DNA from: Candidatus Gastranaerophilales bacterium
GTDB lineage: Bacteria; Cyanobacteriota; Vampirovibrionia; Gastranaerophilales; Gastranaerophilaceae
Direction of reading: 5' to 3'
Length of the DNA stretch: 38,598 nucleotides
NCBI GenBank assembly: GCA_944322865.1
Contig: CALUQJ010000009.1
Location: 1 to 38,598 of the forward strand
A model generated the notes under the pieces. It was not told where the DNA came from. It searched no databases and was given only the letters and a program-made list of their open reading frames with translations. The position numbers and the translations under genes are program-made. Shown here piece by piece: positions 1 through 38,598 of this stretch. Positions within the stretch are counted from its first letter, which is position 1. Every line of letters starts with the position of its first letter.

Positions 1-3
1 AAA

Positions 4-75
4 CTCCCCAGGTTGGACTCGAACCAACAACCTACCGGTTAACAGCCGGTTGCTCCGCCATTGAGCTACTGAGGA
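4..75 (-). tRNA. tRNA-Asn (GTT)
   Basis: Read on the minus strand this folds as a complete tRNA. The acceptor stem TCCTCAG pairs with CTGGGGA (one G-U), the T arm is GTTGG-TTCGAGT-CCAAC, and the anticodon loop CTGTTAA carries GTT, so it reads Asn codons. The discriminator base is G, as in Asn tRNAs, and the 3' CCA is not encoded. No other tRNA gene adjoins it. Confidence 0.95.
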
Positions 76-180
76 ATGTTTACCTTTTTATATTAGTATG
101 AAAAAAATTATTTGTAAATACCTTTTTAGCATTTTTTTGAAAAAATTTTTTCTATATATTCTATTAACTGCCACGGTAAC

Positions 181-1989
181 CTATTTTAACGATGATAATT
201 TAACCAATTTCTCAAAATCCGTATGTCTTTCTGACAATTCATCAAAGGTACCGATATCAACTATCTGTCCTGCTTTCATATACACAAGTTTATTACATGC
301 CTTCAATGTTGATAGTCGATGCGCTATCGCTATTATTGTTTTTTTATTCTTGAACATGCCCAACATCTCTGTTATTTCACTTTCTATTTGCACGTCCAGC
401 GATGCTGTTGCTTCATCCAATATCAATATATCTGGATCTCTATACAGCGCCCTCGCTATGGCAAGACGCTGTTTTTGTCCCTGTGACAATCCCGTTGAAT
501 CAACAAGTGGTTTGGCATTTATCCCATCTTTATAGCCGGCAATTATATCTGTCAATTGTGCCGCTGTTAATACATGTTTTACTTTCTCATCTATTATCTC
601 ATCAGAAGGTATTCCCCATGCTATGTTTTCTCTGAACGATTTGTCCAAAACATTAACCTGCTGAGGTACATATCCTATAATATGTCTGAAATAAGGAAAA
701 TTCTTCGGGGTTAATTTCATGCCGTCAAGCAGTATCTCGCCTGAATTTACAGGCAGCAAGCCCATTATAATATCCGCAAGTGTACTTTTACCGGCGCCGG
801 ACAGACCGATTATGCCTATAAAATCCCCCTTATTTATTGTTAAATTTAAATTCCTGATTACAGGTTTGCCTTCTACATATTCAAAATTTATATTCCTTAA
901 TTCTATTCTGTCGTTGAACGTTAATTGTTTTTTGTTATTGGCATGCAACGGTTTGAATTTTTTCAATCCGAATTTATCATAGTATTCGTTTATTTTACGC
1001 AGGTAATCTCTCGTTGCATTGATATTTATTATTGATGTTTGTATACGGTTAAGAGCTGGGGCTATTCTGAATATTGCCGCCGCTATAATCGCGTATGATG
1101 CCACCAGCGCTGAATTGTTAGTCATGGTGTTTACTGAAATAATTGCTCCTAAAAGCAGTAAGGACGTAACAATTAATATCTCAATTATGTATGGCGGTAT
1201 TGAGCCATAAAATCCGTTTATGACCTGCAACTTACGGATTTCTGCTTCCTGCTTTGCATAATTTTCATAAAAAGCATTTTCTGATGATACTATCTTAAAT
1301 TCTTTTAAATTGTATATTATCTCCATTATTGTTTTGTTATAAGTTTGAGATTTTTCATTCATTAGCTTTGAAAGGTTACTGATTTTATTTTTGAAATACT
1401 TGTTCTGAACACTCATGCTTACAACAACAAAAATAATAGTCACTGTTGCCGCAAGCGGAAATTTGAAAAATAAAAGCAATATTATCATGGCAATAATTAT
1501 TACATTGGTAACCAGATTAAGTGCACGCATGACAAAGCCATCTATTGACTGCGGTACAAGGGTTGTTAATATGTACATTTTATCTGCCCTTGAAATTGTC
1601 ATGGTATCTTTATATGGTGCATAAATAAAATATTCCATAAATAATTTTGTCAAATCTTTTTTCCAGTTTGATACAAATTTGCTTTGTACATATGTGTTGA
1701 AAATAATATAAATATTTTTCAGGATAAAAATAGCAAGAACGGAAAATCCTATTATAAATGCTGTAAGAAGTACATTATTAATATGCGTTATCTCTACATA
1801 TTTTTGATAATATAAAGAATTTGTTACAATATCAGGGCTGATAATCATCATGATAAACGGGTAAATCAATGCGATACCAACAAATTCAAAACAACCAGCA
1901 ATCAGCGATAATACAAAGAATATTCCGAGTTTCAGGTATCTGCCGCCGGCAAAATTGTTTATAAAATTTCTGAAATTACTAAGTTTCAT
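181..1989 (-). CDS. PglK/MsbA-like ABC exporter (fused membrane and ATPase domains)
   Basis: A 602-residue half-transporter. The N-terminal half (about 1-330) has six hydrophobic segments. The C-terminal half is an ATPase with Walker A GLSGAGKST (395-403), Q-loop YVPQQ, signature LSQGQ (501-505; third position Gln rather than the canonical Gly), Walker B ILILDE (521-526) and the H-loop AIAHR. Length and architecture fit homodimeric ABC exporters. The N-terminal half and the NRIQTS stretch near residue 314 remind me of PglK/WlaB flippases, which move lipid-linked oligosaccharides across the inner membrane; that substrate is inference, since MsbA-type lipid or peptide exporters look similar. 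The start is supported by an AAGGAT Shine-Dalgarno 8 nt upstream. It is transcribed divergently from the BI-1-like gene across a 92-bp gap. Confidence 0.85.
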   Translation of the reverse strand: MKLSNFRNFINNFAGGRYLKLGIFFVLSLIAGCFEFVGIALIYPFIMMIISPDIVTNSLYYQKYVEITHINNVLLTAFIIGFSVLAIFILKNIYIIFNTYVQSKFVSNWKKDLTKLFMEYFIYAPYKDTMTISRADKMYILTTLVPQSIDGFVMRALNLVTNVIIIAMIILLLFFKFPLAATVTIIFVVVSMSVQNKYFKNKISNLSKLMNEKSQTYNKTIMEIIYNLKEFKIVSSENAFYENYAKQEAEIRKLQVINGFYGSIPPYIIEILIVTSLLLLGAIISVNTMTNNSALVASYAIIAAAIFRIAPALNRIQTSIININATRDYLRKINEYYDKFGLKKFKPLHANNKKQLTFNDRIELRNINFEYVEGKPVIRNLNLTINKGDFIGIIGLSGAGKSTLADIIMGLLPVNSGEILLDGMKLTPKNFPYFRHIIGYVPQQVNVLDKSFRENIAWGIPSDEIIDEKVKHVLTAAQLTDIIAGYKDGINAKPLVDSTGLSQGQKQRLAIARALYRDPDILILDEATASLDVQIESEITEMLGMFKNKKTIIAIAHRLSTLKACNKLVYMKAGQIVDIGTFDELSERHTDFEKLVKLSSLK

Positions 1990-2030
1990 TTGTTAATCCT
2001 TATTAATAAATCATTAAGATATTTGAAAAT

Positions 2031-2059
2031 TTGATATTATATAGCTTATACTATACAAT
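2031..2059 (+). promoter_or_regulatory. Sigma-70-type promoter of the BI-1/YccA-like gene
   Basis: A -35 box TTGATA (2031-2036), a 17-bp spacer and a -10 box TACAAT (2054-2059). Transcription would begin about 2066, just upstream of the strong AAGGAGG-like ribosome-binding site of the gene at 2082. Confidence 0.55.
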
Positions 2060-2081
2060 ATGGTAAAGGAAGGAGAATATT

Positions 2082-2813
2082 ATGTCAAATCCTGTATTAA
2101 ATGAAAAGTTTTTGGAGAACGAACGAGTTCTTCAAGGGGAACCTATGTCGATTAACGGTTCTATTTCAAAATCTTTTATTCTTTTTGGAGTATTGCTTGT
2201 TGCAGCTGCTTACACCTGGTTTTTGATGGCATCAGGCTATACTGATATGGCAGGCATGCTGGCTGTAGGCGGAGCTATTGTAGGCTTTATTCTGGCTATG
2301 GTTATTATTTTTACAAGAAAAGCCATGCATATCCTCACACCGCTTTATGCAATTTGTGAAGGATTTTTTGTCGGCGGTATTTCAGCTATGTTTGAAGCTT
2401 CATATTCTGGTATTGTATTTCAGGCAGTAACAGCTACTTTTGCGGCTGTTTTCTCAATGCTTGCGCTTTACAGAACTGGGCTTATCAGAGCAACTGAAAA
2501 GTTTAGATCTGTAATACTTATTTCAACACTGTCAATTGCTGTAATTTATTTAATTCAGATTATTGCGTCATTCTTTGGACGCGGTATTCCTCAAATTTTT
2601 ACTTCAAGCAATTTAGGTATTGTATTCAGCCTGTTTGTAGTTGCAATTGCAGCATTAAATCTTATTTTAGATTTTGATTTTATTGAACGCGGAGCTGAAG
2701 CTATGCTGGAAAAACAGTATGAATGGTATGGTGCATTCGGTTTAATGGTAACTGTTGTTTGGTTATACATTGAACTTTTAAAATTACTCGCTAAATTAAA
2801 TAGCAGACGGTAA
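2082..2813 (+). CDS. Bax inhibitor-1/YccA family membrane protein
   Basis: A 243-residue integral membrane protein with about seven hydrophobic helices. The N-terminus SNPVLNEKFLE and the order of the helices match the bacterial BaxI_1 branch of the BI-1/YccA (TMBIM) superfamily. Members are thought to be calcium-leak channels or modulators of membrane protease activity; the exact role of this branch is not established. The C-terminal segment with the acidic residues DFDFIERG is typical. The start follows a strong AAGGAGAATATT ribosome-binding site. It is a single-gene transcript ending at a hairpin terminator at 2822-2853, divergent from the ABC exporter. Confidence 0.85.
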   Translation: MSNPVLNEKFLENERVLQGEPMSINGSISKSFILFGVLLVAAAYTWFLMASGYTDMAGMLAVGGAIVGFILAMVIIFTRKAMHILTPLYAICEGFFVGGISAMFEASYSGIVFQAVTATFAAVFSMLALYRTGLIRATEKFRSVILISTLSIAVIYLIQIIASFFGRGIPQIFTSSNLGIVFSLFVVAIAALNLILDFDFIERGAEAMLEKQYEWYGAFGLMVTVVWLYIELLKLLAKLNSRR

Positions 2814-2821
2814 AAACAAAT

Positions 2822-2853
2822 AAAAAAAGCTCCCTTGAACGGGAGCTTTTTTA
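2822..2853. terminator. Bidirectional intrinsic terminator
   Basis: The hairpin AAAAAGCTCCC-TTGAAC-GGGAGCTTTTT has an A-run on the left and a T-run on the right, so it can stop transcription from both sides. It sits between convergent genes and its right arm overlaps the stop codon of the minus-strand methyltransferase gene (2851-2853). Confidence 0.85.
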
Positions 2854-3828
2854 TTCCCTTTTCCATATTGCCGGAACTTTTGTTTCATAATATACAGGTT
2901 CAAAACCTCTTTCTTTTAAATTTTTATACAGAATAGAAGCTACTTCTTCTGAATGATCGCTTTTGTGAGAGCCTAAAACAAATAATCCATTTTTACCAAT
3001 GGCTTTATCGACCTGCACAACAAACTGATTTATGGTTGGTATAAGTCTTTTTTGTGGTAAAGGAGCTCTATAAGAAACATCATTTTCAGCTGTTGTTAAG
3101 TGATAAAGTGCATTTCTAAATAAAAGAACATCTGTCTTGTGGGGTTGAACGAGTTGATCAAGCTTCATTATATCCCCTTGAATAAACTTACATTTATCTG
3201 CTTTATCAGGATTGATTTTATATGATTTAATTGCAATGTGCGGATTATATTTTTTCAATGCAAGCTCAACCATCCATTCCCAAAAAGTCTGCTTTGGCTT
3301 TTTATATGGAATTTCTGTGAAAAATTTATTAAACAAATTTTTATATTCTATCTCTTTTTCTGATAGCGGAGCTTTTGTAGGAAAAGCAAGATAAGTATCG
3401 TTATTTGCCGCCGTATGCATATCGAGAAGAACACAGTTGTCCGGGTCACCTGCTATTTCTTTGATTATAAAAATACCTTTTTTGGCTTCTTTAATTATAT
3501 TATTACCTATATCAAATCCAGTTATGTTAATTTTCTTCCCGCAATTGTCTGTCATCATAGCAAGCGTATAAGTTTCATACCCTTTTGAGCATGCTCCGTC
3601 CAAAATATTTATTTCTTGTTTGTCGGTGAACATTCGCTGTATATATTTTTTTATAAATTCTAAAGTGTCAGGTTCTCTGAAAAAAGAAGTTTCCTGTATT
3701 AATTCTTTGCGAAGTCCGACAAAAACATCTTTCCCTAATTTTTCGACGCAAGTTTCACCGCAGAAATTTATTTTACGATTTGGATAAGAATTTTTTTGAG
3801 AGATAGGAACATTTGTAATATTTATCAT
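2851..3828 (-). CDS. CheR-like SAM-dependent methyltransferase with lineage-type N-terminus
   Basis: 325 residues. After a polar N-terminus ending INFCG (20-24) come features of CheR-type methyltransferases: SFFREP (49-54), an SAM-binding motif I LDGACSKGYE (76-85), an acidic FDIGNN loop near 104 and a FRNALYHL motif near 237 equivalent to the CheR F/CRN block. CheR enzymes methylate glutamates of chemoreceptors, but there is no CheR N-terminal helical domain here and no chemotaxis gene nearby, so the substrate is unknown. It lies 51 bp downstream of mtaB on the same strand and may be co-transcribed. The upstream AGG sits too close to the ATG to act as a normal ribosome-binding site; a weak TTTAAG hexamer lies 6 nt before the ATG. 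Confidence 0.7.
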   Translation of the reverse strand: MINITNVPISQKNSYPNRKINFCGETCVEKLGKDVFVGLRKELIQETSFFREPDTLEFIKKYIQRMFTDKQEINILDGACSKGYETYTLAMMTDNCGKKINITGFDIGNNIIKEAKKGIFIIKEIAGDPDNCVLLDMHTAANNDTYLAFPTKAPLSEKEIEYKNLFNKFFTEIPYKKPKQTFWEWMVELALKKYNPHIAIKSYKINPDKADKCKFIQGDIMKLDQLVQPHKTDVLLFRNALYHLTTAENDVSYRAPLPQKRLIPTINQFVVQVDKAIGKNGLFVLGSHKSDHSEEVASILYKNLKERGFEPVYYETKVPAIWKRE

Positions 3829-3879
3829 ACCTAACTTAAATCAGCACAAAAAATAAATTGACCGGCTTGGTGTTGAATT

Positions 3880-5175
3880 TTACAAAATTTCACAATAAAT
3901 ATGTCCGTTTTGGTAACTTACGATTTTAGCATTTTGAAGAGTGTTTGCCAAAGTTGTATCTTTGGAATTTGTTATAAGAGTAAGGTAATTTCTTGTAATA
4001 CCTTTCATAAAGCCTGTTTTTTTATCAGGGTGTTTTTCAACCAGTATCTCTCTGACTGTTCCGATATTTTTGTTTATAAATTCTCCGTATTTGTGTGCGG
4101 AAATTGCTTTAATAATTGCAGCACGGCGCTCTTTTTCCTTTTCCTCAACCTGATTAGAACTGGTGGCGCCAACTGTTCCTTTACGTATTGAATACGGGAA
4201 GGTGTGGATTTGTGATAATCCTGAGTTTTCAAGATTTTTTTGTGTAATTTCAAAATCTTCATCTGTTTCACCTGCATATCCGGTTATTATGTCGCTGCCT
4301 AAAAACGGAAGGTCAAACATAGTATTGATTTTATCTATTTGCTCAAGATATTTTTCAACGGTATAAAATCTGTTCATAGATTTCAGAGTTTTATTGCAGG
4401 CAGATTGAAGAGATAGGTGAAAATGCGGGCAAAACTTTTCTGATTGTGCTAAAAACTCCAGCAAATCGTTTGTAATTTCAAGCGGATTAAGCGAGCCTAA
4501 TCTGTAACGCGCAATGGTTGTTTTGTTTTCAATTTCTCTTAATAAATCAATAAGTACAAGTCCTAAATCTTTTCCCCATAACCCTATATGAATACCTGTC
4601 AGAACAACTTCTTTGAATCCGTGAGCGGACAGATTATTTATCTGTTCAATTATAAATTCGATATCAGCACTTCTGCTTTTCCCGCGTGCAAAAGGGATTA
4701 TGCAATATGAGCATCTGTTGTCACACCCATCTTGAATTTTTACACTCGCACGGGTTTTTGTCATATCTTGCAGAACAGCTTTGTGAAAAGTTTTAAGCTG
4801 CATAATATCCGATGCGGCACTTTTTATATTGTCTTTTAATATATTTTGTATGGTTTCGTATAAATTCAGTTTTTCATCATTGCCAATAACATAATCAATA
4901 AAATCATTTTGCAAAAGCTGTTCTTTTTCAATTTGAGCAAGACAGCCTGTTAATATGGTTGTTATACCTGATTTTTTGTGCTTTGCATTTCTTAAAATGT
5001 ATAATGCTTCGTGGTCACTTTTTCCGGTAACAGTACAGGAATTTAGTACAAAAATATCGGCTGTTTCAATATTCTCAGCCATTTGCAATCCGTTTTTAAT
5101 AAGATTTTCTTTGATAATCGCGCTTTCAAACTGGTTAGCTTTACAGCCCATTGTGTGAATGTAAAATTTCTTCAT
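3880..5175 (-). CDS. mtaB: tRNA (t6A37) methylthiotransferase MtaB
   Basis: A radical-SAM methylthiotransferase of 431 residues that converts t6A to ms2t6A at tRNA position 37 in the cytoplasm. Domain order is an N-terminal UPF0004 domain (KKFYIHTMGCKANQFES, then NSCTVTG and TGCLAQ supplying the auxiliary-cluster cysteines), the radical-SAM CxxxCxxC motif in GCDNRCSYCIIPFARG, then a C-terminal TRAM-like region. The open frame extends 51 codons further upstream, but that extension is unconserved and runs over the divergent promoter. The family start MKKFYIHTMGC is at 5175. There is no Shine-Dalgarno before it; instead a -10 TATAAT ends exactly 6 nt before the ATG, so the mRNA is predicted to be leaderless. 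Confidence 0.93.
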   Translation of the reverse strand: MKKFYIHTMGCKANQFESAIIKENLIKNGLQMAENIETADIFVLNSCTVTGKSDHEALYILRNAKHKKSGITTILTGCLAQIEKEQLLQNDFIDYVIGNDEKLNLYETIQNILKDNIKSAASDIMQLKTFHKAVLQDMTKTRASVKIQDGCDNRCSYCIIPFARGKSRSADIEFIIEQINNLSAHGFKEVVLTGIHIGLWGKDLGLVLIDLLREIENKTTIARYRLGSLNPLEITNDLLEFLAQSEKFCPHFHLSLQSACNKTLKSMNRFYTVEKYLEQIDKINTMFDLPFLGSDIITGYAGETDEDFEITQKNLENSGLSQIHTFPYSIRKGTVGATSSNQVEEKEKERRAAIIKAISAHKYGEFINKNIGTVREILVEKHPDKKTGFMKGITRNYLTLITNSKDTTLANTLQNAKIVSYQNGHIYCEIL

Positions 5176-5181
5176 TTCTGT

Positions 5182-5210
5182 ATTATATGTAAACAAAAAA
5201 TAATTGTAAA
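5182..5210 (-). promoter_or_regulatory. mtaB promoter with predicted leaderless start
   Basis: On the minus strand: -35 TTTACA (5210-5205), a 17-bp spacer, -10 TATAAT (5187-5182), then ACAGAA and the ATG at 5175. The expected +1 coincides with the A of the start codon. Confidence 0.7.
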
Positions 5211-5247
5211 TATTTATGAATTTAAAACTACGATTATAGCAAAAAAA

Positions 5248-5276
5248 TTTACTTTCGTGTTTAAATATGGTACAAT
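5248..5276 (+). promoter_or_regulatory. Promoter of the gene at 5302
   Basis: TTTACT (5248-5253), a 17-bp spacer, TACAAT (5271-5276). Transcription would begin near 5283, giving a short leader that contains the AGAAGG ribosome-binding site. It is divergent from the mtaB promoter. Confidence 0.5.
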
Positions 5277-5301
5277 TATATATACGAAAGAAGGTATGTG
5301 T

Positions 5302-6117
5302 ATGCAGGTACAAGCAATAAATAATCAATCATTCAGCGGTAATACAAGAGAAGCAGGCAGCAAAAGACGAGCAAATATAGATGCTGCTATAGCTTTAAGT
5401 GATAGCGATTTAAGACGCGCGGCATTCTATCAGGCATGCTTGCAGACTGATGAAGAAAAACATAATAAAATCGACAGAGCTGCTATTTTGTCATTACCTG
5501 TTATTGCGGCGGCAAGAGATTCTATTTTGAGCCGCGGGCAGGATGTAAAATTTTTCAATGGTGTACTTTATTCAAGCCCTGCTGCACGTGTAATTACCGG
5601 TTTAAAAACACTGGGACGCTGGGGCGCCGCAATAGGTATTGCTGCCGGCGTTGTTGCAGCTACGGACAAATTGGAAGAAAAATCACCTAAATTCAGACGA
5701 TTTGCAAAAGAGCAGCCATATACAATGTTAGCAGGTGCATTTGCAACTGCTGTCGGGATTAATTACGCAGTACAAAAGGGTGTAAATAAACTCGGTGAAA
5801 AAATTATAAACAAAGACATTCAGAAATCTTGGCATAATATAAGCTTAAAAGTAGTTAAATTTAATGAAAATAAACTTGTTAAGAATGCTGTTAAAAAATA
5901 TGCTAATCTGACTGCAAAAATGCATCCTGCATTAAAAGGTATTGGCGCAATAGGTTTGGCTGCTGCACCTTTAGTAATCGGTGTCGGTACAATTATTCAC
6001 TCTTTGAACCATTCTTCTGTAAGAAATAAACAGGCAGTACAGAATTATACAAACCTGAAAACTGCACAGGCTGTTTTGGCTAATGCAAGAGCCAGAGAAC
6101 TCGCTGAATTGCAGTAA
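5302..6117 (+). CDS. Hypothetical three-helix membrane protein with SFSG N-terminal motif
   Basis: 271 residues; I do not recognise a family. The N-terminus MQVQAINNQSFSG fits a motif seen in two other proteins of this window. A polar helical region (about 20-75) is followed by three small-residue-rich hydrophobic helices (about 101-121, 139-158 and 212-233) separated by basic loops, and a C-terminal helix rich in Ala, Asn and Gln. It is likely an inner-membrane protein. The start chosen is the second of two close ATGs: AGAAGG ends 7 nt before 5302 but only 1 nt before 5296. A much longer upstream extension of the frame overlaps mtaB and its promoter and is rejected. It converges with adenine deaminase. 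Confidence 0.75.
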   Translation: MQVQAINNQSFSGNTREAGSKRRANIDAAIALSDSDLRRAAFYQACLQTDEEKHNKIDRAAILSLPVIAAARDSILSRGQDVKFFNGVLYSSPAARVITGLKTLGRWGAAIGIAAGVVAATDKLEEKSPKFRRFAKEQPYTMLAGAFATAVGINYAVQKGVNKLGEKIINKDIQKSWHNISLKVVKFNENKLVKNAVKKYANLTAKMHPALKGIGAIGLAAAPLVIGVGTIIHSLNHSSVRNKQAVQNYTNLKTAQAVLANARARELAELQ

Positions 6118-6155
6118 CTCGGTAAATCTAATCCTGCCATTACTTTGTTTAACCG

Positions 6156-7865
6156 TTAGACAAACAATTGAGTTTGTTTAAATTGGCAGACATCAATCAG
6201 ACCTTTATCTGTGATTTTTAATTCAGGTATAACAGCCAGCGATAAAAATGCCATGCTCATAAATGGATCTTTAATACTACAGTGGATTTTTTTGACCGCT
6301 TCGTTAATAATATTCAACTGCTGTATTACTTCTTGAGCCGGTTTGTCAGATATCAAGCCAGCTATAGGTAACTCCAGTTTAGCAAGAGTTTTTCCGTTTT
6401 CAACAACTACTTTACCACCTTGTGATTTGACAAGTTCAACCGCTGCATAATACATATCATCATCGTTTGTACCAATAATTATCATATTATGAGAATCGTG
6501 CGCTACAGTAGAGGCTATTGCGCCTGATTTTAGCCCGAATCCCTTAACAAAGCCTAACCCGATATTTCCGCTTGCTCTGTGACGTTCAATAACTGCGATT
6601 TTCAGGATATCGTTTTGAGTATCGCTTTCGGCAAAACCGTCTTTAATTAAGGCATTTTCAATAGTTTCCTTTGTTATAAGCTGATTTTCTATAACATTGA
6701 TGACCTTGATATTTTTTGTTGCAGCCGGTATTTTTAATTCATCTTTATAAAGATATTTTATGTTAACAGATCCGCGCAAAGGCGGCGGGATAATATCTTT
6801 TAAATCAACGGTAAGCTTACCATTCTCAGCAACCTGTAGACCGTTTTTAAAGACGCTTAATACATTAAAATCATTTAGATTATCAAGTACAACAAAATCA
6901 GCCTTATATCCCGGTGCTATTGCTCCCAGATTTGAAAGTTTAAAGTATTCAGCAGTGTTAAGACTAGCCATTTGAATTGCTTTAACCGGCGGAACTCCCT
7001 TTGATATAGCTGTTTTAACCATTGCGCCTATATGTCCGTTCAAATCCTGCGGATGGCGGTCATCGGTTACAAACATGCATTTTCTTGTATTGTATTTTTG
7101 CATAAGCGGAACAAGTGCCTCTAAATCCTTTGCGGCAGTTCCTTCTCTAATCATTATACTCATACCGAGTCTTAGTTTTTCGACAGCCTCTTGAGGGGTA
7201 GTGCATTCATGGTCAGAACGAACTCCTGATGAAACATAGGCACAGAGATCTTTCCCGCTTAGATGCGGAGAATGTCCGTCTATTCTTTTATCTTTTTCCA
7301 AACCGAGTTTAACTTTGCTCAATACATTTCTGTCATTATCAATAACCCCGGGAAAATTCATCATCTCCGCAATACCGAGCACCCAGGGAGCATCAATTAA
7401 TAAAGCAAGATCATAACTGTTTAAATCTACGCCTGAAGTTTCCAGATTGGTTGCCGGAACGCAGGAAGGCAGCATCATATAAACATCAAGCGGTAAATTT
7501 TTTGTAGCTTCACGCATAAAACTAATCCCTTGTAATCCCATGACATTTGCTATTTCATGCGGATCTGCAATAACTGTTGTTGTACCTGACGGCACAACTA
7601 TCTTTGCAAATTCTGATGGCAGCAGCATTGAACTTTCAAGATGAACATGCCCGTCTATAAATGAAGGTGAAAGATATGCTCCTTTTATATCAATCTCTTT
7701 TTCTCCACAATATCCCTGTCCTATACCGACAACTTTTCCGTCAGCTACTGCAACATCAGCTTCGTATATTTCTTCTGTAAATACATTTATTACATTTGCG
7801 TTTTTTATTACCAGATCAGCTTTTATTGCACCTTTTGCAACATCGATTATTTTTTCCAGATTCAC
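6156..7865 (-). CDS. ade: Adenine deaminase
   Basis: 569 residues, full length for the AdeC family of the amidohydrolase superfamily, which converts adenine to hypoxanthine and ammonia for purine salvage. The metal-binding HxH lies in SFIDGHVHLESSM, followed by VPSGTTTVIADPHEIANV and GHSPHLSG, all typical of AdeC. The C-terminal half has the family-specific VKGFGLKSGAIASTVAHDSHN. Translation starts at GTG, preceded by AAGGAGAG at proper distance. A TTGAAT-16 bp-TAGAAT promoter lies upstream. No purine riboswitch aptamer is evident in the short leader. Confidence 0.95.
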   Translation of the reverse strand: MNLEKIIDVAKGAIKADLVIKNANVINVFTEEIYEADVAVADGKVVGIGQGYCGEKEIDIKGAYLSPSFIDGHVHLESSMLLPSEFAKIVVPSGTTTVIADPHEIANVMGLQGISFMREATKNLPLDVYMMLPSCVPATNLETSGVDLNSYDLALLIDAPWVLGIAEMMNFPGVIDNDRNVLSKVKLGLEKDKRIDGHSPHLSGKDLCAYVSSGVRSDHECTTPQEAVEKLRLGMSIMIREGTAAKDLEALVPLMQKYNTRKCMFVTDDRHPQDLNGHIGAMVKTAISKGVPPVKAIQMASLNTAEYFKLSNLGAIAPGYKADFVVLDNLNDFNVLSVFKNGLQVAENGKLTVDLKDIIPPPLRGSVNIKYLYKDELKIPAATKNIKVINVIENQLITKETIENALIKDGFAESDTQNDILKIAVIERHRASGNIGLGFVKGFGLKSGAIASTVAHDSHNMIIIGTNDDDMYYAAVELVKSQGGKVVVENGKTLAKLELPIAGLISDKPAQEVIQQLNIINEAVKKIHCSIKDPFMSMAFLSLAVIPELKITDKGLIDVCQFKQTQLFV

Positions 7866-7896
7866 AATTACTCTCCTTATTCCGCTATTTTTTAAA

Positions 7897-7924
7897 ATTC
7901 TATCATTAAAATTTCTAAATTCAA
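7897..7924 (-). promoter_or_regulatory. ade promoter
   Basis: Minus strand: TTGAAT (7924-7919), a 16-bp spacer, TAGAAT (7902-7897). The leader to the GTG at 7865 would be about 25 nt and contains the AAGGAG site. Confidence 0.5.
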
Positions 7925-7960
7925 TAACAAGAATAGACAGTTGGGTAATTGTATCACAGG

Positions 7961-8050
7961 TATAATAGGGCTTAAATATAATTAAATCTTTTTCATACTT
8001 CCAGCTATTCTTAATTCCAACGAGTCTTTTTTATAAAAGACTCTTTTTTT
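7961..8050 (+). ncRNA. Candidate small RNA with orphan terminator
   Basis: A perfect -10 TATAAT (7961-7966) precedes about 80 nt without an open frame, ending in a strong plus-strand intrinsic terminator: GAGTCTTTT-TTAT-AAAAGACTC (8022-8043) followed by a T-run (8044-8050). No coding gene lies upstream on the plus strand that this terminator could serve, because ade is transcribed away from it. The -35 is poor at normal spacing (TAGACA is 21 bp away), so the promoter is uncertain. The terminator itself is solid; the sRNA is inference. Confidence 0.4.
8022..8050 (+). terminator. Intrinsic terminator, plus strand, no gene assigned
   Basis: A 9-bp stem with a 4-nt loop followed by seven T residues on the plus strand. 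The reverse direction lacks a T tract. It lies upstream of the gene at 8151. Confidence 0.7.
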
Positions 8051-8138
8051 GTCAGAGTTTCGGCATTTGAATATTTATGGTAAATCTGGCAGACGGCTTT
8101 AATCTAATATAAAAAGCAGCATATTAATGTTTTTGTCA

Positions 8139-8150
8139 TATAATAGAAAT
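8139..8150 (+). promoter_or_regulatory. -10 element giving a predicted leaderless start for the gene at 8151
   Basis: TATAAT (8139-8144) is followed by AGAAAT and then the ATG at 8151. No Shine-Dalgarno is present. The -35 region is weak. Confidence 0.5.
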
Positions 8151-8600
8151 ATGGATTATAGAGAAAAAGCTGAAAAATTATTTTTAGATGGTTATAACTG
8201 TGCACAATCGGTTTTTTGTGCATTTAGTGAAGATTTAGGGCTGGACTTTGATACAGCACTAAAATTGTCCTCATCATTCGGCGGAGGCATGGGAAGATTG
8301 CGTGAAGTTTGCGGCGCAGTAAGTTCAATGTTTATGATAGCAGGGTTGAAATACGGTTATACAGAACCTGCGAACAAGGAAGTTAAGACTGAGCATTATG
8401 CGCGTATTCAAAAGCTTGCAGAAGAATTTAAAGCTAAAAATGACACTATTATTTGCCGTGAACTCTTAGGGCTTGACGTAAAAGTGGACAGTCCGATACC
8501 TGAGGACAGAACAGCCGAATATTACCAAACAAGACCATGCCAAAAGCTTGTTGGTGACGCTACTGAAATTATAGCCGCTTATATTGCTAAAAACAGTTAA
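8151..8600 (+). CDS. C-GCAxxG-C-C family protein (redox-active/metal-binding)
   Basis: 149 residues from the chosen start MDYREKAEKLF. It has the family cysteines in order: YNCAQSV, EVCGAVS, a Cys in IICRELLG and RPCQKLV, plus the GGGMG segment. Proteins of this family are small and common in anaerobes; they are thought to bind metal or a redox cofactor but have no settled function. An in-frame ATG eight codons upstream exists, but the family normally begins at this methionine, and a TATAAT hexamer sits exactly 6 nt before it with no ribosome-binding site. The gene converges with the secreted protein gene with one base between stop codons. Confidence 0.85.
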   Translation: MDYREKAEKLFLDGYNCAQSVFCAFSEDLGLDFDTALKLSSSFGGGMGRLREVCGAVSSMFMIAGLKYGYTEPANKEVKTEHYARIQKLAEEFKAKNDTIICRELLGLDVKVDSPIPEDRTAEYYQTRPCQKLVGDATEIIAAYIAKNS

Positions 8601-8601
8601 G

Positions 8602-9249
8602 TTAACGTAATTTAAACCGTACACTCAATGTGTAAGCAGGAAATCTTTCATTATCATCCTGATAGTGTGAAAATCTTATTTGCTCATATCTTTCTATTTC
8701 TATCAGACCGGCAACAGGAGTCTTTTTAATGCTCCGCGGCTTAAATGAATATTTATAGAAGAAATTTTCCGTATCGTTTAAAAGTAAAATTTCTTTTTTT
8801 TCAAACGGTTTTTTGGGGATAGAATACTTTCTGTCTTTAAACTGAGATATTTTAATTATTTCAACATTTGGAAATAATTCTTTAATTTGTTCTTCTGTTA
8901 ATTCTTTTTCAACAAGCTTGCCGTCCTCAACATGCATTTCAAAGAGTTTTAATTCAGCGTTATGACATGCGATAAGTCGTCCGTCCAGAGTGATAAATTC
9001 AAAATTCGAACCTATCTGATTGGCGAGAGTGCCGTCAGCATAGTAATATTCTGAAAATCCTCCAGAACCTATAGACATTTTTTTCATAAATTCCATTGAA
9101 TCCTCAGAGGTAACAATCCCGTCACTCCAAGTTTTTAAATCCGGAGAATAGTGAATAATCTGGTTGTCACCTACAGGTGTAAAATCATACGCTAATGTCC
9201 CAAGAGTTGTTGAAAATATCATAGCTGCTAAGATTAATGCTTTTTTCAT
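8602..9249 (-). CDS. Hypothetical secreted protein
   Basis: 215 residues beginning with a typical Sec signal peptide, MKKALILAAMIFSTTLGTLA, probably cleaved near residue 20. The mature part is beta-rich and polar, includes a DGTLANQIG/FITLDGRLIACHN stretch resembling toggled MORN-like or WD-like strands, and ends SVRFKLR. I do not recognise a family. The start has AAGGGA upstream at 5-nt spacing and an extended -10 (TGG-TATACT) about 30 nt before the ATG. It is probably periplasmic or cell-surface located. Confidence 0.7.
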   Translation of the reverse strand: MKKALILAAMIFSTTLGTLAYDFTPVGDNQIIHYSPDLKTWSDGIVTSEDSMEFMKKMSIGSGGFSEYYYADGTLANQIGSNFEFITLDGRLIACHNAELKLFEMHVEDGKLVEKELTEEQIKELFPNVEIIKISQFKDRKYSIPKKPFEKKEILLLNDTENFFYKYSFKPRSIKKTPVAGLIEIERYEQIRFSHYQDDNERFPAYTLSVRFKLR

Positions 9250-9636
9250 AGAAATCCCTTTTTTTTTAGTATACCATAGAAATTTTCTAATTGTTTATAC
9301 AGCAAAAGTAACTAATATAACAGTAATACTACATATTAGATTAAGAAAAATTAAAATTTCACCCAAAAGGGTAGAAAAATCCCCAAAAAAGTGTTATACT
9401 ACAAATGTAATAGTAAGAATTCGTGTTCTGTTTTTACGTAAGTAGGAAAGGATATACATAATCATAAATATTTTTGTAAAACCAAAAGTATTGTAATGTT
9501 TTGCCGTCCAAATGACGTATTGCTTTTGGATGACAGTAAGTTAAAATAGTTTAAGGAATGTTAAACATTCCAAAACTTCAGGCAAGAATTTTTTGTCAGG
9601 AGTTTTAAAAAAAATGTAAGTAGGTGGAAAATAGTT
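9250..9636 (+). promoter_or_regulatory. 387-bp intergenic region: promoter and long structured leader of the GGDEF/HD-GYP gene
   Basis: No gene is seen here. A TAGAAA (9372-9377)-17 bp-TATACT (9395-9400) promoter with an extended TGT would start transcription near 9407, leaving a leader of about 230 nt. The leader can form a nested hairpin: CCAAAAG (9482-9488) pairs CTTTTGG (9523-9529) around CGTC/GACG (9505-9508/9514-9517). A second hairpin is GGAATG-TTAAA-CATTCC (9555-9571). The 9-mer GTAAGTAGG occurs at 9438-9446 and again at 9616-9624, where it forms the ribosome-binding site. It does not resemble the known c-di-GMP riboswitches. Confidence 0.45.
9278..9286 (-). promoter_or_regulatory. 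Extended -10 promoter of the secreted protein gene
   Basis: Minus strand TGG-TATACT, with only a weak -35 match. The AAGGGA ribosome-binding site lies between it and the ATG at 9249. Confidence 0.4.
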
Positions 9637-11565
9637 TTGAATAAAAATACTAAGGAAACAGAAACTAAAAAAACTGTGAAACAGCGGCAAACATCGCCTA
9701 TTCGCAGAAAAACAGCCACAAACCCGATTTTAGGGAAAACGGCTGCCACGCCTGCTGCTGAAATAAATATGTCAGCTGCAATGGAGCAGGAAGCAAATAA
9801 TATCGTTGCAAGAATAAATAATTTCAATGAAAAAAATCAAAACCGTTTATACGGCGGGTTTATGACAGATCCGCGTTTCCAAAAAAATAATTCATACGTG
9901 GATTATATGGATTTGATTACAGAACTTGAAGGGGTATTAAAAGATAAGAATACCATACATCAATTGTTTTCTTCTGTATATAAAGTTTTTACAGAAAAAC
10001 TTAAAAGTGTGTTTATTGCATTTGGAGTTTATCATGAAAAATCCAAATGTATAAACCTTAAACTATATAACCATGCCGGCAGCACATATTCATCAAAAAT
10101 CTTTATTTCTGATGAAAAAAATCCTGTAGTACAATGTTTCACATCTGTTGAACCGGTTATATTAAATGATAACAAATTTTTAAACATTCCTTACTTACAA
10201 AATTCGGCAGTTCTTTTAATGCCGTTAATATCACTAAACCGTTGTAAAGGAGTTATGATTATCGGTAAAGATGATGCGGATTCACATCTTGGACTGTTTT
10301 CATTCTTATCAAATTACTGTGCCATGTTTATGGACAACGTAGAATTACGGGAAATGGCAGGTAAATATGCAAATACCGATAATTTGACAGGGCTTTATAC
10401 CCACCGCGGATTTCAGGAATTGCTGACATCTGAATTGCAGCGTGCAGCAGCTGAAAACACAAAACTTTCTATTATTATGTTTGACATAAACAATATCTCA
10501 AAAATCAATCGTGAATTAGGACATGCTAAAGGCGATGAGATTATCAAACTTCTCGCGGAAAAAATCAAACAGAACATAAGAAGTAACGATAATGCAGGGC
10601 GCTACGGCGGTGATGAAATTGCGGTAATTCTTCCTGATACCAATACCGCAGACGCAAAATATCTTGCGGAATATATTACATACACACTCTCCTGCTGTTT
10701 TGTAGATGATGTCGGACCTGTTAAGGTATCTGTCGGGATTTCAACATATCCTGACTGCACAAAAGATCAGGAAAAATTACTCATACTTGCAGAGCAAGCA
10801 ATGTATATATCTCAGGCAAAAGGTTATAAGGAAGGCATGTCTGCGATAATCAGTTCTTCTGATTTCAATTTCTGGGATGATGCTGCACTCAATTCTTTTG
10901 CAGAAGTTATTGCTAAACGCCATGCTCAGCTTGGTATAAATTTTGAAGATGAACTTGTTCACAAATTCAACAATGAACAAATTGTTTCTCAAAACCACCT
11001 GATAGAAATGGTAACATCGCTTGCCGGAGCAATTGATGCAAAAGATCCTTATACAAAAGGGCATTCTACATCTGTGTCCAGATACTCGGAAGCGCTTGCG
11101 CGTGCAATTAATCTTCCGGAAGAAGAAGTTCAGCGGATTAAACTCGGAGCGCTTTTGCATGATGTCGGCAAAATAGGTATTCCTGAAAACGTGCTTAAAA
11201 AGCCTTCTCATCTTTCTGATGAAGAGTGGCAGATTATGAAACAGCACCCTACAATCGGGGCAGAAAAAGTGCTTGAGCCAAATGAAGCATTGCACGATCT
11301 TATACCAATGGTTAAGTATCATCACGAACATATTGACGGAAGCGGGTATCCTGATCACTTGCAAGGAGATGAAATACCTCTGTCCGCAAGAATTGTTGCG
11401 GTTGCAGATGCTTTCCACGCACTTATTAGTGACAGACCTTACCGTAAAGGACTCGGTGTTGAAAAAGCCTGTGAAATACTTAAAATGGGGGCAGGAACAC
11501 AGTGGGACAGCGATTTAGTCCGTCATTTTATTGCAATAGCTCCTTCACTTTCAACAACAATATAA
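9637..11565 (+). CDS. Bifunctional-type GGDEF / HD-GYP c-di-GMP signalling protein
   Basis: 642 residues. A polar, disordered N-terminus (1-55) is followed by a GAF-like sensor region (about 85-235), a GGDEF domain (245-405) and an HD-GYP domain (455-640). The diguanylate cyclase signature is YGGDEI (323-328) with an intact RxxD inhibitory site RSND (315-318), so synthesis and product inhibition look possible. The HD-GYP part has HD (508-509) and HHEHIDGSGYP (562-572), the residues of active c-di-GMP phosphodiesterases. Both halves thus appear competent. Translation starts at TTG, 9 nt after AGGTGG; no in-frame ATG gives a better start. No signal peptide or membrane helix is seen, so it is cytoplasmic. 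It converges on the hydrogenase operon. Confidence 0.9.
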   Translation: MNKNTKETETKKTVKQRQTSPIRRKTATNPILGKTAATPAAEINMSAAMEQEANNIVARINNFNEKNQNRLYGGFMTDPRFQKNNSYVDYMDLITELEGVLKDKNTIHQLFSSVYKVFTEKLKSVFIAFGVYHEKSKCINLKLYNHAGSTYSSKIFISDEKNPVVQCFTSVEPVILNDNKFLNIPYLQNSAVLLMPLISLNRCKGVMIIGKDDADSHLGLFSFLSNYCAMFMDNVELREMAGKYANTDNLTGLYTHRGFQELLTSELQRAAAENTKLSIIMFDINNISKINRELGHAKGDEIIKLLAEKIKQNIRSNDNAGRYGGDEIAVILPDTNTADAKYLAEYITYTLSCCFVDDVGPVKVSVGISTYPDCTKDQEKLLILAEQAMYISQAKGYKEGMSAIISSSDFNFWDDAALNSFAEVIAKRHAQLGINFEDELVHKFNNEQIVSQNHLIEMVTSLAGAIDAKDPYTKGHSTSVSRYSEALARAINLPEEEVQRIKLGALLHDVGKIGIPENVLKKPSHLSDEEWQIMKQHPTIGAEKVLEPNEALHDLIPMVKYHHEHIDGSGYPDHLQGDEIPLSARIVAVADAFHALISDRPYRKGLGVEKACEILKMGAGTQWDSDLVRHFIAIAPSLSTTI

Positions 11566-11572
11566 GATTTAT

Positions 11573-11606
11573 AAAAAAATCCGGCATTTATAACGCCGGA
11601 TTTTTA
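11573..11606. terminator. Bidirectional intrinsic terminator
   Basis: An AAAAAAATCCGGC arm, a 9-nt loop, then GCCGGATTTTT. It has runs of A and T on either side and lies between the convergent c-di-GMP gene and the hydrogenase gene. Confidence 0.85.
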
Positions 11607-11609
11607 GTT

Positions 11610-13088
11610 TTAATGTCCAATCTTTTCGGTTTCCATATCTTTTATCGGTTTACTTTCTTTAACATAGTTATTAAGTTGTTTAGTTGCGGCTTTGTAATTA
11701 TTGACTGTTGCGTTACCGCCAAGACAGCCGCCCTGACATGCCATAACTTCAATTAAGTTACCGATATCACAAACACCGTTTTTAGCATATTTTTTAAGAT
11801 CTCTTATTGACTGTTTGTTCAATCCGTCAATAAGCACCGGATGAGCCGGTATTTCTTCCGGTAAAAGAGCCTGAACAGCTTTTGCAACACCGCCGGTTTG
11901 AGCAAAGTTACGTCCTTCTGCTGACGCCTCTGTTTTGAAAGAGGATTCGCCGCAGGTATCGACCTGAATATTCAAAGCAATGAACCATGCCCCGACTTCT
12001 TCATAATTCAAAACATAATCCACATTCGGATTTTGCAAAGCTTCACGTCTTTTTGCTACACAAGGTGAGAAAAAGACAGTTATTGCATCCGGATGTTCTT
12101 TTTTAACTATCTCAGCAGTATAATAAAGCGGAGTTTTTGTGTCTGATACAAATGGTTTAATTTCAGGCAAATGCTTAGCGATAAGTTCGTTGTATCCTGC
12201 GCAACAAGAGGTAGTCATAAATTCAGCGCCGTGCTCCAGACGTTCAACAAATTCAGCCGCTTCATTTTTGGTTGTTACATCTGCCCCTTGAGCTACTTCA
12301 TAAACATCACTGAAACCTAATTTTAATACCGCTTCATGCAACTGTTTCGGAGTACAAGGCAGTTGTCCCATAATAGCCGGCGCAAGCATGGCGATTACTT
12401 TTTTCCCTGATTTAATTGCTTTCAAAACGTCAATGATCTGACTTTTTTCGTGTACCGCGCCAAAAGGACATGCAGCAACGCATTTACCACAAGAAATACA
12501 TTTTTCAAAGTCGATTTTAGCATGCCCGTCTTCACCTTTTGCAATGGCACCGACAGGACAGGCACTTTCACAAGGAACAATGATTTTGGTAATTGCCTGA
12601 TAAGGGCACACCTGAACACACATTCCGCAATTTTTACATTTTTCCGGATCTATTACTGATTTGCCGTTCTGAATACTTATTGCTCCGAATTTACAAGTAT
12701 TAACGCAAGGTCTTGCAACGCAGCCCTGACAAAGATCAGTAACGTAAATTCTTGAAGGTACACATCCTTTGCAAGCAGTAGTTAGGACAGTAAGCGGATG
12801 TTCTTCCGGTTCTTTTCTGTCCAGAGCTTTATTTGCAAGTTCTGATAAAAGAGTGCTGTCATCGGTTTCTTCAATAGAAAAACCCAACCCTGCAACAGTT
12901 CTGTCACGCAGTATTGCTCTTTCTTTGTATATACAGCATCTGTAAGGAACTTCACTGCCTTTTGGACGCATATCAAAAGGTATCATCCTTGTTTTTTCTT
13001 CAAAATTATCACTCAAAAATGAGCGTATTAATCTAACAAGAATTTCACGTTTCAAATGAGATGTTTGTTTAGGGGTATTAATTGCCAT
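11610..13088 (-). CDS. [FeFe]-hydrogenase, group-B-like catalytic subunit
   Basis: 492 residues. The N-terminal ferredoxin region (about 105-210) holds several Cys clusters: CxxC/CxxxxCxxxC at 120-132, CKNCGMCVQVC (151-161), CESACP (173-178) and CISCGKCVAACP (197-208). The H-cluster domain has L1 TSCCAGY (293-299), L2 SPCVAKRRE (341-349) and L3 EVMACQGGC (447-455), giving H-cluster ligands C296, C343, C451 and C455 and the proton-relay C295. The L1 Pro of classic HydA (TSCCP) is Ala. The layout matches the monomeric group B family I recall as TIGR04105 rather than clostridial HydA1. It should couple ferredoxin to proton reduction or H2 oxidation in the cytoplasm. It has AAAGGA upstream and is the last gene of the operon. 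Confidence 0.88.
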   Translation of the reverse strand: MAINTPKQTSHLKREILVRLIRSFLSDNFEEKTRMIPFDMRPKGSEVPYRCCIYKERAILRDRTVAGLGFSIEETDDSTLLSELANKALDRKEPEEHPLTVLTTACKGCVPSRIYVTDLCQGCVARPCVNTCKFGAISIQNGKSVIDPEKCKNCGMCVQVCPYQAITKIIVPCESACPVGAIAKGEDGHAKIDFEKCISCGKCVAACPFGAVHEKSQIIDVLKAIKSGKKVIAMLAPAIMGQLPCTPKQLHEAVLKLGFSDVYEVAQGADVTTKNEAAEFVERLEHGAEFMTTSCCAGYNELIAKHLPEIKPFVSDTKTPLYYTAEIVKKEHPDAITVFFSPCVAKRREALQNPNVDYVLNYEEVGAWFIALNIQVDTCGESSFKTEASAEGRNFAQTGGVAKAVQALLPEEIPAHPVLIDGLNKQSIRDLKKYAKNGVCDIGNLIEVMACQGGCLGGNATVNNYKAATKQLNNYVKESKPIKDMETEKIGH

Positions 13089-13138
13089 TTTTCATTTTTC
13101 CTTTGCTATTTTTGAGGCGGATGCCCGCCAATTACATG

Positions 13139-13402
13139 TTAACTTTCTTTTAGTTTGTTATCAATAGCGGTTAAAACTTTTTCAACAGTTGCTTCTTTGA
13201 TAACGTCATCATCAACTTTAACATACGGAGCTTTAGAAAATTCCCAGTCTATAGAGCACAATCCAAGACACGGAACTCCGGAAACTTCGACTTTGTTGCC
13301 GTATTTAGCAGGAACAATATCAATAAGCTCCTGTAAATTTGCAGACCCCATAACAAAACAAGTTGTACCTAAGCATACTTTAACACTAATTTTTTTATCC
13401 AT
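13139..13402 (-). CDS. Thioredoxin-like [2Fe-2S] ferredoxin (HydC/NuoE-like)
   Basis: 87 residues corresponding to the cluster-binding half of NuoE/HydC proteins. Ligand cysteines are in CLGTTC (C-x4-C) and CLGLC (C-x3-C). It lacks the helical N-terminal part of full NuoE. It lies between the phosphatase and hydrogenase genes and starts after an AGGAAGG site. It most likely shuttles or relays electrons for the hydrogenase; a NuoF-type NAD(P)H-oxidising partner is absent from the window. Confidence 0.85.
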   Translation of the reverse strand: MDKKISVKVCLGTTCFVMGSANLQELIDIVPAKYGNKVEVSGVPCLGLCSIDWEFSKAPYVKVDDDVIKEATVEKVLTAIDNKLKES

Positions 13403-13431
13403 TTTTTTACCTTCCTAACTGAGGGATTACC

Positions 13432-14595
13432 TCACATATATTGAACACTGACTTTTTTCAAATATTTATCCTGCAATACCGCAGCTATTTTTTTTACGAT
13501 TGTTTTTCTGATTTCAATTTCGATAGGCAGAGCCGGATCATAATGTGCCTGATTAAGTTTAGCGCCTACCATGAAATTAATACAGTCGCTGTCCAAGAAA
13601 AATTTTACCAGCTTTCCTGCTGCATTGTCAATATCATATGTGCCTGATTCTAAATATTCCAAAGCTTTGGTAAGAGTCAAAACACCTTCTGTTACCAGAT
13701 CAACCCCTTCCATATAGGAACATGCCGGTAATTTTCCGATACTAATTGTTTTTTCCATAGTGACAGGTCGGTTTAATTCCCGTGATATAAGATTTGCAGT
13801 AGTACCTCCGCAGATGGCTTTTTTACCTTTGAAGGTATCGAACATCATTGCATATTCAGCATCTTTATTCTGGTGGAAAGGCGGTCCTGTAAAGACAAGA
13901 GATTCGCGCGGCTCCCTAAAATACATCACGCAGGCTGAAATATCGTCTTTGGGCTGACGGCTTGTTTCAATATTTATAGCCTGCTGAACTATATATTGTG
14001 AAAGTTCTGTGCTTGAAATATCCGGATGCTCATCGAGTTTGTCTTTCACCAGAACTATTAACCCTTCGCGTCTGAGTCCGAGTTTTAATCGTCCGCCGCC
14101 AAGACCTGATTGGGTTACACCGTCAGAACAAAATATAAGTCTGTCGCCTAGTCTGAGTTTAATTTTGTATACTTTCATCTGCCTGTTTTTGAAGGTTTTG
14201 GATTTTATTAATTCAAATTCAGGCTGCATAACTTCGTTATTTCTAATCCATATAAATTGCGGATTACCTTCTTCAACGATTTTTACATCACCCTCATCAT
14301 TGCAATCTACAGCCGAAAATGTTGAATAGCTGATGTGACGAACTTTGCAGACTGGCAGAGAGTTCATAATTATTTTTGCGGCTTTTTTAATTGAAATTTG
14401 TTCATCTTCAATAAATCTTAAAAGCATTGTTGCAGTCATGCAAGATAAGATATTTGCCTTAATACCGCTTCCAAGCCCGTCCGAAAGAACTGCAATAAGC
14501 CGACCTTCATCCGGATATCTTTTTGATACAAAGTAATCGCCGTAAGCATTCTGGTTATATTTTTTTACCTGATGACAATCAATATCAATAAACAC
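13432..14595 (-). CDS. SpoIIE/PP2C-family serine phosphatase linked to sensory hydrogenase
   Basis: 387 residues. The first half is a SpoIIE-type PP2C phosphatase with metal-binding aspartates in LSDGLGSG (D39), FCSDG (D158) and PKDDIS (D217/D218). The second half (about 235-387) is a further conserved-looking domain of unknown role, not a membrane or REC domain. The GTG start shares one base with the TAG stop of the HydS-like gene (TAGTG), and AAGGAAG lies inside the upstream gene, so translation is coupled. Such phosphatases sit next to PAS-bearing sensory [FeFe]-hydrogenases in other anaerobes (group C type loci). The obvious inference is that the hydrogenase senses H2 or redox and this protein transmits it by dephosphorylating an anti-sigma-antagonist-like target, which is not encoded here. 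Confidence 0.85.
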   Translation of the reverse strand: MFIDIDCHQVKKYNQNAYGDYFVSKRYPDEGRLIAVLSDGLGSGIKANILSCMTATMLLRFIEDEQISIKKAAKIIMNSLPVCKVRHISYSTFSAVDCNDEGDVKIVEEGNPQFIWIRNNEVMQPEFELIKSKTFKNRQMKVYKIKLRLGDRLIFCSDGVTQSGLGGGRLKLGLRREGLIVLVKDKLDEHPDISSTELSQYIVQQAINIETSRQPKDDISACVMYFREPRESLVFTGPPFHQNKDAEYAMMFDTFKGKKAICGGTTANLISRELNRPVTMEKTISIGKLPACSYMEGVDLVTEGVLTLTKALEYLESGTYDIDNAAGKLVKFFLDSDCINFMVGAKLNQAHYDPALPIEIEIRKTIVKKIAAVLQDKYLKKVSVQYM

Positions 14596-16328
14596 TATTG
14601 TTCTTCCTTATTTTCAGCAGTATCATCATCGTTATCATCGTAATCGTTTGCGATAGAACTCAAAAGTGTTTCTGTTTCTACCATATGTTCACCTAAAAGG
14701 CAGGCAATTTCCTGTACGATTGAGATATTTTTGGTTATAACTTCATGGGCTTTTTGAGCAATTTTTTCGCGTGTATATTCAGTTTGTGTGACATCAGTTA
14801 TAACTGCCCCTACAATTTCATTAGGTTCAATTGTAAATGCATTAATATCAAACAGTTTGTTGTTAACAGAATACCGTTCTTTATGCAAATCTTTGCCGGA
14901 TTTAAGAATTGTTTTGAAGATATCCGCAAAGTCTACTATTCTTTCTATTGCCGCTCCGACAAGTCCATCCGGTCTGGCTTTGAATATTTCATACATATCG
15001 CCCGTAAACATTTTCATAAATGCATCATTGGCTTCTATGATATTCATGGAATTGTCAACCATAACAATTGCCGCCGGCATGCAGCGTATCATAGCAGCGG
15101 CTTTTCTCATTGCTATTTTTCTCATATAAGAGGCACACATAGAGGTTTCCGCATCCCCGTCAAGAAGAGCTTTGGCAAGATCACGGCAGGTAGCGTACCC
15201 GCAGCCGCCACAGTTAAGTTCATCATCTACAGAGTGTTTGCCGATTTTTTTCAAAGCTTTCAGAATTTCCTCAAGTGAATGCTGGGAAGTTACAACTTTT
15301 TTCGGCTGAATAGCGTAATCTACAACAGTTGAAGGCTTTTTAGGAATAACTTCACGTTCTTTAATTCCTGACAAAATATCTGAAACAATGCTAAGACCCG
15401 GTTTTTTGGTTGAATTACATGGACCAGCAATACAGCCGCCTTCGCAAGATAGTGCTTCTATAAAAATGGTTTTTTGAACATTTTCCGGTTTTAAATCATT
15501 TATGGCATGACTAAATTCTTCAATCCCTGAAATATTAATAAGCTGAATATCTTTTCTTACGCCAATTTTTCTGATAGTTTCGTTCATTCCGCCGTCTACA
15601 GGGTATAATGCCCCTTCGTACGCTTGAGAAGGCACGAATTTTGCGTTAGATGCAATATCTACAGTTGATATATCCGGGATTAAATCATTTACCCAGATTT
15701 TTAATTCCTCAAATGTAAGAGCGACATCTATCAAGTTTGAATAATCAGCCTCATTTTTTTTGCCGATACAAGGTCCGATAAAAACAATGCTGATATCATT
15801 TCCAAAATGTTCTTTAAGCATTTTAGCATGTGTCATAGCCGGCGATCCGATATGCGTAATACAATCAACAAATTCAGGACGATACAGTCTTATATAATCA
15901 ACAATAACAGGGCAGGCGCTTGAGATAAACAAACCTTTTTCCGCATTATTCAATATTTCTGCTGTTTTAATGGAAACTTCCTGAGCACCGAGTGCGGTTT
16001 CTGATACTTCTTTGAAACCTAATTTTTTCAAAATAGAAATCATTTTTTCGGAATTGTATTCAAAAACTCCGCTCCAGGAAGGTGCAAGCGAAACATAGAC
16101 ATCTTTTTTAGAATTAAGCAAATTTTTTGCTCTATCAATATCTACCCTGACACGTTTTGCATTGGCAGGACAGGTTATAACGCAATTCCCGCACGCAATA
16201 CACCGTTCAGGAATAACTGATGCGTGACCATTTTCTATTTTAATTGCTTTAACCGGACAATTTCTTATACATTTATAACAATCGTGACACTCATTAGATA
16301 ATGTGTATACTGCATGTTGTTTATCCAT
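14595..16328 (-). CDS. HydS-like sensory [FeFe]-hydrogenase with PAS domain
   Basis: 577 residues. Two [4Fe-4S] motifs lead (C14-C17-C20-C24 and C43-C46-C49-C53). An H-cluster domain (about 75-345) has L1 SSACP (136-140), L2 GPCIGKKNE (C187) and L3 SCEGGC (C295, C299). A further Fe-S domain has CGGCGYATC (C373, C376, C381) plus C398, and a PAS-like domain (about 405-525) precedes a charged tail. All four H-cluster cysteines are kept, but the proton-relay Cys is Ala138, as reported for sensory group C enzymes. Together with the PAS domain and the adjoining SpoIIE phosphatase this points to an H2/redox sensor rather than a producer. The ATG at 16328 is chosen over a TTG two codons upstream because AAAGGAT lies 8 nt before it. 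Confidence 0.85.
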   Translation of the reverse strand: MDKQHAVYTLSNECHDCYKCIRNCPVKAIKIENGHASVIPERCIACGNCVITCPANAKRVRVDIDRAKNLLNSKKDVYVSLAPSWSGVFEYNSEKMISILKKLGFKEVSETALGAQEVSIKTAEILNNAEKGLFISSACPVIVDYIRLYRPEFVDCITHIGSPAMTHAKMLKEHFGNDISIVFIGPCIGKKNEADYSNLIDVALTFEELKIWVNDLIPDISTVDIASNAKFVPSQAYEGALYPVDGGMNETIRKIGVRKDIQLINISGIEEFSHAINDLKPENVQKTIFIEALSCEGGCIAGPCNSTKKPGLSIVSDILSGIKEREVIPKKPSTVVDYAIQPKKVVTSQHSLEEILKALKKIGKHSVDDELNCGGCGYATCRDLAKALLDGDAETSMCASYMRKIAMRKAAAMIRCMPAAIVMVDNSMNIIEANDAFMKMFTGDMYEIFKARPDGLVGAAIERIVDFADIFKTILKSGKDLHKERYSVNNKLFDINAFTIEPNEIVGAVITDVTQTEYTREKIAQKAHEVITKNISIVQEIACLLGEHMVETETLLSSIANDYDDNDDDTAENKEEQ

Positions 16329-16422
16329 TTTCAAAATCCTTTATCCGTAAACAGTAAACTGTTATTACTGTTTTAGAAATTCATAACTCCACATATTAGT
16401 TTAATGTACAACAGATCACTGA

Positions 16423-16662
16423 TTACAGTTCACTGCTAAGTATTTTCTCAATTTTTGCTTCGTCAACATTATTATACTCAACACCGTTGACTATAATATT
16501 AGGTCCTTTGGCGCATTTTCCTTCACATAAAGAACCGGCAAGATTAATATCTGCTTCCAGACCGTGTTCCTGAATGTAACTTTCTAAAAATGCCAAATTT
16601 TGTTCATTTCCGCGGGCAAAACAAGAACTGCCCATGCACACTGTTATATTTAATTTTGCCAT
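16423..16662 (-). CDS. Thioredoxin-like [2Fe-2S] ferredoxin, first gene of the hydrogenase operon
   Basis: 79 residues, a second HydC/NuoE-like small protein with CMGSSC (C-x4-C) and CEGKC (C-x3-C) ligands. It is a paralogue of the 87-residue protein at 13139. The frame is open for 17 more codons upstream, but MAKLNITVCMGSSC is the family-like start and AGAGGAT precedes it; the extension runs through the promoter. It probably passes electrons to or from the HydS-like protein that follows 94 bp downstream. Confidence 0.85.
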   Translation of the reverse strand: MAKLNITVCMGSSCFARGNEQNLAFLESYIQEHGLEADINLAGSLCEGKCAKGPNIIVNGVEYNNVDEAKIEKILSSEL

Positions 16663-16684
16663 AATATCCTCTGTTGCTATTACT

Positions 16685-16713
16685 ATATTACAATAATTGC
16701 TTCTCTTAATCAA
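16685..16713 (-). promoter_or_regulatory. Candidate promoter of the hydrogenase operon
   Basis: Minus strand: TTGATT (16713-16708), a 17-bp spacer, TAATAT (16690-16685; overlapping TATAGT is a better hexamer at wider spacing). It lies just downstream of the purB stop. No terminator separates it from purB, so read-through is also possible. Confidence 0.4.
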
Positions 16714-16720
16714 GAGTGTT

Positions 16721-18010
16721 TTATAAAATCCTTGAATATATTTCGTTGATATTTTTCAAGAAATCTTCTTTGTTGAAAAGTTCGTCTATTTCAAGCGGAG
16801 TCAACAATTTTGTTACCTCAAAATCGTTAACAAGATTTTCCCTGAAATTTCCGTCATTTTCAAAAGCATCAAGCGCATTACGCTGTACAATTCTGTATGC
16901 CTCTTCTCTTGTTAAACCTTTTTCAACAAGTTTAAGGAGAACTTTTTGTGAAAAAACTATACCACCAAATTTGTCGGTATTTTTGAGCATATTTTTTTCG
17001 TGCACAACAAGATTTTGCACAATGTTGTTAAACCTGTTAAGCATAAAATCAACAAGGGTTAAACTGTCCGGAAAAATAATTCTTTCGGCAGAACTATGAG
17101 AAATATCACGTTCATGCCAGAGCGGTATATTTTCCAAAGCTACAATTGAATTAGCTCTTACAACCCGCGCAAGTCCGCATAAATTTTCACTCAACACAGG
17201 ATTTTTCTTGTGAGGCATTGCAGATGAACCCTTTTGATTTTTGCCAAATCCTTCCTCAACTTCAAGAACTTCTGTTCTTTGCAGGTGGCGTATCTCTGTA
17301 GCGAACTGTTCAAGAACACTTGCAATAAGTGCCAGCGACTGCATAAAATAAGCATGATAATCACGTGCTATAATCTGGGTTGAAATTCTTGCAGGTGTAA
17401 GCCCCAAATTTGTACAGGTAATTTTTTCTATATCCGGAGAAATATTACTATATGTTCCGACAGGACCTGATATTTGTCCGACTGAAATCTGTTCAAGAGC
17501 ATGGATAAAATTAGCACGCTGGCGTTCAAGAATATCAATCCAGTTGCAGATTTTTATTCCAAAAGTCATAATTTCCGCATGAACACCGTGCGAACGTCCT
17601 ATACAAACAGTTGTACGATGTTTATTGGCAAGTGCTTTCAAGGATTTTATAACTTCATCCAGATCCTGTACGATAAGCTTTCCGCTGTCTTTTATTTGAA
17701 GAGCAAATGCAGTGTCTATAACATCTGAACTCGTCATCCCCACATGCATATACTTTGCATATTTGCCTAAATTTTCATTCACATTTGTCAAAAATGCAAT
17801 GACATCATGATGAACTTCAGCTTCTATCTCATCAATTCTTTTTATGTCAAATTTTGCAAGTTTTTTGAGTTCCTGAATATCTTCTTTAGGAAAATCTCCG
17901 TGTTCTGCGTAAGCCTCGGCAACCGCAATTTCAACATCTAAATAATATTGGAATTTCGAATTGAGATCCCAGATCTTTTTCATTTCTTCGCGTGAGTATC
18001 TGTCTATCAT
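16721..18010 (-). CDS. purB: Adenylosuccinate lyase
   Basis: 429 residues. It cleaves SAICAR to AICAR and adenylosuccinate to AMP in purine synthesis. The fumarase/aspartase-superfamily signature SSAMPHKKNP is intact, as are the MTSSDVIDT and GRSHGVHAE segments that line the active site. The N-terminus MIDRYSREEMKKIWD matches the family. A methionine six codons further upstream lies within the promoter and is rejected. There is no Shine-Dalgarno; an extended -10 (TGT-TACAAT) ends exactly 6 nt before the ATG, predicting a leaderless mRNA. Confidence 0.95.
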   Translation of the reverse strand: MIDRYSREEMKKIWDLNSKFQYYLDVEIAVAEAYAEHGDFPKEDIQELKKLAKFDIKRIDEIEAEVHHDVIAFLTNVNENLGKYAKYMHVGMTSSDVIDTAFALQIKDSGKLIVQDLDEVIKSLKALANKHRTTVCIGRSHGVHAEIMTFGIKICNWIDILERQRANFIHALEQISVGQISGPVGTYSNISPDIEKITCTNLGLTPARISTQIIARDYHAYFMQSLALIASVLEQFATEIRHLQRTEVLEVEEGFGKNQKGSSAMPHKKNPVLSENLCGLARVVRANSIVALENIPLWHERDISHSSAERIIFPDSLTLVDFMLNRFNNIVQNLVVHEKNMLKNTDKFGGIVFSQKVLLKLVEKGLTREEAYRIVQRNALDAFENDGNFRENLVNDFEVTKLLTPLEIDELFNKEDFLKNINEIYSRIL

Positions 18011-18016
18011 AATTTT

Positions 18017-18025
18017 ATTGTAACA
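18017..18025 (-). promoter_or_regulatory. purB extended -10 with predicted leaderless start
   Basis: Minus strand TGT-TACAAT, then AAAATT and ATG at 18010. A TTTTCA -35-like hexamer lies 18 bp upstream. The preceding gene ends in its own terminator, so purB needs a promoter here. Confidence 0.6.
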
Positions 18026-18059
18026 CAAAATGATGTGATATGAAAATAATTTATTACGA

Positions 18060-18099
18060 AAAATCAGGCAATAACCGAACAGTCCGGCTTGCCTGATTT
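18060..18099 (-). terminator. Intrinsic terminator of the DNA methyltransferase gene
   Basis: Read on the minus strand, AAATCAGGC pairs with GCCTGATTT around an inner CCG/CGG hairpin, followed by a T-run. It starts 8 nt past the methyltransferase stop codon. Confidence 0.75.
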
Positions 18100-18106
18100 A
18101 AAACTG

Positions 18107-18979
18107 TTATACTTTTTGAAATATCATAACATATTCATGTTTAAATATATAAAATCCGCCGGCAAGTGCTCTGTAGCGCCAGAGATTTGCATTTTTACCT
18201 TTAGCGCGTTCATTGCCCTGCATATCTTTAATTATTATGGCTTTGGTGATAAATCCCAGTTCATTCATTCTTCTCATGCATTCAAATCCGAGCGGAATAT
18301 GTTGAGAATTGGCATATTTATCGCCGATAATCAGTACTGCAAAACGTCCTTTTTCGAGTAAATCGTATCCGTTTTTCGCAACTTTTTTAAATAATTCGTA
18401 AAATTCTTCTGTTGTGGCACAATTAGACAAATCTTCTTTTTTATCTGAAAACTTAATAATATCATCATATGGCGGATGAAGCATAAGCAGCTGTGCTTTT
18501 TCTTCGCCCATAATATCAAGCCGCGCCTGAATTTTTTCTTTTGCAAGTTCGCTTGCTGAATCTGCACAAATTATATTCACATCAGTGACAAGCTGTTTAG
18601 GTGTGAATTTTTCTGATACTTTTTCTGCAAGATCGTCTTTCAATTCTACGCCGATACATCTTCTGCCCATATTCAGTGCCTCAATACCGGATGTGCCTGA
18701 GCCGAAAAACAAATCCAGTACAATATCGTTTTTCTTAGTAAATCTTTCGTAAACCTGTTGGGCAATCTGAGGAATATAATTCCCGTGGTATTCATTAGAA
18801 TGTCCGCCTTCTTTAAGACGTGTCGGGAACTCCCACAAAGTATCGGTTTTAATATGGCTGTAATCCCGCCATTCATTCAGATTTATGTCGCTGTATTTCG
18901 TCGTTTTTACAGGTTTTACAACTTGCAAATCTGATTTTTTTACCGGTTTTAACTTTGTATTTGTTCTTGCTTTTACCAT
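18107..18979 (-). CDS. Orphan DNA methyltransferase (N6-A/N4-C type)
   Basis: 290 residues. A lysine-rich N-terminus precedes a compact amino-methyltransferase fold of the N6_N4_Mtase type. The SAM-binding motif is DLFFGSGTSGIEA (91-96 core) and the catalytic motif IV is HPPY (168-171), with His where most enzymes have Asp, Ser or Asn. Motif I precedes motif IV and there is no obvious separate target-recognition domain. No restriction endonuclease, specificity subunit or phage gene is nearby, so it is an orphan that may mark DNA for regulation or repair; the neighbour mutL is divergent. An RNA or protein substrate cannot be excluded. AAGGGGA precedes the ATG. Confidence 0.75.
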   Translation of the reverse strand: MVKARTNTKLKPVKKSDLQVVKPVKTTKYSDINLNEWRDYSHIKTDTLWEFPTRLKEGGHSNEYHGNYIPQIAQQVYERFTKKNDIVLDLFFGSGTSGIEALNMGRRCIGVELKDDLAEKVSEKFTPKQLVTDVNIICADSASELAKEKIQARLDIMGEEKAQLLMLHPPYDDIIKFSDKKEDLSNCATTEEFYELFKKVAKNGYDLLEKGRFAVLIIGDKYANSQHIPLGFECMRRMNELGFITKAIIIKDMQGNERAKGKNANLWRYRALAGGFYIFKHEYVMIFQKV

Positions 18980-19103
18980 CTAAAAATCCCCTTAATCAGT
19001 CTGTACACCGATATCTTATAGAAATGTTTCAAATTTGTAATCAAACATTTAGATGAAATTGTGTTTGTCTTAAAATCACTTGTATAAATATATGGGGAAT
19101 ACA

Positions 19104-20900
19104 ATGGCGCGAATTAAACAATTATCAAAACACTTAATAAACCAGATAGCGGCAGGAGAGGTAATAGAACGTCCGGCATCTGTTGTCAAAGAACTTGTTG
19201 AAAATTCAATTGATGCTGGAGCGACTAAAGTAAGTATTGAAACAGCAAACGATTGCCGCGATATACGTGTTGCTGATAACGGATCAGGGATTCATCCTGA
19301 TGATATAGTACTGGCATTTTCTAAACATGCGACCAGCAAAATAGCAACTGATGAAGATTTGTATTCCATAACAACACTTGGGTTTCGCGGCGAAGCTTTA
19401 TCAAGTATTATCTCTATTGCTAAGCTTACCTGTATAACCAGAACAAAAGATTTTGAAACCGGAACTAAAGTCAAATGTGAAAATTCCGAAGTTACCAGAG
19501 TGGAAACCGGTTGTGCTATAGGTACTATTATGGAAGTGAAAGATTTATTCTATAATATTCCGGCAAGATTAAAGTTTTTACGCAACCCTAACACTGAGTT
19601 TTCTTATATTCAGGAACTTGTGCAAGCACTTGCAATAGCACATCCACAGGTTGCAATAGAACTTAAAAAGAACGGTAAAACAATGCTCAAAACCACCGGA
19701 CAAAATTTTCTTCTTCAAACAATTAAAGAAATTTATTCCGCTGAGCTGACCTCTCATATGAAAGAAATTAACCGTGAAGATCCTGCTTTCGGACTAAGAA
19801 TTACAGGATATGTGACAACTCCTGACTATACTCGTTCCAGTAAAAAAGGTTATCACACATACATTAATTCAAGGACTGTAAAATGTCCGGTATTTTATAA
19901 AGCAATAGATATGGCTTACAAAAATCTTATTGCCGGGGGCAAATATCCGCTTGTTGTACTTAATCTTGAGATACCGCCTGAAGATGTTGATGTAAATGTT
20001 CATCCAACCAAAAAAGAAGTCCGATATAAAAATATTAATCAGGTCTTTAATTTTATAATGAGTGCGATAATGGGCGGTTTATCAAACACTGCTCCGGTAC
20101 AAGAAAGTGTTTCTTATGGCGAATTAAAGGCTGTTAATATACCTGCGCCGACGCCAAGTGCTTCTTCTAATAAAGTGTTGTCATTCCCTCATAACAGCGT
20201 AAATGATGACACAGTTTACTTTTCTGATTTAAAGAAAAACTCGTTTACACCGACAGAAAAACCTCAGTCTTTTACCTCAAAACCGCCTGAATTTTTACAA
20301 TCAGAACAAAAACAATTTTTCAAACCGATAGAAGTCCAGCCTGTTGAAGAGGATAATATTATCGGGCAGTATAAAAACACTTATATTCTGATAGAAAAAG
20401 AGGACGGCTTAGAAATTGTAGACCAGCATATAGCAGAAGAACGCTATATTTATGAAAAATTAAAAAGCCAAAAAGAACCTGCATCACAGCTGTTGTTCCT
20501 CTCTGATCCTGTGACTGTAGCGCCCGGAGAGGCTGCTCTTATCAGAGAAAATATGACGAAGTTTGAAAAATTCGGATACGGTCTTGAATTTACAGGCGAT
20601 AATGAAGTTACCTTCCGCAAAGTGCCGCAGATGATAGCAAAAGTAAATCCGCGGGAAATATTGGCAGATATTTTTGCAAATATAGAAGGCGATATTGATA
20701 ATCTGGAAGAAAAAATTCTTATAACAACCGCCTGTAAAGCTTCTGTAAAAGCAGGTCAAAAACTTTCCACCTGGCAAATGCAGGAAATAATAAAAAAATG
20801 GCGCACAACAAAAATGCCATACACCTGTCCGCACGGTCGTCCGATAACCAAAACAATACCTCACAAACAAATCGCAGGATTTTTCCAACGGCAGGCTTAA
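19104..20900 (+). CDS. mutL: DNA mismatch repair protein MutL
   Basis: 598 residues. The N-terminal GHKL ATPase has IAAGEVIERP, ELVENSIDAG, RVADNGSGI and GFRGEAL. The C-terminal domain has DQHIAEERYIYE, matching the DQHA(x)2E(x)4E endonuclease motif with Ile for Ala, as well as ACKAS and CPHGRP metal-site motifs. This suggests a nicking MutL, as in bacteria without MutH. A Pro/Ser-rich linker joins the halves. The family start MARIKQLS is at 19104; a TATAAA -10 and a GGGG stretch lie only 7-20 nt upstream, so the leader is very short. mutS is not in the window. Confidence 0.95.
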   Translation: MARIKQLSKHLINQIAAGEVIERPASVVKELVENSIDAGATKVSIETANDCRDIRVADNGSGIHPDDIVLAFSKHATSKIATDEDLYSITTLGFRGEALSSIISIAKLTCITRTKDFETGTKVKCENSEVTRVETGCAIGTIMEVKDLFYNIPARLKFLRNPNTEFSYIQELVQALAIAHPQVAIELKKNGKTMLKTTGQNFLLQTIKEIYSAELTSHMKEINREDPAFGLRITGYVTTPDYTRSSKKGYHTYINSRTVKCPVFYKAIDMAYKNLIAGGKYPLVVLNLEIPPEDVDVNVHPTKKEVRYKNINQVFNFIMSAIMGGLSNTAPVQESVSYGELKAVNIPAPTPSASSNKVLSFPHNSVNDDTVYFSDLKKNSFTPTEKPQSFTSKPPEFLQSEQKQFFKPIEVQPVEEDNIIGQYKNTYILIEKEDGLEIVDQHIAEERYIYEKLKSQKEPASQLLFLSDPVTVAPGEAALIRENMTKFEKFGYGLEFTGDNEVTFRKVPQMIAKVNPREILADIFANIEGDIDNLEEKILITTACKASVKAGQKLSTWQMQEIIKKWRTTKMPYTCPHGRPITKTIPHKQIAGFFQRQA

Positions 20901-20921
20901 AAATATCTTTCAAAACATAAT

Positions 20922-20949
20922 TTGCGAAATTGCTTTTTCTGTTTATAAT
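20922..20949 (+). promoter_or_regulatory. mnmG promoter
   Basis: TTGCGA (20922-20927), a 16-bp spacer, TATAAT (20944-20949). The ATG is 9 nt beyond the -10, so the leader would be about 3 nt or absent, and no Shine-Dalgarno is present. Confidence 0.55.
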
Positions 20950-20958
20950 AAAGTTATT

Positions 20959-22842
20959 ATGGATTATCAGAACAACAAATATGATTGTATAGTCGTCGGA
21001 GCCGGTCACGCCGGATGTGAAGCCGCAATTGCCTGTGCGCGTTTAGGGGCAAGCGTATTATTATGTTCATTAAATCTTGACAATATTGCTCTTATGCCTT
21101 GCAACCCTGCAATAGGCGGTCCAGCAAAATCAACACTTGTCAGAGAAATCGATGCACTCGGCGGGGTTATGGGACAAGCGGCTGATGCTACATATATTCA
21201 GATGAAAACCCTTAACTCATCTAAAGGTCCTGCTGTTCGGGCACTGCGTGCACAATCAGATAAACGTCAATATATGGATTATATGCGTAATATGATTGAA
21301 AAAATTGATAATATCCATTTAAGACAGGCATGCATAACGGATTTACTTGTAAAAGACGGAAGAGTGTGTGGTGTTATTGATGAATTTGGCATAGAATATT
21401 CAGCGCCTGTAGCAATATTAACAACAGGGACATCGCTTTCAGGAAGAATTTTCGTGGGCTTAAAATCCTATGAAGCAGGACGCCTCGGTGAAAAAGCTGC
21501 AATAGGACTTTCAGATTCTTTGAGAAGCCACGGTATTATTCTTAAGAAATTAAAAACCGGAACCCCACCGCGTGTTGACAAAAGAACAATAGATTATTCC
21601 AAAATGACTGTTCAGCCCGGGGATGAAGATTTAAATTTTTATTCATTCAAACCTAACCGTCCTGTGCGTCCGCAGTACCCGTGTTACCTGACAAGAACAA
21701 ATGAATTGACGCACCGGATTATACGCGAAAATCTTGATAAATCGCCCATGTTCCAGGGCTTGATACAGGGGGTAGGTCCGCGATACTGCCCGTCTATTGA
21801 AGATAAAGTAGTAAGATTCAGCGAAAATCCTTCCCATCATATATTTATAGAGCCTGAGGGATTGGGTAATTATGAAATGTACATACAGGGATTTTCCAGC
21901 AGTCTGCCGGCTGATGTTCAGGTAAAAATGCTCAGAACACTTCCGGGACTTGAAAATGCACACGTCATTAAACCTGCTTATGCAGTTGAATATGACTATG
22001 TTCCGGCTGTCCAGACAACGCATTCTCTTATGTCAAAAACAATAAAAGGGCTTTTCTTTGCCGGACAAATAAACGGGACAAGCGGATATGAGGAAGCCGC
22101 AGCACAGGGACTTGTTGCAGGAATTAATGCAATGAATTACCTGAATAATACAGAAATGCTTGAATTATCACGGAGTTCCTCTTATATAGGAACACTTATT
22201 GACGATCTTGTTACAAAAGATATTCAGGATCCATACAGAATGCTGACTTCGCGCTCAGAATACCGTTTACTGCTCCGTCAGGACAATGCCGATTTCCGCC
22301 TGACACCTGTAGGACATAAAATAGGATTAATTGATGATAGTCAGTTTAAAATATTCACTGATAAACAGGCTGCTATAGAAAAAGAACTACAGCGCTGCCG
22401 CGAGGCAAAAATTTCAGCAAGTGAAGATGTTAAATCTGTTCTGGCAAAATACGGAGAAAACATAGAACGCGGGATGAAAATTGCAGAGCTTTTAAAACGT
22501 CCTAATCTGAATTACAAAATAATCAAAGAACTGGATGAAGATACCCGTGTATTAAATATCCCCAAAGATGTCTATGAACAGGTAGAAATCCTTATAAAAT
22601 ATGAAGGTTATCTAAAACGTCAGGAATTTCAGGTTGAACAGTCAGGCAAACTTGAAAAATATAAGATACCTGACGACATCGATTATTCAAAAATCGATCA
22701 TATATCATCAGAAACAAAAGATAAATTGTCGAAAATCCGACCAAAAACCCTTGCGCAAGCCTCCAGAATAGGCGGGGTCAAACCGGCTGATATATCAGTT
22801 TTAATGGTACTTCTTGAGCGTCATGCAGTTGCAAGAAAGTAA
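20959..22842 (+). CDS. mnmG: tRNA uridine-5-carboxymethylaminomethyl(34) synthesis enzyme MnmG
   Basis: 627 residues, full length for MnmG (GidA). With MnmE it installs cmnm5 on U34 of certain tRNAs. The FAD-binding GAGHAGCEAA lies at the N-terminus, followed by the family motifs MPCNPAIGGPAKS, KTGTPPR, and FFAGQINGTSGYEEAAAQG. The C-terminal helical MnmE/tRNA-binding end reads RIGGVKPADISVLMVLLER. It follows mutL after a 58-bp gap with its own promoter. Confidence 0.97.
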   Translation: MDYQNNKYDCIVVGAGHAGCEAAIACARLGASVLLCSLNLDNIALMPCNPAIGGPAKSTLVREIDALGGVMGQAADATYIQMKTLNSSKGPAVRALRAQSDKRQYMDYMRNMIEKIDNIHLRQACITDLLVKDGRVCGVIDEFGIEYSAPVAILTTGTSLSGRIFVGLKSYEAGRLGEKAAIGLSDSLRSHGIILKKLKTGTPPRVDKRTIDYSKMTVQPGDEDLNFYSFKPNRPVRPQYPCYLTRTNELTHRIIRENLDKSPMFQGLIQGVGPRYCPSIEDKVVRFSENPSHHIFIEPEGLGNYEMYIQGFSSSLPADVQVKMLRTLPGLENAHVIKPAYAVEYDYVPAVQTTHSLMSKTIKGLFFAGQINGTSGYEEAAAQGLVAGINAMNYLNNTEMLELSRSSSYIGTLIDDLVTKDIQDPYRMLTSRSEYRLLLRQDNADFRLTPVGHKIGLIDDSQFKIFTDKQAAIEKELQRCREAKISASEDVKSVLAKYGENIERGMKIAELLKRPNLNYKIIKELDEDTRVLNIPKDVYEQVEILIKYEGYLKRQEFQVEQSGKLEKYKIPDDIDYSKIDHISSETKDKLSKIRPKTLAQASRIGGVKPADISVLMVLLERHAVARK

Positions 22843-22930
22843 TATTAATTTTTGTAAAATAAATATTTTACTTTATTTCGATAGTATTTATTTGAGTTAG
22901 AATTTATAAATAACAAAAAGGAGTATTTAT

Positions 22931-23293
22931 ATGAATGTATCAAAAGTTTCAATGATGAGTCCAATGGTATTTAAGGCACAGACAACAATCAAAGCCCCTG
23001 AAAGTTTGCTAAGTAAAGAAGACAGGGATTATTTTGAATCAGTAGGTTCAGAAATAGGTAAGCCGACTGATACAATAAACATTACCATAAGTGATCTTCA
23101 CGATACTAAACGCAATCCCAATGTGAAAACATACACAGCAACCAAAGAGTATCATTTTGAACAGCCGACTCAACTGACTTCAATAAAATCAAATATTGAA
23201 GTTCCTTATATCAAAAATGGCGAAGTTGTCGAAAAAAATTCACCAAAGAATTATATAGCAAATGCCTTGAAAAAATTAATACAATCTGAATAG
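22931..23293 (+). CDS. Hypothetical small protein with VFKA N-terminal motif
   Basis: 120 residues, no recognised family. The N-terminus MNVSKVSMMSPMVFKAQ matches the short motif shared with the proteins at 5302 and 2851. The rest is polar and beta-rich (NITISDLHDTKRNP, KTYTATKEYHFEQPTQLTS) with no membrane helix. A good AAAAAGGAG site lies 7 nt before the ATG. It follows mnmG after 88 bp that contain a weak AT-only hairpin (22854-22871). Confidence 0.7.
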   Translation: MNVSKVSMMSPMVFKAQTTIKAPESLLSKEDRDYFESVGSEIGKPTDTINITISDLHDTKRNPNVKTYTATKEYHFEQPTQLTSIKSNIEVPYIKNGEVVEKNSPKNYIANALKKLIQSE

Positions 23294-23352
23294 ATATTTT
23301 ATAAATAAGTATTTAACAATTAACATCTACTTGATTTTATGGCATAAAAAAA

Positions 23353-23423
23353 CTCCCGGAGATGGGTTCGAACCACCGTTGGAAGATCCAGAGTCTTCAG
23401 TCCTGCCGCTAGACGATCCGGGA
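23353..23423 (-). tRNA. tRNA-Gln (CTG)
   Basis: Minus-strand fold: acceptor TCCCGGA/TCCGGGA, D arm GTCT...GGAC, anticodon stem GAAGA/TCTTC with loop CTCTGGA giving anticodon CTG, and a T arm with TTCGAAC. The discriminator is G; CCA is not encoded. Confidence 0.93.
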
Positions 23424-23516
23424 ATAGCTACAACAAAATATTACTACGAACTCATTAAAATTGTCAATATTAAGTTGTATTTTTTTAATTAAATACTGTT
23501 AATTCGCTTTAAAGAC

Positions 23517-23545
23517 TTGAAAAATTTTTCTCTTTCTGTTATAAT
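23517..23545 (+). promoter_or_regulatory. Strong rpsU promoter
   Basis: TTGAAA (23517-23522), a 17-bp spacer, TATAAT (23540-23545) with an extended TGT. The leader of about 40 nt ends in an AAGGTGGTGA ribosome-binding site. Confidence 0.75.
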
Positions 23546-23590
23546 ACTAATACAGAATGTACTACAAGTTTTTAAGGTGGTGAAATATAA

Positions 23591-23764
23591 ATGGCAGAAG
23601 TTAAAGTTGGCGAAAACGAATCAATCGAAAGCGCATTAAGACGTTTTAAGAAAAAAATTCAAAAAGCCGGCATTCTTTCAGAAGTTAAAAAACGCGAAAG
23701 ATATGAAAAACCTAGCGTAAAAAGAAAACGTAAATCTGAAGCAGCCCGCAAAAGAAAAGTTTAA
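23591..23764 (+). CDS. rpsU: 30S ribosomal protein S21
   Basis: A short 57-residue frame beginning [19 protein letters not shown] and ending in a basic tail [14 protein letters not shown], the standard S21 layout. S21 binds near the 3' end of 16S rRNA and helps initiation on structured or SD-containing mRNAs. It has its own strong promoter, an AAGGTGG ribosome-binding site, and a terminator six bases after the stop, so it is a single-gene transcript. Confidence 0.95.
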
Positions 23765-23770
23765 TATTAA

Positions 23771-23804
23771 CTAAAAAGTCACTGTTTATTCAGTGACTTT
23801 TTAG
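23771..23804 (+). terminator. Intrinsic terminator after rpsU
   Basis: The 14-bp perfect stem CTAAAAAGTCACTG / CAGTGACTTTTTAG with a TTTATT loop. The T-run within the right arm makes it work on the plus strand. Confidence 0.85.
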
Positions 23805-23897
23805 TATAAAATCAGCAGGGGGGCTTAATCTTTTTTAACCTTCTTGTTTTTATAGCTTATTTAAGGTAAGATTTTTATAAAGTATGGAGGTAAGATG

Positions 23898-25139
23898 ATG
23901 CATTTAGAACATATTAAAAAAGTAGACCCGCTTGTTGCGGAACAAATTGAACAGGAATTAAAAAGACAACAAGAAACAATAGAACTTATTGCAAGTGAAA
24001 ATATTACCTCTCAAGCGGTTATGGAGGCTGCGGGAAGTGTTTTAACAAATAAATATGCAGAAGGCAAACCGCATAAAAGATTTTATAACGGCTGCGAACA
24101 TGTTGATATAATTGAAGAAGTTGCCCAAAAACGTGCATGCGAACTTTTCCATATGGAACATGCTAATGTTCAGCCGCATAGCGGCGCTCAGGCAAATATG
24201 GCGGTATTTATGTATTGCCTGAAACCGGGTGATAGCGTTCTTGGTATGGATTTATCAAACGGCGGACATCTTTCTCACGGTTCACCGGTTAACTTTTCCG
24301 GTTTGTACTTTAACGTAAAAAGTTATGGTGTGGATGATGAAGGCAATATTGATTATGATAATGTTTTAAAAATGGCAAAAGAACATAAGCCTAAATTGAT
24401 TATTTGCGGCGCAAGTAATTATTCAAAGATTATAGATTTTAAACGTTTTAGAGAAATTGCAGATGAGGTCGGGGCATATTTGCTTGCTGATATTGCACAT
24501 ATTGCAGGACTTGTTGTCGCAGGACTTCACCCGTCCCCAGCACCTTATGCGGATTTTGTGACAACAACGACCCACAAATCACTCAGGGGACCAAGAGGCG
24601 GTATAATTATGTGTAAACAAGAACATGCTCAAGGCATTGATAAAGCGGTTTTCCCTGGTATGCAGGGCGGTCCTTTGGAACATATCATTGCAGCAAAAGC
24701 GGTTGCGCTTCTTGAAGCATCAAAACCTGAATTTAAAACTTATGCGGAACAAATCATTAAAAACGCAAAAGCTTTGGCTCAAGGGCTTATGGATGAGGGC
24801 ATGGATATTGTAGGTGGCATGACAGAAAACCATTTGATGACGCTGGATTTGAGAAGAACAGGTAAGACAGGTAAAGATATGGCAAATGTTCTTGAGCGCG
24901 TTGGAATTACCGCTAATAAAAATACCGTTCCAAACGATCCGCAAAGTCCGTTTGTAACAAGCGGTATAAGGTTAGGTACTCCTGCTGTTACAACAAGAGG
25001 ATTTAAAGAAGATGATATGCGAGAAGTTGCAAAAATTATTGCATCTGCTATATTTTCATCAGATAATGAACTGGGATTACAAAATTTAAGAGAACGCTCT
25101 TTAAAACTTTGTAAAAAATATCCGCTTTATCAAGAGTAA
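23898..25139 (+). CDS. glyA: Serine hydroxymethyltransferase
   Basis: 413 residues. A PLP enzyme converting serine and THF to glycine and 5,10-methylene-THF, the main one-carbon source. It has the family block [18 protein letters not shown] and the PLP-lysine motif [14 protein letters not shown]. Of two adjacent ATGs (23895 and 23898), the second has the better 7-nt spacing from GGAGG. A TTGTTT-17 bp-TAAGAT promoter is possible upstream. It is followed after 16 bp by the sugar-phosphate transferase gene, probably in one operon. Confidence 0.97.
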
Positions 25140-25155
25140 ATATAAAGGCTAAAAA

Positions 25156-26187
25156 ATGATTATAAAACTTGCACATGCACATATTTTTGGAACAGTAATT
25201 GCTTATATTTTCGGTGTTTTTCTGGTGCCGCTTGTTATAAGCTTTTCCAAAAAAGAAGGACTGGTTGATGTGCCGAACGAACGGAAAATACACACTAAAC
25301 CAATATCCAGAATAGGTGGTGTAGCTATCTGGCTTAGTGCCATGCTTTCATTCTTATGCCTTGTGTTTTTGAGCTATTATCCTTACGGAAGCCTGCTGTC
25401 AGGTATATTGCTCGGAAGTTCATTGATGTTTTTGCTTGGGCTTGTGGATGATATTTACAATCTTGATGCAAAATTTAAACTTTTTATACAGATAGCGATC
25501 TCAACCCTTGTTTATCTGCTTGGAGTACAAATAAATCACATACCGTTTTTCGGCGGATTGGATTTAGGCTTGTGGTCTTATCCGATTACAATATTGTGGC
25601 TTGTAGGTATCAGTAATGCGTTTAATTTTATTGACGGAGTTGACGGACTGGCAGGTTCTGTAGTGACAATAAATGCAGTAACCCTGGCTATTATTGCGGT
25701 TTCAATCCATCCTTCAAGCCCTATCAGTGCACTCATCGGATTTATTCTTGCGGGTTCTATGCTTGCATTTTTGACCTATAATTATAATCCTGCAAAAATA
25801 TTTATGGGTGATTCCGGGGCATTATTTTCAGGATTTTTACTTGCAGCAATATCAATTACAGGTGTTATGAAAGCTGCAACACTGGCAATATTATTACCGT
25901 TTGTCGTTCTGGCAGTACCGATTATGGATATAACATATTCCAGTCTGCGACGTATATGGAAAGGTAAATCTCCTTTTGTTGCAGATGCGGAACATATTCA
26001 TCATAAACTTCTCCATGCCGGTTTTTCACAGAAAAAGACAGTTGTTATATTAGCATCGTTTGCTATTATTGCAGGTGCAATGGCGACGCTGTTCGTAGGG
26101 GTGATAAAATACTATTTTATAGCAATTGCCGTACTTGTCATAATTATGTTGTTACTAAACTTCATAAAAGTATTGACAAAAAAATAA
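25156..26187 (+). CDS. WecA/MraY-family undecaprenyl-phosphate sugar-1-phosphate transferase
   Basis: 343 residues with about ten membrane helices. It has the conserved polar loops of the polyprenyl-phosphate GlcNAc/MurNAc-1-P transferase family: KKEGLVDVPNERKIHTKPISRIGG, GLVDDIYNLDAKFK (Asp pair), NAFNFIDGVDGLAG, FMGDSGALF and the C-terminal AEHIHHKLLHAG. The last loop and the absence of MraY-specific motifs favour the WecA/TagO branch, which starts O-antigen or wall-polymer synthesis by loading GlcNAc-1-P on undecaprenyl phosphate at the inner membrane. Its 3' end contains the -35 box of the next promoter. Confidence 0.88.
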   Translation: MIIKLAHAHIFGTVIAYIFGVFLVPLVISFSKKEGLVDVPNERKIHTKPISRIGGVAIWLSAMLSFLCLVFLSYYPYGSLLSGILLGSSLMFLLGLVDDIYNLDAKFKLFIQIAISTLVYLLGVQINHIPFFGGLDLGLWSYPITILWLVGISNAFNFIDGVDGLAGSVVTINAVTLAIIAVSIHPSSPISALIGFILAGSMLAFLTYNYNPAKIFMGDSGALFSGFLLAAISITGVMKAATLAILLPFVVLAVPIMDITYSSLRRIWKGKSPFVADAEHIHHKLLHAGFSQKKTVVILASFAIIAGAMATLFVGVIKYYFIAIAVLVIIMLLLNFIKVLTKK

Positions 26188-26201
26188 AAGTTTGCTATAA
26201 T
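26173..26201 (+). promoter_or_regulatory. Perfect-consensus sigma-70 promoter
   Basis: TTGACA (26173-26178), exactly 17 bp, TATAAT (26196-26201), with an extended TGC. Every consensus position is matched. The -35 lies inside the end of the preceding gene. It drives the gene at 26384 through a leader of about 175 nt. Confidence 0.85.
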
Positions 26202-26207
26202 TTTTAT

Positions 26208-26383
26208 TGGATTTAATTACTCAGTTTTAAAATTTAGTGTTTATTCTGCAACAACAAGGGTTTTAAAATATTTAAGTGTAAATCTGCTATATTATACGTT
26301 TAGTAAGTTTGGTTTTTATTAGCAAAAATTGAACTTATACGTGTAGTGTTTACGAGGTGTTAGTTAAATAGTGAGGTTTAGCT
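26208..26383 (+). other. Long 5' leader with imperfect direct repeat
   Basis: An untranslated stretch of about 175 nt between the perfect promoter and the ATG at 26384. The 13-mer TTATACGTTTAGT (26292-26304) recurs as TTATACGTGTAGT (26335-26347). GAGG near the end is the ribosome-binding site. No known riboswitch or open frame is recognised. Confidence 0.4.
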
Positions 26384-26962
26384 ATGGCGACAGTAAGTGC
26401 AGTACATCAAAATGACAACTCTATGTTGAGTAATGTAATTAAAGGGGTTACAGTTGGCGGCGTTACGGGTTATGTTTCCAAATATCTTTTGCCTGTAACA
26501 GAACCCGAAAAGGAAACAAAAGAATACCAAACAGCGATGAACATCATCAAAAAAGAGACGAGCAATGTAAAGGGTGTTGTAATTGAAAAAATACGTAATC
26601 TGCCTAATAAAACTTTGGCTCAGGACACTTTTATCAAAATGGTAGATGCTCAAGCTGCTCCTATGCCGGACAAAGTATTGAATATGAAAGGCGTTGAAGT
26701 CACGCCGGATAAAAGCATGTTCAATGCGGCAGCAAAAATTAAACTTATGAAAAAACTTTCTCCTGAGGACAAATTAGAGCTGAGAAACATTGTTTCCAGT
26801 GTAAATGATTTTGCCTCAAAAATGTATAAACGTTATGTGACAGCATACGAAGTAGGTGTTACCAAACGTATAAGACCTGGATTTGTCGGTCTTGGTGCAT
26901 TTTTGGGTTTTGCGGCAGCGGTTGCGTACAATGTATTAAAAACCGATGTCAAAAACGCTTAG
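26384..26962 (+). CDS. Hypothetical protein with two hydrophobic segments
   Basis: 192 residues, no recognised family. A short hydrophobic segment near the N-terminus (VIKGVTVGGVTGYVSKYLL, about 18-36) and a C-terminal helix (FVGLGAFLGFAAAVAYNVL, about 166-184) flank a charged helical middle. Gly and Ala content resembles the membrane segments of the protein at 5302, hinting at the same lineage-specific class. It is served by the strongest promoter in the window, implying high abundance. Its TAG stop overlaps the stop codon of tyrA on the opposite strand. Confidence 0.75.
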   Translation: MATVSAVHQNDNSMLSNVIKGVTVGGVTGYVSKYLLPVTEPEKETKEYQTAMNIIKKETSNVKGVVIEKIRNLPNKTLAQDTFIKMVDAQAAPMPDKVLNMKGVEVTPDKSMFNAAAKIKLMKKLSPEDKLELRNIVSSVNDFASKMYKRYVTAYEVGVTKRIRPGFVGLGAFLGFAAAVAYNVLKTDVKNA

Positions 26963-27729
26963 ACTTCTTCTTCCTTTCTAAACATTCTTGTTCGTTCTGC
27001 TTTTATGCGGGAAATTATTTCCAAATAGTTTCCCGCTGTTAATTTGCCAAGAGCCTGATATAACTTTAAAATGGCATTCTGAATGTTTTCAGCATTCATA
27101 TGAACCATATCAACAGCCATTTCTTCATTAGAAAGCGCAAGCCGTGTCATATCTCGAAAACCGCTTGCTGCAATTTCAAGCGCCTTAGGGTTTTCAGATG
27201 CAGCAAGAAAAAGAGCCTGTGCTACGACCATTGGCATATGAGATATCATAGCTGCTGCCTCATCGTGCTCCTGTGCATTCATAAATACAGGTGTTGCTCC
27301 GAGTTGTTTTATTATTTTGACCAAAGTTTGTGTTTGCGGGCACTGTTTTGTAATAACCCATTTCGCACCTTTAAAAAGTCCTGAGAAAGAGTTTTCATAA
27401 CCTTTATGTTCAGTTCCCGCCATAGGATGTGACGGAATAAATATATAAGGGCGTTCTTTTTTGCTGACAAATTCTTTAAGGCTGCATACATCTGTAACTA
27501 TTGTTTCAGCAGACAAAATATTTTCCAATTCGTCAAGAACAGCAAGGGTTTTATTCATAGCAGAGCAGACAAAAATCACTTCGCGGTCTTTCAAATCTTC
27601 GTAAGATTTATAGATGTTGTTGCCGTTTTGAGAGTGCGAAACTGCCTTGACATCATATCCGAGTGCTGTCAAATCCTTAAATATAGAGCCGCCAATCAGC
27701 CCAAGTCCTATTATCCCGATTTTTTGCAT
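26959..27729 (-). CDS. tyrA: Prephenate dehydrogenase
   Basis: 256 residues. The N-terminal Rossmann motif IGIIGLGLIGGS binds NAD(P), and the active-site segment SHPMAGTEHKGYENS is typical of TyrA, which converts prephenate (or arogenate) to the tyrosine precursor. The helical dimerisation domain follows. There is no fused chorismate mutase or ACT domain. AAAGGAT precedes the ATG. It lies 17 bp after the antitoxin gene, so it is likely the last gene of a proB-proA-TA-tyrA operon. Confidence 0.92.
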   Translation of the reverse strand: MQKIGIIGLGLIGGSIFKDLTALGYDVKAVSHSQNGNNIYKSYEDLKDREVIFVCSAMNKTLAVLDELENILSAETIVTDVCSLKEFVSKKERPYIFIPSHPMAGTEHKGYENSFSGLFKGAKWVITKQCPQTQTLVKIIKQLGATPVFMNAQEHDEAAAMISHMPMVVAQALFLAASENPKALEIAASGFRDMTRLALSNEEMAVDMVHMNAENIQNAILKLYQALGKLTAGNYLEIISRIKAERTRMFRKEEEV

Positions 27730-27746
27730 TCAAAATATCCTTTGTT

Positions 27747-28076
27747 CTAAGCTGTTTTTATCGTTATTGATGCCCCTAGACCTTTTAAAATTTTGTTTAA
27801 AGTGTCGATACGTGGTATAGTTTTTCCATTGAGAATATCACATAGATTAGAACGATCTATATCTATTTTTTCGGCAAAACTTCTGACAGAACCACGCGCT
27901 TTTATTACTTGTTCAAGAGAACGAAAAAATTCTTTGAAATCACCATCTTCTGCATATTCTTCAATACTCACTCTGAGAAATTCCTTTTGAAACTTTTCGT
28001 CCTGAAGTTTTTCGGATAAGTATTCTTCATGGGATTTGAAATCTTTTAATATTTTATCTATATTTACATTATCCAT
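27747..28076 (-). CDS. HTH antitoxin of a HigBA-like toxin-antitoxin pair
   Basis: 109 residues ending in a lambda-repressor-type helix-turn-helix (about 60-105: GSVRSFAEKIDIDRSNLCDILNG). It resembles the HigA-like 'addiction module antidote' family that partners COG3657 toxins. Its start overlaps the end of the toxin gene by 8 bp, the usual toxin-first order of higBA. It would neutralise the toxin and repress the shared promoter at 28411-28439. Confidence 0.85.
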   Translation of the reverse strand: MDNVNIDKILKDFKSHEEYLSEKLQDEKFQKEFLRVSIEEYAEDGDFKEFFRSLEQVIKARGSVRSFAEKIDIDRSNLCDILNGKTIPRIDTLNKILKGLGASITIKTA

Positions 28077-28392
28077 TGTAACGTTCCTTTATATCTTGTA
28101 AGTATTCTTTAGCCTTCTGAATATCTTTTGGTTGTGAAGATTTATCATCACCTGAAATAAGTATAACAATTATATTATTAATAATAGAATAATAGATCCT
28201 ATAACCGGCACCATAACTAAATCGCATTTCATATAAATCATTATCAATTTTTTTGTAATCGCCAAAATTATTATCATAAATTCTGTTAATACGCTTAATT
28301 ATACGTATTTGTACAGAATTATCCAGTGATGAAAACCATTCATCAAATGGACATTTATTATTCTTGGTATGATAATATATAACGTTATGCAT
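28069..28392 (-). CDS. RelE/HigB-superfamily toxin (addiction module killer protein)
   Basis: 107 residues. It shows the small toxin layout of COG3657: FDEWFSSLDNSVQIRIIKRINRI, then GDYKKIDNDLYEMRFSYGAGYRIYYSI and ISGDDKSSQPKDIQKAKEYL. Members are mostly ribosome-dependent mRNA interferases. Conserved basic and aromatic residues (R in EMRFSYGAGYRIYY, K near the C-terminus) are intact, so it looks functional. AAAGG precedes the ATG and a good promoter lies upstream. Confidence 0.88.
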   Translation of the reverse strand: MHNVIYYHTKNNKCPFDEWFSSLDNSVQIRIIKRINRIYDNNFGDYKKIDNDLYEMRFSYGAGYRIYYSIINNIIVILISGDDKSSQPKDIQKAKEYLQDIKERYNG

Positions 28393-28410
28393 GTAATATA
28401 CCTTTATTAT

Positions 28411-28439
28411 ATTGTAGGGTAAAACCTGCCAAAAGTCAA
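28411..28439 (-). promoter_or_regulatory. Promoter of the toxin-antitoxin pair
   Basis: Minus strand: TTGACT (28439-28434), a 17-bp spacer, TACAAT (28416-28411), overlapping a TATAAT. It sits just downstream of the proA stop codon, so the pair and tyrA can be transcribed independently of proBA. Confidence 0.7.
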
Positions 28440-28446
28440 GTGTATT

Positions 28447-29694
28447 TTACAAATCCTTATGCGAAAAGTGTTTTTTACCGCTGACGTAGTCAGCGACTAT
28501 TTGTCCTGTTCCTTTGAGTTTGTACTTATAAATAGTCAGACCTTCAAGCCCTACAGGACCTCTGGCATGGGTTTTATTTGTGGAAATGCCGACTTCTGCC
28601 CCGAAACCATACCTGAACCCGTCTGCAAAACGCGTTGAGGCGTTGAAATATACACCTGCTGAGTCAACTTTGTTCATAAATTTTTCAGCGTTCTGAATGT
28701 CTGTTGTCAAAATACTGTCAGTATGCCCTGAGCCGTATGTATTAATATGTTCAATTGCCTCCTCAAGACTGGAAACAGTTTTTACGGCGAGAATTTTGTC
28801 ACCGTATTCAAACGCCCAGCTGTCAGGATTGAATACTAATTTAATTTCTGCTGCTTCAAGCGCTTTTAAAAGTTCATCTTTAGACGGAAAATCCTTATGA
28901 ATAAGCAGTGTTTCTACGGCGTTGCAGGCACTTGGGTACTGCGTTTTAGCGTCAATGATGACTTTTTTTGCCATTTCTAATTCTGCTGATTTATCTGCAA
29001 AAATATGGCATATTCCGTCAGCATGCCCCAGAACTGGAATTTTAGTGTTTTCTTTGATAAATTTGACCAGTTTGTTGCCGCCGCGCGGAATTATCAGGTT
29101 AATATATTTGTCACATTTAAGCATTTCGGCAATATCATCACGCGTAAATACCTGATTTAACACGTTTTTAGGAAAACCTTCTATTGTGTTCAGCGTGGAA
29201 TTTATTATACCGAGAATTGTTTTATTAGTATTGATAGATTCTTTACCGCCTTTAAGTATTACGGCGTTTGAGGATTTTATGGCAAGCGAGGAAATCTGCG
29301 CGATAACATCAGGTCTTGCTTCAAAAATTATTCCTAAAACTCCGATAGGACAGGATACTTTGTGTAAAATTAAGCCATTATCAAGTTCTCGTGTTAACAG
29401 GGTTTTATTCACCGGATCTTCTAGCTTTGCGATATCTCTTATTCCGGATATCATATCACGCATCTTGTTTTCGTCGAGTTTCAAGCGGTTGAATGTAGAT
29501 TGTGTAATTTCGCCTGCCTCAACAAGTTTTTCAGCGGCTTGTAAATCCTGCCGATTTGCCTGAAAAATTTCTTCTTTGCTGTTTTCAAGAGTATCAGCAA
29601 TTGCTATCAATGCTTTATTTTTCAGTTCTGTCTGAATATCAGCTATTTCAAGTGCGGCTTGCTTAGCTGCGCCTGCTATTTCAATAAAATCCAT
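28447..29694 (-). CDS. proA: Glutamate-5-semialdehyde dehydrogenase (gamma-glutamyl phosphate reductase)
   Basis: 415 residues, full length. Second step of proline synthesis: reduces gamma-glutamyl phosphate with NADPH. The catalytic Cys is in TQYPSACNAVETLL, and the aldehyde-dehydrogenase family block IFEARPDVIAQISSLAIKSSNAVILKGGKE is intact. The C-terminal RGPVGLEGLTIYKY is typical of ProA. It lies 12 bp downstream of proB with AAAGGGA before the ATG. Confidence 0.97.
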   Translation of the reverse strand: MDFIEIAGAAKQAALEIADIQTELKNKALIAIADTLENSKEEIFQANRQDLQAAEKLVEAGEITQSTFNRLKLDENKMRDMISGIRDIAKLEDPVNKTLLTRELDNGLILHKVSCPIGVLGIIFEARPDVIAQISSLAIKSSNAVILKGGKESINTNKTILGIINSTLNTIEGFPKNVLNQVFTRDDIAEMLKCDKYINLIIPRGGNKLVKFIKENTKIPVLGHADGICHIFADKSAELEMAKKVIIDAKTQYPSACNAVETLLIHKDFPSKDELLKALEAAEIKLVFNPDSWAFEYGDKILAVKTVSSLEEAIEHINTYGSGHTDSILTTDIQNAEKFMNKVDSAGVYFNASTRFADGFRYGFGAEVGISTNKTHARGPVGLEGLTIYKYKLKGTGQIVADYVSGKKHFSHKDL

Positions 29695-29706
29695 AAATTT
29701 TCCCTT

Positions 29707-30849
29707 TTATAAAATCGTTATATTATCCCGCGTAATAATTGCATCGTAATTCTTGAACCCTAATATTTCAAGAATATTATCGGAATGACAGCCTACAACT
29801 TTTTTGCAAGCCTCTGAATTATAATTTACAATCCCGCGCGCAAACTCTTTTTCATTCTCATCAAGAATTGAAATTACATCACCCTTGTCAAATTTATTGA
29901 TAACTTTTAAAACCCCGATAGGCAAAAGACTTTTGCGTTTTTCGATAAGGGCTTTTTTTGCGCCGTTGTTTACGACAATTTTACCGATAATGTTAGTGGC
30001 ATAACCGATCCAGCGTTTCTTGTCTGAGAGAAATTCACCCTGCGGCAGGAACATTGTACCAAGCTCTTCACCATCGAATATTTTTTTAATAACATACGGA
30101 ATTTTTCCGTTTGCAATAAGGACTTTGCCGCCAAAACGTGTTACGAGCCTTGCAGCTTCAAGTTTAGTCGACATACCTCCGCGTCCGCCTGAAGATACCC
30201 CTTGCGCGAGAGATAGTATTTCATCTGTCACTTCAGGAACCTCTTTTATAAGTTTTGCATCAGGATTTTCTTTAGGATTAGCGTCATAAAGCCCTTCTAT
30301 ATCAGAAAGAATTATTAACAAATCGGCATCAAGTTCGCTTGCAACAAGTGCAGAGAGTTTGTCGTTATCTGAAAAACACACAAGTTTATTTTCATATCTT
30401 TGAGAAATTTCCAGAGTTGAAACCGTGTCATTCTGATTTATAATCGGGATAGTGCCTAATTCAAGTAGTTTGTTTAATGTTGTTCTGAGGCTTAAATATC
30501 TCTGACGAATAGAGAAATCATCTTCTGTTAGAAGTATTTGTGCTGCAACGAGTCCGTAAGCATCAAACCCATTTTCGTAAACAGACATCAATTTTCCTTG
30601 CCCGATAGCAGCACATGCCTGTTTCATAGCCATGCCTTCGGTGCTTTCAAGTCCGAGTCGTTTTTTCCCCATACCGACTGCCCCTGATGTGATAAGAATA
30701 ACTTCTTTACCCTGTTTAACCAATGCCGCCATATTTTCTATAAAAGAAAATACCCGCGGCAGGGATATATGCCCGTCGTCACTTCTTAAAACATTTGTAC
30801 CGACTTTAATAACAATACGTTTTGCATTTATAAATTCTTTTCTGTCCAT
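29707..30849 (-). CDS. proB: Glutamate 5-kinase
   Basis: 380 residues. First step of proline synthesis. An amino-acid-kinase domain (RIVIKVGTNVLRSDDG, ILITSGAVGMGKKRLG, SSGGRGGMSTKLEAARL) is followed by a C-terminal PUA domain (about 275-370), the standard two-domain ProB that is feedback-inhibited by proline. There is no Shine-Dalgarno; an extended -10 TGC-TAAAAT ends 6 nt before the ATG, predicting a leaderless transcript. Confidence 0.97.
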   Translation of the reverse strand: MDRKEFINAKRIVIKVGTNVLRSDDGHISLPRVFSFIENMAALVKQGKEVILITSGAVGMGKKRLGLESTEGMAMKQACAAIGQGKLMSVYENGFDAYGLVAAQILLTEDDFSIRQRYLSLRTTLNKLLELGTIPIINQNDTVSTLEISQRYENKLVCFSDNDKLSALVASELDADLLIILSDIEGLYDANPKENPDAKLIKEVPEVTDEILSLAQGVSSGGRGGMSTKLEAARLVTRFGGKVLIANGKIPYVIKKIFDGEELGTMFLPQGEFLSDKKRWIGYATNIIGKIVVNNGAKKALIEKRKSLLPIGVLKVINKFDKGDVISILDENEKEFARGIVNYNSEACKKVVGCHSDNILEILGFKNYDAIITRDNITIL

Positions 30850-30855
30850 AGTTTA

Positions 30856-30864
30856 ATTTTAGCA
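30856..30864 (-). promoter_or_regulatory. proB extended -10 with predicted leaderless start
   Basis: Minus strand TGC-TAAAAT, then TAAACT and ATG at 30849. The -35 is poor, as allowed for extended -10 promoters. Confidence 0.55.
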
Positions 30865-31043
30865 CGAAAATTATTAAATATATGCGTCCGTAATCTTTTT
30901 TAATATGACTTGATTATGAAATCCTTTTATGTTTTGATAAATTTGGAACGGGTAATTCCTCTTTAGCCTTGTTCAAGGATTTACAGCAAGCGGCGGCTGT
31001 GAAGCCGAATGTGACTAAATTAATAAAGAGAAGGAAAATTATA

Positions 31044-31436
31044 ATGTTAAAAATCAGATTAAAAAGATTAGGCGCTAAAAAAGCTCCTACATACAGAATT
31101 ATCGTTATCAATTCAACTACAAAACGTGAAGGTAAACCTATTCAGGAATTGGGTCATTACAACCCTAAAACAAAAGCTATGCAGTTAGATAAAGCAGCAG
31201 CACTGGATTGGGTTAAAAAAGGTGCACAACCAACCGAAACAGTTGCATACTTAATCAAAAACTGCAACGATGACGGTACCTTGAACTACAAAAAATCAGA
31301 AACAGTAAAACTGTCTAAAAAAGCACAAGCCAAAGCTCAGGCTGAAGCTGAAGCAAAGGCAAAAGCTGAAGAAGAAGCTAAAGCAGCGGCAGAAGCAGCA
31401 AGTGAAGCTCCGGCAGAAGAAACTGCTGAAGCATAA
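31044..31436 (+). CDS. rpsP: 30S ribosomal protein S16 with long Ala/Lys/Glu-rich tail
   Basis: 130 residues. The first 85 or so are a normal S16 (MLKIRLKRLGAKKAPTYRI, ELGHYNPKTK, DWVKKGAQPTETV). They are followed by about 45 residues of repeated KAQAEAEAKAKAEEEA-type sequence, likely a charged helix or disordered tail; typical S16 proteins are 80-90 residues. The start has AGAAGGA upstream; an upstream extension of the frame is rejected. A hairpin terminator follows directly, so rpsP is not joined to the usual KH-rimM-trmD genes. The leader contains a short CGGC/GCCG hairpin (about 30991-31006). Confidence 0.95.
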   Translation: MLKIRLKRLGAKKAPTYRIIVINSTTKREGKPIQELGHYNPKTKAMQLDKAAALDWVKKGAQPTETVAYLIKNCNDDGTLNYKKSETVKLSKKAQAKAQAEAEAKAKAEEEAKAAAEAASEAPAEETAEA

Positions 31437-31454
31437 GAATAAATTGCTAAAATT

Positions 31455-31490
31455 AACCGCGGTGCGATATAAAATCGCGCCGCGGTTTTG
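31455..31490 (+). terminator. GC-rich intrinsic terminator after rpsP
   Basis: A 14-bp stem AACCGCGGTGCGAT / ATCGCGCCGCGGTT (one G-U) with an ATAAA loop and a T-run. It is conspicuous in an AT-rich setting. Confidence 0.85.
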
Positions 31491-31512
31491 TTATATTATA
31501 GGCATAAATCTT

Positions 31513-32457
31513 TTAGAATTGTACACTTTGGACTAATTTTTCGGCTTTTATAAGTGCTTTTTCAAAAATAACAGGATTTTCTAAAAAATCTTCACAATCA
31601 ATCTGTTCACGTACTATTTTACGTGCATAAGATCCGACAGCAACCCCATTAAACTTTATCCCGCAAAGAGAAGCCAGTTCTGCTGTTTTTGTATTTGTAC
31701 CGCCGGAAAGCATTAAATAAACCGGCAAATTTTCATTCTGCACAATTTCAGCAGTTGCAACCGCCTGCAAGGTTGTTTTGTAATCATCACGACCGCCGCT
31801 CATAGGAAAACCGTCTGCCTGAATTATTGTTGTATATGGGGAACGGTAATTCAGCATTCTTTTTATACGCTTAATCATTGCCTCGTCACTTATTTTACCA
31901 TGACTTGTACAGATACTAACCATGCCTGTATAAAGTTTATTAATCGTTTCCCATTTTGAGAGAATATCCTCTTCATCCGTTCCCATTGCGTGTAATTCAA
32001 TACAATCAATGCCTTTTTCTATTAAAGACGGAAGCACAATATTCAGATCTATATTTTCAGATGTATAACTTATTGCCCCTTTTGAACAAACTTTTGCGCA
32101 TTTGCCGCAGCCAATGCATTTCATATTTTTAACTTTATGATATATTATTGCGTTATTTGGACAAATTTCATCGCATTTGCCGCAGCCGATACATTTTTCA
32201 TAATCTATTTGTGCTTTAGAAATGTGCGGATCACCTTTAATTCCAACGCTTACGCAAAGGTAAGCATCTTTAACCCCGGATTTTAAAATACCGCTTTTTG
32301 CTGCGTCTATAATTTCTTCTTTTGCTGACAAATCGAAAAAGCGGCAGCCGGCTTTTGCATAAAGTGTTACAAGTTTTTCAACTTCTATGGCATCCTCATT
32401 CCCCGCCCCGCAGACAAGTTTAAAGCAATTACGTTTTTCCAGTAAATCCTTTAACAT
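31513..32457 (-). CDS. LdpA-like Fe-S protein (cyanobacterial clock-input family homologue)
   Basis: 314 residues. The N-terminal CFKLVCGAGNEDAIEVEKL and LYAKAGCRFFDLSAKEEIIDAAKSGI match my recollection of LdpA of Synechococcus and its DUF561-type relatives. Two [4Fe-4S] motifs follow: CIGCGKCDEICP and CIGCGKCAKVCS (about 89-130). The C-terminal half is a TIM-barrel-like domain (IDCIELHAMGTDEED, TTIIQADGFPMSGGRDDYKTT, NGVAVGSYARK). LdpA senses redox state for the cyanobacterial clock; no kai genes are present here, so the role must be another redox function. It starts 4 nt after the preceding serine hydrolase stop, without a clear ribosome-binding site, suggesting coupling. Confidence 0.7.
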   Translation of the reverse strand: MLKDLLEKRNCFKLVCGAGNEDAIEVEKLVTLYAKAGCRFFDLSAKEEIIDAAKSGILKSGVKDAYLCVSVGIKGDPHISKAQIDYEKCIGCGKCDEICPNNAIIYHKVKNMKCIGCGKCAKVCSKGAISYTSENIDLNIVLPSLIEKGIDCIELHAMGTDEEDILSKWETINKLYTGMVSICTSHGKISDEAMIKRIKRMLNYRSPYTTIIQADGFPMSGGRDDYKTTLQAVATAEIVQNENLPVYLMLSGGTNTKTAELASLCGIKFNGVAVGSYARKIVREQIDCEDFLENPVIFEKALIKAEKLVQSVQF

Positions 32458-32461
32458 GGAA

Positions 32462-33658
32462 CTAACCCGCCAGCGTATTATAAATTAATTCTGAGGCTCT
32501 TACGATAAATTCTTTACCTTGTGGTGAATTGTGAGGACGGTTAGCCAGAATTACAACGATATATTTTTTGTCATTTGGAGTGTAAACAATTCCGGCATCA
32601 CCCAACATAGAACCAATATCACCGGTCTTATGCAGGAATGTAGCACCAGCCCCGAGTCCCGCCTGAATTAAGCGGTTATTGTGGACATGTCCCATATAAT
32701 CAAATATTTTTTCGCGTGATGTTGTGCTTAAAAACCCAGGATTATCTATATTATACAAAATCCGCGCCATTTCTCGTGCCGTTGTCTTATTAGTCCCAGC
32801 CAAATCCGGCAGCCATGTCTGCATATGGGTCTTTTTCAGCCCCCAATCTCTAATTCCGCTGTTTATATTGGTCATAGAACCTAATTTTGCAACAAGCATA
32901 TTAGTCGCAGAATTATCGGATTCGGTAATCATCACACGTGCAAGATCATCTATTGAATATTTTGAACCTTCCGCTTTAAATTGCAGACTTCCGGAACCTT
33001 CTGTTCTGAAATATTCAGTCAGTTCCATATCATCGTAAATATTTATATCATTAGTTTCTATTGCTCTGAATAACTGGACAAGTACAGGTAGTTTTATAAT
33101 ACTTGCAGTTGCAAAAATCTCATCGGCATTCATATCAACGTAGCTTCCGTCCTCGTAATTCCAGACGTAAACCGCCGGATGAATTGACGGATAAGCTGCT
33201 GCAAGACCTATTAATTGATTTTTCAAACTTTCAATTTCCTGCCCTTCGGTAATATTTGCCATTAAAGGTTTTTCAGTATTAGCCCCTTGCAATGAACGCA
33301 GCCCGAAATACCAGCTGTTTGAAAGGTAATTGGCTGTCGGGAAACGCATCTGTTCATAATCCGCTTTTAAATAAGGATAAGATGAGCCCCCTTTTAAAAC
33401 AGGTTTTACGTAGTGGCTGAATCCCGGCGGAAGTATAAATATGCCGATTAAACTGACTATTATTACAGAAATAATCCTATGTATCAAATTATTTCTTTTA
33501 ACTTTTTTGCTGTTAACATTGCGTCTGATAGGCACTGGGTTAGAATTTTCCTGTCTTTTTGCATCTTTGTAATATGTTCTATGCGCCAGTGATGAATTAT
33601 ACTGTCTGCTGTAATTCGTATAGTATGAATTGCTATATTTTTTGGCAAATTCCGGCAT
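32462..33658 (-). CDS. Membrane-anchored class-A beta-lactamase-like serine hydrolase
   Basis: 398 residues. A Tyr/Asn/Lys-rich cytoplasmic tail (1-58), one membrane helix (59-78), then a periplasmic penicillin-recognising domain. It has S186-I-I-K189 (SxxK), S247-D-N249 (SDN) and K344-T-G346 (KTG). The class-A omega-loop ExxLN with the deacylating Glu is not seen; that region reads TWLPDLAGTNKTTAREMA. This favours a PBP-like or D,D-peptidase/esterase role in the envelope over true beta-lactam resistance. A strong GGAGG ribosome-binding site precedes the ATG. It is co-transcribed with the LdpA-like gene. Confidence 0.8.
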   Translation of the reverse strand: MPEFAKKYSNSYYTNYSRQYNSSLAHRTYYKDAKRQENSNPVPIRRNVNSKKVKRNNLIHRIISVIIVSLIGIFILPPGFSHYVKPVLKGGSSYPYLKADYEQMRFPTANYLSNSWYFGLRSLQGANTEKPLMANITEGQEIESLKNQLIGLAAAYPSIHPAVYVWNYEDGSYVDMNADEIFATASIIKLPVLVQLFRAIETNDINIYDDMELTEYFRTEGSGSLQFKAEGSKYSIDDLARVMITESDNSATNMLVAKLGSMTNINSGIRDWGLKKTHMQTWLPDLAGTNKTTAREMARILYNIDNPGFLSTTSREKIFDYMGHVHNNRLIQAGLGAGATFLHKTGDIGSMLGDAGIVYTPNDKKYIVVILANRPHNSPQGKEFIVRASELIYNTLAG

Positions 33659-33734
33659 AATTTCCTCCGCTATAATCCCAAGATATTATCATTTTAACCT
33701 ATATAAAATCAATAGGCAAATTGGTTACATTTTT

Positions 33735-34634
33735 TTAAGAACGCTTTTGGATTTTTTCTAAAGCATCAAAAGAATCCCTTATTTCTTGAGCTTTTTTGTT
33801 AAGCCGGTTGTAAACCTGAGAGTTTATCTCTGCCCCTACCAGAATAAGAATTGAAGTATAATATAACCAAACCATAAGCACTGCAAATGCTCCGATTGTA
33901 CCGTAAACCATGTTATAGGTTTTCAAATTGTTAACATAAATTGAAAATCCCCAGGAACCCACCAGCCAGAAAGTACAGAAAAACCATGTTCCGGGCAGTG
34001 TACTGCGCATTTTGAATTTTTCATTACCCCTCAAATCAGGCAGGATATAATAGCTTAAAAATGCCATTAAAAACAATGCAGCAAATGCAATTGGCCATCT
34101 GATTATAAGCCATATTGCCGCTGTTGCCCAGGACATGTGCAAATGCGTTGTCATAAAGTGAATAATGACTTTACCAAATACAATTAAGTTTATGCTCAAA
34201 AACATAACAAGAGTGTCGACAAATACCATTAACAAAGACAAAAATCTTGTGTAAATAAAACTTCTGGTTTCATTAACCTTATAAGCCCTGTTCATCCCCT
34301 TGAGCACAACAGCAACGCCGTTTGTTGAAAGAATAAGAGTAACAATAAAACCTATAATCGCAATTGTTTTGCCGTGAGAAAAAATCATAGCCTCGGACAA
34401 TACAGTATAAATCAAATCCATAGCCTGTTCCGGCATGATATTAGACAAAAAACGCAAAATAGGATCCATAAGTGATTTATTACCCATCCAGCCAAAAACA
34501 GCCATCAAAAACAACATAAACGGAAAAATTCCGATAACCATCATGAATCCCATTTCTGCGGCCATTCCGTAAAAATCGTTTTTTATGACAGAGATTACAA
34601 GTCTTTTTATCCCGCGTATAAGAGTTTGTTTCAC
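33735..34634 (-). CDS. YihY/virulence factor BrkB family membrane protein
   Basis: 299 residues with about six membrane helices, the YihY/BrkB layout: an N-terminal DFYGMAAEMGFMMVIGIFPFMLFL helix region, a middle GVAVVLKGMNRAYKVNETR loop, and the C-terminal YGTIGAFAVLMVWLYYTSILILVGAEIN block that defines the family. The function is unknown; the old RNase BN assignment is wrong. Translation starts at GTG, two bases after the nrnA stop (TAACAGTG), so it is coupled to nrnA. Confidence 0.9.
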   Translation of the reverse strand: MKQTLIRGIKRLVISVIKNDFYGMAAEMGFMMVIGIFPFMLFLMAVFGWMGNKSLMDPILRFLSNIMPEQAMDLIYTVLSEAMIFSHGKTIAIIGFIVTLILSTNGVAVVLKGMNRAYKVNETRSFIYTRFLSLLMVFVDTLVMFLSINLIVFGKVIIHFMTTHLHMSWATAAIWLIIRWPIAFAALFLMAFLSYYILPDLRGNEKFKMRSTLPGTWFFCTFWLVGSWGFSIYVNNLKTYNMVYGTIGAFAVLMVWLYYTSILILVGAEINSQVYNRLNKKAQEIRDSFDALEKIQKRS

Positions 34635-34636
34635 TG

Positions 34637-35602
34637 TTAGAATTTCCGTTTCTTGATTTCATCCAAAATTTTATTGGCAGCAGTTCCCGGAGCAGACTTA
34701 ATCACGCATCCGGCAGCACAAGTATGTCCGCCGCCGCCAAATACAGAACATATTTCTGCAACATCTACATCTTTACTGCGCATAGATACTTTAGAAATAC
34801 GTGTGCCTATTTCACGTACAATAAATGAAACTTTTGTTGTTTCTATTGCACGTAATTTTTCGGCAAGACCTTCGGTACAATCATCACCAGCCGAAAATCT
34901 TTCCATATCTTTTTTATAAATAATTGAATATGCAATTGTATCATTGTTAACGAATTTTGCATTACTTATACAATATGCCTGAAACATAACCATGCTTTTA
35001 GAATTTGTTTCATAGCAGTTTTTGTAAACTTCGACAGCATCAACGCCCATAGCGACCAGATCAGCCGCTGTTTTAAAGGTGACCGGCGTTGTATTGCTGA
35101 ATCTAAAAGAGCCGGTATCAGTCAGCACTGCAGTATAAAGACAGGTTGCCGCGGCATTATTGATTTTCCATTTTAAATCCTTCATTAATCCGTAAAGCAA
35201 TTCTCCTGCTGAACTTGCGTTTACATCTACAATGTTTAAATCAGCATATTGGGTGTTAGTTTTATGATGGTCAATATTTACTGTATATAAAGCTTTATCA
35301 AAGAGTATTTTAGCATCTTCAAATCTGTTTTCTGCTGCAATATCAACGCAGATGACAAGATCATAAACCATTGATTTATCATACATCTCAACAAGTTTTG
35401 CTCGTGATATTTCCGGCAAAAATTCGTATATTTTAGGGACTTTTGACAGAACCAGCATGTCACATTTCTTTTTAAAATTTTCTTCTATTGCGTGATAAAG
35501 TCCGCACATACTGCCAAGCGTATCTCCGTCCGGATTAATATGAGAAATTATCAATATATTTTTTGCTGATTTTATGATATCATTAAAGTTAGAACAATCC
35601 AT
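34637..35602 (-). CDS. nrnA: DHH/DHHA1 phosphoesterase, NrnA-like oligoribonuclease/pAp phosphatase
   Basis: 321 residues. Metal ligands are in HINPDGDTLGS, CVDIAAENRF and the DHH motif NIDHHKTN; the C-terminal DHHA1 domain has VFGGGGHTCAAGCVI. NrnA-type enzymes degrade 2-5-nt RNAs (including pGpG from c-di-GMP turnover) and pAp. The ATG at 35602 is preceded by TGA-TAAACT with 6 nt between, a weak extended -10 and again no usable ribosome-binding site (AGGA abuts the ATG). It is divergent from the DUF721 gene, with 34 bp between starts. Confidence 0.9.
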   Translation of the reverse strand: MDCSNFNDIIKSAKNILIISHINPDGDTLGSMCGLYHAIEENFKKKCDMLVLSKVPKIYEFLPEISRAKLVEMYDKSMVYDLVICVDIAAENRFEDAKILFDKALYTVNIDHHKTNTQYADLNIVDVNASSAGELLYGLMKDLKWKINNAAATCLYTAVLTDTGSFRFSNTTPVTFKTAADLVAMGVDAVEVYKNCYETNSKSMVMFQAYCISNAKFVNNDTIAYSIIYKKDMERFSAGDDCTEGLAEKLRAIETTKVSFIVREIGTRISKVSMRSKDVDVAEICSVFGGGGHTCAAGCVIKSAPGTAANKILDEIKKRKF

Positions 35603-35636
35603 TCCTAAAGTTTATCACAAAAATACATCAGCGGAT

Positions 35637-35981
35637 ATGTCAAAAAAAATTCTATACACAAACTTTACAACAACCGAAGAGCTGGTAGAAACACTGCTAG
35701 GCAAAACAGAAATTAAAAAAGCGATTACGCGCAATAACTTATACAAATTCTGGGAAAAGGCAGCAGGGAAAAAATTTGCTGACCGCTCAAAGCCTTATTC
35801 AATGCTGGGAGGAGGAGTTATGGTAATAGCCTGTGAAAACGCGATTGTGGCACAAGAACTTATGCTAAAAAAAACTCAATTGCTTGTTAAATTGGAACCA
35901 TATCTCAAATCACTCAAATTAAATGTAAAAGATTTGCGTTTTGATCCTAAAAAATGGATTGCAGAAAATGATGAAGAATAA
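35637..35981 (+). CDS. DUF721 (DciA-like) protein
   Basis: 114 residues from MSKKILYTNF. The core NNLYKFWEKAAGKKFADRSKPYSMLGGGVMVIACENAIVAQELMLKKTQLLVKL matches the DUF721 domain, which in DciA binds the replicative helicase DnaB for loading. DciA proteins often have extra domains; this is a minimal version. The frame is open a further 21 codons upstream, but that overlaps the divergent nrnA start region. A GCGGAT weak site precedes the ATG. Confidence 0.75.
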   Translation: MSKKILYTNFTTTEELVETLLGKTEIKKAITRNNLYKFWEKAAGKKFADRSKPYSMLGGGVMVIACENAIVAQELMLKKTQLLVKLEPYLKSLKLNVKDLRFDPKKWIAENDEE

Positions 35982-35992
35982 AGAGGTATTAT

Positions 35993-36826
35993 ATGAAAAC
36001 AATAAAAATAACTAAAATGCAGGGCTGCGGCAACGATTTTGTAATTATGGATTATGAAGAATACTTAAAGACAGGCATGGCGCTGCCTGAACTTGCAAAA
36101 AAGATTTGCGATAGAAATTTCGGTATCGGTGCAGACGGCATGATTATCCCGAAAACCGACACCAAAAATACGGATATCGGGTGGTATTTCTATAATTCAG
36201 ACGGTTCAACAGCGCAAATGTGCGGCAACGGAATGAGATGTTTTGCAAAATATGTATATGATAAAAAGCTTGTAAATAAAAAACAATTCAGCGTAGAAAC
36301 ACTTGCCGGAACGATTAAGCCGGAACTTCTTGATAACGGGTTAGTAAAAGTCGATATGGGAATACCGGTTTTAGAAGATGAAAAAATTCCGTTTAAAGGA
36401 GAAAGAAAAATCAAAGCTTCGGATAAAGATTTTGACATCATGCCTGTATCAATGGGGAACCCTCACTGTGTAATATTCACAAAAGATGATCCTATGTATC
36501 TTGCGGAAACTTACGGACCTGTAATAGAAAAACATCCGTTTTTCCCTGAAAAAACGAATACAGAATTTGTAAAAATCATCAGCCGTAGCGAAATAGAAAT
36601 GCGAGTTTATGAGCGCGGCTGCGGCATAACTCTTGCCTGCGGAACAGGAGCATGCGCAAGTGTTGTTGCAGGTATTTTAAATAACTTAACAGAAAACAGT
36701 GTAAAAGTTAATCTTCTTGGAGGGGCTGTATTCGTGGAATGGCAAGGCTCTAGGGCAGATAGTAAAAAAAATATTTTCTTAACAGGTCCTGCCGAATACA
36801 GTTTTTTTGCTGATTATATATTGTAA
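35993..36826 (+). CDS. dapF: Diaminopimelate epimerase
   Basis: 277 residues. Converts L,L- to meso-DAP for lysine and peptidoglycan synthesis. The two catalytic cysteines are in MCGNGMRC and ITLACGTGACAS; the N-terminal MQGCGNDFVIMD block is intact. AGAGG lies 7 nt before the ATG, 11 bp after the DUF721 stop, so the two are likely co-transcribed. Confidence 0.97.
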   Translation: MKTIKITKMQGCGNDFVIMDYEEYLKTGMALPELAKKICDRNFGIGADGMIIPKTDTKNTDIGWYFYNSDGSTAQMCGNGMRCFAKYVYDKKLVNKKQFSVETLAGTIKPELLDNGLVKVDMGIPVLEDEKIPFKGERKIKASDKDFDIMPVSMGNPHCVIFTKDDPMYLAETYGPVIEKHPFFPEKTNTEFVKIISRSEIEMRVYERGCGITLACGTGACASVVAGILNNLTENSVKVNLLGGAVFVEWQGSRADSKKNIFLTGPAEYSFFADYIL

Positions 36827-36878
36827 AATCAGTGACTTTCAGATAAGATATGATAAGTTAATAAAGGAGAAATTAAAC

Positions 36879-37178
36879 ATGAAAACTTATGAATTACTTG
36901 CAATATTCAAACCGAATTTAGATGCAGAAGAAATTGACAAAGCTGTGGATAAAATCAGTGGCTCAGTAGTTGAATTTAACGGCACAGTAGAATCTACCGA
37001 CAAAATCGGCAGAAAAAAACTGGCTTATGAAATCCAAAATTTCCGTGACGGATTTTTTGTGTCATCAGTTTTATCAATACCTGCTGAAAACGTAGCAGAA
37101 TTTAGACGCCAATTAAGACTGAATGACAACATTTTAAGAACAATGTTTATGGAAGTTGCAGCAAAAGCAAAAGCGTAA
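36879..37178 (+). CDS. rpsF: 30S ribosomal protein S6
   Basis: 99 residues beginning MKTYELLAIFKPNLDAEE, with the S6 features KIGRKKLAYEIQNFRDG and FRRQLRLNDNILRTMFMEV. It pairs with S18, encoded 0.9 kb downstream. The start has AAGGAG at 8-nt spacing; the longer open frame overlaps dapF and is rejected. A TTGTAA-17 bp-TAAGAT promoter (36821-36849) is possible. First gene of an rpsF-ssb-rpsR cluster. Confidence 0.97.
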   Translation: MKTYELLAIFKPNLDAEEIDKAVDKISGSVVEFNGTVESTDKIGRKKLAYEIQNFRDGFFVSSVLSIPAENVAEFRRQLRLNDNILRTMFMEVAAKAKA

Positions 37179-37346
37179 ACCGGTTGGGTGTACCAGTAAG
37201 CAGGGTGGGCAAAGCGCTAGCGAGTCCACCACAATAAAAGGTCAGTAGATCAGTAGGTTGTGCAGACCCGCCAACAATGTATAAGATGTTCTGACGCGAA
37301 GGTGTTAAACTCAGTACGTTGTGCTTATCAGTCCAACATTAAAGCC

Positions 37347-37431
37347 AAAGCCGATAACTAGGTAACCGGCAAAAGTACAAGAAAATCAAATGAAAGGCGG
37401 CTTACGGAAATCGTAGGCTATGGTGAAAAAA
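37347..37431 (+). repeat. 85-bp direct repeat, copy 1
   Basis: Begins AAAGCCGATAACTAGG and ends GGCTATGGTGAAAAAA. It is identical to copy 2 except for one missing T near position 30. It carries the same hairpins as copy 2, and its ATG at 37420 opens a 26-codon frame that I do not call a gene. Confidence 0.9.
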
Positions 37432-37498
37432 CAGGTGCGAGGGATAAGTTCCACGGAAAGCAAAAAACCTACAAGACACCCGAGCGCATTGACAATAT

Positions 37499-37584
37499 AA
37501 AGCCGATAACTAGGTAACCGGCAAAAGTTACAAGAAAATCAAATGAAAGGCGGCTTACGGAAATCGTAGGCTATGGTGAAAAAA
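37499..37584 (+). repeat. Direct repeat copy 2, abutting the ssb start codon
   Basis: The second copy of the unit, 152 bp after the first. It can form GCCG/CGGC and GCTTACG-GAAAT-CGTAGGC (37553-37571) hairpins. The latter lies 3 bases before the GGTGA ribosome-binding site of ssb (37575-37579), so the repeat supplies the translation start region of ssb. Confidence 0.9.
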
Positions 37585-37983
37585 ATGTCAGTAGCAAAAT
37601 CAGTAGTAACAGGAATAGTATACAGAGCACCGGAAAAACGGTTTACACAGAATAATATTGCAGTATCGGCGTTTGTTTTAAATATAGGCGAACGCAACGA
37701 AATATTAATCCGTGTAGTATCAAGACGAAACAGCCTTGATGAAATAGTTTCATCACTCACAAAAGGCGACAGAGTGCTTGTAGAAGGCAGACTCCAGACC
37801 AATACGGTCAAAGCCGATGACGGCGCCGAACGCAGAATTTATGAAATAGATGCCAATGCAATAGAAAAACTGTCAGGAAGCTCTGTTTCATCTTCAGTAA
37901 CCTCCGGCGCAGAAGATATTGTGAAATTTGAATCCGACGATTTTTCTAATGAACTGATCAATGAGGACGAAATACCGTTCTAA
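37585..37983 (+). CDS. ssb: Single-stranded DNA-binding protein
   Basis: 132 residues. An OB fold (SVAKSVVTGIVYRAPEKRFTQNNIAVSAFVLNIG, ILIRVVSRRNSLDEIV, LTKGDRVLVEGRLQ) with an acidic C-terminal tip NEDEIPF, the usual partner-binding tail. The linker is short. ATG 37585 is preferred because GGTGA lies 5 nt before it; the in-frame ATG at 37573 lies in the repeat hairpin. It is placed between rpsF and rpsR as in many bacteria. Confidence 0.93.
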   Translation: MSVAKSVVTGIVYRAPEKRFTQNNIAVSAFVLNIGERNEILIRVVSRRNSLDEIVSSLTKGDRVLVEGRLQTNTVKADDGAERRIYEIDANAIEKLSGSSVSSSVTSGAEDIVKFESDDFSNELINEDEIPF

Positions 37984-38076
37984 TTTGACAAACCGGAAAA
38001 AATATGGTACAAAAATAAAGCGGCTGTTTATAAGATTTCAGCCGGGTCGAAAAAACTAGAAAGGTAAAATAAATAA

Positions 38077-38307
38077 ATGGCTAAACAAGATTTAGACAAG
38101 AAAAAACGTAAAAGCTGTAGTCTTTGTGGCGATAAAGTAGAAACCATTGACTATAAAGACGGAGCAAAATTGAGAAGATACCTGACAGAAGCAGGAAAAA
38201 TCATTCCTCGTCGTATCACTGGAAATTGCGCAAAACATCAGAGAATGGTAGCAAAAGCAATTAAACGAGCAAGAGAAGCAGCAATTATTAATTACGTTTT
38301 TGATTAA
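38077..38307 (+). CDS. rpsR: 30S ribosomal protein S18
   Basis: 76 residues. The C-terminal half [44 protein letters not shown] is canonical S18. Cysteines in SCSLCGD together with NCAKHQ suggest the zinc-binding form. It forms a heterodimer with S6 on the small subunit. AAAGG precedes the ATG. Terminated directly downstream. Confidence 0.97.
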
Positions 38308-38317
38308 TAAAGAAAAT

Positions 38318-38358
38318 AAAAACCAAGCGGGCTTGCAGAGCAAGCCCGCTTGGTTTTT
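38318..38358 (+). terminator. Strong intrinsic terminator after rpsR
   Basis: An 18-bp perfect stem, the arms being AAAAACCAAGCGGGCTTG and its complement, with a CAGAG loop; the T-run lies in the right arm. It could act in both directions. Confidence 0.9.
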
Positions 38359-38392
38359 GTATAAGAGTATAAAACAGTTTGTGCAATTTTCA

Positions 38393-38470
38393 TTGAGCGA
38401 CACCTTGCGAGGCGGACACAGTCCGCTCTTACACATTGGAACGAGATTGGAGTTGTCGCCTTTTGCTCAA
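38393..38470. repeat. Hairpin-plus-26-mer repeat, copy A
   Basis: A hairpin GCGGAC-ACA-GTCCGC (38412-38426) is followed by a conserved stretch ending ATTGGAACGAGATTGG (26-mer at 38425-38450). Outer arms can pair too: TTGA/TCAA (38393-38396/38467-38470) and GCGACA/TGTCGC (38397-38402/38454-38459), giving a branched fold. Confidence 0.7.
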
Positions 38471-38537
38471 ACTTAAAATCCGTTACAGACTTAAAAGCCG
38501 GCTAATAACGGTCATCGACAAGCCGTCATCCCGCAAC

Positions 38538-38577
38538 AGCACACGAAGTGTGCTCTTATACATTGGAACGAGATTGG
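38538..38577. repeat. Hairpin-plus-26-mer repeat, copy B
   Basis: A hairpin AGCACAC-GAA-GTGTGCT (38538-38554) is followed by the same 26-mer (38552-38577) with one base changed. The hairpin arms differ from copy A yet pair perfectly. It is cut off by the window edge, so its right boundary is unknown. Confidence 0.7.
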
Positions 38578-38598
38578 TATGTTTTAAAGGGCAACATG

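Follow-up and report, generated by a model that had tools for sequence, protein, structure and literature searches.

A -10 element at 6 nt from the start codon predicts leaderless genes in a family of Candidatus Gastranaerophilales

Background

How does translation begin on a gene that has no Shine-Dalgarno (SD) site and whose -10 promoter element ends 6 nt before its start codon? The question is raised by mtaB of a Candidatus Gastranaerophilales bacterium (Vampirovibrionia/Melainabacteria), which lies in a stretch of 38,598 nucleotides (the window). TA-led leaderless genes with this spacing are well described for Actinobacteria and Deinococcus-Thermus, as the original prediction had noted for Actinobacteria and Deinococcus, and for some lineages of low G+C (PMC3160421, PMC12340547). 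In other bacteria, translation of leaderless mRNAs begins mostly with the 70S ribosome binding directly (PMC9031893). According to Zheng et al. (PMC3160421), neither SD-led nor leaderless genes are used by many cyanobacterial genomes, and the table in which their survey lists groups with leaderless genes does not name Cyanobacteria.

The mtaB promoter

The arrangement TTTACA-17-TATAAT-ACAGAA-ATG is present on the minus strand at 5210..5173 without an SD site, exactly as originally described (Table 1), and it is the top-scoring promoter-like site (11/12) between 4500 and 9000. Alignment of mtaB orthologs begins at residue 1, and those of the closest MtaB matches that carry an organism name come from Candidatus Gastranaerophilales. 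The description of mtaB as the best case of a recurring pattern was only partly right, because the TG and the T at -1 that mark most members of the class described below are missing; mtaB stands out in the class by its strong -35 element and is not its most typical member. The base at -1 is A, and the run AGAAATG gives candidate starts at -2, -1 and +1. As TG and T(-1) are missing, the mtaB transcript could begin 1-2 nt ahead of the ATG, and its first base may lie anywhere from -2 to +1.

Farther upstream, an AAATTTTTTGCTA element (5236-5249, -74 to -61 of mtaB) is strongly conserved in near relatives; it is outside the predicted leaderless promoter and may be part of the divergent gene or of regulation. 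Proteins of unknown function with a similar short N-terminus (..QSFSG / ..MVFKA) are encoded at 5302-6117, for which there was no NCBIfam match, and at 22931-23293, both adjoining housekeeping genes.

Table 1. Promoter elements and genes with a -10 element 6 nt before the start codon in the window
Feature	Position	Strand	Remarks
-35 element TTTACA of mtaB	5205..5210	-	TT at -35/-34 in 93%/91% of 44 near relatives
T-run of mtaB, -19 to -17, upstream of -10	5192..5194	-	Also in near orthologs and in the genome-wide class
17-nt spacer between TTTACA and TATAAT of mtaB		-	Read from the letters
-10 element TATAAT of mtaB, -12 to -7 from ATG	5182..5187	-	Spacing kept in orthologs
ACAGAA between TATAAT and ATG of mtaB		-	Read from the letters
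ATG of mtaB	5173..5175	-	Predicted transcription start at its A or 1-2 nt earlier, from the spacing rule
mtaB, tRNA t6A37 methylthiotransferase, 431 aa	3880..5175	-	TIGR01579, 385 bits, above cut-off
TATAAT (8139-8144), 6 nt, ATG 8151; small cysteine-rich protein	8139..8153	+	Posterior 0.76
TGtTACAAT, 6 nt, ATG 18010; purB (TIGR00928)	18008..18025	-	Posterior 0.92
TGcTAAAAT, 6 nt, ATG 30849; proB (TIGR01027)	30847..30864	-	Posterior 0.91
TGaTAAACT, 6 nt, ATG 35602; NrnA-like phosphoesterase gene	35600..35617	-	Posterior 0.87

Genome-wide statistics

The genome that contains the window (1.80 Mb, 99.6% complete, 36% G+C) was examined for the spacing over 1.40 Mb, window included, with gene starts picked from coding potential only and thus blind to the motif. 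TATAAT was found 6 nt before the ATG of about 21-22 genes (21/790), versus 0-8 genes at each other spacing up to 49, and TAnnnT at 6 nt before about 62-63 genes, versus 12 at 5 nt and 21 at 7 nt; the distance count of -10 hexamers has the sharp peak that had been predicted. The original prediction had staked itself beforehand on an excess at 6 nt compared with shuffled upstream sequence, and the excess was strong: dinucleotide shuffles placed TATAAT at this distance 1.4 +/- 1.1 times (maximum 4 in 60 shuffles) against the 21 observed, and TAnnnT 29.5 +/- 5.0 times against 62 (790 genes). Since about 30 TAnnnT cases at 6 nt are expected by chance, single weak members may be false, and one such as 35602 could be due to chance.

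Gene starts were also described by a model with SD, -10-at-spacing-d and 'none' components (d = 0 to 29; 1026 genes). The log-likelihood gain was 94 at d = 6 and no more than 6 at any other d, and the component weights were 75% SD, 10% -10 at 6 nt and 15% neither, which supports the proposal that the organism uses two initiation modes. In the Deinococcus radiodurans MP1 control (150 kb) the gain was greatest at 6 but small, 6 log units; in Escherichia coli K-12, the other control, the spacing scan gave nothing at 6 nt. The 3' end of 16S rRNA was not found in the part of the window's genome that was analysed.

TAnnnT occupies -12 to -7 at 8151, 18010, 30849 and 35602, where recurrence of the pattern had been reported, and these four genes and mtaB are all assigned by the model to the class with -10 at 6 nt (posterior 0.76-0.93). 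Altogether 5 of the 31 called genes of the window have TAnnnT at this spacing (chance P = 0.0055). The small cysteine-rich protein at 8151 has no NCBIfam name, and the NrnA-like gene scores 155.7 bits with NF053633, below the cut-off of 350. The predicted leaderless promoter of the latter (ATG 35602, minus strand) overlaps the 5' end of a divergent ORF (ATG 35574 or 35637) within 35574-35640, so that the same bases would serve two start regions. Elsewhere in the window, at 11610-16328, translations alone point to a gene for a SpoIIE-like phosphatase flanked by genes that resemble [FeFe]-hydrogenase and an Fe-S/PAS sensor form.

Features of the class

The start model assigned 94 genes to the class with -10 at 6 nt, and among these several features stand out that were absent from the model: TTnAC at -35 to -31, a T-run at -19 to -17, TG at -15/-14 (52% versus 5% of SD genes) and T at -1 (84% versus 44%). 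The predicted class promoter is a complete extended -10 promoter of the sigma-70 type with the usual pyrimidine-purine step falling at the ATG. At TGnTATAAT sites far from any ATG, the sixth base downstream is T in 57% (P = 4e-5) and the seventh is a purine in 64%, which points to a start point of the same geometry that does not depend on an ATG. An A/U-rich ribosome-binding signal without promoter function is ruled out as the nature of the motif, since the -35 element, TG and T(-1) emerge unmodelled.

Class genes differ from the others in their surroundings as well. Their upstream neighbour is divergent in 57%, versus 32% of SD genes (P = 5e-6), and a same-strand gene lies within 50 nt in 11% versus 30%, as would fit promoter-proximal genes each with a promoter of its own. 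ATG is the start codon of 92/94 class genes versus 774/846 (P = 0.025). The N-termini compared with family profiles agree with them (Era, RuvC, RibD, PurB and FolD align from residue 1), and only 10/89 members have an upstream in-frame ATG, which indicates that the proteins of this class do begin at the assigned start codons. Examples include era, recF, ruvC, uvrB, mutS2, gmk, mnmA, mnmE, folD, ribD, ribF, dxr, purB, proB and mtaB.

Conservation and taxonomic range

The string TGnTATAAT-N6-ATG occurs in 15-38 copies per genome (mean 25.9) in 49 genomes of the family, versus a mean of 5.2 copies at spacing 5 in the same genomes; 67 other genomes of the phylum have about 2 copies at either spacing. 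Conservation among orthologs was assessed with mtaB and purB. Among mtaB orthologs, 34 of the 44 near ones and 13 of the 22 far ones have TAnnnT at precisely 6 nt; the -35 element and the T-run are also conserved, with T at -19, -18 and -17 in 95%, 95% and 91% of near orthologs, and SD-like sites are found in 1/44 near and 0/22 far orthologs. In a second sample of 30 family genomes, which includes the window's own genome and may overlap with the 44 near and 22 far orthologs, mtaB has TAnnnT at 6 nt in 24/30, at 5 nt in none and at 7 nt in 4/30. A -10 element 6 nt before the start is present in 18 of the 30 purB orthologs, the window's own among them, and 14 of these 18 also carry TG. Another 5 have an SD-like site; none of the 30 combines the two, and purB looks as though it has switched between leaderless and SD modes across the family. 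Together with the family-wide counts, mtaB and purB bear out the expectation that the spacing would be conserved in related genomes.

Proposed initiation mode and alternatives

The exact spacing, the features of the class, the family-wide counts and the conservation of mtaB and purB make a leaderless mRNA, or one with a leader of at most 1-2 nt, the best explanation, and the leaderless status of the class is a strong prediction. A housekeeping-type (sigma-70-like) promoter would place the start of transcription 7 nt past the -10 element, on the A of the ATG, giving an mRNA without a 5' leader (in mtaB, with a leader of at most 1-2 nt). Because a leaderless mRNA cannot accommodate an SD site, the ribosome would have to recognize the 5'-terminal AUG and initiate there, by the 70S or another route; operon-internal and most promoter-proximal genes have SD sites instead. 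The promoter elements, their spacing, the statistics, the conservation and the lineage restriction are observed; where the mRNA begins and how ribosomes engage it we infer, and we consider it very probable that RNA starts at the A of the ATG, within 1-2 nt in the case of mtaB, and that of two initiation modes the leaderless one serves about a tenth of the genes.

A real promoter from which RNA starts 1-3 nt before the ATG, making a tiny leader that would in practice act like none, is an unlikely but respectable alternative. Besides the AGAA and missing T(-1) of mtaB and its four orthologs with TAnnnT at 7 nt, it draws on a second family of the taxonomic class (L192-L209), which has few SD sites and a weak -10 peak at 7-8 nt rather than 6 (small sample), suggesting leaders of 1-2 nt there. 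However, the genome-wide peak is exactly at 6 and has all but vanished at 7, and in 84% of members the T(-1)/A(+1) step identifies the ATG as the start site. It is improbable that mtaB is transcribed mainly from a promoter farther upstream, with an SD-less leader and the adjacent -10 element as a secondary one: although the window has a perfect TGCTATAAT about 60 nt upstream of mtaB, relatives conserve only TTTTTTGCTA at that site and not the hexamer, and although a TACAAT that overlaps the -35 element, 27 nt before the mtaB ATG, is conserved in near relatives, it lacks a suitably spaced -35 element and is accounted for by the TTTACAAT -35. Conservation of the adjacent -10 element and T-run at a fixed distance from the ATG would, moreover, be needless for an unrelated promoter. 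That the motif arises by chance in an AT-rich genome, or as a by-product of A/T enrichment before starts, is scarcely credible even though TAnnnT is common at 36% G+C, and as a general account it is ruled out by the shuffles (above all for TATAAT), by the neighbouring spacings, including spacing 5 in the same family genomes, and by an AT-rich control of the same phylum (G110, 37% G+C) from which the pattern is absent.

Comparison with known leaderless genes

The predicted leaderless genes resemble the TA-led genes of Actinobacteria and Deinococcus-Thermus in three ways: the first T of TAnnnT precedes the start by about 12 bp, leaving a gap of 6 nt; an SD site is missing; and SD-led genes occur alongside them. 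They differ in belonging to a low-GC genome of another phylum, with a fuller TGnTATAAT and T-run, almost only ATG starts, and a share of about 10% of genes, whereas the survey averages are 19% and 39% (Zheng et al. 2011, PMC3160421). Lactococcus and other Lactobacillales are likewise of low G+C and have leaderless genes in which TG directly precedes TAtAAT (PMC3160421), but that lineage is unrelated, and in the present genome a TTnAC -35 element and a T-run are visible too. Oxygenic cyanobacteria are of the same phylum, and 19 leaderless TSSs are reported for Synechococcus elongatus UTEX 2973 (PMC6091082); in contrast to the window's genome, two presumed oxygenic cyanobacteria from other families of the phylum have no peak of -10 elements at 6 nt (small samples). 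For Melainabacteria and related names, no report of leaderless genes was found in the literature searched, and the TA-led kind is known elsewhere; this is therefore a known kind of gene in a lineage that appears to be new for it.

Implications

Leaderless genes would thus be extended to a large, mostly uncultured gut lineage of non-photosynthetic relatives of cyanobacteria, within a phylum described as largely using neither SD nor leaderless initiation. On the genomes compared, the predicted second initiation mode is found throughout the family and not in the photosynthetic cyanobacteria sampled. For the Gastranaerophilales as a whole, we think it reasonably likely that a lineage-wide second mode, with an extended -10 element at an exact distance, serves about 10% of genes, including many for DNA repair, tRNA modification and cofactors, that individual genes switch between leaderless and SD-led states across the family, and that elsewhere in the phylum, as far as sampled, the mode is rare or missing. 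The rule of a -10 element at 6 nt can be used to set or correct the start codons of about a tenth of the genes in these metagenome-assembled genomes, and the evolution of initiation becomes testable, as there are many genera to compare in which individual genes, purB for one, appear to have switched between the leaderless and SD modes.
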